From: Arcobacter sp.
Lineage (GTDB): Bacteria > Campylobacterota > Campylobacteria > Campylobacterales > Arcobacteraceae
DNA length: 59,042 bases
Direction of reading: 5' to 3'
Assembly: GCA_020048055.1 (NCBI GenBank)
Contig: JAIFNA010000017.1
Location: 1-59,042 of the forward strand
Within the stretch, counting starts at the first letter, position 1. Each line of letters starts with the position of its first letter. Both the position numbers and the translations under genes were made by a program. Positions 1-59,042 of the stretch are shown in pieces. The notes below the pieces were generated by a model. The model did no database searches and was not told the origin of the DNA. It saw only the letters and a program-made list of their open reading frames with translations.

Positions 1-1
1 A

Positions 2-571
2 TTTGCAGTTGTTGCGCAAGAGGTAAGAAACTTAGCAACTAGAAGTGCGGACGCCGCTAATGAAATCAAAAAACTTGTACAAAATGCAACAGCTAAAGCA
101 AATAACGGGAAGCAAATAGCTGATAGTATGATTAGTGGATATGTAGCGCTTAATGAAAATATTGAGCATACAATTAATCTTATTAGAGATGTTGAAATGG
201 CAAGTAAAGAACAGCTTTCCGGGATTAATCAAATTAATGATGCAGTCGCAAGTCTTGATCAACAAACGCAAATCAATGCCATGATAGCTAGTGAAACTCA
301 TGACGTGGCAGTTGAAACAGACAAGATTGCTAAGCTTGTTGTTTCAAATGCTAATGATAAAGAATTTACTGGAAAAGATACTATACGTGCTAAGCCTATC
401 TCTAAACAAAGTGCTGCTTCTGTAAATTCAAAAATAAGATTATCCACAACATCTAAAAAAACTACAACTACACCTTTATTATCTAAAAAATCAATAACTA
501 AAAATATTGAGCAAATAGAATCCAATAATGCAACAGCAGTATCAAATAGTAATGAGTGGGAAAGCTTTTAA
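2..571 (+). CDS. Methyl-accepting chemotaxis protein, C-terminal part
   Basis: The 5' end is cut off by the window, leaving 189 residues of the cytoplasmic end of a chemoreceptor. The first residues (FAVVAQEVRNLATRSADAAN) are the strongly conserved stretch just after the signalling hairpin tip of MCPs, which contacts CheA and CheW. A long alternating helix typical of the adaptation bundle follows. After about residue 110 the sequence becomes low-complexity Ser/Thr/Lys/Asn-rich, which is expected of a flexible linker. It ends in EWESF, matching the xWxxF pentapeptide (NWETF in E. coli Tar and Tsr) that tethers CheR/CheB to high-abundance receptors. Membrane and ligand-binding parts lie outside the window, so the stimulus is unknown. 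Confidence 0.93.
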   Translation, partial: FAVVAQEVRNLATRSADAANEIKKLVQNATAKANNGKQIADSMISGYVALNENIEHTINLIRDVEMASKEQLSGINQINDAVASLDQQTQINAMIASETHDVAVETDKIAKLVVSNANDKEFTGKDTIRAKPISKQSAASVNSKIRLSTTSKKTTTTPLLSKKSITKNIEQIESNNATAVSNSNEWESF

Positions 572-592
572 GTCGACTTAAGCCGTCGACTT
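570..592 (+). terminator. Hairpin after the chemoreceptor gene
   Basis: An 8-bp perfect stem (AAGTCGAC / GTCGACTT) with a 7-nt loop starts at the MCP stop codon. It contains two GTCGAC palindromes. No clear T tract follows, so intrinsic termination is plausible but not certain. Confidence 0.4.
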
Positions 593-1445
593 GTTAATAG
601 ATATAGCATACCAAATAAGACAATGAAATGATTAAAAATAAGTTGAAATTAAAAAAATAACAAATTTGTTTGAAAGTTTCATTTTTCCATTTAAATAGTT
701 TTGTTTATGTTATTCACTCCATTTTCTTATAGTATATTTTCAAGACTTTCATCACAACAATTCTATTTTATAGAACAGCCATTTATAAAATGATTGCATC
801 ACGTTAACTATAGTTTGTTTGTAACTAAATTTACGAAATAAAAGCTTATATTAATCAGATAATATTTTAACATTATGATTATTTGTCATCTTTCTAATTT
901 TGCGTCTTTTATCATAGTGGATACCTTTTGATTTACTTCTTAATTTGTTAAAACTTACATTTCATTCATGACTATAGCTTACTGTTGGGCTATGATGTTT
1001 ATATTATAAATTAAAATGAAATAGGCCGGTCTATTAGTTAAATTGCACTTTAATAATAAAATAAATGGAGAAACTTTTTAGATTCAACGAATAATAATAT
1101 TTCAAACAGTCTTTTAATTGATGATGGAATTGGATTAAAAAGAAAAAGAAGAGAGTTTATTGGCTTGTAACATTATAAAATATTACCTTTTATCACTACT
1201 TTTGCAATCTATTCCCATTTTAATTTTTCACAATATAACCTCTTTAGAGTGTGTCTAAAACCAAAATAATTTTGGTAATGTTGAAAAGTTTATTGTTAAG
1301 GATAAAAATGCACAATAATTAAAAGGATTAATTAAATATTTTCTCGACAAATCGTATATAAATTTAATGCATACCCCAACTAAAATAGTACATATTTAAA
1401 TTAAAGAAAAAGTGTTAGAAAGTTTTATTTTATAGGAATTTGTAA
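572..1445. other. Long AT-rich intergenic stretch without a recognisable gene
   Basis: About 870 bp with stops in every frame and no ORF with a convincing start, ribosome binding site or family motif. Short open stretches occur, for example a hydrophobic run of about 30 codons around 1160-1258 and a basic run ending in stop near 1168, but neither has a supported start. It could be decayed sequence or a regulatory/ncRNA region. It is by far the least dense part of this otherwise tightly packed window. Confidence 0.6.
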
Positions 1446-1522
1446 TGGTGTCAAGAGAGGGACTCGAACCCTCGACCTCCGGCTTATGAGACCAGCGCTC
1501 TAACCAGCTGAGCTACCTTGAC
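1446..1522 (-). tRNA. tRNA-Met (anticodon CAT)
   Basis: Read on the minus strand this is a complete 77-nt cloverleaf with encoded CCA. The acceptor stem is GTCAAGG/TCTTGAC with discriminator A, the D arm reads GTAGCTCAGCTGGTTAGAGC, the anticodon loop is CTCATAA (CAT) and the T arm is GAGGGTTCGAGTCCCTC. The first acceptor pair is a normal G-C, so it is not an initiator tRNA. Elongator Met is most likely; a tRNA-Ile2 whose CAT is lysidine-modified cannot be fully excluded by anticodon alone. Confidence 0.95.
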
Positions 1523-1617
1523 ACATTGAATGCGTGAGTCTTTTTGAAAAAGAATGGGATTATATACAAACAAAATTAAAATACCATTAAAAAATAGTAT
1601 TTAACCATTTTGTGTCG

Positions 1618-2940
1618 CTATAAAATATATCTAGCTAAATCTTCATTTTTTACTATCTCTTCTAGTTTTTCTTTTACTAAAGATTCTGTGATAGTTATAG
1701 TTTCTCCATTTTTTTCATCGGCATCAAAACTAATATCTTCTAAAACTTTTTCAATAACTGTATGAAGTCTTCTAGCACCTATATCTTCCGCTTTTTCATT
1801 TGCACTAACACTAAGTCTCGCAAAAGCTCGAATCGCTTCATCATTAAATTCCAAAGTAACACCCTCTACACTTAAAAGCGATTGATATTGTTTTAAAAGT
1901 GAATTTTTTGTACTTGTAAGTATTTGATAAAGTGCATCTTCATCAAGTGGATTTAGTTCAACTCTTAAAGGAAATCTCCCTTGGAGTTCTGGCAATAAAT
2001 CACTCGGTTTGCTAACATGAAAAGCGCCAGCAGCTATAAAAAGGATATGATCTGTTTTAATCTGTCCATATTTTGTATGTACGCTACTTCCTTCAACAAT
2101 TGGAAGTAAGTCTCGCTGAACCCCCTCTTTGCTAGGGTCTTGGTTTTTATTGTTGTTGCCTGATGCTATTTTGTCTATCTCGTCAAGAAAAATAATTCCA
2201 CCATTTTCACATCTCTTGATCGCTTCCTCTTTTATAGATTCTTTATCAAGCAAATCATCACTAGCTTCAACACGAAGTAGTTTTTTGGCAGTTACTATTG
2301 GTACATCTTTTTTGATTTTATTTTTATCCATTTTCCCAAGCATATTATTTATGCTTTCACTTACGCTACTCATGTCCATGGGGAGATTGCTATCAATTAT
2401 CTCAATATGGTTTTTTTTAGGAAGCTCAATTGTGATAATTTTTTCGTCCATACTTCCATTGAGCACTTTCTCCTCCATAATATTATAAGTTTTTATAAAT
2501 GACTCTTGAGCTTCCTCACTAGCACCTTTTGGAAGTGGAGGCACAAGGATCTCAACAATTTTTTTAATAACCTCTTTATCTATCTCGGATTCTATTTTTT
2601 CCTCATATTCTTTAGTTACAAGGTTAACACTCGCATATGCTAAATCTCGTATCATAGATTCAACATCTCTCCCCACAAAGCCAACTTCAGTATATTTGCT
2701 AGCTTCAACTTTTACAAAAGGTAAATTCATCATTTTTGCCATTCTTCTTGCTATTTCAGTTTTACCAACGCCAGTACTCCCTATCATAAGGATATTTTTT
2801 GGCATTATTTCATCTTGAATTTCACTTGGAAGTTGCATTCTTCTATATCTATTCCGTAAAGCCAATGCTATTGTTTTTTTTGCATCATTTTGCCCGATAA
2901 TATAATCATCAAGGTATGCTACAATCTCTTTTGGTGTCAT
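1618..2940 (-). CDS. hslU: HslU, ATPase subunit of the HslUV protease
   Basis: AAA+ unfoldase that feeds substrates to the HslV peptidase in the cytoplasm. With the chosen start it has 440 residues, the usual family length. Walker A is GSTGVGKT at about residues 54-61 (GPTGVGKT in many relatives), Walker B is GGIIFLDEIDK, and the C-terminus DLARYIL is the conserved tail that inserts into HslV. An upstream in-frame start at 2964 would add eight residues, but ATG at 2940 has the Shine-Dalgarno AGAAGG and begins with the family-typical MTPKEIVAYLD. It is downstream of hslV in the same direction, with a 115-bp gap holding two potential hairpins. Confidence 0.97.
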   Translation of the reverse strand: MTPKEIVAYLDDYIIGQNDAKKTIALALRNRYRRMQLPSEIQDEIMPKNILMIGSTGVGKTEIARRMAKMMNLPFVKVEASKYTEVGFVGRDVESMIRDLAYASVNLVTKEYEEKIESEIDKEVIKKIVEILVPPLPKGASEEAQESFIKTYNIMEEKVLNGSMDEKIITIELPKKNHIEIIDSNLPMDMSSVSESINNMLGKMDKNKIKKDVPIVTAKKLLRVEASDDLLDKESIKEEAIKRCENGGIIFLDEIDKIASGNNNKNQDPSKEGVQRDLLPIVEGSSVHTKYGQIKTDHILFIAAGAFHVSKPSDLLPELQGRFPLRVELNPLDEDALYQILTSTKNSLLKQYQSLLSVEGVTLEFNDEAIRAFARLSVSANEKAEDIGARRLHTVIEKVLEDISFDADEKNGETITITESLVKEKLEEIVKNEDLARYIL

Positions 2941-2990
2941 ATTTATCCTTCTAAAATGTCCCATTTTAAAAGGGACTAGTTAATTTATGA

Positions 2991-3027
2991 CTACTTTTAA
3001 CGACTTAATAAATTAAGTCTAAAGTAG
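2991..3027 (-). other. Imperfect hairpin in the hslV-hslU intergenic region
   Basis: Outer arms CTACTTT/AAAGTAG and inner arms GACTTAAT/ATTAAGTC can pair around a 2-nt loop with a small asymmetric bulge. A second short inverted repeat (GTCCC...GGGAC) sits just upstream of the hslU ribosome binding site. These could tune hslU translation or mRNA stability relative to hslV; no function is demonstrated by the sequence. Confidence 0.35.
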
Positions 3028-3055
3028 CAAACCATAAAGAGAAAAACGAATTTTC

Positions 3056-3607
3056 TCAACTATTGTTCACTTCGTTTAAAGTTAAAATTTTTATATTTTG
3101 ATTGGTATAGATGCAAAGTTCCCCTGCAATCATCAGTGACTCTTTTACGAGCTCTTCTGGTTCAAGATTTGAGTGTTTTTTTAAAGCCCGAGCTGCTGCA
3201 ATTGCAAAGTTTCCACCACTTCCAATACTTGCCAAGCAACCATCTTCAGGCTCAACAACATCACCAGTTCCACTTAAAATAAAAATATGTTTCTCGTTTA
3301 AAACAAGCATCATTGCTTCAAGGCGTCTTAACATCTTATCTTTTCTCCAAGCTTTTGAAAAATTTACAACAGCTTTTAAAAGGTCACCTTTTGTGTGCTC
3401 AAGTTGTTCTTCAAACATATCAAAAAGGTTAAAAGCATCAGCAGTGCTCCCTGCAAATCCTGCTAGAACTTTATCTTTATACAAGGTTCTTATTTTTATA
3501 GCATTATTTTTAAGAACTGTATTTCCAAATGTAACTTGTCCATCGCCACCAATTACGGCAATCCCAGCTCCATTTTTATATGCAAGTATCGTTGTAGCAT
3601 CAAACAA
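3056..3607 (-). CDS. hslV: HslV, peptidase subunit of the HslUV protease
   Basis: Threonine peptidase of the proteasome beta-subunit family, 183 residues. The N-terminal [13 protein letters not shown] aligns with the family start, so the catalytic threonine is Thr5. In E. coli the catalytic Thr directly follows Met, so four residues must be removed here or tolerated. [20 protein letters not shown] and [12 protein letters not shown] are family-typical. The start codon is TTG, with Shine-Dalgarno AAGGA six bases upstream. It follows rplI by 10 bases and precedes hslU, an arrangement seen in other Campylobacterota. Confidence 0.97.
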
Positions 3608-3617
3608 AGTTTTATCC

Positions 3618-4064
3618 TTAAAGCGCTATTATATCGATAGTTAAGCTAGCATTGATGCTATGACCAAGCTTACATTCTGCTGTAAAAATTCCAATTGTTT
3701 TTATTGGATTTTTAAGTGAAATATGTTTTTTATCAATGTCCAGTTTGTATTGCTCAAGTAAAGCATGTGCTATCTCTTTGTTTGTAATACTGCCAAAAAG
3801 GTGGCTATTTTCACCAACTTTATGTTTGATTGTAAGTTTTATAGCCTCAATCATCTCTTTTTGAGTTTTTGCTTTTTCTATTTCAGCTTCTAATTTTGCT
3901 TGTATCTCTTTTTGATTTTCTTCCCATTCAGCCATAACTGCTGGAGTTGCGTGCTTTGCAAAACCTTTTCCAATTAAAAAGTTTTTACCATAACCATCGC
4001 TTACTTCTTTGATTTCACCAACTTTTCCTAGGCTTTGTACATCTTTAATTAATAATACTTTCAT
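3618..4064 (-). CDS. rplI: 50S ribosomal protein L9
   Basis: 148 residues, the normal size for L9. The N-terminal domain [16 protein letters not shown] with the following GYGKNFLI motif binds 23S rRNA. A charged connecting helix (residues 45-75) leads to the C-terminal domain. It starts one base after the FTR-rhodanese gene ends, so the two are probably cotranscribed, together with hslV and hslU. Confidence 0.97.
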
Positions 4065-4808
4065 CTATTCTCCTTTAAGAATTTGTCCACGGTATGCAAT
4101 GATACCTTGTCTATAATTTGCAACTTGTTTCCAACCCATATCTTTAAGGACCTCTTGACAATAAGCACTTCTGCTCCCTGTTAAACAATAAAGAATAGTT
4201 GGTTTTTCTTTTTGGTTTTCAATTTGTTCTAATTGGTTATAAAAAGATGTTGTTGGAATCAGATAATCAGTCCCTGCAATTCTAGCTTGTTTCCACTCCA
4301 TCCACTCTCTAACATCAATAAGATTAAAATCAACCATGCCAAGTTCTCTAGCTTCTAAAAGTGCTTCAATCTCATCACCATCAAGTTCAGGGTGAGTTAA
4401 AATAACCTCGCATTCCTCTTTTGTAAGCCCTCTTGAATGACTATGTGCAACCTCTTCAGCTTTTAATTCAATCGCATTTGCTTTTGCATATTCAGGTGTG
4501 CAAAATATCCCACAATGACAATGCCCATCATCTGGTATTTCGTGCTCAATTGCAGGTTTACAAGGGCAGATTCTATTATCAGCTTCTTTTTGCTCCTCTT
4601 TAGTTTTACCAATTACCATAAAACATGGACAATATCTTTTATTATATATGAGCTTATTTCTCGTAAGTCCCATAATTACACCCTCATTAACATCTTCTAT
4701 CGGATTGTAAACCCAACCTTTACTTGCACATACTTTATCTGTGAATATTTTTGTTTTCTCTTGTTCATCTAAAAATTCTTGTGAATTCATATCTATTTTA
4801 ATAAGCAT
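4065..4808 (-). CDS. Ferredoxin-thioredoxin reductase catalytic domain fused to a rhodanese domain
   Basis: Residues 1-110 carry the FTR beta-subunit cysteine signature: CPC at 60-62, CPC at 81-83 and CHC at 97-99, plus Cys103. In characterised FTRs these residues ligate a 4Fe-4S cluster and form the redox-active disulfide. Residues 145-247 form a rhodanese-like domain, with the LIDVREWMEWKQARIAGT entry motif and a catalytic-type Cys208 in LYCLTGSRSAY. The fusion suggests thiol/persulfide redox chemistry driven by ferredoxin, but no substrate can be read from the sequence, and no separate FTR alpha subunit is encoded nearby. The start ATG has a good Shine-Dalgarno (AGGGAG). It lies between an orphan histidine kinase and rplI. 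Confidence 0.88.
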   Translation of the reverse strand: MLIKIDMNSQEFLDEQEKTKIFTDKVCASKGWVYNPIEDVNEGVIMGLTRNKLIYNKRYCPCFMVIGKTKEEQKEADNRICPCKPAIEHEIPDDGHCHCGIFCTPEYAKANAIELKAEEVAHSHSRGLTKEECEVILTHPELDGDEIEALLEARELGMVDFNLIDVREWMEWKQARIAGTDYLIPTTSFYNQLEQIENQKEKPTILYCLTGSRSAYCQEVLKDMGWKQVANYRQGIIAYRGQILKGE

Positions 4809-4837
4809 TTTTATTTCTCCCTAATTTATGTGGTTAA

Positions 4838-5593
4838 TTATTGATTAAAAGGTATATTCTTTGGTACTTTAATCGTAAAACAAGCGCCATAATAACTATT
4901 TTGATTTAATTCAAACTGAATATTTTTTGCACTCAAAGATCCTTCAAAATGATTTTCGATGATATTTTTTGACATCGTCAAGCCAATTCCAGTTCCACCA
5001 TTATCCTCTTTTGTTGTAAAGTGATGGTTAAAAATAATTGGTAAAATATCATCATTAATACCACCTGCATTGTCATAGATATCAACAGTAATATCATTTT
5101 TTGTATCTTTAACCACAATATTGATAATTTTTTCTTCAACACCACTTTCTAAAATTGCATCTTTTGCATTATTTAAAATATTTATAATCACTTGAGCAAA
5201 TTCTCTACCATATCCAAAACATTCAACGTCTATATTTGAAAAATATTTGTATATTTTTATCCCTTTTGCTTTTAAAAGTGGCTCTATAATTGATTCAATT
5301 TGTTTTATGTTATCATCAATTTTAAAATAAAATTTAATCTTATCCTCTTTTAAAAAATCTCTAAAATCATCTATCGTGTCAGATAAATAAATAGTTCGAT
5401 TAATGATGTTTGTTAGTGAATTATCAAATATTTCATCATCTATTAGTCCAAGTTCTTTTTGAAATTTTAGCCCTGTTGCTTCAGCATTTATAGCGTTTAA
5501 TGGCTGTTTGAATTGGTGGATAATATTTTCAAACATACTTCCAAGCATTAGTAACTTTTCATCTTGAGTACTGTATTTGCAATTTGTTTTCAT
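4838..5593 (-). CDS. Soluble histidine kinase without a sensor domain
   Basis: 251 residues with no membrane segment. The phosphoacceptor is probably His27 in ENIIHQFKQPLNAI. The ATPase part has the N box (IINILNNAKDAI), G1 box (DNAGGI) and G2 box (GGTGIGL). There is only about 20 residues before the His helix, so any signal must come from a partner protein or from the dimerisation domain itself. Its ATG overlaps the ispH stop codon by four bases (ATGA), so it is in the pheS-pheT-aroA-ispH operon. No response regulator is adjacent; its target is unknown. Confidence 0.85.
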   Translation of the reverse strand: MKTNCKYSTQDEKLLMLGSMFENIIHQFKQPLNAINAEATGLKFQKELGLIDDEIFDNSLTNIINRTIYLSDTIDDFRDFLKEDKIKFYFKIDDNIKQIESIIEPLLKAKGIKIYKYFSNIDVECFGYGREFAQVIINILNNAKDAILESGVEEKIINIVVKDTKNDITVDIYDNAGGINDDILPIIFNHHFTTKEDNGGTGIGLTMSKNIIENHFEGSLSAKNIQFELNQNSYYGACFTIKVPKNIPFNQ

Positions 5594-6417
5594 GTGATTT
5601 TCTCTAGTTTATTGATAATATTTTGAATTATCCAATCAGGTGTTGATGCACCAGCAGTGATCCCACATAGTTTTTTACCATTAAACCATGATTGTTGTAA
5701 ATCATTTTCATCTTCAATCAAGTGGCTTTCGACATTTTCTTCACAAATGCTAAAAAGTTGTTTTGTGTTAGAAGAGTTCTTTCCACCAATCACAAGCATC
5801 ACATCAACCTCTTTTGATAAACTTCTAGCTGCATCTTGATTTTCAAACGTAGCATCACAAATCGTATTAAATACTCTAACCTCTTTGTGTCGTAAAATCA
5901 AATAATTGACAATTTCAAGATACTCCTCTTTTTTTCTAGTTGTTTGGGCAACTATTGCGATTTTATCTGTTTTGAAAACTGCATTTTCTAAATCTTTTGT
6001 GTTTAATACAACCGTAACATTGTCATTTCCATAGCTTTTTACACCTTTAACTTCAGGGTGTTCGCTATCTCCAAAAATCACAATACTATACCCATCTTCA
6101 CTAGCTTTTTTAACTATTTGTTGTGGCGTTGTTACAAAAGGGCAAGTTGCATTTATAACTTTCGCATCTTTTTGTTTGAGTGCTTTTAGGTCATCTCGTG
6201 GAATTCCATGAGTTCTGATAATTACTGTATCATTTTTTTTAACTTCATCAAGTGAATTGTATAGATTGACATTAAAATTATTTCTAAGTCTATCTATCTC
6301 ATTTTGGTTATGTATGAGTGGTCCCATTGTGGCTGAATTTTTATGTTCTTCTGCAATCTCAATAGCTCTTTTTACCCCAAAACAAAATCCATACGATGAA
6401 GCTAATTTAACTTTCAT
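5590..6417 (-). CDS. ispH: 4-hydroxy-3-methylbut-2-enyl diphosphate reductase
   Basis: Last step of the MEP isoprenoid pathway: reduces HMBPP to IPP and DMAPP with an Fe-S cluster in the cytosol. The 275-residue protein has the three conserved cluster cysteines: Cys12 in YGFCFGVKRA, Cys92 in NATCPFVT and Cys187 in NTICDATFENQ. EHPEVKG and the TTRKK region are also family-typical. It lies one base downstream of aroA and overlaps the following kinase gene. It connects functionally to ispA elsewhere in the window. Confidence 0.97.
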   Translation of the reverse strand: MKVKLASSYGFCFGVKRAIEIAEEHKNSATMGPLIHNQNEIDRLRNNFNVNLYNSLDEVKKNDTVIIRTHGIPRDDLKALKQKDAKVINATCPFVTTPQQIVKKASEDGYSIVIFGDSEHPEVKGVKSYGNDNVTVVLNTKDLENAVFKTDKIAIVAQTTRKKEEYLEIVNYLILRHKEVRVFNTICDATFENQDAARSLSKEVDVMLVIGGKNSSNTKQLFSICEENVESHLIEDENDLQQSWFNGKKLCGITAGASTPDWIIQNIINKLEKIT

Positions 6418-6418
6418 A

Positions 6419-7705
6419 TTAACCTCTCAAAAGATTTAATAAAGAAACAAAGTTTGGAAATGATGTATCAATACAAGCAGTATCTTCAATATCCATTCCA
6501 CAAAGTAGTCCAGCAATAGCAAAGCTCATAGCAATTCTATGATCACCATTTGAATTTATTGTTGCTTTTTCAAGTTTAGTTCCGCCAAATATTTTATAGC
6601 CATCTGGAAATTCTTCAAATTGTACTCCCAAAAGTGCTAAATTATTGACTACTGAACTTATCCTATCACTCTCTTTTACCCTTAGTTCTTGTGCATTTTT
6701 AACTATACTTTCACCACTAGCAACAGCCATCGCGATACTAAGTGCTGGAAGTTCATCGATAAGCCATGCTATATTTTCACTTACAACAACACCCTCTAGT
6801 GGAGCATACTCTACAACTATATCACCAATTGGTTCATAGAGGTTTTCTTTTTCGATGTATGTTATTTTCGCCCCCATTTTTTCTAAAATTTTATATGCTT
6901 CAATTCTTGTTGGATTGAGTGTTAAATTTTTTAGAGTTACGATGCTATTTGGGATTATTGCTGCTGCAACTGCAAAGAAAAATGCACTCGAAGGGTCAGC
7001 TGGAACTGTTATGTTTAATGGATTAAGTGGCTTAGTTATTGGATTTATCTCAATCTCGCCATCACTATTTGTAGTGATATTTGCACCCATTCCATTAAGC
7101 ATTCGTTCTGTGTGGTCACGGCTAAGGAGAGATTCTTTATAAAAACTTTTCCCCTCTCCTTTGATACCTGCTAAAATGAGAGCTGATTTTACTTGCGCTG
7201 AATCGATAGGGCTTATATAGTTAAATGATTTTAGTTTGCCACCTCTTATGTGGAGTGGCGCTTTATTACCACTTTCCCTACCATCGATTAAAGCACCAAT
7301 ACTTCTTAAAGGCTCAGTTACCCTTTTCATTGGTCTGCTTCTTAGGTATTTGTCCCCAGTAAGGACAAAACTCCCATCAATTCCCGCTAAAAGTCCAGCA
7401 TAAAGTCGCATACCAGTTCCAGCATTTCCGCAATCCAAAATATCATTCGGCTCACTTAATTTTGAAGGTGGAGTTATTTTTATAGTTTCCTCATCATCTT
7501 CAATAGTTGCACCAAGCATACCAGCAATTTTAAGAGAATCAAGTGTATCCTCACCCCTTAAAAAATTTCTGATTATAGATGGCTTATCACTTAAAAGGCT
7601 AAAGATAGCACATCTGTGAGAGATTGATTTATCACTTGCAATATTATCTATCGATAGCTCAAAAGATTTATTTAGTTTTTCGACTGTTAAATTTATACTA
7701 CTCAC
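6419..7705 (-). CDS. aroA: 3-phosphoshikimate 1-carboxyvinyltransferase (EPSP synthase)
   Basis: Shikimate pathway enzyme joining shikimate-3-phosphate with PEP; 428 residues. Family motifs are [15 protein letters not shown] near residue 23, [15 protein letters not shown], a ...LRSRPMKRV stretch and the C-terminal [17 protein letters not shown]. The start is GTG preceded by AAGGGGA. It sits nine bases after pheT, in the conserved pheS-pheT-aroA-ispH order known from Campylobacter. Confidence 0.97.
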
Positions 7706-7714
7706 AAATTCCCC

Positions 7715-10036
7715 TTATCTTAGTTTTATTGCTAGTTTCTCTTTTAGATTATTTAAAATTGTATCCATAATTGATACTATATCTTCCTCTTCAAGTGTTT
7801 TAGTTTTTGATTGTAAAACAAATTTTATAGTTAAGCTTTCATTGTCTCCTAGATTTGAATCGTTGTAAATATCAACTAAAGTGAACTCTTTTAACTCCTC
7901 AATCTTTAGGTCATTAATAGTTTGTGTTATTTTTTTGTATGGTAAATCTTTTGGGACAACTATACTTAAATCTCTTTTTGAACTTTGATATTTTGATATT
8001 TCTGTTGCACTAATAAGTTCATTTGTGATTTTTAAAAAATCAATTTGTGCTACAAATGTTCCTTCGCTTATATCAAAATCTTTTGCAACCGTTGGATGTA
8101 ATTTGCTTATAAAACCTATATTGTTCCCATTTTGTACAATATTTGCACTTTGATATGGGTGGAAAAAAGTTGTATTAAAATTTGTAGCAACTTCAAGTTC
8201 AAAACTACCGATACAGTTAGAAATTTTGTTTGCAAATGTAAAAAGATCCATATTTGATGGTTTACCATTATTTGAAAGTGTTTCATCTTCACTGTTACCA
8301 CTCCAAACAAAAGCAACCTGTTTTGATTCGTCTCTGTTTTTATCAAACACTGTACCAACTTCAAAAAGTCCAATTGATTTAAATCCACTTTTTTGATTTT
8401 GAGCGACACCACCAATTAGATTTAAAAGTAGGGTAGTTCTAAATGTATTTAAATCTGATGTGATTGGATTTAAAATATCAAGTTCAGTTTTTACAACATC
8501 AAAATTGTACTTTTGCAATAATTCAAGTGAACTAAAGATATAAGTTGTAGTTTCAAAAAAACCATTTGAAATGGCAAAGCTTCTTAATTTATTTTTATTT
8601 GAAATCTCATTTGAGATTTGGTTTGTTTTTGTAATTTCACTAAGTGCCAATGGTTTAGCTTTGATATTATCAATTCCAACCATCCTTACAATCTCTTCAC
8701 TAATATCAGCAATATTTACTATATCGTGTCTTTGTGGTGGAATTTGAAATGAAATAATATCAGCTGTTTTGATTTTATTTTCGATAAATCCAAGTGAAGT
8801 AAGTATCTGTTCAATCACTTTTTTATCAATATCTTGACCAATTATTTGGTTAATTGTATTTATGTTTACATCAATTAGTTTTGGTTTTAGCTCACTAACA
8901 AAATCAAGTTGTCCTTTGTATATTAAAGCACCATTATTTGATAAAAATGTTGTTAGATAATTAAGTCCAAATTGTAAATCAGGATTTGTCCCTCGCGCAC
9001 TTTTGTAGTACGCTTCCCCTGTTTTTTGTTTTGTTTCAAAAACTTTTTTTGCTATTGATATTGGCTCAATATATGAAGCTTCAACGATTAAGGTTTTAAA
9101 ATTCTCATCAATTTGTGAGTTTGAAATACCAACTGTACTTAAAACGTCAGTTCCAATAATTTGTGCAAAACCATTTTCATTATCTTCTACATTGAGGTGT
9201 ATTTTTTCTTTATCACTTTGAAGTTTTTCGGTGTAAAGATTTAGTGCTACACCAGTTGAATGGTTGGCATACGTTATGGCTGTTTCAATTTGTGTATTTT
9301 TTGCAATATCAATAAAAGCAACTCTTAAATTGTAAAGTAGTGGAAGTGAAAAGTTTTCAATATCTACCATTTTAAAGATTAAATTTTGTGATGCTTTTGT
9401 TAGGTATTCAACTTCTAAACTTCTCCCAATTGCTCCACTGTGTTCATTTGTTTTCTTTTCAAGCTCAAATAACGGTCTGCTAAAATAAGCAGATAACTCT
9501 TTTGCAACACCATAAATATTAAGGCAATCACCTCTGTTTGGCGTAAGTTCAATCTCTATAATTTCATCATTTAAAAGTTGGTAAGTATTTAATTCTTTCC
9601 CTAAAATAAGCTCCCCAATAGAGCGATCAAGTGGTAAAATTCCATCATTTAGTTTTGGTAAACCAATCTCAGTACTACTACAAATCATCCCATTTGACTC
9701 GGTTCCTCTTAAAACAGATGGTTTTATCTCAAATGTTTCACTAATTTTTGTTCCAATAGTAGCAACAGGGACAAAAAGCCCAGCTTTTATATTTGACGCA
9801 CCACAAACAATTTGAACACTTTCAAACCCTAAATTCACTTGAGCTATACTTAGTTTATCGGCATCTGGATGTTTTTCGCAAGCTTCAACAAAACCAACTT
9901 TTATACCAGTTGGAATCTCTATTTTTTTTACACTATCAACTTCTAATCCAATTGAATTGAAAGCTTTGCAAATATCTTCAGTTGCGATATTTGAAATATC
10001 TATAAAATCATTTAACCATTGTTTTGTAACTATCAT
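7715..10036 (-). CDS. pheT: Phenylalanine-tRNA ligase beta subunit
   Basis: 773 residues, normal for bacterial PheT. Domains in order: N-terminal tRNA-binding OB domain (about 40-150, with [17 protein letters not shown]), B3/B4 core with the editing site, B5 domain (about 395-470), the catalytic-like core, and a C-terminal ferredoxin-fold anticodon-binding domain with [20 protein letters not shown]. It works as an alpha2-beta2 enzyme with PheS. The ATG overlaps the pheS stop by four bases, indicating translational coupling. Confidence 0.98.
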
Positions 10037-11028
10037 CTAAATTGTCCTAATAATCTAATATCGCTCTCAAAGAGACTTCGTAAATCTCCAATTTTGTGGA
10101 TAAGCATAGCAAATCTTTCAACTCCGAGACCAAATGCATATCCACTTACATTTTTGTATCCAACTGCTTGAAATACATTAACATCAACAATCCCACAGCC
10201 TAAAACTTCAAGCCAACCTGTGTGTGAGCAAACTCGACACCCATCACCCTTACAAAATACACAAGAGATGTCAACTTCACTTGATGGCTCAGTGAATGGG
10301 AAAAATGATGGACGGAATCTAACTTCAACATCTCCAAACATATGTTTTAAAAATTCAACCATCACATATTTAAGGTTTGCAAATGATATTTCACCCTCAC
10401 CAGACACAACCAAGCCTTCAACTTGATGAAACATAGGTGTGTGAGTAATGTCAAAATCTTTTCTAAAAACAGCCCCTGGAGCTATCATTCTAATTGGCGG
10501 TTTATTTGCCAACATTGTTCTTATCTGAACAGGGCTTGTATGTGTTCTTAATACTTTTCCATCTTTTGTATAAAATGTATCTTGCATATCTCGTGCAGGG
10601 TGATACGCAGGGAGATTTAAAGCTTCAAAATTATAAAAATCATCTTCAACCAAAGGTCCATCTTCAACACTAAAATTTAGATTTTGGAAATAGGCAATTA
10701 TCCTATCCATAGTAAATTGAACAGGGTGAATTGCACCAGTCTTAGAAGTTGCTACAAACTTTGTAACATCAATTTTCTCATTTTTAAGTTGCTCTTCAAG
10801 TGCTAAACCTAAAAGTATAGTTTTTTTGTTTTCTAATGCTTCACTAAGTAATGTTTTTTGCTCATTTAGATGTTTTGCAAACTCTTTTTTCTCTTCATTT
10901 GGTACATCTTTCATTTTTGCAAATTCTAAAGTGAGATCACCTTTTTTACCAAAAATATCAATTCTAAGATTTTCAATATCTTCCAATGATAAAGCACTAT
11001 TTATTTTTTCTAACCAATCTGTATTCAA
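10033..11028 (-). CDS. pheS: Phenylalanine-tRNA ligase alpha subunit
   Basis: 331-residue class II catalytic subunit. An N-terminal coiled-coil tRNA-binding arm (1-85) precedes the core, with motif 2 [20 protein letters not shown], a [12 protein letters not shown] stretch and motif 3 [25 protein letters not shown] stretch around residues 255-268 looks like a small metal-binding insertion, common in PheS of this group. It is the first gene of the minus-strand operon and is divergent from the HIT gene. Confidence 0.98.
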
Positions 11029-11067
11029 GTATTCTCCTCGTTCACTTTCTATTTTAAAAAGTTGTGG

Positions 11068-11073
11068 ATTGTA
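11068..11073 (-). promoter_or_regulatory. Putative -10 box for pheS
   Basis: TACAAT on the minus strand, about 40 bases before the pheS ATG, in the divergent pheS/HIT intergenic region. There is no strong -35, which is usual for sigma-70 promoters in Campylobacterota. Confidence 0.45.
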
Positions 11074-11097
11074 CTTTAATCTTAATTATACTTTGGT

Positions 11098-11103
11098 TAT
11101 ACT
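11098..11103 (+). promoter_or_regulatory. Putative -10 box for the HIT gene
   Basis: TATACT followed by CGAAAC, 37 bases before the HIT start codon. Confidence 0.45.
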
Positions 11104-11140
11104 CGAAACCATAATATTTCAAACAATAAAGGGGAAAGAT

Positions 11141-11467
11141 ATGTGTATATTTTGTAAAATAGTAAAAGGTGAGATACCAAACAAAACGATTTTAGAAGAT
11201 GAAAATTTTTTGGCATTTGAAGATATAAATCCACAGGCGAAAATCCATATTTTAATTATTCCAAAAACTCATGTTGATAATTTTGACCTCATTGCACCAA
11301 AATTAATGGGGGAGATGACAGCTTTTATCCAAAAAGTAGCTTCAAAAGTTGGAGTTAAAAATGATGGTTATAGATTGGTGACTAATATCGGGAAAAATGG
11401 CGCTCAAGAGGTAAATCATATCCATTTTCATCTTTTAGGAGGAGAGCAATTGGGTTCAATTTTATAA
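11141..11467 (+). CDS. HIT family (histidine triad) nucleotide-binding protein
   Basis: 108 residues. It begins MCIFCKIVKGEIPN, typical of the HINT/HinT branch, and carries the histidine triad HIHFHLLGG near residues 95-103, where the second-last His is the nucleophile for phosphoramidate hydrolysis. The start at 11141 is fixed by the Shine-Dalgarno AAGGGGA; a longer upstream reading has no family similarity and overlaps pheS. A divergent HIT gene beside pheS is also found in Campylobacter. The physiological substrate is unknown; purine nucleoside phosphoramidates are usual. Confidence 0.95.
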   Translation: MCIFCKIVKGEIPNKTILEDENFLAFEDINPQAKIHILIIPKTHVDNFDLIAPKLMGEMTAFIQKVASKVGVKNDGYRLVTNIGKNGAQEVNHIHFHLLGGEQLGSIL

Positions 11468-11487
11468 GCTTTTATTGTAATTTTTAT

Positions 11488-11518
11488 ACTTTCAAAATCA
11501 AAAAACGATTTTGAAAGT
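11488..11518. terminator. Strong hairpin between convergent HIT and kinase genes
   Basis: A perfect 12-bp stem (ACTTTCAAAATC / GATTTTGAAAGT) around a 7-nt A-rich loop. It overlaps the last codon and stop of the minus-strand kinase gene and lies 20 bases past the HIT stop. It could act for both directions, although neither side has a long T tract. Confidence 0.55.
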
Positions 11519-12874
11519 TGAACCCTCATTTTCAACACTTGTAATCTCTAGTTTGAAATTGTGTCCATTTAAAATATTTACAACCAAAGATAATCCAACT
11601 CCAAGTGAATTATTCCAGCCATTAGTGGATACTCTATAAAACTTTTTTGTGATATTTTCTATCTCTTTTTGGTTTATCCCAATCCCGCTGTCAACTACGC
11701 TCAATTCTTTATCTGTTAGGTTTACTGTTACTCTATCTTGAGAATATTTAAGGGCATTTTCAATTAGGTTAATTATGGCAATACTAATTAGTGTTTCATC
11801 AACTTCTTTATCTAACTCATCCCCACTAAAAACAATATCACGGCTAGGATAAGCACTTTTTAGGTCATCTATTTGTCGCAAAATAATTGTTTTTAAATTT
11901 GTATTTTTGAGATTTAAAGTTGTTTGTCCATCATCAAGTCTGATTGACAATCTTAATCTGTCTATCATTGAACTCATTTTTTCTGCATTTGTTGCTATTT
12001 TTTCTAAAAATTTATCCCGTATTTTTTGGTTTATATCTTTATCTGTTATAAGTGTTTGTGTATAGCCACTTATTACTGCAATTGGATTTTTAAACTCATG
12101 ACTTATTGCTGAAATTATCTCATCTTTTTGTCTATTTGATAGTTTTAGTTTTGCTGTGTATTTTGCTTTTTGTTTATTTCTTTTGGATAATGTTTCTGAG
12201 ACATTGGATAATAGATTTGTTATTTTATTGAACTCAATAGAGTGGTTGGAATTTATTTTCTCCTCCCTTTTTTGTTTCACTAAATTTTTTAAAAAATCGA
12301 TAATCTCTTTGGTTTCTAACTCTATATCTTTTCCTAATCTAAAAGAGGCAAATAGACCAAAAATACCAAATATTAAAAATATAACTCCAACTTGATACCC
12401 AATGGATAAAAATTCTTTATTTATATGTTCCAAATCTCTAGCCATTCTTATGTAGTAATACTCTTTACCAACTGAAAACTTTTTCGCAACATATAAAAAA
12501 TCTTTTTTTAAAGTTGCACTATATCTAATTGATGAGCCGTAATCGTTGTATTTTGCTGCTATTATCTCATCTCTATCTATATGATTTTCTAGCGCTTTTT
12601 TATCTTTATCACTTTCTGCTAAAACTACACCTGTTTTATCGATGATTGTAATTCTAAATCCAAGTAAATTGTGAAGTTGTTTTACTTTATCATCTACTTC
12701 TTCAAGTGATTTTATTTGAGTGGAAAGGCTTATTATATTGTGTAGCAAATCAATTTTGCTCTCCTCTTGTAGTATATTTTTTATTGCGAAATAGAAAAAT
12801 ACACCAAGCGCCAAAAGTAGTCCAGTGAAGATTATTGCAAATCTTCCAAGAAATATTGTATGTAGTTTTAGCAA
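11498..12874 (-). CDS. Membrane sensor histidine kinase (PhoR/PhosS-like)
   Basis: 458 residues. Two membrane segments (about 9-31 and 158-180) flank an extracytoplasmic domain of about 125 residues. This is followed by a linker, the phosphoacceptor motif ISAISHEFKNPIAV with His259, the N box INLIENALKYS, the G1 box DSGIGI and a GVGLSLVVNI G2 box. It overlaps the preceding response regulator gene by seven bases. Its place directly downstream of pst-phoU, with a Pho-box-like repeat before the regulator, suggests it senses phosphate limitation like Campylobacter PhosS. That link is inferred from context. Confidence 0.9.
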   Translation of the reverse strand: MLKLHTIFLGRFAIIFTGLLLALGVFFYFAIKNILQEESKIDLLHNIISLSTQIKSLEEVDDKVKQLHNLLGFRITIIDKTGVVLAESDKDKKALENHIDRDEIIAAKYNDYGSSIRYSATLKKDFLYVAKKFSVGKEYYYIRMARDLEHINKEFLSIGYQVGVIFLIFGIFGLFASFRLGKDIELETKEIIDFLKNLVKQKREEKINSNHSIEFNKITNLLSNVSETLSKRNKQKAKYTAKLKLSNRQKDEIISAISHEFKNPIAVISGYTQTLITDKDINQKIRDKFLEKIATNAEKMSSMIDRLRLSIRLDDGQTTLNLKNTNLKTIILRQIDDLKSAYPSRDIVFSGDELDKEVDETLISIAIINLIENALKYSQDRVTVNLTDKELSVVDSGIGINQKEIENITKKFYRVSTNGWNNSLGVGLSLVVNILNGHNFKLEITSVENEGSTFKIVF

Positions 12875-13551
12875 GTTTTTACTCCACTACAAAATATATA
12901 ACCCTCGCTTCTAATCGCTTTTATATACTCTTTTGTATCGTTTGGATCTATTTTGTTTTTGAGCCTGTTGATTGCAACATTTACAGTTTTTGGTTTTGTT
13001 TCAAGATTTCCACCCCAAACATTTTCCAGTAGCAAATCTCTTGATAGCAAAACATCTTTATTTTTCACAAATTCAAGGAGTAGGTCGTGTTCAAGATGTG
13101 TTAGGTCAATCTCGGCACCATCAACTGTAAATCTTTTGTTATTTCCGCTATATTCAATATCACGCACTTTGATTATTTCATTTTCTTTTGCAGTTCTTTT
13201 TAAAACAGCTTTAACTCTAGCTCTTAAAACATCAAGATTAAACGGCTTTGTAATGTAATCATCAGCACCTCTATCAAACCCCTCTAAAATATCATCAGAG
13301 CTATCTTTTGCTGTGATATATATTACTGGTTGGTTGTGCCCTAAAGTTCTCATTTGATTAATAAAAAGACTACCTTCTGTTGATGGGAGATTTCTATCCA
13401 TAAGTATCAAGTGAATATCCTCTTCATTTAAAATATTTTCAACTTTAAAAGTATCAACACACCCAATAACATCATAACCCTCTTTTGTTAGGGTATATTC
13501 AATTAGTTCTAAAATATCTCTATCATCTTCAACAACTAAAATTGTGTACAT
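12868..13551 (-). CDS. OmpR/PhoB-family response regulator
   Basis: 227 residues. The receiver domain (1-115) has the acidic pocket VVEDDRD, phosphoacceptor Asp52 in LILMDRNLP and a conserved lysine in DDYITKPFN. The C-terminal winged-helix DNA-binding domain (about 130-222) has LTHLEHDLLLEFVKN and ends with RSEGYIF, typical of OmpR/PhoB proteins. It is cotranscribed with the overlapping kinase. The direct repeat upstream of its own promoter matches one upstream of pstS, which suggests autoregulation and control of the phosphate regulon. Confidence 0.93.
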   Translation of the reverse strand: MYTILVVEDDRDILELIEYTLTKEGYDVIGCVDTFKVENILNEEDIHLILMDRNLPSTEGSLFINQMRTLGHNQPVIYITAKDSSDDILEGFDRGADDYITKPFNLDVLRARVKAVLKRTAKENEIIKVRDIEYSGNNKRFTVDGAEIDLTHLEHDLLLEFVKNKDVLLSRDLLLENVWGGNLETKPKTVNVAINRLKNKIDPNDTKEYIKAIRSEGYIFCSGVKTC

Positions 13552-13582
13552 TTTATTTCCTTAAATTAAAAAAATTCCTTAT

Positions 13583-13614
13583 AGTCTAAAATAATTTGGT
13601 TACAGTTTAATTAC
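13583..13614 (-). promoter_or_regulatory. Putative promoter with Pho-box-like direct repeat upstream of the regulator gene
   Basis: On the minus strand, GTAATT (13609-13614) and GTAACC (13598-13603) form a direct repeat with an 11-bp period, followed by AAA. A -10-like TAGACT (13583-13588) lies nine bases further on. The layout, with two repeats in place of a -35, is that of a PhoB-type activated promoter and closely resembles the site before pstS. Confidence 0.6.
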
Positions 13615-13617
13615 TGT

Positions 13618-14442
13618 TTAGAATTGCTTTAAAGTTTCGATCTCCTCGTCGCTAAATCCAGCTTGTTTTCTCGCTTCGACATTAATAATTTTATTTGTCT
13701 TAAATGAATTTGGATAGAGTTTATTTACAATATCAAAATAATTACAACTAAAGTTAGTAATCAGTGAACACCCATATTTATACCAAAAATCACCCTTTTT
13801 TACATGATCAATCTCTTCATTTAAAATAATTAAAAAAGCATCAACTATCTCTTTTGTATTTGGAATGGTTTGAAGTTTTTTAATAATTGCTAAGTTTGAA
13901 TCAAGTCCATTTGCTTCCATATATCTAGGGATTAAAGCCATCCTTTCAATTAAAGTAAGTGAACGCATACTAGCATCAAATAGCCCTTGATGGACAGGTA
14001 AATCACCATAATTTACACCATACTTTACTAATATTTTGCAAATCATTTCAAAATGTCTAATCTCGTCTTTTGCAACTTCCAACCAATCGCTATAAAACTC
14101 TTTTGGAAGATTAGGAAATCTATAACAAGCATCAAGTGCTAGATCAATTGCACTATATTCAATATGTGCCACAGCATGCAAAAGTGCTATTTTTCCACTA
14201 TCTTCATGGAAGTTTTTCCTTTGTTTTACTTCGTGTGGATTGATAATTACACAGATTTTATAAAATGATGGTTCTTTGAATATTTCTGGAGTTTCAAACT
14301 CTTTAAATTCAAGTGAGTCGGTTAAGAATAAATCATAAAGTTTTGAAAAAAGTTGAAATTTTAACTCTGGATTTTGTGCGGTCAATGTTTTTTTTGTAAG
14401 GTAAAAAAAGTTTTCCAAGATAACTCCAAATTTGATTGCCAC
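13618..14442 (-). CDS. Ferritin-like domain protein of the DUF455 family
   Basis: 274 residues. It carries the Glu/His clusters of a ferritin-like di-iron four-helix bundle: HAVAHIEYSAIDLALD, KDEIRHFEMI and NEEIDHVKKGDFWYKY. The activity of this family is not established; the metal site and any substrate are inferred from fold. It lies between phoU (80 bases upstream) and the response regulator gene (66 bases downstream), in the same direction. It may be read through from the pst operon, although phosphate regulation of such a protein is not something I know to be reported. Confidence 0.85.
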   Translation of the reverse strand: MAIKFGVILENFFYLTKKTLTAQNPELKFQLFSKLYDLFLTDSLEFKEFETPEIFKEPSFYKICVIINPHEVKQRKNFHEDSGKIALLHAVAHIEYSAIDLALDACYRFPNLPKEFYSDWLEVAKDEIRHFEMICKILVKYGVNYGDLPVHQGLFDASMRSLTLIERMALIPRYMEANGLDSNLAIIKKLQTIPNTKEIVDAFLIILNEEIDHVKKGDFWYKYGCSLITNFSCNYFDIVNKLYPNSFKTNKIINVEARKQAGFSDEEIETLKQF

Positions 14443-14522
14443 ATCAACAAAACAAATTTATTTTGCTGATGGAATGTAAGGCGGATTATATCTTGAAAAA
14501 TATGAAATTTTAAAAAATATCT

Positions 14523-15188
14523 TTATGAAATTTGGTGAATTTGTCCACCGTTTCTAGCATACAAAAGAAGTGAGGCGATACTTAAAGCTCTATCAGCTAC
14601 TTTTTCACTTTTTCGTAAAGCACTAAGCATACTGTGATATTTTACAAATTCAGTTTCACTTGATGATTGTTTAAGCACATCAGCTTCAAGCATTTCGTAT
14701 AAATCATCAGTTTTGTTTTCTGCGATTAAAGCTTTATTAAATGATTCTTGAATTTCATCAACGCAATCAAGTGTTAACATTTGAGCTGTAAAAACAAGAC
14801 TATCAACGGTTGAGCTTTGCATAGGAAGTGCATATTCATTTATCATCTTCATATCAACTTCACCGCAAACATCTTGAAAACCTTTCACAAAACTTCTTGT
14901 GTTTGACGATGCTCTTACAAGTTCGTTTGTGATTTTTAAAAAAGCCACAAGCTCCCTTAGATCTCTAGCTTCAGGTGTATGCAGTGCGAAAGTTGTGATA
15001 ATTGCTCTATCAATCTCTTCTGTTTTATTGCTTACATTTTTGATAAAAGATTTTGAAAGTTCAAATTTTTCACTGTCACAATCTTCAAGTGCTTCTAAAA
15101 TTGTTTTATTTGCACTAATTAAACCATTGATAATATCAACAACTGAACCCCTAATACTTATTAATTTTTCTTCATATTTTGATAGCAT
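14523..15188 (-). CDS. phoU: PhoU-family phosphate signalling protein
   Basis: 221 residues forming two copies of a three-helix PhoU repeat. The first contains DRAIITTFALHTPEARDLRE and the second SALRKSEKVADRALSIASL, each with the metal-binding-type acidic/Arg pattern. PhoU normally links the Pst transporter to the sensor kinase and restrains phosphate uptake. The ATG at 15188 overlaps the pstB stop by one base (TGATG); a GTG one codon earlier is possible. It is the last gene of pstSCAB-phoU. Confidence 0.93.
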   Translation of the reverse strand: MLSKYEEKLISIRGSVVDIINGLISANKTILEALEDCDSEKFELSKSFIKNVSNKTEEIDRAIITTFALHTPEARDLRELVAFLKITNELVRASSNTRSFVKGFQDVCGEVDMKMINEYALPMQSSTVDSLVFTAQMLTLDCVDEIQESFNKALIAENKTDDLYEMLEADVLKQSSSETEFVKYHSMLSALRKSEKVADRALSIASLLLYARNGGQIHQIS

Positions 15189-15955
15189 CACCCAAATCTC
15201 CCTGTAATATAATCTTCTGTTTTTTTCTCTTTTGGATTAATAAATATTTTCTCTGTTTCGTTAAATTCTATTAAATCCCCAAGGTGGAAAAACGCCGTAT
15301 AATCCGCTACCCTTGCAGCTTGCTGCATATTGTGAGTAACAACAACAATTGTAAATTTCTCCTTAAGTTCAACCATAAGATTTTCAATCGTTTGAGTTGA
15401 TATAGGGTCAAGTGCGCTTGTTGGCTCATCCATCAAGATAACATCAGGTTTAACTGCAATAGTTCTTGCAATACAAAGTCTTTGTTGTTGTCCACCTGAG
15501 AGTGCAGTTCCTGGCTCTTTTAATTTATCTTTAACCTCATTCCAAAGTCCAGCACTTTTTAAAGATGCCTCAACAAGTTCGTCACACTCAATACCTTTTT
15601 TTACAATTCCATGCATCAAAGGTGCATATGCAACATTTTCATAAATAGATTTTGGAAATGGATTTGGTTGTTGGAAAACCATCCCAATTTTTTTTCTAAC
15701 ACTAACTTCATCAACATCTTTTTCATAAATATCTTTGCCGTCAATTAAAATTTTTCCACCAATCTTAACACCAGTTATCAAATCATTCATACGATTTAAA
15801 CATCTTAAATATGTAGATTTTCCACAACCAGATGGTCCTATAAATGCTGTTATTTTATTTTCATAAATATCTAAATCTATCCCATTTAACGCTTGTTTAT
15901 TTCCATACCAAAGTTTCAAATCTCTTGAAACTATTTTTACTTTTTGATTTTCCAT
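15188..15955 (-). CDS. pstB: Phosphate ABC transporter ATP-binding protein
   Basis: 255 residues. Walker A is GPSGCGKST (residues 38-46), followed by [12 protein letters not shown], which is characteristic of PstB. The Q loop is [17 protein letters not shown], the signature is [14 protein letters not shown], Walker B is [13 protein letters not shown] and the switch His is in [15 protein letters not shown]. It powers inner-membrane phosphate import with PstA and PstC and lies 10 bases after pstA. Confidence 0.98.
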
Positions 15956-15965
15956 CTTTTACCTT

Positions 15966-17165
15966 TTAATTCCATTTAACTTCATATTTTTTTCTAAAGT
16001 ATATAGCTAGAGCATTCATACTTAAAAGCACCCCAAGGAGTATTAAAATAGCTCCACTAACTCTTTCAACATATGCACCCTCAGGCATACCAGCCCATGT
16101 AAATATTTGAGCAGGCATAACAGTTGCAGCACTTAAAATACTACTAGGTGCATCAGGACTAAATACAACCATCCCAACAAAAATTAGTGGTGCAGTTTCC
16201 CCCATAGCTCTTGACATACCAATAATTGAGCCTGTTAAAATCCCAGGCATACCAAGCGGTAATACATGGTCTTTTACAACTTGTAGTTTTGTAAGCCCAA
16301 GGCTAAATGCAGCTTGTCTGATACTAGCAGGTACACTTCTAAGAGCTGATCTTGAACTAACTATAATAACAGGAAATGTCATAAGAGCCAGTGTAAGTCC
16401 ACCTACAAGTGCCGAACTTCGTGGCATCCCAAAGAAGTTTATATAAATAGCAAGTCCCAAAAGTCCAAAAAGGATAGAGGGAATTGCTGCTAGATTATTG
16501 ATATTTATCTCAATAATATGAGATAATTTATTGTCTTTTGCAAACTCTTCAAGGTAAACAGCAGTCATAACTCCAATAGGAAATGCAACAGCCATACAAA
16601 CTAAAATTGTCATAATTGAGCCTACAACTGAACTGTAAAATCCACTATTTTCTGGAATCTTAGAATCCCCAGTTGTAAAAAATACAGTATTAAATCTAAG
16701 CTCAACTTTTCCAAGAGCTTGAAGTTCTTTTAGAGTTGCTATCTCATCATCACTAAGTGTGTTTGAGTGACCTTTTAGATATTGGTCAACTTCATCATCA
16801 GCTAATACCCATTCATTTACAGTTTTACCCATAACTTCAGGATGAGACTGGGCAAATTTAGGCATATCTCTAAACCATGCACGACTTACAAGTGTTTCGT
16901 ATTTCTCTTCAACAGCATAAATACTATCATTAACTGTCTCTTCATTGTAAGTCATTGGAAGTTCAACATACGCTTGTTTAAACGATGGGATAGCTTTTGT
17001 AACTATGTCTGTAAAGAAGATAACCAAAAAAACAATAGAAAAGATAAGCCCAGATAAGCTTAAAGCTTTAAAGAATTTATCTTTCATATGTCTTATTTTT
17101 AGTGTTGGGTCGTAAAAAGGGTTTTCTAATTTATTTTGTTTTTTACTAAATATTTTATTTTTCAT
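15966..17165 (-). CDS. pstA: Phosphate ABC transporter permease PstA
   Basis: 399 residues, longer than E. coli PstA (about 296). After an N-terminal membrane segment (about 32-55) there is an extracytoplasmic insertion of about 120 residues before the five-helix permease core. The core has the EAA-type loop RSVPASIRQAAFSLGLTKLQ that couples to PstB, and GMSRAMGETAPLIFVGM, typical of PstA. The ATG overlaps the pstC stop by four bases. The long insert, seen in other PstA proteins too, may contact the binding protein. Confidence 0.95.
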   Translation of the reverse strand: MKNKIFSKKQNKLENPFYDPTLKIRHMKDKFFKALSLSGLIFSIVFLVIFFTDIVTKAIPSFKQAYVELPMTYNEETVNDSIYAVEEKYETLVSRAWFRDMPKFAQSHPEVMGKTVNEWVLADDEVDQYLKGHSNTLSDDEIATLKELQALGKVELRFNTVFFTTGDSKIPENSGFYSSVVGSIMTILVCMAVAFPIGVMTAVYLEEFAKDNKLSHIIEININNLAAIPSILFGLLGLAIYINFFGMPRSSALVGGLTLALMTFPVIIVSSRSALRSVPASIRQAAFSLGLTKLQVVKDHVLPLGMPGILTGSIIGMSRAMGETAPLIFVGMVVFSPDAPSSILSAATVMPAQIFTWAGMPEGAYVERVSGAILILLGVLLSMNALAIYFRKKYEVKWN

Positions 17166-18091
17166 AGGTTACTCGATTTATATTTTTCTTTAAATGCTCT
17201 TATTGTGTAAACACTCACTACATTTAAGATTAAAGTTACAACAAAAAGTACAAGTCCAAGTGCAAATGCACTTAGTGTTTCAGGTGTATCAAAAGCATGA
17301 TCTCCTGTAAGTGCATCAACAATTCTAACTGTTACTGTTGTCATATCTTCTAACGGATTTGCACTCAAATTTGCTCTTACCCCTGCTGCCATAACAACAA
17401 TCATAGTTTCCCCAATAGCTCTTGAAATTCCAAGAAGTACCGCTGAAATTATCCCAGGCATAGCCGCAGGAACTACTATAAATTTGATAGTTTCACTCTT
17501 TGTCATCCCAAGAGCTAAACTTCCTTTTCTCATACTATCAGGTACACTTGTAATAACATCATCACTTAGAGATGCGATTATCGGAATAATCATAATCCCC
17601 ATTACAACTCCACAAGCAAGTGCATTGTTAAAAGATGCTTCCATGCCAAAATAATTTGCAACATCAACTATAAATGGTGCAACTGTAATAGCTGCAAAAA
17701 ATCCATAAACAACAGTAGGGATTCCTGAAAGTGTTTCAAGCATTGGTTTTGCGATATCTCTTGTACTGTTTGAAGCATATTCAGCTAAATAAATAGCACT
17801 ATAAACTCCAATAGGAACAGCAACCAAAAGGGCAATTCCTGTAATCATAAAAGTACCAGTAAAAATCGGTACCGCACCATATTTAGCACCTTCAACTCCA
17901 GGAGACCACTCGGTTCCTGTTATAAAGTACCAAAAACTTTCCATCTTGAAAAATTCTATCGCTTCAAATAAAATCGAAAAAAGAATTCCAAAAGTTGTTA
18001 ATATAGTAAAAGCAGTCGCTGCTATTAGTGTATAAACAATCAATTTTTCTTTGATTTGGGTTGATTTGTTGTGTTTTGTAAATGCTTCCAT
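17162..18091 (-). CDS. pstC: Phosphate ABC transporter permease PstC
   Basis: 309 residues, about six membrane helices. The coupling loop is TSVPDSMRKGSLALGMTKSE, and GISRAIGETMIVVMAAG is typical of PstC. An in-frame start at 18130 would lie inside the hairpin after pstS. ATG at 18091 has the Shine-Dalgarno TTGGAG and is the better choice. It is translationally coupled to pstA by a four-base overlap. Confidence 0.95.
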   Translation of the reverse strand: MEAFTKHNKSTQIKEKLIVYTLIAATAFTILTTFGILFSILFEAIEFFKMESFWYFITGTEWSPGVEGAKYGAVPIFTGTFMITGIALLVAVPIGVYSAIYLAEYASNSTRDIAKPMLETLSGIPTVVYGFFAAITVAPFIVDVANYFGMEASFNNALACGVVMGIMIIPIIASLSDDVITSVPDSMRKGSLALGMTKSETIKFIVVPAAMPGIISAVLLGISRAIGETMIVVMAAGVRANLSANPLEDMTTVTVRIVDALTGDHAFDTPETLSAFALGLVLFVVTLILNVVSVYTIRAFKEKYKSSNL

Positions 18092-18105
18092 ATTTCTCCA
18101 ATAAG

Positions 18106-18136
18106 AAAAGGGTGGATAAAATCTACCCACCCTTTT
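18106..18136 (-). terminator. Terminator-like hairpin between pstS and pstC
   Basis: On the minus strand AAAAGGGTGG and CCACCCTTTT form a 10-bp stem with an 11-nt loop and a T-rich 3' side, 15 bases after the pstS stop and 14 bases before the pstC start codon. As an attenuator or 3'-end stabiliser it would make pstS mRNA more abundant than pstCAB mRNA, as expected for an abundant binding protein. Confidence 0.7.
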
Positions 18137-18151
18137 TCTCTTTATTTATAA

Positions 18152-19186
18152 TTATTTAGATTTTAAATCCGCTGCTGTTAAAACTTTTCCAGAAATTGCA
18201 TTTTTGATAGCTACTTCTCTAACTGCTTTAGAAGATGAAACAAGTCCTATTCTTTTTAAAGCACCTCTATCACCAATTTGTTTCTCACTCATAAACATCT
18301 CAACATATTTTGAAATAGATGGTTTTGCTTTTTTATGATCATTTTTCACATAGAAAAATAAACTTCTTGAAATTGGATATTTGCCACTTGCAATATTTGC
18401 AGGTGTTGGTTCAAACCCATCAATTGTAGCCCCACTTACTTTATTTCCATTTTCTTCTAAGAAGCTATATCCAAATACACCAATAGCATTTGTATCTTTT
18501 GTAAGTTTTTGAACGATTAAGTTATCGTTTTCACCACTATCAATATATGCACCATCTTGTCTGATTTTACTATATTTTTTGTGTCCAGCTGCATGGTACA
18601 CATCTTTGAATATCCCTTTTTTTGTAAAATGTTGCATCGTCATCTCTTCGAAACTATCTCTTGTCCCTGAAGATTTTGGAGGACCATATACTCTAATCTC
18701 TCTATTTGGTAAAGATGCATCTATATCAGACCATTTTTTGTTTGGATTTTTTACTAAACTTTTTCCATCTTTACTTGGAACTTCCTCAGCAACTGCCATA
18801 AAGATTTGTTCTCTTGTAAGTTTTAGTGGTTTATTTTTTTTGCTTTGAGCGATAGCGATACCATCAAATCCGATTAAAGCTTCAGTGATATTTGTAACAC
18901 CATTTTGTGCACAAGTTGCAAATTCTGCTTCTTTCATTCTTCTACTTGCATTTGTAATATCTGCTGATTTATCATCATTGCTTGAACAAAATATTTTCAT
19001 TCCCCCACCAGTTCCTGTTGATTCAACTATTGGTGTTGCCATTTTTGTTGTTGCACCAAATTGTTCTGCTACTGCTGATGCAAATGGATATACTGTACTT
19101 GAACCAACCATTCTAATTGGCTCTTCTGCTTGAAGAGTAAGGTTAAGTGCCATAACTGCTGCTAATGCTAAAACTGTTTTTTTCAT
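18152..19186 (-). CDS. pstS: Periplasmic phosphate-binding protein PstS
   Basis: 344 residues with a clear signal peptide (MKKTVLALAAVMALNLTLQA, probable cleavage after Ala20). The mature protein begins with RMVGSSTVYPFASAVAEQF, the phosphate-binding SS/T loop. Further ligand motifs are ESTGTGGGMKIFC and GPPKSSGTRDSFEEM. It is the first gene of pstSCAB-phoU, has a strong Shine-Dalgarno (AGGAG), and is preceded by a Pho-box-like promoter. Confidence 0.97.
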   Translation of the reverse strand: MKKTVLALAAVMALNLTLQAEEPIRMVGSSTVYPFASAVAEQFGATTKMATPIVESTGTGGGMKIFCSSNDDKSADITNASRRMKEAEFATCAQNGVTNITEALIGFDGIAIAQSKKNKPLKLTREQIFMAVAEEVPSKDGKSLVKNPNKKWSDIDASLPNREIRVYGPPKSSGTRDSFEEMTMQHFTKKGIFKDVYHAAGHKKYSKIRQDGAYIDSGENDNLIVQKLTKDTNAIGVFGYSFLEENGNKVSGATIDGFEPTPANIASGKYPISRSLFFYVKNDHKKAKPSISKYVEMFMSEKQIGDRGALKRIGLVSSSKAVREVAIKNAISGKVLTAADLKSK

Positions 19187-19218
19187 CTTTTGTATCTCCT
19201 GTTTTTTTGAATGTCGAA

Positions 19219-19249
19219 GTATAAAAAATTTTGGTTACGAAGCGGTTAC
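19219..19249 (-). promoter_or_regulatory. Putative PhoB-type promoter of pstS
   Basis: On the minus strand GTAACC occurs twice (19244-19249 and 19233-19238) with an 11-bp period, followed by AAAA. A -10 TATACT (19219-19224) starts eight bases later. The spacing matches PhoB-activated promoters, where the box replaces the -35. The same arrangement precedes the response regulator gene. Confidence 0.68.
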
Positions 19250-19293
19250 AACTTTTTTTTATTAAATTTTATAAAAGATAAAAAAATATATGT

Positions 19294-19299
19294 TATATT
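19294..19299 (+). promoter_or_regulatory. Putative extended -10 box for the antiporter gene
   Basis: TGTTATATT (TGn plus TATATT) lies 40 bases before the start codon of the antiporter gene. Confidence 0.35.
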
Positions 19300-19338
19300 G
19301 TCAATTCTTTAAAATTAACACAAGGATAGAAAAACACA

Positions 19339-20511
19339 ATGGAAAAAAGTAGTGATGCCCCCTCGAGGCAGAGTTTAAAAGATTTTCTTGAAGATTATTG
19401 GGACATAATTGTCGGAGTAAGTTCGGTTTTTATGGCATTTTATTTTCATAAATTAGGTTTAGGTGGATTAGCTACTTTATTTGCTGCGATTGGGATTGCG
19501 TGTCTTTCTCTTAGTGTTTCAGAGGTTGCAGAGATACTCTCTTCAAGACTTCAAGAGCCTTATGGAAGTCTTGTTCTTACACTTAGTGCAGTTGTTGTTG
19601 AGATTATCCTTTTGTATATCATTTTGCTTCAAGCATTTACAAATCCAGAAGTTGTTGAAACTGTTAAAGGTGGGATTATTTCGGCGGTTATTGTTGATAT
19701 GAATGTACTTTTGGGTATTGCTGTTTTCTTGGGTGGATTAAAATTTTCAGAACAAGAGCACAACAAAGAAACCTCAAGTACATATACAACAATTCTTTAT
19801 GTAACAGGTATTGCACTTTTGGTCCCTAGTTTGCTTAGTGAAGTCAATCATAGAAAAGAGACTGTTTTTGAAGCTTCTGTTTTAATCTCTTTATTGCTTT
19901 TCTTTTTTTATACAATTATTATTATTTTTCAAACAAAAACTCACACACATTTTTTTAAACAAACAGCACGAAGTAGAATATTTAGGATAAAAAGAAAAAT
20001 GGCTCAGAAAAATCTTGAAGAAGATGATGAAGAGGAAGATGATTATATATTTGAAAAATTTACAAATTTCGGACTCATCGCAACAATATTTTTATTTATT
20101 GGAATTATCGCAATGGGTGCTGAAATTTTTGCAACAGATGGTGTTAGACTCGCAAAAGAATATGGAATTTCAGCTGGAATTTCTGGACTTATTATTGCTA
20201 TTGTCGCAGTTAGTCCTGAAATTATGACAGCTATCAAGGCTGCAAAAAATGATGAGATACAAAGAGTTGTAAATATTGCTATGGGTGCATCAACGGTTTC
20301 AATACTTTTAACAGTTCCTATTTTGATGGGTTTAGCTTATATGAGTGGAATTAGATTTGAGCTTAATTTTAATCCTTTAGAGATAGGAGCTTTGATTTTA
20401 ACGATTATTTTGGCGTGGAAAACAACAGATGATGGACATACAAATTATTTTGAAGGTATTGCTCATCTTACTTTTTTTGTTGCATTTGCAATTATTGCAG
20501 CTTATTACTAG
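19339..20511 (+). CDS. Calcium/cation:proton antiporter of the CaCA family (ChaA-like)
   Basis: 390-residue inner-membrane protein with about 10-11 hydrophobic segments. The two alpha-repeat regions contain LQEPYGSLVLTLSAVVVEI and VSPEIMTAIKAAKNDEIQR, similar to E. coli ChaA (EPYGSL). Between them is a cytoplasmic loop with an acidic run, EEDDEEEDD, which in this family can bind or sense cations. It probably exports Ca2+ and/or Na+/K+ in exchange for protons; the ion cannot be fixed from sequence. It is divergent from pstS and convergent with the YgiQ gene. Confidence 0.88.
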   Translation: MEKSSDAPSRQSLKDFLEDYWDIIVGVSSVFMAFYFHKLGLGGLATLFAAIGIACLSLSVSEVAEILSSRLQEPYGSLVLTLSAVVVEIILLYIILLQAFTNPEVVETVKGGIISAVIVDMNVLLGIAVFLGGLKFSEQEHNKETSSTYTTILYVTGIALLVPSLLSEVNHRKETVFEASVLISLLLFFFYTIIIIFQTKTHTHFFKQTARSRIFRIKRKMAQKNLEEDDEEEDDYIFEKFTNFGLIATIFLFIGIIAMGAEIFATDGVRLAKEYGISAGISGLIIAIVAVSPEIMTAIKAAKNDEIQRVVNIAMGASTVSILLTVPILMGLAYMSGIRFELNFNPLEIGALILTIILAWKTTDDGHTNYFEGIAHLTFFVAFAIIAAYY

Positions 20512-20528
20512 TGAGTTAAATATTTAGA

Positions 20529-20557
20529 ATTGTTACAAACTATTTGTTTGTAACAAT
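20529..20557 (+). terminator. Intrinsic terminator after the antiporter gene
   Basis: A perfect 12-bp stem (ATTGTTACAAAC / GTTTGTAACAAT) with a TATTT loop is followed on the plus strand by a T-rich run (TCTTTTTGTTTTTG). The right arm overlaps the last codons of the convergent YgiQ gene. Confidence 0.75.
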
Positions 20558-22267
20558 ATCTTTTTGTTTTTGTTTTTTATTTAAATCTTTCTCAACAAAA
20601 ATTGGTTTAAGTGTCCAAGGATCAAGCTCTGTATAATACATTAGTGTTGAATATGTAGATGGTGTTGGTGTGAAAACTTGCACTTGTTCTGGATTTAATT
20701 TTAAATCTTTATTTGCAAAATCTTTTAAATCTTTCATATCTTTTTCTGTACAACCAGGGTGTGCAGCAATCATATAATATGTTAAAAATTGTTTTTTGCC
20801 AGTTTGTTTGTTTAAGTTTTCAAATTTTGATTTAAAATCTTGTAAAACATCTTTGCTCGGTTTCCCCATCATCTTAAGGACTTTTGTTTCACTGTGTTCT
20901 GGAGCTATTTTCATCTGCCCGCTTACATGGTGCTCTACTATCTCTTTAAGGTACTCATCACCATAATATTTATCTTCATTTATAAGGTCATACCTTATTC
21001 CACTATTGACAAATACTTTTTTTACTGTTGGAATTTTTCTAATATTTTGAAGTAGGGTGATATTTCTTTTGTGGTTTGGTTTAAGTGTGGGACAAATTTT
21101 GTACTCATTGTGTTTTGGGTTTTTGTTATTTTCAAACATTTTAAATCCTGTGCATCTTTTTGTTTCACAAACACCTTCACCCAGTTTTTTATCACACTCA
21201 TAACCGTACATATTTGCAGTTGCACCACCAACATCACTAATTATCCCTTTCCATTTTGGATTTTTAGTGAAATCTTTTACTTCATTTAAGATTGAGTTTT
21301 CACTTCTACTTCGTATGGTTCTTCCTTGATGGACTGAAATTGCACAAAAATTGCACTCCCCATAGCAACCATGATGTGTTGTAACAGAAAAGCGTATTGT
21401 CTCCATAGCCCGAACTTTCCCATCTTTTAGATAATAAGGATGAACTTCCCTCTCGTATGGCAAATCATAAACATTATCTATCTCTGCCTCATTCATATAA
21501 AATTGTGGTGGATTTTGGATTAGGTACCTACCATTATGTTCTTGAAAAAGTCCAACTGAACTAAGAGGATCATTATTTTTATAAAAAAGATGAAACATCT
21601 TTATGAATTCTTGTTTATCTTTTTGACAAGCTTCTAAATTTGGTAATTCTAAATAGTTTTCTTTCGCATCTTTGCTTATATAGCAAACACCCCTGACATC
21701 TTTTGCATCACCTTTTGTTTTAAGGGCATTTGCTAGTTCTAAAACACTTTTTTCACCCATTCCATAAATTAAATAATCAGCTTTAGCATCAAAAAGCTGA
21801 GATCCTCGTACTTTATTTGTCCAGAAATCATAATGTGCAACTCTTCTTAAACTAGCTTCAATTCCACCTAGAACTATTGGGGCAGTATTTTTAAAATATT
21901 GTCTTATAAGATTTGAATAGATTAGGTTTGCCCTATCTGGTCTTCTTGTATTCTTTTCACCTGGCGTGAAGTCATCAGAGTTTCTGAATTTTTTCAAAGC
22001 TGTATAGTTTGCAACCATACTATCAACAAGTCCAGAACTAACACCCCAAAAAAGTGATGGCTCGCCTAGTCTAGTTATGTCATTGTGTGAATTGTAATCT
22101 GGTTGAGCAATAATTCCTACTTTGTAGCCATTTTGGATTAGTAACTTTCCTATAATTGCCATACCACTATATGGACTATCGATATATGTATCACCACTTA
22201 CAAGTATAATATCAAGCTTTTCCCAGCCAAGATCTTGTAGTTCATCTTTAGTTGTAGGGATAAACAT
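20540..22267 (-). CDS. YgiQ-family radical SAM protein
   Basis: 575 residues. An N-terminal YgiQ domain (about 1-280) with VSGDTYIDSPYSGMAIIG and PIVLGGIEASLRR precedes a radical SAM core. The cluster motif is CYGECNFC (CxxxCxxC) around residues 302-309, in HHGCYGECNFCAISVHQGR. The family is widespread and its reaction is unknown. It ends inside a terminator stem and starts two bases after the upstream GGDEF gene, so the two are probably cotranscribed. Confidence 0.92.
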   Translation of the reverse strand: MFIPTTKDELQDLGWEKLDIILVSGDTYIDSPYSGMAIIGKLLIQNGYKVGIIAQPDYNSHNDITRLGEPSLFWGVSSGLVDSMVANYTALKKFRNSDDFTPGEKNTRRPDRANLIYSNLIRQYFKNTAPIVLGGIEASLRRVAHYDFWTNKVRGSQLFDAKADYLIYGMGEKSVLELANALKTKGDAKDVRGVCYISKDAKENYLELPNLEACQKDKQEFIKMFHLFYKNNDPLSSVGLFQEHNGRYLIQNPPQFYMNEAEIDNVYDLPYEREVHPYYLKDGKVRAMETIRFSVTTHHGCYGECNFCAISVHQGRTIRSRSENSILNEVKDFTKNPKWKGIISDVGGATANMYGYECDKKLGEGVCETKRCTGFKMFENNKNPKHNEYKICPTLKPNHKRNITLLQNIRKIPTVKKVFVNSGIRYDLINEDKYYGDEYLKEIVEHHVSGQMKIAPEHSETKVLKMMGKPSKDVLQDFKSKFENLNKQTGKKQFLTYYMIAAHPGCTEKDMKDLKDFANKDLKLNPEQVQVFTPTPSTYSTLMYYTELDPWTLKPIFVEKDLNKKQKQKDIVTNK

Positions 22268-22269
22268 TT

Positions 22270-23169
22270 TTATTGTGTTACTATAATATTTTTGCCATTT
22301 TCTTTGGCAATTCTTAGAGCGTCTTCTACTCTAAAAATGATTGTATTGCTATTATCTATCGGATCAAATTGTGTTATTCCAAAGCTAGCTGTTATTTGCT
22401 CAATATCCTCAACTTCAATAGACATTACTATTTTTCTTAAATTTTCTGCTAAAAGTTCAGCTTTTGTAAGATTTGTCTCAGGCAAAAGCAAAACAAATGC
22501 TGTGTCACTATACTTGGCAAAAATATCACAAGTTCTTATGTTTTTTTCGATTTTTTTTGCTGTTACACTTATTATTTCATCACCTTTTATAAATCCAAAC
22601 TTATCATTTGTATTTGTTAGATTATCTATATTTAACATAATAAGTGAAAAGACAGATGAGTATCTTTTTGTCTGACTTAGTGATAAATTTAATGCATCCA
22701 TAAAAAATGATTTGTTATATATTTTGGTTAAACAATCGTGTGTTATATTGAAATATTTATGTGATGATTCGATTTTAATATCAGAGATATCATCCAATGT
22801 AATGATGTATTGCATTTCATTTGAAACAAGTTTATTAAGTTTTACTAAAAAGACTTTAGGTTCATAGTCTTTCCTGTCTACTATCGAGATTATTCTATTT
22901 GTAGTGTAAAGTTTTTCAATATCGCTAATCCAATTATCTGAATTTTCATCTTTTGTAAAAAATGCTTGATGTGCAACAAATGTATTTTCTATGTTTGTGA
23001 ATTTATCTTTAAAATCTTCAATTCGTTTAACATCAAAAAAATCATTAAATTTTTGATTTGCAATAATAACATTTGATTTGTCAGCAACAAAAATAATATT
23101 TTGTTGCTGATTTATAACATTTTGTATTATTTGTAGTTCTAGTTCGTAAAAATTTGATGATTTGGTCAT
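22270..23169 (-). CDS. PAS-like sensor with a degenerate GGDEF domain
   Basis: 299 residues without membrane helices. Residues 1-125 look PAS-like (NIIFVADKSNVIIANQKFND). Residues 135-299 follow the GGDEF fold (CLTKIYNKSFFMDAL, IMLNIDNLTNTNDKFGF, AEKLR-like ..AENLRKIVMSIE, ITASFGITQF, ALRIAKENGKN). The catalytic GG(D/E)EF is replaced by SDTAF, so diguanylate cyclase activity is unlikely. The inhibitory-site motif RxxD survives as RTCD five residues before it, so it may bind c-di-GMP as an effector. It is cotranscribed with the YgiQ gene. Confidence 0.85.
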   Translation of the reverse strand: MTKSSNFYELELQIIQNVINQQQNIIFVADKSNVIIANQKFNDFFDVKRIEDFKDKFTNIENTFVAHQAFFTKDENSDNWISDIEKLYTTNRIISIVDRKDYEPKVFLVKLNKLVSNEMQYIITLDDISDIKIESSHKYFNITHDCLTKIYNKSFFMDALNLSLSQTKRYSSVFSLIMLNIDNLTNTNDKFGFIKGDEIISVTAKKIEKNIRTCDIFAKYSDTAFVLLLPETNLTKAELLAENLRKIVMSIEVEDIEQITASFGITQFDPIDNSNTIIFRVEDALRIAKENGKNIIVTQ

Positions 23170-23234
23170 TATTTATTGCTCCTTGAGTTGGCAAACAAAA
23201 CTTATATTTAAGTGTTTTATCTGCATTTTTAATA

Positions 23235-24989
23235 TTAATCTTGCTTTCGAATTCTTATGCTTAACTCTTTTAATTGTTCACTATCAACTTCGCTAGGTGC
23301 TTTTGTTAGCAAACATTGTGCTTTTTGTGTTTTTGGAAATGCTATAACATCTCTAATGCTATCTGTTCTAGCAAGTAACATAATTAGTCTATCAAATCCA
23401 AGTGCAAATCCACCATGTGGAGGCGCTCCAAATTCTAGTGCATCAAGTAAGAAACCAAATTTCTCTCTAGCTTCTTCATCACTTATCCCCATAATTTCAA
23501 ATACTTTTGCTTGAATATCTTGTTTGTGAATTCTAATACTTCCACCACCAAGCTCTGTACCATTTAAAACTATGTCGTAAGCTATTGATGAAATATCTTC
23601 AAGATCATCAAGATTTTCTAAACTTTTTGGCATAGTAAATGGATGGTGAAGTGCTTTTGTTCGTCCATTTTCAACTTCAAACATAGGGAAATCAACAACC
23701 CATAAAAATTCAAAAGTATCATTTGGGATAATATCCATCTCACGAGCCAAGAAAAGTCTAAATCTACCCATATAGTCCCAAACTGTTTTTTTATCACCTG
23801 CTCCAAAAAATACAACATCACCAACAACAAGTTCAGTTCTTTTTACAATCTCTTCAAGGTCACTTTCACTAAAAAATTTAGTTAATGGACCTTTTAATCC
23901 ATCCTCTTTCATTTGAAAATATCCAAGTCCAGATGCTCCAAATTTTCTAACAAAATCTTCAAAAGATTTCATTTGTCTTTTTGAAAATATATTATCGCCA
24001 TTTGGACATCTTAAAGCTTTAATTCTATTTTTTTTTGTATCACTCGCGATACTTCTAAATATCTCATTTGTGCTATTTGCAAAAATATCAGACACTTCAA
24101 CCATTGGCATAGCAAATCTCATATCTGGTTTATCACTTCCATAAATCTCCATTGCATCATTAAAAGTCATACGATTGAATTTTTTAGGGATATCGTGTCC
24201 AGCAGCTTTAAAAATATTTACTATTAATTCCTCAGCAACTGCCATAACATCTTCTTGATTACAAAAGCTCATCTCAACATCTATTTGTGTAAATTCAGGT
24301 TGTCTATCTGCTCTTAAATCTTCATCTCTAAAACATTTTGCAATTTGGTAATATCTATCAAATCCACTTACCATTAAAAGTTGTTTGAAAAGTTGAGGAG
24401 ATTGAGGAAGTGCATAAAATTCACCGCCATGAACCCTTGAAGGAACCAGATAATCTCTTGCACCTTCTGGAGTTGATTTTGTTAAAATTGGTGTTTCAAC
24501 ATCTAAAAAACCTAAGCTATCAAGTGTATTTCTTGCAGCAATTCCAACTTTACTTCTTAATTTGAAGATGTTGTAAGATTTTTCAGTTCTAAGTTCAAGA
24601 AATCTATTTTTTAATCTTATCTCTTCATTTACTTTTTCATCACCAAGTTCAAATGGCATAGCTTTGCTTTTGTTTTCAATAATTAAAGTATTAACAACTA
24701 TTTCTATTTTTCCAGTTTTTAGACGAGGATTTTCCAATCCTTCCCCTCTTGCTCTTACTTTTCCTGTTACTATTAGAACAAATTCATCTCTTACTTTATC
24801 AGCTATTTCCCAAGCTTCTTTTGAGCCCTCTTCATTTGGGTCACAAACAAGTTGAACCAAGCCATCTTTATCTCTTAAATCTATAAAAATTAATCCACCG
24901 TGATCTCTTCTGCTATTTACCCAACCAGCAACTGTTACAGTTTCCCCTATGTTATTTTCTGTTACATCCGTACAATAATGTGTTCTCAA
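23235..24989 (-). CDS. aspS: Aspartate-tRNA(Asp/Asn) ligase
   Basis: 584-residue class IIb synthetase. It has an N-terminal OB-fold anticodon-binding domain (1-105; [21 protein letters not shown]), class II core motifs (motif 2 [18 protein letters not shown], motif 3 [12 protein letters not shown]) and the bacterial GAD insertion (about 280-410). Many Campylobacterota rely on nondiscriminating AspRS with GatCAB; whether this one is nondiscriminating cannot be read directly. Confidence 0.97.
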
Positions 24990-25021
24990 AATTATCCTTT
25001 TAAAAATTGTAATAAGTGGCG

Positions 25022-25027
25022 ATTATA
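25022..25027 (-). promoter_or_regulatory. Putative -10 box for aspS
   Basis: TATAAT on the minus strand, followed by CGCC, 32 bases before the aspS ATG. Confidence 0.55.
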
Positions 25028-25046
25028 CCCGTAAATCCCTTAAAGA

Positions 25047-26012
25047 CTAAATCCAACCTTTCTTTTTGAAGATATAAATTGGTAAAATTGATGAAATAAT
25101 CATTAAGACAATTGACACTAAATAACCAAATTCAAAATGTAGTTCAGGCATAAAATCAAAATTCATACCATAAATACTTGCAATCAAAGTTGGCGGAAGA
25201 AAGATCACATTTACGATCGTAAACATTTTTATAACTTTGTTTTGTTCAATACTCAAGACACCTAAGAATATATTTTGCAAATAATCAAGCCTTTCAAAAT
25301 TAAATTCTGTGTAATCTATAAGTGATTTAATATCTTTTAGCATTATTTGAACATCACTTTTAAGTTTGTCGCAAAGTTTTGTTGATTTTAAAAAAGCAGT
25401 TAAAATTCTTTGTTTGTCGGTTAGATTTTCTCTAATTTTCATATTGAGGTCTTCAAAAGCAGATATTCTTTCAAGTATCTCTTCATCATCATTTTTGTAG
25501 TCAGTAAAGACAAATTTTCTCAAACTTGTAATATCACGCGATAGTTTTTCGATAATATCAGCGTCAGCATCCGTTCTAATATCAAGTATGTGACAAAGGA
25601 TATCAAAGCCATCTTTGTAATCTTTTGGGGAAGCTTTAAATTTTTTATTCATCTCATCAAAAGTAAGAAGATTAATATATCTAATTGAAATCAGAACTTT
25701 ATTGTGAAGTATAAAAGATACAGTTTCATTTTTTGGTGTTAACTCATTTGAAACAAGAAAATAACTATTTATCTCAATTTTATTACTCTCTTCCCAGTAT
25801 CTTGAGCTTATCTCAATCTCCTCACTCTCCTGTTTTGTTGGAAATATGATATCAAAATTTTTTTCAATAAAATTTTTCTCCTTAACTGATGGAGAGTGCA
25901 TATCTATCCAAATAACATTTTGTTTCATCTCACTTGTTATGATGTCAAGTGATTCTTCAATCTCAACAACTTTTAGTCTATTGCTGTTATTCATAGTGTA
26001 AAAAATTATCAT
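25047..26012 (-). CDS. corA: CorA-family divalent cation transporter
   Basis: 321 residues. The large cytoplasmic N-terminal funnel domain is followed by two C-terminal membrane helices, with the signature YGMNFDFMPEL at the end of the first. It transports Mg2+ and often Co2+/Ni2+ through a pentameric pore. An upstream in-frame ATG at 26039 would add nine residues, but ATG at 26012 has the excellent Shine-Dalgarno TTTGGAGG and is preferred. It is monocistronic, ending about 58 bases from aspS. Confidence 0.93.
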   Translation of the reverse strand: MIIFYTMNNSNRLKVVEIEESLDIITSEMKQNVIWIDMHSPSVKEKNFIEKNFDIIFPTKQESEEIEISSRYWEESNKIEINSYFLVSNELTPKNETVSFILHNKVLISIRYINLLTFDEMNKKFKASPKDYKDGFDILCHILDIRTDADADIIEKLSRDITSLRKFVFTDYKNDDEEILERISAFEDLNMKIRENLTDKQRILTAFLKSTKLCDKLKSDVQIMLKDIKSLIDYTEFNFERLDYLQNIFLGVLSIEQNKVIKMFTIVNVIFLPPTLIASIYGMNFDFMPELHFEFGYLVSIVLMIISSILPIYIFKKKGWI

Positions 26013-26124
26013 ATTTAGCACCTCCAAATTTTGGTGCATAATACAAAAACTTTACTTTTTTAGCTATAAAAAAATACACTTATAGTGTCTCTTTGAATGT
26101 AACCTTGGATAATCTACAATTAAG

Positions 26125-26130
26125 TATAAT
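26125..26130 (+). promoter_or_regulatory. Putative -10 box for the rpmH operon
   Basis: Consensus TATAAT, 44 bases before the rpmH ATG. A TTGGAT at 26105 is too close to be a good -35; the upstream region is otherwise AT-rich. Confidence 0.55.
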
Positions 26131-26174
26131 TTAACTACAATCGCAAACTTATTTACAAAAAAGGAAACGATGTC

Positions 26175-26309
26175 ATGAAAAGAACATACCAAGCACATAA
26201 CACTCCTAGAAAAAGAACCCATGGTTTTAGAGCTAGAATGGCTACTAAAAATGGAAGAAGAGTATTAAGAGCTAGAAGAGCAAAAGGTAGAAAGAGATTA
26301 GCTGTTTAG
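26175..26309 (+). CDS. rpmH: 50S ribosomal protein L34
   Basis: 44 residues: [20 protein letters not shown], then [20 protein letters not shown] and RLAV. This is the complete, very basic L34 and it matches the family end to end. Shine-Dalgarno AAGGAAA lies about nine bases upstream. A two-codon ATG-TCA-TGA overlaps the true ATG and is probably incidental. It is the first gene of the conserved rpmH-rnpA-yidD-yidC-jag-mnmE cluster. Confidence 0.98.
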
Positions 26310-26644
26310 ATAAACAACACAGGGTTAAATCAACTAAAGAATTTAACCAAATCTACAAAAGCAACATTAAGTGGCATACTCACTCATTTGTTGCTTTTTT
26401 TAAATCCTCCCCAAAAATAAAAATTGGTTTTGTCGCATCAAAAAAAGTTGGTAATGCAGTTATCCGAAATAGAGCAAAACGACTCCTAAGATCACTTGTC
26501 TTACAAAACGAATCAACACTAACATCTGGTGAATATGTATTTGTAGCAAAAGAGGAGATTTTAAATCGTCCACACAATATTTTATTAAAAGATTTTACCT
26601 ACGCTATGAAAAAAATGGGCATACATAAGGCTCTCATTGAATAG
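26297..26644 (+). CDS. rnpA: Ribonuclease P protein component, with non-canonical ATT start
   Basis: About 115 residues from the ATT at 26297. The core is unmistakable: [15 protein letters not shown], then the RNA-binding motif [20 protein letters not shown] (RNR signature) and a C-terminal helix. The protein binds RNase P RNA for tRNA 5' maturation. The frame is closed upstream by TAG at 26288, and there is no ATG, GTG or TTG between that stop and the conserved core. ATT at 26297 gives a sensible N-terminus ([12 protein letters not shown]) and has AAAAGG nine bases upstream. It overlaps the rpmH end by 13 bases. The start is an inference. Confidence 0.88.
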
Positions 26645-26963
26645 AGCATTTTTATTTTTTATCACTTTTTATCAAAAATATATATCAGTTTTTTCACATG
26701 GAAGTTGCAGATACCACCCCACATGCTCTGAATATTCTAAAATACAATTTCAATATAATAATCTCTTTTATGCAATTTTTTTTAGTTTCTTGCGGATAAT
26801 GAAATGCAATAAGCTTTTTCGTGGAGGTTTTGATTATCCAATTGTTAGATATAGTTTAGATAATGTAAGTTTTAAAAAGATTAAGATAAAATTCTGGCTT
26901 ATTCCAATTGGACAAGACAAATTTTACATCATTAAAAATTGGGACAGAAATAGAAAAATATAA
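26637..26963 (+). CDS. yidD: YidD, membrane protein insertion efficiency factor
   Basis: 108 residues. The family motif is FYQKYISVFSHGSCRYHPTC followed by SEYS, with conserved cysteines and an amphipathic N-terminal helix that associates with the inner membrane. A second conserved part, KCNKLFRGGFD, is present. The C-terminus is somewhat longer than in many homologues. The start is TTG, overlapping the rnpA stop region by eight bases. It assists YidC/Sec-dependent insertion in other bacteria. Confidence 0.93.
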   Translation: MNRAFLFFITFYQKYISVFSHGSCRYHPTCSEYSKIQFQYNNLFYAIFFSFLRIMKCNKLFRGGFDYPIVRYSLDNVSFKKIKIKFWLIPIGQDKFYIIKNWDRNRKI

Positions 26964-26980
26964 AATAGGATAACTGACAA

Positions 26981-28627
26981 ATGGGCATGACCAATAACAA
27001 TCTAAACAAACAAGACACACAAAAAAAGATTTTAATAGCAACTATTATCTCTTTCGCATTTTTTATAGGGTATGACTTTTTATATCTCCAACCACAACAA
27101 AAATTAGCACAACAAGAGCAACAAAAAAAAGATGAACTAGCAAAACAAACAGGTAACGCACCTGCAAATAGTGTTGAGACAAATCTTCCGCAAACAACAG
27201 TATCGCAAAATAGCTCACCAATAGTACATGTAAATAGTAGTAATGAAATTATCTCAACAATTAAAACTAAAACATCAAAGATTGAAATAGATAGTTTAGG
27301 GAGAATTTCACAAATTACACTTACGACACATAGATTTGAAAATGAAGAGCATCAAGCAATTAAACTTTTTACACCTACTCAACTAAAACCACTTGAAGTT
27401 AGATTTTTTGATCAAGCTATAAATAATGAAGCATTTAAAGTAAAAGTGGTTTCAAGTGCAAATGCACTTGATGCTTCAAATGCTCCAGTGAAATTGATAT
27501 TAACTCAAACTTTGCCACAAACAACTTTAACAAAAAATTTGACAATCTACCCAGATGGGCATTATGATTTAGATATTGCAACAAGCAATAAACAAAATTA
27601 TTTCATTACTCCAGGGTTCCGGCCGGATGTATTAGCTGATTTATACGCTGACCATGGGTCGTTGTTGATTAAAAATGACGGAACATTAAATATTATAGAA
27701 GATGAAGATTTTGAAAAAAATAGTGATTTTGTTGGGATTAAAGCTGTATCTGCATTTGATAGATACTATGCAACTGTACTTTATAATTTCGATAAAAATA
27801 TGCAAGTTACACTTATGGCAAATCAAACAAATTCGCCAGAAGCATTTATACATATTATGGATAGCGCAAAACTATTTGGTTATGCTGGTCCAAAAGATTA
27901 TAAAATTTTAAATTCACTTGATAGTAGATTGACTGATGTTATAGAATATGGTTGGTTTACATTTATTGCAAAACCAATGTTTACAATGCTTCAGTATATT
28001 TATGAATATGTTGGAAATTGGGGTTGGACTATCGTACTTGTAACTATCTTGATTAAAATTATACTTTTACCACTTTCTCATAAGGGAATGGTGAGTATGA
28101 ATAGATTAAAAGAGCTTGCTCCGAAAATTAAAGCTATTCAAGAAAAATATGGAGATGATAAACAAAAAGCTTCTATGCATATGATGGAGCTTTATAAATC
28201 TGAAGGGGCAAATCCTATGGGTGGATGCCTTCCAATTCTACTTCAAATTCCTGTTTTCTTCGCGATTTATAGGGTTTTAATTAATGCGATTGAGCTTAAA
28301 GGTAGTGAGTGGATTTTATGGATTGAAGATCTATCGGTAATGGATCCATATTATGTACTACCTATCTTAATGGGTGTAACAATGTTTGTTCAGCAAAAAA
28401 TTACTCCATCACAAATTCAAGATGAATTACAACAAAAAATATTCCAATGGCTACCTGTTGTGTTTACAGTTTTCTTCTTGTGGTTCCCTGCTGGACTTAC
28501 GCTTTACTGGTTTATCAATAACCTTGTAACTGTAGCTCAACAATATTATGTAAACAATATTTTTCAAAAAAATAAAGAGAGTAGACACGAAAAACATTTG
28601 GCAACTAAACACAATAAAGAGAAGTAA
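26981..28627 (+). CDS. yidC: Membrane protein insertase YidC
   Basis: 548 residues, the long Gram-negative form. TM1 (about 18-36, IATIISFAFFIGYDFLYLQP) is followed by a large periplasmic beta domain (about 60-330). The conserved insertase core has TM2 near WGWTIVLVTILIKIILLP, then GGCLPILLQIPVFFAIYRVL and TM4-TM6 up to LTLYWFINNLVTVAQQYYV. The basic tail (HEKHLATKHNKEK) suits ribosome contact. ATG at 26981 has AGGATA upstream; an ATG two codons later is an alternative. Confidence 0.97.
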   Translation: MGMTNNNLNKQDTQKKILIATIISFAFFIGYDFLYLQPQQKLAQQEQQKKDELAKQTGNAPANSVETNLPQTTVSQNSSPIVHVNSSNEIISTIKTKTSKIEIDSLGRISQITLTTHRFENEEHQAIKLFTPTQLKPLEVRFFDQAINNEAFKVKVVSSANALDASNAPVKLILTQTLPQTTLTKNLTIYPDGHYDLDIATSNKQNYFITPGFRPDVLADLYADHGSLLIKNDGTLNIIEDEDFEKNSDFVGIKAVSAFDRYYATVLYNFDKNMQVTLMANQTNSPEAFIHIMDSAKLFGYAGPKDYKILNSLDSRLTDVIEYGWFTFIAKPMFTMLQYIYEYVGNWGWTIVLVTILIKIILLPLSHKGMVSMNRLKELAPKIKAIQEKYGDDKQKASMHMMELYKSEGANPMGGCLPILLQIPVFFAIYRVLINAIELKGSEWILWIEDLSVMDPYYVLPILMGVTMFVQQKITPSQIQDELQQKIFQWLPVVFTVFFLWFPAGLTLYWFINNLVTVAQQYYVNNIFQKNKESRHEKHLATKHNKEK

Positions 28628-28645
28628 TCATAAAAGGAGTATCCA

Positions 28646-29509
28646 GTGATAAAAGAAACTCATGAAGATTTTATAGCATTTGAAGGAGCAACGCTCGAAG
28701 AGGCTTATAAAAAAGCTTCAAGTGAGTTTTCTTGCTCTATAATTGATTTAAAAAGTGACATAATACAGGCTCCGAGTAATGGTTTTTTTGGATTATTTAA
28801 AAAAAATGCCATCATAAAAGTTTATAGAACAGATAGAAATATAAATGAAGAGTTAAATGAGCAATCGCATGTTAGGAACAATAAAATTTACATCAAAGAT
28901 GTGAGTAGTAAAATCGAGCAACTACATACAGGACTAGTGGATGAAAAGCAGATTTCTACCTCTCATAAAATTAAAACTCCAGAAAATGAAATTTTTGATA
29001 CTTTCTATGAAAAAGAAATTGAGGGTTGTGCTAAAATAAAAATAATCAAAAGTGATAAAATTTTAGATGAAGTTAGGGATAAAATTGATGAATTATTTCG
29101 TTGTTTGCCATATGAAGTAGATTCCGTTAAGGTATCTTATTATGATGACAAAACACTTTATATCGAACTTGGCGGTAAAGATAGTGCTTTACTTATAGGA
29201 AAAGAGGGATATAGATACAAAGCTATTTCATATATTTTATTTAACTGGATTCATGAAAAATATGATTTAATGATAAGACTAGAGATTGCTGAATTTTTAA
29301 CTTCACAAGAAGAAAGTATAAATAAATACCTTATTCCAATTATTGAGACTATCAAGTTAGAGGGATTTTGCAAAACAAAAAATCTAGATGGAATACTTAT
29401 TCATATAGCTTTAACAAGATTAAGGCTCGAATTTCCTGAAAAATATATAGCTGTAAAAAGTAATATTAAGGGTGAGAAATATATTTTAGTTAATGAGTAT
29501 AGAAAATAA
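28646..29509 (+). CDS. Jag/KhpB-type RNA-binding protein
   Basis: 287 residues. A Jag N-terminal domain (about 5-55; FEGATLEEAYKKASSEF, then NGFFGLFKKNAIIKVY) is separated by a variable linker from a KH domain (about 160-215; GKDSALLIGKEGYRYKAISY). A C-terminal R3H-like region follows, in which the R-x3-H signature is not clearly preserved. The start is GTG with AAGGAG upstream. In Gram-positive bacteria the relative KhpB/EloR influences cell elongation through RNA binding; the epsilonproteobacterial role is unknown. It is located between yidC and mnmE as usual. Confidence 0.9.
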   Translation: MIKETHEDFIAFEGATLEEAYKKASSEFSCSIIDLKSDIIQAPSNGFFGLFKKNAIIKVYRTDRNINEELNEQSHVRNNKIYIKDVSSKIEQLHTGLVDEKQISTSHKIKTPENEIFDTFYEKEIEGCAKIKIIKSDKILDEVRDKIDELFRCLPYEVDSVKVSYYDDKTLYIELGGKDSALLIGKEGYRYKAISYILFNWIHEKYDLMIRLEIAEFLTSQEESINKYLIPIIETIKLEGFCKTKNLDGILIHIALTRLRLEFPEKYIAVKSNIKGEKYILVNEYRK

Positions 29510-29527
29510 AATTGTAGGAGTTAATTG

Positions 29528-30883
29528 ATGTATGATGATGATACTATTGTAGCAATATCAACAGCTATTGGAACAGGGGCTCTTAGTATAGTTAGAATTA
29601 GTGGAGCCAATGCGCTTCAAATTGCACTTAAAATAACAAAAAAAAATAATTTACTTCCTAGAGTTGCTACATTGTGTAAAGCATATGATATTTTTGACGA
29701 TATGATAGATGCGCCACTAGTTATTTATTTTGAAAATCCAAAATCATTTACAGGCGAAGATATTGTTGAATTTCAATGTCACGGTGGAGTCGCTCTTACA
29801 AATATGCTTTTGGATACAACATTACACTATGGCGCAAGACTTGCAAATACTGGTGAATTTTCAAAAAGAGCTTGTTTGAATGGTAAGATGGATTTAACTC
29901 AAGCTTATGCAATAAGCAAGTTAATTGAGGCAAAAAGTGAAGATGGTGTGAAGCTTTTGGCTAGACAATTAAAAGGGGAATTGAGAGATTTTATTGAAGA
30001 GATTAGAAAAGATTTGCTTTTTATTTTAGCTTATGTTGAAGTTAGCATCGATTATGCTGAGGAAGATTTACCTAGGGATATTTTTTTGGCTATTGAAAAT
30101 AAGATTGAGAATATTCGGATAAAACTTTATGGAGCTTTAAGTTCAAGTAAAAGAAGAGAGGGGATAATCGATGGATTTAAAGTCGCAATTGTTGGAAAGC
30201 CCAATGTTGGTAAGAGTTCACTTTTAAATAAATTGCTTAATTTTGATAGAGCAATTGTAAGTAATATAGCAGGAACAACAAGAGATACAATTGAAGAGAA
30301 TATTAAAATTGGCACACATATTATAAAAATTGTTGATACTGCTGGGATAAGAGACACTGATGAGATAATAGAAAAAATTGGTATAACCAAATCAATTGAA
30401 GCAATAAATGAGTGCGATATTGCAATTGCTTTGTTTGACAATAGTAGTCAGTTTGATGATGAAGATCAAAAAATAATTGATATTTTAGCTGATAGCGATA
30501 AAGTAAAAATTTTTGCTTTGAATAAGTGTGATCTAGACAATAAATTCGATAAAACAAAATTAAAAACTATTGATGTTGAACTCAATATTGAAGATAGCAG
30601 TAGTAGTTCAGTAGATGGATTGATCGAGAGTTTAAAAAATATTTTAAACTCAAATACTGCTTCAACAGATGGCATAACATTTGTATCCAAGATGCAAATT
30701 ATAAGTGTTGAAGATTGTTTAAAACATATTAACAATAGTGAATTATCGTTAAACAATAGTGAATTGGAGATATTTTCTTATCATATTACAGAAGCGCTAG
30801 AAGATATATCAAAAATAACAAGACCTTATGAACACAAAGAGATGCTTGATGTTATGTTTGGTGAATTTTGCTTGGGGAAATAA
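29528..30883 (+). CDS. mnmE: tRNA modification GTPase MnmE
   Basis: 451 residues. With MnmG it installs the cmnm5 group on U34 of tRNAs. An N-terminal tetrahydrofolate-binding domain (1-115; AISTAIGTGALSIVRISGA) and a helical domain flank the G domain (about 210-375), with G1 GKPNVGKSS, the G2 region AGTTRDTIEE, G3 DTAGIRDT and G4 NKCD. It ends in the conserved FCLGK, whose Cys is essential. ATG at 29528 (Shine-Dalgarno AGGAG) is preferred over an adjacent TTG. Confidence 0.97.
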   Translation: MYDDDTIVAISTAIGTGALSIVRISGANALQIALKITKKNNLLPRVATLCKAYDIFDDMIDAPLVIYFENPKSFTGEDIVEFQCHGGVALTNMLLDTTLHYGARLANTGEFSKRACLNGKMDLTQAYAISKLIEAKSEDGVKLLARQLKGELRDFIEEIRKDLLFILAYVEVSIDYAEEDLPRDIFLAIENKIENIRIKLYGALSSSKRREGIIDGFKVAIVGKPNVGKSSLLNKLLNFDRAIVSNIAGTTRDTIEENIKIGTHIIKIVDTAGIRDTDEIIEKIGITKSIEAINECDIAIALFDNSSQFDDEDQKIIDILADSDKVKIFALNKCDLDNKFDKTKLKTIDVELNIEDSSSSSVDGLIESLKNILNSNTASTDGITFVSKMQIISVEDCLKHINNSELSLNNSELEIFSYHITEALEDISKITRPYEHKEMLDVMFGEFCLGK

Positions 30884-30890
30884 TCCCCAA
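30872..30890. terminator. Small hairpin between convergent mnmE and feoB
   Basis: A 7-bp stem TTGGGGA / TCCCCAA with a 5-nt loop lies across the mnmE stop codon, three bases from the feoB stop. There is no T tract on either side, so termination is weakly supported. Confidence 0.4.
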
Positions 30891-30892
30891 AA

Positions 30893-32932
30893 CTATACAA
30901 GTAGTGATGATAAATTATAAACTATAAAACTCATAATCCAAGCAACAAAAGTTGTAAATAAAAATAGATAGCCTAGATATTTATAACCACCGCTTTCTTT
31001 TGCAAACACCATTGAAGCTGCGAAACATGGTAGGTAAATCATAACAAAAGTAATAAATGCCAATGCTGTTGGAAGAGGAATTTGTTTTTTTAATTCATTT
31101 AAAAGCCTATCATCAGTTTCAGTTGCATCATCACCAATATTATAAAGTATTCCAAGTGTTGCTACCACAACTTCTTTTGCAGCTAGCCCTGTTTCGAGGG
31201 CAACTGAAAGTTTCCAGTCAAATCCAAGTGGTGCAAAAAATGGCTCACTAGTTTTCCCAAATTGACCAAGATAGCTATTTTCAAGTTGTGTTTTCACATC
31301 TTCAGTATCAGTTTTTGGATAATTACTTGCAAACCAAATAATAATTGTTGCTGCTAAAATAAAAGTTCCAGCTTTTTTAAGATATGAGTAAGCTTGACTT
31401 GAAACGATTGAATAAACTAGTTTGATTGTTGGAAGTCTATATTTTGGCATCTCCATTACAAATGGCTCATCGATTCCTTTGAATACAATAACTCTCAATA
31501 GTTTTGCCATAAATAACCCCAAAATTGCTCCACTTAGGTAAATTATAAATAGTACATTTCCTGCTTCACTTTGTGAAAAAAATGCGCCAGCAAAAAGGAC
31601 ATAAACTGGTAATTTTGCTCCACAACTCATAAAGCCAATTATAAAAAGTGTAATAAGCCTATCTTTTTCATTTTTTAAAGTTCTAGTTGCCATATAAGCA
31701 GGGACAGAGCAACCAAATCCTGTTACTAGTGGAATAAAACTTTTTCCATGAAGCCCAAATTTATGAAAGAATCCATCAAGTAAAAATGCAACCCTGCTCA
31801 TATATCCGGTTGTTTCAAGTAAAGTAATTCCTATATAAAGAATAATAATATTTGGTAAAAATAAGACAACAGCTCCAACTCCAGAGATAATTCCATTACT
31901 TATAAGAGACTTTAATTCTGGATGTGAGATTTCATCTCCTACTGTTTGACTAAGCCAACTAAATCCCATATCTATGTAATCCATAGGGATAGCACCTAAT
32001 GTAAATGTAAGTTGGAAAAGCAGCCACATAAAAAATAAAAATATTGGAATACCAAATATTTTATGGATTAAAATATCATCTATTTTTTTTGTTAAAGTTT
32101 TTTTATTTTTTTGTTTACTTGAGGTGACTGTTTCAATTTTTAACCCTTTTGCTATTGAGTAAAATTCATCATTTAAAATTTCTAAAATATTTTCACTTTC
32201 ATAGTATGTGTATATTTTTTCACTAGATAGGAGAAGTAACGGCTGAATTTGTGCAAAAATAGGTTTATCGTGTATAAAAGCATAAAATTTTTCATCCTCA
32301 AATAATAACTTCATTGCCATTTCACGATTTGATAAATCTTCGTATTTAAAATTTTTATTTTCAAAGAATTTAGTTAATGCAAACAATTCCTCTTCAAAAG
32401 TATCACTAAGATTTATCGTTGGAATAATCCTTTTTTCATTATCATAATATTCATGGACAACCACTAAAAGTGTTTCGATTCCTTCTTTAGTATGAGAAGA
32501 AACAGCAATTGTTGGTATCCCAGTAATCGCTTCAATTTGATCTATATCTATACTTAAACCTTCTTTGATAGCTTCATCATACATATTGAGTGCAATTACC
32601 ATTTTTTTATTGAGGTTTAAAAGTTCTAAAGTCAGAAGAAAATTTCTAGTTAAATGTGTCGCATCTATGACATTTATAATGATGTCGTAATCTTCATTTA
32701 AGAGATAATTTTTTGCAACTTGTTCCTCGTTTGAAAAACCATTTATTGAATAAGTACCAGGTAGATCAATCATCTCTATAAGATGACAATGGTGCTCAAA
32801 ACAAATTTCAGCTTTTTCAACTGTTACACCACTGAAATTTCCAACCTTTAAGCGGGAATTGCTCATCGCATTTATAAGTGAACTTTTGCCAACATTTGGT
32901 TGACCTGCCAAAACAATTTTCATAGGTTTCAT
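30893..32932 (-). CDS. feoB: Ferrous iron transport protein B
   Basis: 679 residues. The N-terminal G-protein domain has G1 GQPNVGKSS, G3 DLPGTYS and G4 NMYD, plus a helical regulatory domain to about 290. About nine membrane segments follow, with two gate-type cores (TGFGCSVPAYMATRTL and the region near SCGAKLPVYVLF). It moves Fe2+ across the inner membrane. The ATG overlaps the feoA stop by four bases, and a Fur-box-like site lies upstream of feoA. Confidence 0.96.
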   Translation of the reverse strand: MKPMKIVLAGQPNVGKSSLINAMSNSRLKVGNFSGVTVEKAEICFEHHCHLIEMIDLPGTYSINGFSNEEQVAKNYLLNEDYDIIINVIDATHLTRNFLLTLELLNLNKKMVIALNMYDEAIKEGLSIDIDQIEAITGIPTIAVSSHTKEGIETLLVVVHEYYDNEKRIIPTINLSDTFEEELFALTKFFENKNFKYEDLSNREMAMKLLFEDEKFYAFIHDKPIFAQIQPLLLLSSEKIYTYYESENILEILNDEFYSIAKGLKIETVTSSKQKNKKTLTKKIDDILIHKIFGIPIFLFFMWLLFQLTFTLGAIPMDYIDMGFSWLSQTVGDEISHPELKSLISNGIISGVGAVVLFLPNIIILYIGITLLETTGYMSRVAFLLDGFFHKFGLHGKSFIPLVTGFGCSVPAYMATRTLKNEKDRLITLFIIGFMSCGAKLPVYVLFAGAFFSQSEAGNVLFIIYLSGAILGLFMAKLLRVIVFKGIDEPFVMEMPKYRLPTIKLVYSIVSSQAYSYLKKAGTFILAATIIIWFASNYPKTDTEDVKTQLENSYLGQFGKTSEPFFAPLGFDWKLSVALETGLAAKEVVVATLGILYNIGDDATETDDRLLNELKKQIPLPTALAFITFVMIYLPCFAASMVFAKESGGYKYLGYLFLFTTFVAWIMSFIVYNLSSLLV

Positions 32933-33165
32933 TTGTTATCCATCAATTCAACTTCTATAAATGATGCTTCCTCTAATCTTAGTGCTACAAGTGTATCATC
33001 TATGTTTATTCCGATAGTATTTTTTGAAAAACTCACATTTTCAACACTGATAATTGCATTTTTTAATATACCAAATGAATAGAATCTTTTTTTTAGTTCT
33101 TTTTCACAATTCATATTTTTAATCACTGCAAGTTGATTTGTTTTTAATTCTGATAATTTCATCAA
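32929..33165 (-). CDS. feoA: Ferrous iron transport protein A
   Basis: 78 residues with an SH3-like fold: MKLSELKTNQLAVIKNMNCE near the start, then LKKRFYSFGILKNAIISV and DTLVALRLEEASFIEV, matching the FeoA pattern. It is an accessory subunit of FeoB and is translationally coupled to it. MMKLSELK has two possible ATG starts one codon apart. Confidence 0.92.
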   Translation of the reverse strand: MMKLSELKTNQLAVIKNMNCEKELKKRFYSFGILKNAIISVENVSFSKNTIGINIDDTLVALRLEEASFIEVELMDNK

Positions 33166-33189
33166 AGCTCCAAATTTTTTAATAGCAAA

Positions 33190-33204
33190 TGATAACTATT
33201 ATTA
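33190..33204. promoter_or_regulatory. Putative Fur box upstream of feoAB
   Basis: TGATAAC-T-ATTATTA matches 12 of 14 positions of the 7-1-7 Fur consensus TGATAAT-n-ATTATCA. On the minus strand it overlaps a possible -10 (TATCAT), 25 bases before the feoA ATG, a position suited to iron-dependent repression. Confidence 0.65.
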
Positions 33205-33225
33205 ACTTAAGATAGCTTTTTTATT

Positions 33226-33720
33226 TTAGTCTAAAATATTGCGTGAAATTCCCCAGGAAACAAATGGAATTATTCTCATAAGTGAACTAAGTGTCTTTTG
33301 AAATAATTCACAATCCATAGTGGAAGTTGCATAAGGTTTATTTAGTGAAATAAATTTGAATGTTAATTTATTATTTAAAAATGAATAAGAAAGTGCATCA
33401 AGTAGAATTGGCGTTTTAGCTTTCGTAAGATTTAACTCTTCTGTACTGATTGCTTGTTCCCATTTTGATTTTTGTTTTTCTTCATTTTTTAACTCCAATT
33501 CTTTTGTTAGTGGAGTTTGGTTGTTGTAGAGTTGCTTAAATAATTTTCCATTATCGCAAAAATTAATTAAAATTGAATCAAATCCATTGAGCAGCTCAAT
33601 AATTTTTTTTCTTGTAACAAAAAAGTCTAATCTTTCATTGTAATTATTGTGATTAATTGTGAAAATAAGTCTATCTTCTCTTTGATTGTATGAAAAACTT
33701 AAATTAGTGATTTGTATCAT
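33226..33720 (-). CDS. Uncharacterised 164-residue protein
   Basis: I do not recognise a named family. The protein has an N-terminal beta-rich part (ITNLSFSYNQREDRLIFTI), then a basic/aromatic helix FFVTRKKIIELLNGFD, a charged linker (residues 75-100), another beta-like stretch LSYSFLNNKLTFKFISLN and a C-terminal helix. No signal peptide or membrane helix is evident. The layout faintly recalls a proteobacterial hypothetical family with a WLTRR-type motif; that is memory only. It is minus strand, between feoA (60 bases away) and the tRNA cluster. Codon use is like its neighbours, and it is probably a real gene. Confidence 0.7.
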   Translation of the reverse strand: MIQITNLSFSYNQREDRLIFTINHNNYNERLDFFVTRKKIIELLNGFDSILINFCDNGKLFKQLYNNQTPLTKELELKNEEKQKSKWEQAISTEELNLTKAKTPILLDALSYSFLNNKLTFKFISLNKPYATSTMDCELFQKTLSSLMRIIPFVSWGISRNILD

Positions 33721-33758
33721 TTTGGATTAGTCCTAAAATGTAAAGTAGATTTTAAAAG

Positions 33759-33835
33759 TGGCGCGGTGGACGGGACTCGAACCCGCGACCTCCTGCGTGA
33801 CAGGCAGGCGTTCTAACCAACTGAACTACCACCGC
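33759..33835 (-). tRNA. tRNA-Asp (GTC)
   Basis: 77-nt cloverleaf on the minus strand with encoded CCA. The acceptor begins GCGGTGG, the anticodon stem/loop CTGCC-TGTCACG-CAG gives GTC, and the T arm is GCGGGTTCGAGTCCCGT. It is first in transcription after the other three tRNAs of the cluster. Confidence 0.97.
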
Positions 33836-33847
33836 AACTTTTAAAAA

Positions 33848-33922
33848 TGGTGATCCCAAGGGGATTCGAACCCCTATGGCAAGGATGAAAACCTTGAATC
33901 CTAACCATTAGATGATGGGACC
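33848..33922 (-). tRNA. tRNA-Glu (TTC)
   Basis: 75-nt cloverleaf with CCA. Acceptor GGTCCCA/TGGGATC, anticodon loop TTTTCAT (TTC), T arm AGGGGTTCGAATCCCCT. It also supplies glutamyl-tRNA for tetrapyrrole synthesis. Confidence 0.97.
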
Positions 33923-33928
33923 ACTATA

Positions 33929-34004
33929 TGGTGGTCGATGCAAGACTCGAACTTGCGACATCTACCTTGTAAGGGTAGCGCTCTACCAACTGAGCTAATC
34001 GACC
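33929..34004 (-). tRNA. tRNA-Val (TAC)
   Basis: 76-nt cloverleaf with CCA. Acceptor GGTCGAT/ATCGACC, anticodon loop CTTACAA (TAC). Six bases separate it from tRNA-Glu. Confidence 0.97.
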
Positions 34005-34046
34005 AAAAGTGGAACAAATAAATAAAAAAACACATTTTATAAAAAA

Positions 34047-34122
34047 TGGTGACCTGTGATGGATTCGAACCATCGGCCTCCTCATTAAAAGTGAGATGCT
34101 CTACCGGCTGAGCTAACAAGTC
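34047..34122 (-). tRNA. tRNA-Lys (TTT)
   Basis: 76-nt cloverleaf with CCA. Acceptor GACTTGT/ACAGGTC, anticodon loop CTTTTAA (TTT), D arm TAGCTCAGCCGGTAGAGCA. It is the first tRNA transcribed in the Lys-Val-Glu-Asp cluster. Confidence 0.97.
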
Positions 34123-34170
34123 AAAATGGAGTGGAATTATATTTAAAAAAAGTTTTTTTGTCAAGTATTT

Positions 34171-34656
34171 TTAGCTTAAATTTTGTAATTTTTTAAATAC
34201 CATCAATAGCGCCATATCCATTGCTTGTAATTGAATCTCTTTTCTATTCCCTTTAAAGTGATGTATTTGTATCTCTTGAAAGTTAAAAATATTTTTAATT
34301 CCAATGACAACTGTACCAACTGGTTTTGTATCTGTTCCCCCATTTGGTCCTGCTACACCACTTACAGCAATTGCATAAGTGGCATCAAATTTTTTTAATA
34401 CTCCATCAAGCATCTGAGATACTACTTCAAGGCTTACTGCTCCATTTTTTATCATCGTATCTTTTAAGACTCCTAGTTCTTTCTCTTTTGTATCATTTGA
34501 ATAGGTAATAATAGAGCCTTTAAAAATATCAGAACTGCCAGATATTTCAGTAATTTTTGATGAGATAAGCCCACCTGTACAACTTTCAGCACATGTTATT
34601 GTGTAATTGTTTTCCCTTAAAATTTGTTGCATTAAAATGTTATTTTCTTCACTCAT
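34171..34656 (-). CDS. pncC: CinA C-terminal-type nicotinamide-nucleotide amidohydrolase
   Basis: 161 residues, a stand-alone CinA C-terminal domain. The motifs CAESCTGGLISSKIT, GSIITYSNDTKEKELGV and AVSGVAGPNGGTDTKPVGTV are diagnostic. The enzyme deamidates NMN to NaMN for NAD recycling. The first Ser after AESC is the likely nucleophile region. It is divergent from ileS, and its ATG lies about 80 bases before the ileS promoter. Confidence 0.93.
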   Translation of the reverse strand: MSEENNILMQQILRENNYTITCAESCTGGLISSKITEISGSSDIFKGSIITYSNDTKEKELGVLKDTMIKNGAVSLEVVSQMLDGVLKKFDATYAIAVSGVAGPNGGTDTKPVGTVVIGIKNIFNFQEIQIHHFKGNRKEIQLQAMDMALLMVFKKLQNLS

Positions 34657-34737
34657 ATTTTATTACTTTTCCATCTTTGATAAATTTTTCAAATTCTACC
34701 TTAGTAAATCTTAAGTGCGATTTTACCTTTTTTTATG

Positions 34738-34743
34738 TACTAT
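34738..34743 (+). promoter_or_regulatory. Putative -10 box for ileS
   Basis: TACTAT followed by CGCGAAC, 29 bases before the ileS ATG. The CGCGAA just after the -10 recurs at other promoters in this window. Confidence 0.5.
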
Positions 34744-34772
34744 CGCGAACATTTAAGTCAAGGACAATCAAT

Positions 34773-37505
34773 ATGATAGATTATAAAGATACATTATTAT
34801 TACCAACTACACCATTTCCCATGAGGGGAAATCTTCCACAAAATGAGCCAAAAAAATATAAAGAGTGGAGTGAACAAAAAGTTTATGAAAGAATGAAAAA
34901 AAATAGACAAGGTGCCACTTCATTTACACTTCACGATGGACCACCTTATGCAAACGGGAATATCCATATAGGACATGCACTAAATAAAATTTTAAAAGAT
35001 ATGATTGTTAAATATCACTATTTTGATGGGAAATCTACAAGATTTACTCCAGGTTGGGATTGTCACGGTCTACCGATTGAGCAAAAAGTTGAAGAGAAAA
35101 TTGGAACAGAGAAGAAAAAAATTCTCCAAAAAAGTAAATTAAGGGAGCTTTGTAGAGAGCACGCTAGTAAATTTATAACTATTCAAAAAGAGGAATTTAA
35201 AAGCTTAGGGATTGTTGCTGATTGGGAAAATCCATATTTGACAATGGATTTTAAATTTGAAGCAAATATTTACAGGGAACTTATAAATATTTCAAAACAA
35301 GGGCTTTTGATACAAAGAAGCAAACCTGTTCATTGGTCATGGGCAGCTGGAACTGCTTTAGCTGAAGCCGAAATAGAGTATCAGGATAAAGTAAGTCCAT
35401 CGATTTATGTGGCTTTTAAATTGGAAAATATCGATGCAAGTGTTATCATTTGGACAACCACACCTTGGACATTGCCTGCAAATACAGGAATCGCTTTAAA
35501 TGGTGAAGAGGAGTATGTGCAAACAAGTGATAAGTTTATTGTGGCAAAAAAACTATATCAATTAGCAAAAGAAAATGGGCTTTTTGTTGGGGATGTAGTG
35601 AGTTCAATTAATCCAAAAGATTTAGAAAATAGTTTTGCAATAAATCCTTTAAATGGTAGAAAATCTAAAATAGTTTTAGGTGATCATGTTTTGATGGATA
35701 GTGGAACAGGTGCTGTTCACACAGCTCCAGGGCATGGGGAAGATGACTACAAAGTTGGACTTCGTTACAACCTAGAAGTATTGATGCCAGTTGATAGTGA
35801 AGGTAAGTATGACAATACAATTGTAAGGGAAAAATTACTTCCAAATCCAGAACTTTACGTTGGAACTCATGTTTTTAAAGCAAATGAAATTGTGATGGAG
35901 CTTTTAGGTGATGCTTTACTAAAAAGAGTCGATATAACTCACTCATATCCACATTGTTGGAGAACACATAAGCCTGTAATTTTTAGAGCAACTAAACAAT
36001 GGTTTATAGCAATTGATGAGGTTTATGGAAAAAATCAAAAAACACTTAGAGAGAATTCATTAGATAGCCTAAAAGATATTAAGTTTTACCCAGAGCACGG
36101 TATAAATAGACTTAGTTCTATGGTTGAAAATAGACCTGATTGGTGTATTTCAAGACAGAGAGATTGGGGTGTTCCTATTGCATTTTTTAGAAATAAAGTA
36201 ACTGATGAGATTATTTATGATGAAAAAGTTTTAAATTATGTGGCGATGATTTTTGAACAAAAAGGTGCAGATGCTTGGTATGACTTAAGCATTGAAGAGC
36301 TTCTTTATCCTGGAAGTGGCTTAAATCCACAAGATTTAGAAAAAACTATGGATATTTTAGATGTTTGGTTTGATAGTGGAAGTACACAATATGCTGTTTT
36401 AAAAAGTAGAAACTATGATGCTGGAACACCAATTGCCGATATGTACCTTGAAGGGTCTGACCAACATCGTGGTTGGTTCCAGTCTTCACTTTTAACTTCA
36501 ATGGCGTCATGTGAAAAAGCACCATACAAATCCATTTTAACCCATGGCTTTACTGTTGATGCTAAGGGTGAAAAGATGAGTAAATCTAAAGGAAATGTTG
36601 TTGCACCTGATAAAGTTTTAAAAGAGTTTGGAAGTGAAATTCTAAGACTTTGGGTTGCTATGAGTGATTATCAAAGTGACCTTAAAATTAGTGATGATAT
36701 TTTAAAACAAATGGGTGAACAATATAGGAAAATAAGAAATACAGCTAGATTTTTGTTAGCGAACATAAATGATTTAGAGGAATTAGCTTCTGTTGAAACA
36801 TTTGGAAAATTCGACATTTGGATAATCAATAAAGCAAAAATTGTATTTGATGGAATTGATAGTGATTTTAGAGCATACGATTACAGCAGAGGGCTTAATA
36901 AATTAAATCACTTTTTAGTTGCTGATTTATCAAATATCTATCTTGATATCTGTAAGGATAAACTATATTGTAATGGTATGGATTGTGCACAAAGAAGAGC
37001 TAGTCAAAGTTCAATGGCAATGATTTTAATGGCATTAGTAGGAACTCTTGCTCCAATTTTAACTTATACAATGGATGAGCTTTTAAGTTTCTCTCCAGAG
37101 TTTATTAAAAATGGAGCAGAGGATATATATGACTATAAAAAATACACTTTGCCTATGGTGGATTCACAAATAAATGAATCATTTTTACTTGAAGCGAAAG
37201 AGAAATTTAATGAATCTATTGAAAATTTAAAAAAAGATAAAATAATAAAATCAGCTTTAGAACTTGAAATCTACACAGATTCAAGTGATATCATTGCACT
37301 TTCTAAAGTTGAAGCGGAAGATTTATTTTTAGTAAGTGAATTAAGAGATGAACCATCTTTTAATCCGCTAGTAAGCTTTAATGTTGGTGCTGTTAAGTTT
37401 GAAGTTTATAAAGCTACAAAATCAAAATGCCCAAGATGCTGGAAGTATTGCTCGCTAAATGAAGATGAGCTTTGTTCAAGATGTAATTCGGTTGTGAATT
37501 CTTAA
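34773..37505 (+). CDS. ileS: Isoleucine-tRNA ligase
   Basis: 910-residue class I synthetase. It has the HIGH-type motif GNIHIGHAL, an editing CP1 domain with TTTPWTLPANTGIAL and GTGAVHTAPGHGEDDY, and KMSKSKGN. A C-terminal zinc finger has CPRCWKYC and CSRC. Translation starts at ATG 34773 (MIDYKDTLLLP), with Shine-Dalgarno AAGGACA; the frame is open further upstream, but that part overlaps pncC and has no homology. It is the first gene of a plus-strand series. Confidence 0.97.
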   Translation: MIDYKDTLLLPTTPFPMRGNLPQNEPKKYKEWSEQKVYERMKKNRQGATSFTLHDGPPYANGNIHIGHALNKILKDMIVKYHYFDGKSTRFTPGWDCHGLPIEQKVEEKIGTEKKKILQKSKLRELCREHASKFITIQKEEFKSLGIVADWENPYLTMDFKFEANIYRELINISKQGLLIQRSKPVHWSWAAGTALAEAEIEYQDKVSPSIYVAFKLENIDASVIIWTTTPWTLPANTGIALNGEEEYVQTSDKFIVAKKLYQLAKENGLFVGDVVSSINPKDLENSFAINPLNGRKSKIVLGDHVLMDSGTGAVHTAPGHGEDDYKVGLRYNLEVLMPVDSEGKYDNTIVREKLLPNPELYVGTHVFKANEIVMELLGDALLKRVDITHSYPHCWRTHKPVIFRATKQWFIAIDEVYGKNQKTLRENSLDSLKDIKFYPEHGINRLSSMVENRPDWCISRQRDWGVPIAFFRNKVTDEIIYDEKVLNYVAMIFEQKGADAWYDLSIEELLYPGSGLNPQDLEKTMDILDVWFDSGSTQYAVLKSRNYDAGTPIADMYLEGSDQHRGWFQSSLLTSMASCEKAPYKSILTHGFTVDAKGEKMSKSKGNVVAPDKVLKEFGSEILRLWVAMSDYQSDLKISDDILKQMGEQYRKIRNTARFLLANINDLEELASVETFGKFDIWIINKAKIVFDGIDSDFRAYDYSRGLNKLNHFLVADLSNIYLDICKDKLYCNGMDCAQRRASQSSMAMILMALVGTLAPILTYTMDELLSFSPEFIKNGAEDIYDYKKYTLPMVDSQINESFLLEAKEKFNESIENLKKDKIIKSALELEIYTDSSDIIALSKVEAEDLFLVSELRDEPSFNPLVSFNVGAVKFEVYKATKSKCPRCWKYCSLNEDELCSRCNSVVNS

Positions 37506-37606
37506 TGACTGAGCCAGTTAGTTTAGAATTTATTTTTGAAACAATAATTTTTATTTTGGTTATTACAGCTATTGGTATTTTTTTGGTTAAGAGAAAAGTT
37601 AGTTAA
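37505..37606 (+). CDS. Small single-pass membrane peptide (33 residues), candidate
   Basis: ATG shares one base with the ileS stop (TAATG), suggesting translational coupling. The peptide begins MTEPVSLEFIF, has a hydrophobic run of about 20 residues (IIFILVITAIGIFLV) and ends KRKVS. This is a classic single transmembrane helix with a positive-inside C-terminus. No family is recognised. Shortness means chance cannot be excluded, but the position, start and topology are coherent. Confidence 0.5.
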   Translation: MTEPVSLEFIFETIIFILVITAIGIFLVKRKVS

Positions 37607-37668
37607 TAGATTTGAGAAATTAAAATTTTTTGCATTAGTTTGATGCAATAAAATTAAGGAGATATAAA

Positions 37669-37947
37669 ATGATGCCGTTTAGTGATGATGATTTGGAATA
37701 TCCAATCAATAATATTATTAATACAAAAATATCACCGATGTTAGCAAAAGATGGTGGAGCTATAAAATTATTAAAAATAAAAAATGGAGTTGTATATATT
37801 CAGCTTCAAGGCGCATGTGTTGGGTGTTCATCAAGTGGAACAACTTTAAAATTTGTGGTTGAGAAAAATTTAAAAGAACTTATTCATCCAGAATTGGAGA
37901 TAAAAAATATACCTTTAGGGTTTGAGGATACAATACCAAATGATTAA
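37669..37947 (+). CDS. NifU C-terminal (NFU) domain Fe-S carrier
   Basis: 92 residues: one NFU domain with the cluster-binding CVGC (Cys50 and Cys53) in LQGACVGCSSSGTTLK. NFU proteins carry and deliver 4Fe-4S clusters to target enzymes. Shine-Dalgarno AAGGAG is strong. It overlaps the following helical-repeat gene by eight bases. Confidence 0.93.
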   Translation: MMPFSDDDLEYPINNIINTKISPMLAKDGGAIKLLKIKNGVVYIQLQGACVGCSSSGTTLKFVVEKNLKELIHPELEIKNIPLGFEDTIPND

Positions 37948-38533
37948 TGTAAATGAAGTTTTAGAGTCTGCTCATGGGCATTTTATAAATAAAGAATACG
38001 ATATAGCAATTTTCTTGTATTCACAAGCTTTATCTATAAAACCAAATAATATTGAGTACAAAATGTACCCAATAATTTGTGACATAGCTTCAGAAAATAG
38101 TGATAAGGGACAAGCATTATTTGATTATTTTGTTATACAAAAAGAGGTAAATCCTGATGGTGCTGTGCAATTTGTAAAAGACGCTATTGGGGCTTATGAT
38201 GGTAATAATGAGTTAATTATGAAGATAATGCACGATATTTCATCTCAAAGTATAGAATCCCTTGATGCTATTGAATATGGTGATTTTTTGAATTTAGTTC
38301 AAAGTCGGGGTTCATTTAGGGAAGCTTATGAAGATATTATGTTTAGTACAAAAGTTGCAATAAAAACAAAAATAGACTTAATTAATTTTATAGAGCAACT
38401 AATAGATAATGACTTTGGAAAAACAGCTTATAGTTATCTTGATAATTTTCAAACTCTATTTGCTTATGATGACGAGATATTAAAATTGTATGAAAAACTT
38501 GGGGGAAAAACTATTGACAATAATCAAAAATAA
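37940..38533 (+). CDS. Helical-repeat (TPR-like) protein of unknown function
   Basis: 197 residues. Residues 5-40 (GHFINKEYDIAIFLYSQALS followed by IKPNN) are a good tetratricopeptide repeat; the rest is predicted helical but divergent. There is no signal peptide or membrane segment. ATG at 37940 is preferred over one six codons upstream because it coincides with the NFU stop overlap. It lies between NFU and murE, and its 3' end overlaps murE by 20 bases. Confidence 0.8.
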   Translation: MINVNEVLESAHGHFINKEYDIAIFLYSQALSIKPNNIEYKMYPIICDIASENSDKGQALFDYFVIQKEVNPDGAVQFVKDAIGAYDGNNELIMKIMHDISSQSIESLDAIEYGDFLNLVQSRGSFREAYEDIMFSTKVAIKTKIDLINFIEQLIDNDFGKTAYSYLDNFQTLFAYDDEILKLYEKLGGKTIDNNQK

Positions 38534-39803
38534 TCAACTCTTCACAGATAATACAAGTGAAATAACAAATGATTCAATCTTTGTAGTATCTAAAAATAAT
38601 GAAAAGTATTTGCAAAATGCAATTTCATTAAATCCAAAAACTATAATTAAAGATAGTGAGCTTAAAAATTATTTTGATTTTTCATCTCTAAAAGTGATTG
38701 GAATTACAGGGACAAATGGTAAAACTACAACCGCTGGAGCCATATACTCATTTTTACTTGATTTGGGGTATAAAGTTGCACTTTTAGGAACTCGTGGATT
38801 ATTTATAAATGGGGAGCAGATAAGGGATTATTCATTTACGACCCCATTTCAAATTGAGATGTTTTCAAATTTAGAGCTAGCTTTGGAGCATAATTGTGAA
38901 TATTTTGTAACAGAAGTTAGTTCTCATGCAATATCACAAAATAGGACTTGTGGCGTTGATTTTGCACTTAAAATTCATACTAATATTACAGGCGATCATC
39001 TCGATTACCATAAAACCATGGAAGAGTACATTGAGACCAAAAACTCATTTTTCAAAGACGATACACCAAAACTCATAAATAAAGATGATAAAAATATTAA
39101 ATTCAAATTAAAAAATGCGTACTCTTATGGACTTGATAATCCAGCAACTTATAAAGTTCAAGCATTTACATTTAAAGATGGAACAAATGTTGTAGTTCAA
39201 TATTTTGGCGAACTTTTTACTTTCAATAGTGATATGAGAGGGACTTTTAATGTTTATAACTTAACAGCAGCAATTTCAGCAGTACATATTTTAACAAAAG
39301 TTGATTTGGGAAAAATTTGTGAAATTGTTGAAAACTTTGCAGGCGTGAGTGGAAGGATGGAAACCGTTTCTTTTGACCCTTATATTGTTGTTGATTTTGC
39401 CCATACTCCTGATGGGATGAGAGCTATTTTCGAAAGTTTTAGGGATAAAAATATCATTACAGTATTTGGTGCAGGTGGAGATAGAGATAAATTAAAACGT
39501 CCATTAATGGGTGCTATGGCTGATGAATATTCTAAATATATTTTTCTAACAAGTGACAATCCAAGAAGTGAAGACCCAGATGTTATAAACAATGAAATTT
39601 TATTTGGAATTAAAAATAAAGATAAATGTGAAACTGAGCTCAATAGAAAAGTTGCTTTAGAAAAAGCGATAACTAAAGCTAGAAATACACAAAATAGTGT
39701 AGTGTTGATTTTGGGAAAAGGTGATGAGGAGTATCAGATTATTTATGATAAAAAGTTTCCATTTAATGATAAGCAGGTAGTTTTGGAGTTATTGAAGAAT
39801 TAA
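38514..39803 (+). CDS. murE: UDP-N-acetylmuramoyl-tripeptide synthetase, meso-DAP type
   Basis: 429 residues. Mur ligase ATP loop GITGTNGKTTTAGA, central motif EVSSHAISQNR and NLTAAISA region. The substrate-selecting motif DNPRSEDP indicates addition of meso-diaminopimelate to UDP-MurNAc-L-Ala-D-Glu in peptidoglycan synthesis. The likely start is TTG at 38514, with Shine-Dalgarno GGGGGA seven bases upstream; an in-frame ATG at 38490 lies deeper in the previous gene without a good ribosome site. Confidence 0.95.
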   Translation: MTIIKNNQLFTDNTSEITNDSIFVVSKNNEKYLQNAISLNPKTIIKDSELKNYFDFSSLKVIGITGTNGKTTTAGAIYSFLLDLGYKVALLGTRGLFINGEQIRDYSFTTPFQIEMFSNLELALEHNCEYFVTEVSSHAISQNRTCGVDFALKIHTNITGDHLDYHKTMEEYIETKNSFFKDDTPKLINKDDKNIKFKLKNAYSYGLDNPATYKVQAFTFKDGTNVVVQYFGELFTFNSDMRGTFNVYNLTAAISAVHILTKVDLGKICEIVENFAGVSGRMETVSFDPYIVVDFAHTPDGMRAIFESFRDKNIITVFGAGGDRDKLKRPLMGAMADEYSKYIFLTSDNPRSEDPDVINNEILFGIKNKDKCETELNRKVALEKAITKARNTQNSVVLILGKGDEEYQIIYDKKFPFNDKQVVLELLKN

Positions 39804-39829
39804 ATCGAAATGTGTTACTAAAATGACAA

Positions 39830-39894
39830 AAGATACATCATAATTGCACATTTTATTTTTTATTTATAAGATATTAATGTATCTTGGATAAAAT
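39830..39894 (+). promoter_or_regulatory. Inverted repeat and putative promoter before the ferredoxin gene
   Basis: AAGATACAT (39830-39838) and ATGTATCTT (39877-39885) are perfect 9-bp inverted copies separated by 38 bases. The second copy ends three bases before a -10-like TAAAAT (39889-39894), which is followed by CGC. The arrangement could be a split operator; function is not shown. Confidence 0.4.
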
Positions 39895-39968
39895 CGCTAA
39901 ATTTTAAAATCACAACAAAGATAGTATAGATAGATATGTACTACTAATAAAAAACTAAGGGAATAAAA

Positions 39969-40334
39969 ATGCAAATGCCACAAATACCACAACCGACATA
40001 TTATATATTTAAGTGTGAACAAAGTTCACCTCCAGGGATGCCAAAACCATCTTGTGTAAACGCTGATACTCAAGGGTTATTCAATCATATTGGTATGAGT
40101 TTGATGCAAAAAGGACTTATGGGTCCAGTTCAACTTATAAGAACAAGTTGTTTGGCAAGATGTCAACAAGGTCCAGTTATGGTTGTAGCAGGACAAAATG
40201 AGAGATTTATGTATGCTAATTTAACAACAGAAAAAATAGATAGAATACTAGAGGAGCATATAAAAGGTGGAGTACCTGTTGCTGAATATCTAATCCCTGA
40301 GCAATTTTGGGGTGAGCCTCAAAAATTAAACTAA
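39969..40334 (+). CDS. Thioredoxin-like [2Fe-2S] ferredoxin
   Basis: 121 residues. The cysteines C16-x12-C29 and C61-x3-C65 ([12 protein letters not shown]) match the thioredoxin-fold 2Fe-2S ferredoxin family related to NuoE and Aquifex Fd4. It probably shuttles electrons in the cytosol; the partner is unknown. It is followed 14 bases later by panD. The start ATG has AAGGGAA upstream. Confidence 0.92.
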
Positions 40335-40348
40335 ATAGAGATTTAAAT

Positions 40349-40732
40349 ATGAATATAGATATGCTTTACAGCAAAATTCATAGAGCAACTGTAACAGATG
40401 CAAATCTTCATTATGTAGGTTCAATTACAATTGATGAAGATTTATTAGATGCGTCTAATTTAAAAGTCGGACAAAAAGTTGAGATTGTAAATATAAATAA
40501 TGGCGAGAGATTTTCAACATACACCATAAAAGGTAAAAGAGGAAGCAAGGATATGTGCCTAAATGGTGCAGCTGCTAGAAAAGTGGAAATCGGCGATAAG
40601 ATTATAGTTATAGCTTATGCTTCATATAATGAAGAGGATTTAAAAACCTATAAACCTGTTGTTGTACATGTTGATGGAAATAATAATATTTTAGATATTA
40701 CAAATGAACTATTAGGGAGCGATGAGGGTTAA
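40349..40732 (+). CDS. panD: Aspartate 1-decarboxylase
   Basis: 127 residues, a proenzyme that self-cleaves at Gly24-Ser25 (HYVGSITID) to form the pyruvoyl cofactor. Lys9 in [10 protein letters not shown] and the NGAAAR motif are conserved. It makes beta-alanine for pantothenate and CoA. The stop overlaps the ybaB ATG by one base. Confidence 0.97.
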
Positions 40733-41034
40733 TGGATTTTAAAAATTTAAATCTTGGTGACCTTATGGGGCAAGTGCAAGAGATGGCAGAAAAAGCAAAA
40801 AGTGAGGGTGATAGTAAAATATTTACTTCAAAAATGGGCGGAGGGATGATTGAGCTTTCTATCAATGGAAATAGCGAAGTTATTGATCTTAAAATTGATG
40901 ATAGTTTGATGGATGATAAAGATTCCTTAAAAATACTATTAATAAGCGCAATGAACGATGTCATAAAACAAGCTGATGAAAATAAAAAAACAATGGCTAT
41001 GAATATGATGGGTGGATTAAATCTTTTTAAATAA
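40732..41034 (+). CDS. YbaB/EbfC-family nucleoid-associated protein
   Basis: 100 residues of the YbaB fold: an N-terminal helix with LMGQVQEMAEKAK, the strand region MGGGMIELSINGNSEVIDLK and a C-terminal helix. Homologues bind DNA as dimers. It begins at the panD stop codon (TAATG) and is followed 10 bases later by ispA. Confidence 0.9.
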   Translation: MDFKNLNLGDLMGQVQEMAEKAKSEGDSKIFTSKMGGGMIELSINGNSEVIDLKIDDSLMDDKDSLKILLISAMNDVIKQADENKKTMAMNMMGGLNLFK

Positions 41035-41044
41035 GAAAAACCTA

Positions 41045-41914
41045 ATGAAATACGAAAAACTATTGACAGTATTTGAGGATTTTCTTTTAGCGAATCTTCC
41101 AAAATCAAAATCATATCATCCAATCTTTGAAAATGCATTACAAGATATGTTAAGGGCTGGTGGTAAAAGATTTCGTCCAATGTTACTTCTTTTGGTGGTT
41201 AAAAGTTCAAATGAATTGTTACTTAAAAATTCACTTCCAGTTGCTTTGGGACTCGAGCTTTTGCATACTTATTCTTTGATACATGATGATTTACCTGCTA
41301 TGGATAACGCAGATTTAAGAAGAGGGCATCCAACGCTCCACAAATCTTTCGATGAGGTAACAGCCATTTTAGTTGGAGATGCATTAAATACACACTCATT
41401 TAATTTAATCGCCAATGCACCATTAAGCAGTGATGTTAAAATTGAACTTATTGAACTTTTGAGTTCAAATGGTGGAATTGACGGGATGATTATTGGTCAA
41501 GCAATAGATTGTTATTTTGAAAATAAAATACTCCCTTTGGAAAAATTAGAATTCTTACATATACATAAAACAGCAAAATTAATAGCTTGTAGTCTTCAGA
41601 TGGGTGCAATAATAGGGAATCTAGGTGATGAAATTGCTCTAAAATTGTATAGTTTCGGGATTGATATTGGTCTACTTTTTCAAATCCAAGATGATATTAT
41701 TGATGAAACAGCTTCAACAGAAGAAGCTGGCAAAACAACATCAAATGATGGGGCAAAGAATTCATTTGTAAATCTTTTAGGTTTGGATGGAGCAATAAAA
41801 AGTGCTGATAAACTTGCTTTTGGATGTATAGATACGCTTGAAAGTTTTGATAGTGAGTTAAGAAATAATTTATTAATTTTACTAGAAGATTACCTATTTA
41901 GACACAGAAAATAA
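41045..41914 (+). CDS. ispA: Polyprenyl (farnesyl/geranyl) diphosphate synthase
   Basis: 289 residues. First Asp-rich motif HDDLPAMDNADLRRG, second QIQDDIIDE, plus GGKRFRPML. The residues before the first motif and the size suggest a short-chain (FPP-type) synthase. It uses IPP and DMAPP supplied by the MEP pathway (see ispH). The 3' end overlaps the convergent ruvX by 21 bases. Confidence 0.94.
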   Translation: MKYEKLLTVFEDFLLANLPKSKSYHPIFENALQDMLRAGGKRFRPMLLLLVVKSSNELLLKNSLPVALGLELLHTYSLIHDDLPAMDNADLRRGHPTLHKSFDEVTAILVGDALNTHSFNLIANAPLSSDVKIELIELLSSNGGIDGMIIGQAIDCYFENKILPLEKLEFLHIHKTAKLIACSLQMGAIIGNLGDEIALKLYSFGIDIGLLFQIQDDIIDETASTEEAGKTTSNDGAKNSFVNLLGLDGAIKSADKLAFGCIDTLESFDSELRNNLLILLEDYLFRHRK

Positions 41915-42298
41915 GTACCGTTCAAGGATAATTTTAGCAGCCAAACTATCTATTCTTCCATCTCTTTTGTACTTTATATCACCTTTGATTTGCTCTTCTG
42001 CCTCAATCGAACTCATATTTTCCTCTTGAAAAACAATAGTTTTATTAAACTCTAAAAGTCCAACAAAGTGCTTTATCCTATTTTGCATATCAATACTTGC
42101 GCTTGGAAAGCCTACAACTAAAACATCAATTTCCCATTCTTGCAAAAATGTATCCACATCATTTGATGCTTGAACTCTATTTTTTCTTAAAATTGCACTT
42201 TGTGGATTTATAATACCAAGTCCCAAAGATATAGCTATACCAATTCTTTTTAGACCAATATCAATCGAAGCATATTTTAAACTACCAACATTAGGCAT
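41894..42298 (-). CDS. ruvX: RuvX/YqgF-type pre-16S rRNA nuclease
   Basis: 134 residues with an RNase H-like fold: SIDIGLKRIGIAIS (first catalytic Asp), VVGFPSASID and the C-terminal KRDGRIDSLAAKIILERYL with the last catalytic Asp. The family processes the 5' end of 16S rRNA in E. coli. It overlaps the HDOD gene upstream by eight bases and ispA on the other strand. Confidence 0.92.
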   Translation of the reverse strand: MPNVGSLKYASIDIGLKRIGIAISLGLGIINPQSAILRKNRVQASNDVDTFLQEWEIDVLVVGFPSASIDMQNRIKHFVGLLEFNKTIVFQEENMSSIEAEEQIKGDIKYKRDGRIDSLAAKIILERYLFSVSK

Positions 42299-43112
42299 TT
42301 AATAGTCTATCTTCCATAATCTCAATCGCTTTTTCTAGACTTTTTGTATCAAGTTTGAATTCTTTAGCCATCTCAACAGCTCGATTTACAGCTTTACTAT
42401 TTAGTGGGTCTATTGGATTGCATAAGACTTTGATTACACTAAGTATTTGGGCATGTTTTGTATATTTTGGATTACATTTTGATATATCGTCCACACCTTT
42501 AATAATTGCAACTAGTGATTCGTTTAATTTCCATTGTTCAAAAATTGAAGCTGCTATTTCTGATGATGTAGCGTTAAATAATTTTTTTTCAATTTTTAAA
42601 ATGCTTGTGCAATCTTTTTTAATTTCATTTAAAAATTGCTCTGTTAGTTTTTGTTCATTTGCTAAATCTGAAATTATAAATTGCCCAGCTTCTTGTAAAA
42701 ATACAGGCAAAATTAACTCCTCTTTTAATTTAAAATCCCATCCCCCAACCCACTTATGAAGGATGTTTGAAGACATATTTGCTAACTCTAAAAATTTATC
42801 AGAACTAATTCCATAAGCATCAAGATTTGTATTTAATGTACTTTTAATAGCACTTCCAAAAGCAATTGAAAGGGTAAAATTGATCCCAATTAGGTCAACT
42901 GCTTTTTTTGTTGTTTCAACTTTATGCCTAAATCCAAACATTGCTGAATTTGCAACTTTAAGTAGTGTAGCCATTATTAGTGGGTCTTGCTCTAAAATTT
43001 GCAACAACTTTGATGTTTCTTGTGAATCCTCTTTTTTAAATTCTTGAAGTTCTAAAACAGTTTTAGGTAAAGGTGGCAGTGCATCAATTTTTTTTGCCAA
43101 GTGTGTAATCAT
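42291..43112 (-). CDS. HDOD domain protein
   Basis: 273 residues, mostly one HDOD domain (about 10-205; LPPLPKTVLELQEFKKE, ILEQDPLIMATLLKVANSAM, VDLIGINFTLSIAFG). HDOD is an HD-related domain without catalytic metal residues, used in signalling and motility control. The C-terminal helices are unassigned. ATG at 43112 has TGGGG upstream and is better than a TTG four codons earlier. Confidence 0.9.
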   Translation of the reverse strand: MITHLAKKIDALPPLPKTVLELQEFKKEDSQETSKLLQILEQDPLIMATLLKVANSAMFGFRHKVETTKKAVDLIGINFTLSIAFGSAIKSTLNTNLDAYGISSDKFLELANMSSNILHKWVGGWDFKLKEELILPVFLQEAGQFIISDLANEQKLTEQFLNEIKKDCTSILKIEKKLFNATSSEIAASIFEQWKLNESLVAIIKGVDDISKCNPKYTKHAQILSVIKVLCNPIDPLNSKAVNRAVEMAKEFKLDTKSLEKAIEIMEDRLLNA

Positions 43113-43195
43113 ATGTAACCCCAATATAGTAATAATTTATCTTATTTAAGTTTTAATCATATAGTAAAATCGCTTAAATTAAAACGCCAATATGC

Positions 43196-43201
43196 TACAA
43201 T
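43196..43201 (+). promoter_or_regulatory. Putative extended -10 box for argH
   Basis: TGC-TACAAT, 29 bases before the argH ATG. Confidence 0.5.
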
Positions 43202-43230
43202 CAAAACTCTAAAAAAATATAGGAATATGA

Positions 43231-44616
43231 ATGCAAGAACAGCAAATTTTAAAAAATACAAACGCCGAAATACTTAATCAATTTAATGCATCACTTTTGT
43301 TTGATAAAAAACTTTATGCTCAAGATATAAAAGGGAGCATTGCTCATAGTAAAATGTTGGCTTTGCAAGGAATTATTTCGGTTGATGATCAGATTAAAAT
43401 CGAAACAGGACTACTTAAAATCAAAGGTGAGATTGAATCAAATCAGTTTGTATGGAAAATAGAAGATGAAGATATCCATATGGCAATTGAAAATAGACTA
43501 GGACAAATTGTAGGTGGTGCAGCAGGAAGACTTCATACAGCTAGAAGTAGAAATGATCAAGTTGCTACTGATTTTACTTTGTATGTTCAAGATAAAACAC
43601 TTGATATAAAGGCTAAACTCAAAAGACTTATAGAAGTGTTGGTTGTAATTGCTTCAAAGCATAGTGATACACTAATACCTGGAATGACACATCTACAACA
43701 TGCCCAACCTATAAATTTTGGATTTCATATGCTCGCATATGCAAATATGTTTAGAAGAGATTTTGAAAGATTTGGAAGTTCTTATGAGAGAAACAACTAT
43801 TCGCCACTTGGAAGTGCAGCACTTGCAGGAACTCCGCATAATATTGACAGATTTAAAACCGCTGAATTATTGGGGTTTTATGCCCCAACAAATTGTGCAT
43901 TAGACAGTAGCAGCAATCGTGATTTTGCACTAGAAATTCTTTTTAATATAGCAACATCAATGATGCATATAAGTAGACTATCAGAAGAGCTAATTTTATG
44001 GTCGAGTTATGAATTTGGTTTTGTAAAAATGAGTGACGAGTATGCAACAACAAGTTCAATAATGCCACAAAAGAAAAATCCAGATGTCCCTGAACTTTTA
44101 AGGGGTAAAACAGGTAGAGTTTATGGAAATTTGATTGGTTTACTTACAGTAATGAAAGGTTTACCGCTCGCCTACAATAAAGATACTCAAGAGGACAAAG
44201 AGGGTGTTTTTGATAGTGTTGAAACAATTGAAATAAGTTTGGATATTTTAACAGCTGTAATGGAAACGCTGATTATAAATAAAGAAAATATGGAAAAAGC
44301 TTGTCAAATTGGGCATTTAAGTGCTACTGATATGGCTGACTATTTAGTGAAAAATAAAAATATTCCATTTAGAACGGCTTATTACATAACAAAAGAAGTT
44401 GTTTCTTATGCAAACAGTATTAATAAAGATGTAAGTCAATTAGATATTAACGAACTAAGAAAATCATGTAGCGAGCTAAGTTCAATTGAAGATGAGGTGT
44501 TGCGATACCTTGATCTTAGAAATTCAATGAATGCAAGGGATAGTTTTGGCGGTACAAGTACAGCTCAAACAAAAGTACAAATTGAGCTATTTGAAAATTG
44601 GTTAAGTTGTAATTAA
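43231..44616 (+). CDS. argH: Argininosuccinate lyase
   Basis: 461 residues of the fumarase/aspartase superfamily. [14 protein letters not shown] near residue 110, [14 protein letters not shown] and the signature [18 protein letters not shown] are all present. It performs the last step of arginine synthesis, releasing fumarate. Shine-Dalgarno AGGAA. It appears monocistronic, with thrS following after 68 bases and its own promoter. Confidence 0.97.
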
Positions 44617-44646
44617 TTTTAAGAGTAGCTCTTAAGATTAATTTGC

Positions 44647-44652
44647 TAGAAT
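44647..44652 (+). promoter_or_regulatory. Putative extended -10 box for thrS-infC
   Basis: TGC-TAGAAT, 32 bases before the thrS start. Confidence 0.5.
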
Positions 44653-44684
44653 ATTGTCACTAAATTAAAAGAAAAAGGATTTTA

Positions 44685-46493
44685 TTGGACTGTATAGGTA
44701 TTAAGAAGGATGATGTAATTTATGACCTTCAAACTGCTAAAGCTTTGAATATTCAAGGTGAAGAAATCGTGGCATCAAATACTAAGGATGCGTTAGAGAT
44801 ACTAAGACATTCAACTGCTCATCTTATGGCTCAAGCCATAAAAGAACTCCATAGTGAAGCTCAATTTTTTGTAGGACCTGTTGTTGATGAAGGTTTTTAC
44901 TATGATTTTAAAGTTTCAAAAGCAATCACTGATGAAGATTTAAAAATAATAGAAAAAAAAATGAAAGATATCGCAGGTAAAAAATTACCAATTGTGAGAA
45001 GTGAAATCACTAGAGAGGAATTTGCTTTAAAATTTGTAAATGATCCTTTGAAACAAATGGTTCTAAAAAATATCAAAGATGATATTTTAACTGTCTATAA
45101 ACAAGGTGATTTTGAGGATTTGTGCCGCGGACCTCACTTGGAAAACACAAGAACTATTAGAAACTTCAAACTTCTAAGAGTTGCTGGTGCATATCTTGGA
45201 GGTGATGAAAAGAATGAGATGATAACTAGAATTTATGGTATCGCATTTTTTGAAAAAGAAGATTTGACTAATTATCTTACAATGTTAGAAGAGGCTAAAA
45301 AAAGAGACCATCGAAAACTAGGCACTGAACTAAAGCTTTTTACATTTAGTGATGATGTTGGTGCTGGACTTCCACTTTGGCTTCCAAATGGTGCAAGATT
45401 AAGAGGAAAGCTAGAGCAACTATTATACAAAGCACATAGAAAAAGAGGATATCAACCTGTAAGGGGACCTGAAATTTTAAAAGCAGATGCTTGGGTAAAA
45501 TCAGGACATTATGCAAACTATAAAGAAAATATGTATTTTACCCAGATAGAGGGGCAAGAATACGGTATAAAGCCTATGAACTGTGTGGGACACATCCAAA
45601 TTTTTAAAGATGATTTAGTTTCATACAAAGATTTACCATTAAAATATTTTGAATATGGCGTAGTTCATAGACATGAGATGAGCGGGACAATGCATGGACT
45701 TTTTAGAGTTAGAGAATTTACTCAAGATGACGCACATATTTTTTGTATGCCAAGTCAAGTAAAATCTGTGATTATGGAAGTTTTAGAATTTGTTGAAAGC
45801 TTGATGAAATTATTTGATTTTGAGTATGAGATGATGGTTTCAACAAGACCAGAAAAAGCTATTGGCGACGATGCATTTTGGGAAGCAACAACAAAAGGTA
45901 TCAAAGATGCACTTGATGAGAATAACTACTCTTATGGAATAGATGAGGGTGGTGGAGCATTTTATGGTCCAAAAATTGATATTAAAATCCTTGATGCAAT
46001 TGGAAGAAAATGGCAATGTGGAACTATCCAAGTTGATATGAATTTACCTGAAAGATTTGACATCCACTATACTACAAGTGAAGATACAAAAGAGCGACCG
46101 GTGATGATTCATAGAGCAATTCTGGGAAGTTTTGAGAGATTTATTGGAATTTTGACTGAGCATTGTGCAGGAGAGTTTCCGTTTAGTATTGCTCCAACTG
46201 AGGTTGCTATTATCCCTATTAGTGATAATAATCTTGCGTATGCAAAAGAGATAGCAGCGGATTTACGAGAACTTGATATCGACAGTGAAATATTTGATAA
46301 AAATGATAGTTTAAATAAAAAAATCAGAAATGCAGAAAAAGGACGAGTTCCTATGATTTTGGTTTTGGGTGAAGCAGAAGTGGAAAATCAAATGGTAGCA
46401 CTAAGAGATAGAAGAAAAAGAGAGCGAAGTGAAATGTCAAGAAGTGACTTTTTGGAGATGGTAAAAAATAAAAAACAAGAGGATAAAATTTGA
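44685..46493 (+). CDS. thrS: Threonine-tRNA ligase with shortened N-terminus
   Basis: 602 residues. The N-terminal TGS domain (about 60 residues in E. coli) is reduced to about 30 residues before the second domain [17 protein letters not shown], which holds the editing site. The catalytic core has [10 protein letters not shown] (zinc Cys), [20 protein letters not shown] and motif 3 [15 protein letters not shown], followed by the anticodon-binding domain. Start TTG with AAAGGA upstream; no upstream ATG restores a full TGS. Short ThrS is known in Campylobacter relatives. Confidence 0.95.
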
Positions 46494-47020
46494 ATTTAAA
46501 AACAAAAAAAACAGATGATACATTGATGAATGAGGATATTAGATTCCCAGAAGTTAGATGTAATGGTGATGATGGAACATCTTATGGGATAATAAGTTCA
46601 AAAGAGGCTTTAAAAATTGCTGATGAGCAAGGATTAGACTTAGTTTGTATTGCAGCAACTGCAAATCCTCCTGTTGTCAAAATTATGAATTATAGTAAAT
46701 TCAAGTACCAGCTAGAAAAAAAGAAAAAAGAAGCAAAGAAAAATCAAAAAATTATAGTTACTAAAGAGATAAAATTATCAGTTAAAATTGCAGCTAATGA
46801 TATTAGCTATAAAGTAAAACACGCAAGAGAGTTTATCGAAGAGGGAAATCATGTAAAGTTTAGAGTTTTTCTTAAGGGTAGAGAGATGTCAAATCCAAAA
46901 GCTGGTGAAGATGTTTTAAATAATGTTTGGCCAATGTTAGAAGACATTGGTATAAAAGATCAAGATCCTAAACTTGAAGGAAGATATGTGAATATGTTGG
47001 TTGTCCCTAGAAAAAAATAG
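46490..47020 (+). CDS. infC: Translation initiation factor IF-3
   Basis: 176 residues. N-terminal domain with [21 protein letters not shown], connecting helix [20 protein letters not shown] and C-terminal domain with [20 protein letters not shown]. The probable start is TTG at 46490, overlapping the thrS TGA (TTGA), with AGAGGA six bases upstream. ATG at 46526 (MNEDIR) is an alternative without a visible Shine-Dalgarno. A rare start fits the autoregulation known for E. coli infC (ATT), because IF-3 itself rejects non-ATG starts. Confidence 0.95.
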
Positions 47021-47029
47021 TTTTCTAGG
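47006..47029. terminator. Hairpin after infC
   Basis: A 9-bp perfect stem CCTAGAAAA / TTTTCTAGG with a 6-nt loop spans the infC stop codon. It lies between infC and the convergent diguanylate cyclase gene; there is no additional T tract. Confidence 0.5.
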
Positions 47030-47058
47030 TCCACCATTCACATTGAAGTAGTGAGCAA

Positions 47059-48195
47059 TTAAAATCTAACTAAGTTCTTTCCTAAACTTTTTGCTTCATA
47101 TAACAATGTATCTGCTCTATTTAAAGCAGTAACTATTGAATTATCAAGCGCTTCAATTTTCGATACACCTACACTTACAGTGTATTTTATTACTTCATTT
47201 TGCTCAATCAATGTCTGTGCATTTTCTATTGTTTTTCTTATTTTTTCTGCTATTTTAACACTATTTTCCAATGATGTTTTTGGCAATACTACTACAAATT
47301 CTTCACCACCAAACCGAACACAAATATCACTGGTTCTTGTTGATTTTTTTAGAATATCTGAAATATTACAAATCACAATGTCACCTACACTGTGACCATA
47401 AGTATCATTAATTGTTTTAAAATTATCGACATCCAACATTATTATCGACATATCTGAATTACTTTTTTTTGTAATAGAAAGTAAGTTCTCATTTATCTCA
47501 TTAAAGTATCTACGATTAAATAACTCAGTCATGGGGTCTTTGTTTACTTGCTCTAATAATTGGTGCTGAATATCTTCTAGACTTTTTGTTCGTGAAATTA
47601 TCTGTTTTTCTATATTTTTATTGATTTTTCGTAGTGTTTCTTGTGATTGTTTTGTAGTTATTATACTAAGTGCGATAAGATAGCTACTAAGTGATATAAA
47701 ATCTTTATCTTCATTTGTGAAGCTAGTTAGATTATTTCCACTTTGTTTATTTATCAATTGTAAAACACCAATTGATTCACCAGAGTAGAAATTGATTAAT
47801 GGAGCAGTTAATATTGATTTTGTTTTATAGTTAAATTTGATATCAAACTCTTTTGATGATTTAAAGTCAAAATCATTATTTTTGTAAATATCATCAATTG
47901 TAATAATCTTTTTTGTAATAAATGATTCAACAGCAATTGTATTGGAATCTTTTTTGATTTCAAATTTCATTTTTTTAAGTGGTATTTGAATGTTATCGAT
48001 TGTCATTTGTGAAAATGAGTTATTTTGAAAAATATGAAATGTTAAATCATTCCCATCTTTTAGATAAATTGATCCAGCATCACAATGAGTAATATGCTTC
48101 AGATAATTAAGAATCTTATTGAGTAATGTATCTAAGTCATTTGACTCTAAATAATCTATATCTTCAATTTTTACTAATCCACTGCTTACCAACAT
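47059..48195 (-). CDS. GAF-GGDEF diguanylate cyclase
   Basis: 378 residues, no membrane helix. A GAF domain (about 25-175) contains HCDAGSIYLKDGNDLTFHIF and PLINFYSGESIGVLQLINKQ. A short coiled segment leads to a complete GGDEF domain (about 215-378) with DPMTELFNRRYF and RFGGEEFVVVLPK. The inhibitory site RTSD lies five residues before GGEEF, so product feedback is likely. It makes c-di-GMP from GTP in response to an unknown GAF ligand. Confidence 0.93.
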   Translation of the reverse strand: MLVSSGLVKIEDIDYLESNDLDTLLNKILNYLKHITHCDAGSIYLKDGNDLTFHIFQNNSFSQMTIDNIQIPLKKMKFEIKKDSNTIAVESFITKKIITIDDIYKNNDFDFKSSKEFDIKFNYKTKSILTAPLINFYSGESIGVLQLINKQSGNNLTSFTNEDKDFISLSSYLIALSIITTKQSQETLRKINKNIEKQIISRTKSLEDIQHQLLEQVNKDPMTELFNRRYFNEINENLLSITKKSNSDMSIIMLDVDNFKTINDTYGHSVGDIVICNISDILKKSTRTSDICVRFGGEEFVVVLPKTSLENSVKIAEKIRKTIENAQTLIEQNEVIKYTVSVGVSKIEALDNSIVTALNRADTLLYEAKSLGKNLVRF

Positions 48196-48305
48196 CTATA
48201 TTTTACCTTTTATGCTACATATTATTTATTGTACAATTTTTAGTGTTAAATAATTAATATTCTGGCAGTTTTTATGTAATCTTTTTTCATTTAGGTTAGA
48301 TTTGT

Positions 48306-48311
48306 TATAAT
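48306..48311 (+). promoter_or_regulatory. Putative -10 box for leuC
   Basis: Consensus TATAAT followed by CCGCGAA, 32 bases before the leuC ATG. Confidence 0.6.
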
Positions 48312-48343
48312 CCGCGAATTATAAAACATACAAAGAAGAGATA

Positions 48344-49627
48344 ATGGGACAAACAATTACGGAAAAAATATTTAGTGAACATGTTGGTGAAAAAGTATAT
48401 GCGGGACAAATTATTAGAAGCTCTATTGATATGGTTATTGGAAATGATATTACAACTCCAATCTCTATCCATGCGTTTGAGGAGAGTGGTGCAACAAAGT
48501 TAGCAAATCCAGATGGATTTTGCATAGTTCTTGACCATTTTATCCCTGCAAAAGATATTGCAAGTGCGAATCAAGCAAGAATTAGCAGAGATTTTGCCGC
48601 AAAACACAATCTTAAAAACTTTTTTGATGAAAAAGATATGGGAATTGAACATGCACTCTTGCCTGAAAAAGGACTTGTAATCCCTGGAGATGTAATAATT
48701 GGTGCTGATAGCCATACTTGTACTCATGGTGCATTAGGAGCATTTAGTACAGGAATGGGTAGTACAGATTTAGCATTTGCTATGATAAGCGGTGGAAATT
48801 GGTTTAAAGTGCCTGAATCGATAAAAGTCGTATTTAGTGGAAAACCACAAGAATTTGTTACGGGTAAAGATTTAATTTTAGAGATTATAAGAATGATTGG
48901 TGTTGATGGAGCATTATATAAAACACTAGAGTTTACAGGTGATACGATTCCATATTTGAGTATGGATGATAGATTTGCACTTTGTAATATGGCTATTGAA
49001 GCAGGAGCAAAAAGTGGAATTGTAGCCTATGATGATGTTACAAAAGAATTTTTAGAGCAAAGAGCAAGTGCTAATGGTGGTTTACGAAGTGAGCCTAAAA
49101 TACATTATTCAGATGATGATGCAAAATATACGCAAGTTATAACTATTGATGTTGCAAATCTTGAGCCTGTTGTTGCTTATCCATTTTTACCAGAAAATGG
49201 ACATAGTATCACTCAAGCTGTAAGTGATAATATTAAAGTTGATCAAGTTTTTATTGGTAGTTGTACAAATGGACGATTAAGTGACCTTAAAGTAGCAGCA
49301 CAAATGTTAAAAGATAAAAAAGTAGCATCACATGTAAGAATGATTGTTACACCTGGAACACAAAAGATTTTAAGGGAAGCAACAAAGCTTGGATATATAG
49401 ATATTTTAGTTGATGCTGGAGCTGTTGTTAGCAATCCAACTTGTGGCGCTTGTCTTGGTGGATATATGGGGATATTGGGTGATGATGAGGTTTGTATATC
49501 TACAACAAATAGAAACTTTGTTGGTAGAATGGGAAGTAGAAGTTCTAAAGTATACCTATCAAATAGTGCAGTAGCTGCAGCTAGCGCAGTTAGTGGCTAT
49601 ATTACAAATCCAAAAAATTTCAAATAA
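48344..49627 (+). CDS. leuC: 3-isopropylmalate dehydratase large subunit (aconitase superfamily)
   Basis: 427 residues, the shorter HacA/LeuC2-like class. It has the aconitase motifs GADSHTCTHGALGAFSTGMG, IGSCTNGRLSDL and NPTCGACLGGYMG, with three 4Fe-4S cysteines. It should act with a LeuD small subunit, interconverting 2- and 3-isopropylmalate in leucine synthesis. No leuD is adjacent and a strong terminator follows, so the partner must be elsewhere. A related aconitase-type activity such as homoaconitase cannot be ruled out. Confidence 0.9.
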   Translation: MGQTITEKIFSEHVGEKVYAGQIIRSSIDMVIGNDITTPISIHAFEESGATKLANPDGFCIVLDHFIPAKDIASANQARISRDFAAKHNLKNFFDEKDMGIEHALLPEKGLVIPGDVIIGADSHTCTHGALGAFSTGMGSTDLAFAMISGGNWFKVPESIKVVFSGKPQEFVTGKDLILEIIRMIGVDGALYKTLEFTGDTIPYLSMDDRFALCNMAIEAGAKSGIVAYDDVTKEFLEQRASANGGLRSEPKIHYSDDDAKYTQVITIDVANLEPVVAYPFLPENGHSITQAVSDNIKVDQVFIGSCTNGRLSDLKVAAQMLKDKKVASHVRMIVTPGTQKILREATKLGYIDILVDAGAVVSNPTCGACLGGYMGILGDDEVCISTTNRNFVGRMGSRSSKVYLSNSAVAAASAVSGYITNPKNFK

Positions 49628-49658
49628 AAAAGGGAGTGATTAAATATCACTCCCTTTT
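49628..49658. terminator. Bidirectional terminator between leuC and accA
   Basis: Perfect 13-bp stem AAAAGGGAGTGAT / ATCACTCCCTTTT with a TAAAT loop. The T-rich side on the minus strand is CCCTTTTTTATTTG, so it should terminate the minus-strand fatty acid operon as well as leuC. Confidence 0.85.
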
Positions 49659-49680
49659 AAAGTTGTTGCATTGTTTTTAA

Positions 49681-50616
49681 TTACGACGCAAAACTTCCCA
49701 AAGCCATAAGTTTTGCATATCTTTGCTCATATCTTTCCTCTTTTGAAAGTTTGCCAACCTCTTTAACTTGTGTTAAAAAATACTCCCCTAAAGCTTTAAT
49801 AGCTTTTTCTTTTTCCCTATGGGCACCAATCATTGGCTCATCAATAATATCATCTATTAGCCCACAATTTTTTAAATCGTTTGAAGTTATTTTTAGTGCA
49901 TTTGTAGCAGTTTCAACCATTGCTTGATCTTTCCATAAAATACTAGCACAACCCTCAGGTGAAATAACACTATAAACACTGTATCTCATCATAGCCAGTC
50001 TATCACCGATTGAAATCGCTAAAGCTCCACCACTTCCACCTTCACCAATAACTACCGAAATAATTGTTGTATTTGTATCGCTTAGTTCAAATAGATTTCT
50101 AGCAATTGCTTCACTTTGACTTCTCTCTTCAGCACCAATTCCTGGATATGCACCTGGAGTGTCTACTAAAAATAATATTGGTAATTCAAATTTTTCAGCA
50201 AGTTTAACTGCTCGAAGAGCTTTTCTATATCCTTCAGGATTTGGCATACCAAAATTTCTTTTGATTTTATTTTTAACACCTCTACCTTTTTGTTCACCTA
50301 TAACAACACATTTTTGTTCACCGATATATCCAATAAAACAAACCATTGCCTGATCATCAGCAAGATGTCTGTCCCCATGTATTTCATAAGGATCTTCCAT
50401 AAGACCTCTTATGTAATCAAGTGCATAAGGACGATCCGGGTGTCTTGCTAATTTTAACTTTTGAAAATCTGAAAGGTTTGAGTAAGTTTTATTTATCTCA
50501 TCTTCAAGTTGCTTTTCTAATGTGCTAACTGCATATTCATCTGCTCTTGTTTTGGCAACTATTATTTCATCTTCTATGTTTTTTATATTTTCTTCAAAAT
50601 CTAAATATATTGCCAT
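49681..50616 (-). CDS. accA: Acetyl-CoA carboxylase carboxyltransferase subunit alpha
   Basis: 311 residues. N-terminal helical part with [20 protein letters not shown] and [11 protein letters not shown], then the crotonase-fold core [53 protein letters not shown]. It pairs with AccD (not in the window) to form malonyl-CoA. It is the last gene of the fabG-acpP-fabF-accA run, eight bases after fabF. Confidence 0.97.
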
Positions 50617-50624
50617 TTAACTAC

Positions 50625-51878
50625 CTATTTAACAAATTTTTTCATAATTACAACACCGTTTGTTCCACCAAAACCAAATGAATTACTCATAACAATTTTT
50701 AATTCAGCTTTTCTAGCAACATTTGGCACATAATCTAAATCACAATTCTCATCAGATTCAATTTGGTTTATAGTTGGTGGGATGATGCTTTGCTCCATAG
50801 CTTTAATTGCAATAATAGCTTCCAATGCTCCAGCTGCACCTAAACAATGTCCAATTTGACCTTTTGTAGATGTTACTGGCGGACACTCTTGAAGCCCATT
50901 AAATAACTCTTTTAATGCTGCCGTTTCATTTTTATCATTTACAGGTGTGCTTGTACCATGAGCATTTACATAATCAATTTTAATCTCCCCACCATTATTT
51001 TCTTTCGCCATTTTATATGCAGCTTTCATAGCTCGTAGAGGTCCGTCCATAGTAGGAGTTGTTATGTGATTAGCATCACCGCTTTCTCCAAATCCTAAGA
51101 CTTCAGCGTAGATTTTAGCACCTCTTGCTAGTGCTGATTCTAAGCTTTCTAAAACTAATGCACCAGCACCTTCACCCATTACGAATCCATCTCTATTTTT
51201 ATCAAATGGTCTTGAAGCGGTTTTTGGGTCATCGTTTCTTGTACTAAGTGCTTTCATTGCTGCAAATCCACCAACTCCAGCACCACATATCGCACTTTCT
51301 GCTCCAACGACAAGCATTTTATCTGCTCCGCCTAAGGCGATTGTTTTGTATCCGTCAGCAATAGCGTGTGTCCCAGCTGCACAAGCTGTAACAGCTGAAA
51401 GGTTTGGACCTTTTAAATTGTGTTGAATTGTGATAAAGCCACCAAGCATATTTACTAAAGATGATGGGATAAAAAATGGAGATATTTTAGATGGACCTCT
51501 TGCATCACAAATTACAGAGTTTTTTTCAATATTTGATAATCCACCAATCCCAGAAGCAGCAACAATCCCGAAGCTTTCACTTATTTCATCGCTTACTTTA
51601 TTGTCTGTTACAAGTCCAGCATCACTCATCGCTTCTTGGGCAGCATGGATTCCAAGGTGTATAAATCTATCTGCTTTTTTTGATTCTTTTTTCCCAAGTA
51701 TTGCATCAGGGTCAAAGTTTTTTACTTCCCCAGCAATTTTTGCACCAAATTCAGATGCATCAAAAAGAGTTATTGTGTCTATTCCACATTCACCATTTAC
51801 AATTGCCTTGAAAGATTCTTCAACATTTGATCCAAGTGAATTTATCATCCCTAACCCAGTTACTACTACTCTTTTCAT
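50625..51878 (-). CDS. fabF: 3-oxoacyl-[acyl-carrier-protein] synthase II
   Basis: 417 residues. Condensing enzyme with catalytic Cys in SAVTACAAGTHAIADG, His in NAHGTSTPVND and His in GQIGHCLGAAGALEA; the C-terminus FGFGGTNGVVIMKK is typical. It elongates acyl-ACP with malonyl-ACP. ATG at 51878 (MKRVVVTGLG) has GGAG about 11 bases upstream; a GTG four codons earlier sits directly on that GGAG and is unlikely. Confidence 0.97.
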   Translation of the reverse strand: MKRVVVTGLGMINSLGSNVEESFKAIVNGECGIDTITLFDASEFGAKIAGEVKNFDPDAILGKKESKKADRFIHLGIHAAQEAMSDAGLVTDNKVSDEISESFGIVAASGIGGLSNIEKNSVICDARGPSKISPFFIPSSLVNMLGGFITIQHNLKGPNLSAVTACAAGTHAIADGYKTIALGGADKMLVVGAESAICGAGVGGFAAMKALSTRNDDPKTASRPFDKNRDGFVMGEGAGALVLESLESALARGAKIYAEVLGFGESGDANHITTPTMDGPLRAMKAAYKMAKENNGGEIKIDYVNAHGTSTPVNDKNETAALKELFNGLQECPPVTSTKGQIGHCLGAAGALEAIIAIKAMEQSIIPPTINQIESDENCDLDYVPNVARKAELKIVMSNSFGFGGTNGVVIMKKFVK

Positions 51879-52002
51879 TATTTTATTCACTCCATTTATT
51901 GTGTTTTTATAGATTACTAAAATTTTAAATTTTAAAACTTGAGTAAGCTATTTGATTTCTTGATTTAATACAAAAGCGTTTAGCTTTTGTATCTGCTTGG
52001 AA

Positions 52003-52227
52003 CTATTTGTTCTCTTTGATGTAATTTAATGCATCAGCAACAGTTAATATTTTTTCAGCACTTTCGTCTGGAATTTCAATATCAAATTCCTCTTCTAAAG
52101 CCATAACTAGCTCAACAACATCTAGCGAATCTGCACCTAAATCTTCAATAAATTTTGAATCTTCTTTGATTTGAGCTATATCACAATCTAATTGCTCAGC
52201 TACTACTGCTTTGATTTTTTCTAACAT
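52003..52227 (-). CDS. acpP: Acyl carrier protein
   Basis: 74 residues, acidic. Phosphopantetheine attachment Ser34 in [18 protein letters not shown]. It carries the growing acyl chain for FabF and FabG. Strong Shine-Dalgarno (AAAGGAAAA). It has its own promoter-like -10 upstream and about 125 bases before fabF begins. Confidence 0.98.
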
Positions 52228-52259
52228 TTTTTTTCCTTTTTAAAATAAGTTTCGCGAAA

Positions 52260-52265
52260 ATTATA
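52260..52265 (-). promoter_or_regulatory. Putative -10 box for acpP
   Basis: TATAAT on the minus strand followed by TTTCGCGAA, 32 bases before the acpP ATG. Confidence 0.55.
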
Positions 52266-52291
52266 CCAAATATACTTAAAAATTACCTACA

Positions 52292-53035
52292 TTAGACATA
52301 TAGTCCGCCATTCACCTTTAGAATTTCCCCAGTGATATAGCTTGAATGGTCGCTTAATAGGAATGCTACTGCATCAGCAACTTCGCTAGCTTCACCAAAT
52401 CTTCCAAGTGGAATATTTTTTTCATAATTCTCTTTGACCTCTGGCTTTAGTTCATCAGTCATATCTGTTCTTATGAATCCAGGTGTTACTACGTTGTATC
52501 TAATTCCCCTTGCGCTTCCCTCTTTTGCGAATGCTTTTGTCATGGTATTTACCCCGCCTTTTGAGGCAGAATAGTTAGTTTGCCCAGGATTTCCCATCTC
52601 TCCTACTATTGATGATATATTTACTATTGAACCAAATCTTTTTTTGCTCATTATTTTAAGTGCATCCCGACACCCGATGAAAGCTGATTTGAGATTTGCA
52701 TTGATAACATCATCAAAATCCTCTACCGACATTCGTATCGCTAATTTATCTTTTGTAATACCAGCATTATTTACAAGATAAGATAATTCGCCATCAGCAT
52801 CTACGATTGTTTTAATCATCTCATTCCAATCAGCTTCAACCGATACATCACCTTTGATAACAGCTGCATCTCCACCATTATTTACAATAATATCTTTTAC
52901 CGCGTCGGCTAATTCTGGTTTACTTCTATAATTTATCCAAACTTTCAAACCATAAGTTGCTAAAACTTTTGCTACTTCTGCTCCAATTCCTTTGCTAGCA
53001 CCTGTTACTAATACATTTTTTCCGCTAAATTTCAT
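52292..53035 (-). CDS. fabG: 3-oxoacyl-[acyl-carrier-protein] reductase
   Basis: 247-residue short-chain dehydrogenase. NADPH motif TGASKGIG, NNAG motif, catalytic Ser in VNISSIVGEMG and Tyr-x3-Lys in NYSASKGGVN. It reduces beta-ketoacyl-ACP. It lies 23 bases after aguB on the same strand, so it may share a transcript with the polyamine genes. Confidence 0.96.
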   Translation of the reverse strand: MKFSGKNVLVTGASKGIGAEVAKVLATYGLKVWINYRSKPELADAVKDIIVNNGGDAAVIKGDVSVEADWNEMIKTIVDADGELSYLVNNAGITKDKLAIRMSVEDFDDVINANLKSAFIGCRDALKIMSKKRFGSIVNISSIVGEMGNPGQTNYSASKGGVNTMTKAFAKEGSARGIRYNVVTPGFIRTDMTDELKPEVKENYEKNIPLGRFGEASEVADAVAFLLSDHSSYITGEILKVNGGLYV

Positions 53036-53058
53036 TAAAATTCCTTTGTTTTTATTTT

Positions 53059-53931
53059 TTAATCAATATATCTTTTTGTTAAATCACCATAATTTTCAAT
53101 TCGTCTATCTCTTAAAAATGGCCACCATCTTCGTACATTTTCACTTCTTTTCATATCAAGTTCAACATATAAAATTTCCTCTTTATCTTCACTTCCTTGC
53201 ACAAGTAGTTCACCTTGTGGTCCAAAAACAAAGCTATTTCCCCAAAATTTTGTCCCAGCTAATACGCCACTGTCATCTTTTTCAAATCCTACACGATTTA
53301 CCGTTAGAACTGGCAAACCATTTGCTACACTATGTCCTCTTTGAATTGCTACCCAAGAATCTCTTTGTCTTGTTTTTTCATCATCGTCATCTGCTTCAAA
53401 CCAACCAATTGCGGTTGGGTAGATAAGCATCTGGGCACCTTTTAGAGCCATAAGTCTTGCAGCTTCTGGATACCATTGATCCCAGCATATCAAAATTCCA
53501 AGCTTCCCAAGACTTGTATTTATTGGTTCAAATCCCATATCCCCAGGTGTAAAATAAAATTTTTCATAGTACCCAGGATCATCAGGAATATGCATTTTGC
53601 GATATTTTCCAGCAACTGAGCCATCTTTTTCAAAAACAACAGCAGTATTGTGATAAAGCCCAGCTGTTCGATGTTCAAAGAGGGAAGTGACCAAAACTAC
53701 ACCATTTTTTTTGGCAACTTCACCCCAAAATTTTATATCATCTTCCCAAGAATTTGCTAAATCAAAAGCATCAACACTTTCATTTTGACAAAAGTAGTGT
53801 GTTTGATGTAGTTCTTGAAGTACAACTAAAACAGCTCCATTTTCCTTAGCAACTTCTATCATCTCAACTGTTTTTTGTATGGTTTTCTTTTTTGTGTCGT
53901 GATATTTTTGTTGTATTAATGCAACCTTCAC
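53059..53931 (-). CDS. aguB: N-carbamoylputrescine amidase
   Basis: 290-residue nitrilase-superfamily enzyme with the Glu40-Lys112-Cys149 triad (VVLQELHQTHYFC, YRKMHIPDDPGYYEKFYFTP, LGILICWDQWYPEAA). The sequence is close to the plant and bacterial AguB/CPA type. It converts N-carbamoylputrescine to putrescine. It is the natural partner of the adjacent agmatine deiminase, 15 bases upstream. Confidence 0.96.
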   Translation of the reverse strand: MKVALIQQKYHDTKKKTIQKTVEMIEVAKENGAVLVVLQELHQTHYFCQNESVDAFDLANSWEDDIKFWGEVAKKNGVVLVTSLFEHRTAGLYHNTAVVFEKDGSVAGKYRKMHIPDDPGYYEKFYFTPGDMGFEPINTSLGKLGILICWDQWYPEAARLMALKGAQMLIYPTAIGWFEADDDDEKTRQRDSWVAIQRGHSVANGLPVLTVNRVGFEKDDSGVLAGTKFWGNSFVFGPQGELLVQGSEDKEEILYVELDMKRSENVRRWWPFLRDRRIENYGDLTKRYID

Positions 53932-53946
53932 TGTATCCTCCTAAGG

Positions 53947-54963
53947 TTATTTTTTGTTTATGTTTTTAATTTTTGGATATTGCATAGTTACACAATGTAG
54001 GCTTCCGTGTTGTCTTATAAGAGTAGAGCAATCTATCCCAATGATATCCCTTTTTGGAAATGCTTTTTTAAATATCTCTAAAGCTAAGTTATCATTTTTA
54101 TCTTTATAAGTTGGTACCAAAACAGCCCCATTGATAATTAAAAAATTTGCATAAGTTGCTGGAAGTTTATCTTCCCCATCATATTTTGCTTCAATATGTG
54201 GTAAACCTATGAGTTTGTATTTTTTCCCATGAAGATTTGTGAAGTTTTGTAGCTCTTTCTCCATAAGTTTTAGTTGTTTGTAGTTTGAGTCATTTTCATC
54301 ATCGCAAAGTTGATACATTATTGTGTTGCTATCTATTAATCTTGCTATTGTATCTATATGGCTATCTGTGTCATCGCCCTCTAAAGCTCCACTATTCAAC
54401 CATAAAATTTTTTTTGCACCTAAATATTCCATCAATTTTAGTTCAATTTGTTTTTGTGTAAGTCTAGGATTTCTATTTTTTTCCATTAAGCATTCAGTTG
54501 TTGTAAGGATAACTCCCTCCCCATCACTTTCTATACTTCCACCCTCTAAAACCATTTTTATACTTTTGTGTTTGTAATCTTTTAATAAGCCCTTGTGTTT
54601 AAGTTGCATAGTTATCAAATCATCTTTTTTATAAGGAAATTTTTTGCCCCAAGCGTTATATTTAAAGTCAAGAACAGTTAAAATGTCATCATCTTCAACA
54701 GTTATCCCTCCAAAATCTCTACTCCAAGTATCATCACTATCAAGTCTTACAAATATCAAATTCTTTTTTGATGGAAATAATGACTTTATAAAGGTGATAT
54801 TTTTTGCAACAATCAAACACTTTTGGTATTTTCGTACTTCATTTGCAATATTTACAAAGTTTGTAATTGCATCATCAAGATACTCATCCCAATCTGTATC
54901 CTTATGTGGAAATGTTAGTTGGACAAACTCTTGCTCTTCCCATTCTGCTGGTAACCTAACCAT
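53947..54963 (-). CDS. aguA: Agmatine deiminase
   Basis: 338-residue guanidino-modifying enzyme of the peptidyl-arginine deiminase (PPAD-type) family. It begins MVRLPAEWEEQEFVQLTFPH and contains DDTWSRDFGG, EGGSIESDGEG and LEGDDTDSHIDTIARLI; the catalytic Cys324 is in QHGSLHCVTMQYP. It converts agmatine to N-carbamoylputrescine. With aguB it makes putrescine from arginine-derived agmatine. It starts one base after queE ends. Confidence 0.95.
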   Translation of the reverse strand: MVRLPAEWEEQEFVQLTFPHKDTDWDEYLDDAITNFVNIANEVRKYQKCLIVAKNITFIKSLFPSKKNLIFVRLDSDDTWSRDFGGITVEDDDILTVLDFKYNAWGKKFPYKKDDLITMQLKHKGLLKDYKHKSIKMVLEGGSIESDGEGVILTTTECLMEKNRNPRLTQKQIELKLMEYLGAKKILWLNSGALEGDDTDSHIDTIARLIDSNTIMYQLCDDENDSNYKQLKLMEKELQNFTNLHGKKYKLIGLPHIEAKYDGEDKLPATYANFLIINGAVLVPTYKDKNDNLALEIFKKAFPKRDIIGIDCSTLIRQHGSLHCVTMQYPKIKNINKK

Positions 54964-54964
54964 T

Positions 54965-55717
54965 TTAAACCCCCCTTTTATTATTCCAAACTCTAATATG
55001 AAGTCTATCTGAGTATTTAAACCCTTTTTTTATAGCAAGTTCGATGACACTTAAGCTATTTTTATCTATAAGTTCACTTGTATCTCCAAGCGGCATCAAA
55101 TAAACATCACATTTTGGAATTTGACTTAAAATATTTTCAATCTCCAAAATAGCTTTATCTAAAAAATCACTACTTATTACAAATTTCAAGTAACTCTCGT
55201 TAGTAAAATTTATGATATTTGTAAGTGTGTTAGTATTTAATCTTTTCTCCAAACTCTCTCCACTATTGCTAAGCTTTACACTCAAAGAGAAAAGTATCTC
55301 TTTTTGCCAATCTTCACAAAGTTCAATATCGATACTTCCATTTGTTTCAATCGTAAGGTGGTGACCATTTTTGATATAGTGTTTCATAAATTTTTGAAAC
55401 TCCTCATTTTTCCAATACAAAAGTGGCTCACCTCCTGTTAAAACAATATCAACTTTATAACCTGGAAGAAATTTATCAACTTCTTTTATTAAGGCAATCG
55501 CCGTTTCATATTTTTGCCATTCATCTCTAAAAGCAATATCACTTGCATAAAAACTATCACAACTACATTTTTTAATCCCGCTAGGGGTTTCATACTCTAC
55601 TTCAAAGCCAGCACAACTCATATTGCATTTTCCAAATCGTACAAAAACACTGGGAAAGCCTATTTTTTTCCCTTCCCCTTGGATAGTTGGTCCAAAAATT
55701 TCGTTGATTTCTAACAT
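54965..55717 (-). CDS. queE: 7-carboxy-7-deazaguanine synthase with stretched cysteine motif
   Basis: 250 residues. The radical SAM enzyme converts carboxytetrahydropterin to 7-carboxy-7-deazaguanine for queuosine. The N-terminus EIFGPTIQGEGKKIGFPSVF and VLTGGEPLLYWK are diagnostic. The cluster-binding segment differs from the CX3CX2C of standard radical SAM proteins: Cys31-x3-Cys35, then 17 residues, then Cys53 (CDS), with an extra Cys51. An insertion between the second and third ligands is inferred. It follows queD by nine bases. Confidence 0.93.
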   Translation of the reverse strand: MLEINEIFGPTIQGEGKKIGFPSVFVRFGKCNMSCAGFEVEYETPSGIKKCSCDSFYASDIAFRDEWQKYETAIALIKEVDKFLPGYKVDIVLTGGEPLLYWKNEEFQKFMKHYIKNGHHLTIETNGSIDIELCEDWQKEILFSLSVKLSNSGESLEKRLNTNTLTNIINFTNESYLKFVISSDFLDKAILEIENILSQIPKCDVYLMPLGDTSELIDKNSLSVIELAIKKGFKYSDRLHIRVWNNKRGV

Positions 55718-55726
55718 TTTGTATTC

Positions 55727-56263
55727 TTAAGCATAGACGGTACTTTTGCTTTTTGGTGTCTCAAAATAGTCCAAATGGGAAACTTTTACGCCAATTTTTG
55801 CCATCTTTTTCTCTACAATTTTTAAAAGCCAATATGACAAGTTTTCACTTGTTGGGACAAAATCAACAATAATATATCCCTCGTAAAGTTCAACAATATG
55901 TAAAGGCTCATTTTTTAAAATATTTAAATCGGGTATCATAAAGTTCTGCTCCATCTTAAAAAAAGCTTTGTTCTCTTTGTAGTGTGGGAGTAGGGTGTTA
56001 AAAAGTGGGTCGTTTATGTCAACTATAAATTTATGGTCAACCGTATCATCTAAAAATTTTTTAAACCAATTGAGATGTTTAAAATCTGTAACCATACCAT
56101 TTTGGAGTGTTTGGCTTTCAAGATGCACTACCACTTTTGCTTGATGTCCGTGAAGGTGTCTACACATAAGGCAATCATCAAGCGCGAATTCTTTATTTAA
56201 CTCTTGTGACCAAACACGATGTCCATAACAAAAGTCAAATTGTTTACTTATATTCCATTTCAT
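55727..56263 (-). CDS. queD: 6-carboxy-5,6,7,8-tetrahydropterin synthase
   Basis: 178 residues, longer than E. coli QueD (about 120). Zinc ligands are His15, His38 and His40, with catalytic Cys34 in CRHLHGHQAKV. VTDFKHLNWF, DHKFIVDIND and a C-terminal SENLSYWLL plus ETPKSKSTVYA are family-typical. The extra length comes from the loop around residues 85-120. No Shine-Dalgarno is visible, and a -10-like TAAAAT lies only seven bases before the ATG. Confidence 0.94.
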   Translation of the reverse strand: MKWNISKQFDFCYGHRVWSQELNKEFALDDCLMCRHLHGHQAKVVVHLESQTLQNGMVTDFKHLNWFKKFLDDTVDHKFIVDINDPLFNTLLPHYKENKAFFKMEQNFMIPDLNILKNEPLHIVELYEGYIIVDFVPTSENLSYWLLKIVEKKMAKIGVKVSHLDYFETPKSKSTVYA

Positions 56264-56269
56264 TCGCGG

Positions 56270-56275
56270 ATTTTA
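56270..56275 (-). promoter_or_regulatory. Putative -10 box for queD
   Basis: TAAAAT followed by CCGCGA and immediately the queD ATG. If used, transcription would begin at or next to the start codon. Confidence 0.45.
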
Positions 56276-56429
56276 CCACACACTTAATAAAACTATGTGA
56301 GATGGGGATAACACCAAAGTAATTCTCTATATTTTGTTTGTTTAGTACTTTTAACCAATAAACAAGAGTGTAAAAGCTAATATTTCAAACTTAAAAATCA
56401 CATCTAATTTTAAATAAGGAGCAAACAAT

Positions 56430-57320
56430 ATGAAAGGGATAATTTTAGCAGGGGGAAGCGGTACACGACTCTATCCAATTACAAAAGGGGTAAGCAAACA
56501 GTTAGTTCCAATTTATGATAAACCAATGGTATATTATCCACTTTCAGTCCTAATGCTCGCAGGTATCAAAGAGGTTCTTATAATCTCTACACCAAATGAT
56601 TTACCTAGATTTGAAGAGCTACTCGGTGATGGAAGTGATTTGGGGATGAAATTTTCTTATGTAGTTCAGCCAAGTCCTGATGGTTTGGCTCAAGCTTTTC
56701 TTTTAGGGGAAGAGTTTTTGGCTGGCGATGATGCTTGTTTGGTTTTAGGGGATAATATTTTTTATGGGCATGGATTAACCAAACTTCTTGCACAATCTGT
56801 AAAAAATGCAAAAGAGGAAAATAAAGCTACTGTATTTGGTTACTATGTAAAAGACCCTGAGAGATACGGGGTAGCCCAGTTTGATGATGCTGGAACTGTG
56901 ATAAGTTTGGAAGAAAAACCGAGTGAACCAAAATCAAACTACGCAGTGGTTGGACTTTATTTTTACCCAAAAGATGTAGTTGCTAAAGCTAAAAATGTAA
57001 AACCAAGCGATCGGGGAGAGTTGGAAATAACAACACTAAATCAAGATTATTTGGGTGAAAATAGACTGAAAGTTGAACTTATGGGGAGAGGTTATGCGTG
57101 GCTTGATACAGGGACACATGAAAGTTTACTTGAAGCTAGTTCTTTTATCCAAACTATTGAAAATAGACAATCTTTAAAAGTTGCATGTCTTGAAGAGATA
57201 GCTTATGAGATGGGATATATAAGTAAGGAGAAACTTTTAGAGTTAGCAAAACCACTTAGTAAAAACCAATATGGTCAGTACTTGATAGCAAGGGCAAACC
57301 AACCAAGAAGGATAATTTAA
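56430..57320 (+). CDS. rmlA: Glucose-1-phosphate thymidylyltransferase
   Basis: 296 residues. Nucleotidyltransferase motif [20 protein letters not shown], with [29 protein letters not shown] and [15 protein letters not shown]. It makes dTDP-glucose, the first step of dTDP-L-rhamnose synthesis. Shine-Dalgarno AAGGAG. Its stop overlaps the rmlC ATG by one base (TAATG). It is first in the rmlACDB series feeding surface polysaccharide. Confidence 0.97.
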
Positions 57321-57895
57321 TGCAATTTACAAGGACGAAAATAGCAGATGTAATCATAATTGAGCCAAAAGTTCATGGAGATGATAGGGGTTATTTTGTG
57401 GAAACTTTTAGGGGTGATAAGCTTGAAGAATTCTTAGGCTTTCAGATAAACTTTTGTCAAGACAATGAAAGTAAATCAAGTAAAGGAGTCTTAAGGGGAC
57501 TTCACTATCAGCTTCCACCATTTGCACAAACAAAACTTGTAAGGGTGATAGATGGAAGAGTTCTTGATGTGGCAGTAGATATTCGTAAAAATTCTCCAAC
57601 TTTTGGACAACATATTGCAGTTGAACTTAGTGGTGAAAATAAAAAGCAAATGTTAATTCCAAGAGGTTTTGCTCATGGGTTTGTTGTTCTTAGTGAGTCT
57701 TGTACTTTTGCTTATAAAGTGGATAATTATTATAGTCTTGAATGTGATAGAGGGATAGCGTTTGATGATAAAGATTTAGATATAGATTGGCAAATACCAC
57801 AAGATAAACTTCAACTTTCAGCTAAAGATACAAAGCAACCACTTTTAAAAGATACAAATGATCTATTTCTTTTTGGAGTAGATTATTATGCTTAA
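57320..57895 (+). CDS. rmlC: dTDP-4-dehydrorhamnose 3,5-epimerase
   Basis: 191 residues, cupin fold. Conserved SKGVLRGLHYQLPPFAQTKL (catalytic His), GRVLDVAVDIRKNSPTFG and PRGFAHGFVVLSE. It epimerises dTDP-4-keto-6-deoxyglucose. It overlaps rmlD by eight bases. Confidence 0.97.
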   Translation: MQFTRTKIADVIIIEPKVHGDDRGYFVETFRGDKLEEFLGFQINFCQDNESKSSKGVLRGLHYQLPPFAQTKLVRVIDGRVLDVAVDIRKNSPTFGQHIAVELSGENKKQMLIPRGFAHGFVVLSESCTFAYKVDNYYSLECDRGIAFDDKDLDIDWQIPQDKLQLSAKDTKQPLLKDTNDLFLFGVDYYA

Positions 57896-58754
57896 TATTT
57901 TAGTTACAGGTTCAAAAGGTCAAGTTGGAAGTGAACTCCTTACTTTATCATCAAACTATCCTTACAACTTTTTTTTTACAGATAGGGAAGCTTTAGATAT
58001 CACAAATGAAGAGGCTATTAAAAGCTTTGTAGAAAAAAACAATATCAATACCATCATAAACTGTGCAGCATATACGGCTGTTGACAAGGCGGAGAGTGAT
58101 GAGATAAATGCCGATTTAGTTAACAGAAAAGCGGTAAAAAAACTAGCAAAAATCTCCCTTTCGAATAATATTAAACTTATCCATATCTCAACAGATTATG
58201 TATTTGATGGTAAGGCTTATAAACCATATTGTGAAGAGTTTCAAACAAACCCTAAAAGTGTTTATGGAAAAACTAAACTCCTTGGTGAAAATGAGATGAG
58301 AAAAATAAATCCAAAAAATTCTATCATCATAAGAACCTCTTGGGTGTATAGTAGTTTTGGAAATAATTTTGTAAAAACTATGCTTCGTCTTGGAAAAGAA
58401 AAAGAGAGCTTGGGGGTGATATTTGATCAAGTTGGAACCCCAACTTATGCAGCGCATTTGGCAAAAACGATTTTAGATATCTTGCCAAAGCTTGAAAATA
58501 ATAAAGTTGAAATTTACAACTATTCAAATGAGGGTGTTTTGTCGTGGTATGATTTTTCTAAAGAGATTATGAAGATGGCAAAATTATCTTGTAAAATAAA
58601 CCCAATAGAAACTAAAGATTACCCAACACCAGCTAGAAGACCACATTATTCGCTACTCAACAAGAGTAAGATAAAAAAAGATTTTGGTATCGTTATACCA
58701 TACTGGAAAGATGGATTAGATGATTGTTTAAAAAGATTAGGAGAAAGAAGATAA
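57888..58754 (+). CDS. rmlD: dTDP-4-dehydrorhamnose reductase
   Basis: 288-residue SDR-family enzyme. Cofactor motif VTGSKGQVGSELL, NCAAYTAVDKAESDE, HISTDYVFDG and Tyr-x3-Lys in YGKTKLLGE. It performs the final NAD(P)H reduction to dTDP-L-rhamnose. The stop overlaps the rmlB ATG by one base. Confidence 0.96.
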   Translation: MLNILVTGSKGQVGSELLTLSSNYPYNFFFTDREALDITNEEAIKSFVEKNNINTIINCAAYTAVDKAESDEINADLVNRKAVKKLAKISLSNNIKLIHISTDYVFDGKAYKPYCEEFQTNPKSVYGKTKLLGENEMRKINPKNSIIIRTSWVYSSFGNNFVKTMLRLGKEKESLGVIFDQVGTPTYAAHLAKTILDILPKLENNKVEIYNYSNEGVLSWYDFSKEIMKMAKLSCKINPIETKDYPTPARRPHYSLLNKSKIKKDFGIVIPYWKDGLDDCLKRLGERR

Positions 58755-59042
58755 TGAATAATACAAATAAATCAATACTTTTAACAGGAACAGCAGGATT
58801 TATAGGCAGTAACTTTATGCCATATTTTATAGAGAAATACCAAAGCTACAACCTTATAAATCTAGATTTACTAACTTATGCAGGGAACTTAGAAAACCTA
58901 AAAGAGTGTGAACAAAACTCAAGATACAAATTTATCAAAGGTGACATTTGTAACCGTGAACTTGTAGAGTTTATCTTTACTGAATACGACATAGAGGGTG
59001 TTATCCACTTTGCAGCAGAATCACATGTAGATAACTCAATTA
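58754..59042 (+). CDS. rmlB: dTDP-glucose 4,6-dehydratase, N-terminal part
   Basis: The first 96 residues are present; the gene is cut by the window end. The NAD motif TGTAGFIGSNF, NLDLLTYAGNLENL and GVIHFAAESHVDNS are diagnostic of RmlB. It catalyses the second step of dTDP-L-rhamnose synthesis. Starting MNNTNKSILL at ATG 58754, it overlaps rmlD by one base. Confidence 0.95.
   Translation, partial: MNNTNKSILLTGTAGFIGSNFMPYFIEKYQSYNLINLDLLTYAGNLENLKECEQNSRYKFIKGDICNRELVEFIFTEYDIEGVIHFAAESHVDNSI

Follow-up and report, generated by a model that had tools for sequence, protein, structure and literature searches.

A gene fusion of a ferredoxin:thioredoxin reductase catalytic domain with a rhodanese domain in Campylobacterota: a candidate ferredoxin:persulfide reductase

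Introduction

What does the catalytic domain of a ferredoxin:thioredoxin reductase (FTR) do when it is joined to a rhodanese domain in a single chain? The question is raised by a gene of Arcobacter sp. located in a 59,042-nucleotide stretch of DNA, contig JAIFNA010000017.1 (hereafter the window). The original prediction for this gene, made from the letters of the window, proposed a ferredoxin-driven persulfide or disulfide reductase in a non-photosynthetic bacterium. Both domains are already known, as are reductases that carry a fused rhodanese; the combination of FTR with rhodanese looks new. No description of it was found in the open literature, in a search to which the spelling with a colon was inaccessible and for which subscription papers lay mostly outside the scope. 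In the available passages of selenoprotein papers, FTR and rhodanese are treated as separate families with no mention of a fusion (PMC2398784, PMC13188914, PMC9312934), and the passages from papers on sulfur disproportionation mention rhodaneses and neither ferredoxin nor thioredoxin (PMC12998232, PMC9948710). Likewise, FTR/FDR enzymes are described without a rhodanese fusion in the part of PMC7278568 at hand, and an excerpt of PMC11237513 reports, for Halobacteria, a fusion between rhodanese and NirA. In PMC12422968 the abbreviation FTR has another meaning.

Results

Domain organization and catalytic cysteines

The fusion gene lies at positions 4065 to 4808 on the minus strand, with ATG at 4808 and the stop codon TAG at 4067-4065, and encodes 247 residues. 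The coordinates and length originally predicted were correct, and the strand, left out of that prediction, is added here together with an invariant seventh cysteine and the wide occurrence of the fusion in the phylum. Direct reading of the sequence revealed AGGGAGA, resembling a ribosome-binding site, 7 bases 5' of the ATG. The FTR catalytic domain (FeThRed_B) was located at 4446 to 4760 on the minus strand (residues 17-121; Pfam E 1.5e-34; 118.7 bits against the curated cut-off of 22), and the Rhodanese domain (PF00581) at 4092 to 4355 on the minus strand (residues 152-239; E 1.1e-12; 48.7 bits against the cut-off of 22.2). Both scores are well beyond chance, confirming the presence of the two domains in one chain. 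A search of the whole genome with FeThRed_B gave a match at exactly 4446 to 4760 as its single FTR domain, and eight rhodanese domains were counted, that of the fusion included.

The predicted set of cysteines was found in this chain: CPC at 60-62, CPC at 81-83 and CHC at 97-99 in the FTR domain, and Cys208 in the rhodanese active-site loop. This loop reads C208-L-T-G-S-R213-S, with the Cys-x4-Arg pattern that is of the sulfurtransferase type; the loop of Cdc25 and arsenate reductase is longer. In the alignment, the six FTR cysteines (60, 62, 81, 83, 97 and 99) line up with those of solved FTR chains. At the position of the seventh cysteine of the FTR domain, C103, the solved chains shown have Leu (chloroplast-type FTR) or Val (4tpu, 7pwe). 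By transfer of the FTR assignment through the alignment, we take Cys60, Cys81, Cys83 and Cys97 to be the cluster ligands and Cys62 and Cys99 to be the redox pair. Neither a pyridine-nucleotide-disulfide reductase (FAD/NAD) domain nor a rubredoxin domain was matched by Pfam in the window protein at E up to 1. Membership in the FtrB double-selenoprotein family (NF041072) was rejected, with a score of 51.2 bits against the NCBIfam cut-off of 160 and no in-frame stop before the end.

Predicted structure

The AlphaFold2 model, built on an alignment of 31 rows, was confident per residue (mean pLDDT 92.4), with a pTM of 0.65 at which the placement of the domains is not settled. The original prediction presupposed a proper rhodanese active-site loop; in the model it has the normal length for a sulfurtransferase, with strand 204-207 before it and helix 212-223 after it. 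Foldseek matched the FTR fold of 7pwe (E 2.5e-4), 7c3f (E 8.4e-4; TM-score by target 0.62) and 1dj7 (E 9.6e-4; TM-score by target 0.67), and also many rhodaneses, including those of CoADR-RHD, NADH-dependent persulfide reductase (NPSR) and persulfide dioxygenase-rhodanese. The best 50 matches by VIA-align were rhodaneses throughout, the FTR chains coming from Foldseek. Over approximately residues 138-247, CoADR-RHD, GlpE and NPSR were aligned at Z 13.5-14.7, among them CoADR-RHD 3ict (Z 14.7, rmsd 1.7, 97 residues aligned) and NPSR 3nt6 (Z 13.6, rmsd 2.2, 93 residues aligned); several plain rhodaneses equalled or exceeded these Z scores (up to 16.2, with rmsd 1.2 over 98 residues).

Conservation of both catalytic sites

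The cysteine set, which the original prediction supposed to be shared by orthologues, was indeed invariant. C60, C62, C81, C83, C97, C99, C103, C208, G211, S212, R213 and S214 were identical in all of 31 aligned fusions from genomes of the phylum. A scan of genome contigs confirmed 508 relatives, and in the best 80 of these the open frame covered both domains in every case and the same residues were invariant; position 98 was His in 78 and Arg in 2. The named loci had been selected by patterns containing C60/C62 or C97/C99/C103, and thus C81, C83 and C208 provide the unbiased test of conservation. Stand-alone FTRs shared C103 in 25 of the 26 cases checked, the exception (L164) belonging to a third FTR class described below, in which three other members checked also lacked this residue.

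Named carriers among the best 80 of the 508 relatives include Arcobacter and its relatives, Sulfurospirillum, Sulfurovum, Sulfurimonas and Sulfuricurvum. The fusion was also present on contigs titled Helicobacter pylori (L073; 89% identity to the window protein), Desulfosporosinus (L074; 90%) and Planctomycetota (L120; 59%); these titles, of metagenome bins, are probably wrong.

Distribution in Campylobacterota

Genome counts were made within Campylobacterota. The FeThRed_B domain was detected in 100 of 298 sampled genomes, and the intact fusion, identified with a full-length fusion profile and cross-checked, in 86; the 14 FTR-positive genomes outside this set are G013, G029, G031, G036, G039, G046, G060, G073, G095, G166, G203, G223, G278 and G283. 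In the family of the window itself, 19 of 20 sampled genomes carried the fusion. The remaining 198 genomes gave no FTR match, and these include all of family f3 and all of family f2 except G166, presumably relatives of Helicobacter and Campylobacter.

The original prediction pointed to the lack of an FTR alpha subunit nearby, and this observation can be extended: the variable (alpha) chain PF02941 was detected in none of the 298 genomes of the phylum, that of the window included, and the control search recovered Synechococcus elongatus as the sole positive of 14 control genomes. The missing subunit carries little information, however, because the variable chain is stated, in the passage available, to be exclusive to oxygenic phototrophs (PMC9025218).

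A phage or mobile origin of the fusion was also considered and rejected. Among viral contigs, 69 pattern matches yielded no confirmed relative of the fusion, none was confirmed in phages, and no anti-phage family was matched; of five plasmid records, just one covered most of the query.

Genomic position of the fusion gene

In the window, the gene rplI for ribosomal protein L9 (3618 to 4064, minus strand; Pfam Ribosomal_L9 N and C domains) follows the fusion gene. The two genes are probably co-transcribed, because the ATG of rplI directly abuts the stop codon of the fusion with a gap of 0. On the other side, 29 bases upstream of the fusion, lies a gene for a sensor histidine kinase-like protein (4838 to 5593, minus strand; HATPase_c and a weak HisKA); a relative of this kinase was found near the fusion in just one other stretch (L049) among 41. 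The product of the kinase-like gene has 251 residues and no evident sensor domain, and the gene shares 4 bases with the one preceding it.

Among the same 41 stretches, namely the window and 40 loci, rplI was a direct neighbour of the fusion in at least seven and argG in at least five, lower bounds since the gene picker chose antisense frames at some loci (for instance L046 and L051). The order argG-fusion-rplI was observed at L045, L047, L063 and L064 at least. Pfam identified argG as Arginosuc_synth and the HslU/HslV-type neighbours as AAA_2 and Proteasome. Neighbours vary between families, and those identified are mostly housekeeping genes and not sulfur genes.

We examined the rplI site in ten genomes lacking the fusion. 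The gene argG directly adjoined rplI in G013 and G020, a rhodanese alone stood between argG and rplI in G060, and an FTR alone stood beside rplI in G166, where argG was not seen; the remaining six sites showed neither. This pattern suggests that the gene is old and its location fixed, and that some lineages have lost either all of it or one half. Since lone halves occur at this site (G060 and G166), neither domain strictly requires the other.

Split genes and stand-alone FTRs

In seven genomes FTR and rhodanese were found as separate neighbour genes on the same strand, at loci L154 (G203), L155 (G218), L056 (G220), L152 (G224), L153 (G263), L156 (G283) and L071 (G223); four of these genomes (G218, G220, G224 and G263) have an intact fusion elsewhere. 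The catalytic Cys and the loop Arg were kept in all seven split rhodaneses, and the loop glycine was replaced by Asp in L153, L056 and L156 in the alignment. An eighth split locus was found on a plasmid of Sulfurovum mangrovi (L192), where FTR and rhodanese are annotated as two adjacent genes. Along positions 16420-24012 of L192, the pair is followed by genes for DapE, a thioredoxin-like protein, a histidine kinase, an Fe-S protein, NrfD and a molybdopterin protein, the last consisting of two overlapping frames that were searched separately.

NrfD is the anchor of the polysulfide-reductase type. A gene for an Fe-S subunit was located a few genes downstream in three of the eight split loci, followed by an NrfD gene in two of them: L192 carries Fe-S, NrfD and molybdopterin genes, L154 an Fe-S gene and the start of NrfD, and L152 only a cut Fe-S gene. 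A sulfur-type operon was not seen in the other five, as L153 and L056 have other genes after the kinase, L071 has none among its gene clusters, and the stretches of L155 and L156 end too early to show downstream genes. This context is too weak to prove a link with sulfur operons.

Stand-alone FTRs occur in many genomes of the phylum sample. In six genomes, a stand-alone FTR gene immediately precedes the fusion gene with an overlap of a few bases, at L044 (G004), L059 (G006), L058 (G028), L168 (G040), L167 (G085) and L061 (G248), and the two products may work as a pair or heterodimer. At two family f5 loci, conserved genes downstream of the fusion (L044:8816-10948 and L059:7896-8186) encode a DUF7897 protein and proteins of 97 and 109 residues without a Pfam match at E up to 0.01. 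In another genome of f5 (G039; L157, 3850-4893), a family that is presumably Nautiliaceae, an intact stand-alone FTR gene is followed by a broken FTR-rhodanese gene that reads as two overlapping frames.

A single origin of the fusion was not supported. The tree of 57 FTR domains, from 31 of the 86 fusions and 26 stand-alone proteins, requires five state changes, and well-supported branches make at least two of these unavoidable. The bootstrap was still unsettled, a single row has a very long branch, and the tree gives no firm number of fusion or splitting events.

A third class of FTR, of 207-225 residues, was observed in a few Campylobacterota, at L053:7197-7871, L060:6738-7382, L069:6975-7595 and L164:3281-3946. 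Of three proteins scanned, one showed a weak similarity to TusA (E 0.0096) in its C-terminal stretch. The class was not counted as support for an FTR joined to a second sulfur carrier, as no cysteine stands at the place of the TusA cysteine and the model was poor (pLDDT 55.7).

Discussion

The best explanation of these data, to which we assign a probability of about 0.5, is that the fusion would act in the cytosol as a self-contained ferredoxin:persulfide (sulfane-sulfur) reductase. It is observed that both catalytic sites are intact, conserved together and linked, and with this the original prediction of a persulfide or disulfide reductase agrees; the [4Fe-4S] cluster, the ferredoxin donor, the sulfane-sulfur substrate, the direction toward HS- and the transfer between the sites are those expected from membership in the two families. 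In the proposed cycle, polysulfide, thiosulfate or a low-molecular-weight persulfide would donate a sulfane sulfur to Cys208, and the resulting Cys208-S-SH would be attacked by reduced Cys62. Cys99 would then resolve the Cys62 persulfide with departure of HS-, and ferredoxin would re-reduce the Cys62-Cys99 disulfide via the cluster, delivering two electrons one at a time. The 2-oxoacid:ferredoxin oxidoreductases of the genome would in turn reduce the ferredoxin; the genome of the window gave two matches to POR gamma and 20 to the Fer4_7 domain, the latter mostly within larger proteins, and these are possible ferredoxin sources. The outcome would be release of H2S and clearing of sulfane sulfur from the cytosol. 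More tentatively, and at less than even odds, this would be an undescribed activity, in which the built-in rhodanese takes sulfane sulfur and the iron-sulfur/dithiol FTR frees sulfide with low-potential electrons, old in much of free-living Campylobacterota and perhaps making use of C103 near CHC.

Several observations were counted in favour of a persulfide reductase. The two sites are kept together in the 31 aligned fusions and in the best 80 of the 508 relatives, and the fusion recurs in 86 of the 298 genomes. The same linkage is found independently as adjacent genes in seven genomes and on the S. mangrovi plasmid, with Fe-S genes (and NrfD in two) downstream in three of the eight split loci. 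Moreover, the structural matches of the modelled rhodanese include CoADR-RHD, NPSR and persulfide dioxygenase-rhodanese.

The FTR catalytic chain (PF02943; 1dj7, 2pu9 and 7bzk) has the same domain and the six cysteines CPC-CPC-CHC, and the fusion differs from it by the invariant C103, the C-terminal rhodanese and the lack of a variable chain in the phylum sample; in the heterodimeric FTR of plants and cyanobacteria the variable chain PF02941 is present. In 4tpu and in 7pwe, the latter a glutaredoxin/ferredoxin disulfide reductase of Desulfotalea, an FTR domain is likewise fused to a redox or thiol domain, but the partner is rubredoxin or glutaredoxin instead of rhodanese; the source of 4tpu is presumably Methanosarcina acetivorans. 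Persulfide dioxygenase-rhodanese (5ve3-5ve5) also joins a rhodanese to an enzyme that uses persulfide. Its partner domain is oxidising and of the metallo-beta-lactamase type, of which Pfam detected no match in the window protein. CoADR-RHD and NPSR (3ict, 3nta and 6pfz), with rhodanese domains matching at Z 12.4-14.7, resemble the fusion in combining a reductase with a C-terminal rhodanese and are expected by analogy to work alike, whereas their electron half is FAD/NADH and that of the fusion is the iron-sulfur FTR. The fusion would most likely be the iron-sulfur equivalent of fusions in which a flavin NADH:persulfide reductase is joined to rhodanese. NPSR is the closest working analogy, and the cysteine of its C-terminal rhodanese is described, in the part of the source available, as the initial sulfur acceptor ahead of the flavin domain (PMC7969121).

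Other observations were counted against a persulfide reductase. The predicted model, at pTM 0.65, does not fix the geometry between Cys62 and Cys208. Either domain can occur without the other, as in G166, G060 and the stand-alone FTRs. The neighbours are mostly housekeeping genes, and no sulfur-type operon was visible in five of the eight split loci. The carrier genera are not all known for sulfur respiration. In the passages available from a transcriptome study of sulfur oxidation and reduction in Sulfurovum, two rhodanese genes, which may or may not be related to that of the fusion, are up-regulated with S0 oxidation and the word ferredoxin is absent (PMC10045233).

The chief alternative is a ferredoxin:thioredoxin (or ferredoxin:disulfide) reductase for dithiol-switch regulation, in which the rhodanese would be a docking or sensing module. 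Membership of the FTR domain in its family is clear, and the genome of the window has two thioredoxins over the cut-off among seven matches. The carrier genera are probably not all reverse-TCA autotrophs, which weakens such a regulatory role; a part of PMC9025218 supports it with the view that FTR arose in microaerophiles in which thioredoxin regulates the reverse citric acid cycle. In the best 80 of the 508 relatives, however, the catalytic loop of the rhodanese is invariant, and a pure docking module would not need this. A thioredoxin reductase over the curated cut-off was found in 237 of the 298 genomes, so that a second general thioredoxin reductase would mostly be unneeded; at E up to 0.001, related flavoproteins included, all 298 genomes gave a match, and with up to seven candidates scored per genome, absence cannot be read from these counts. 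The best match in the genome of the window had E 8.7e-105, and two fusion-bearing genomes of its family, G255 and G272, gave weak best matches (E 3.7e-24 and 1.8e-15, with 7 of approximately 30 candidates scored) that favour thioredoxin as the target. With a thioredoxin reductase also present in most genomes, we rank thioredoxin regulation below persulfide reduction and regard it as a serious though less likely reading.

A role in biosynthesis, with the rhodanese handing over sulfur for Fe-S assembly or for thiolation of tRNA or cofactors and the FTR giving electrons for reductive release at the acceptor, is a further serious rival, though less likely still. Sub-cut-off NCBIfam matches of the rhodanese domain to the C-terminal rhodanese domains of MoeZ, MoeB and ThiI, and the direct coupling of the gene to rplI in the window, with rplI a neighbour in at least 7 of 41 stretches, would fit such a role, but the 198 genomes without an FTR match include all of f3 and all of f2 except G166, which still need these pathways, and no gene for thiolation or Fe-S assembly was present among the minority of neighbours that were annotated. 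Rhodanese-fold domains can have roles other than sulfurtransfer, yet the idea that Cys208 is a redox partner, the FTR keeping an oxidoreductase or arsenate-reductase-like site reduced, is very improbable, given the short sulfurtransferase-type loop and the high structural matches that include sulfurtransferases and persulfide enzymes.

A ferredoxin:persulfide reductase would bear on a problem of this phylum. Campylobacterota are key players in the turnover of zero-valent sulfur at vents, and its intracellular handling is at issue. In the passages available from PMC10045233, the mechanism of zero-valent sulfur use by Campylobacterota is described as not clearly understood, and cytoplasmic sulfur reduction as seemingly crucial in the phylum. 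If the proposed reading is true, the fusion would link the low-potential carbon metabolism of Campylobacterota to sulfide release, and FTR chemistry would extend beyond thioredoxin to sulfane sulfur.
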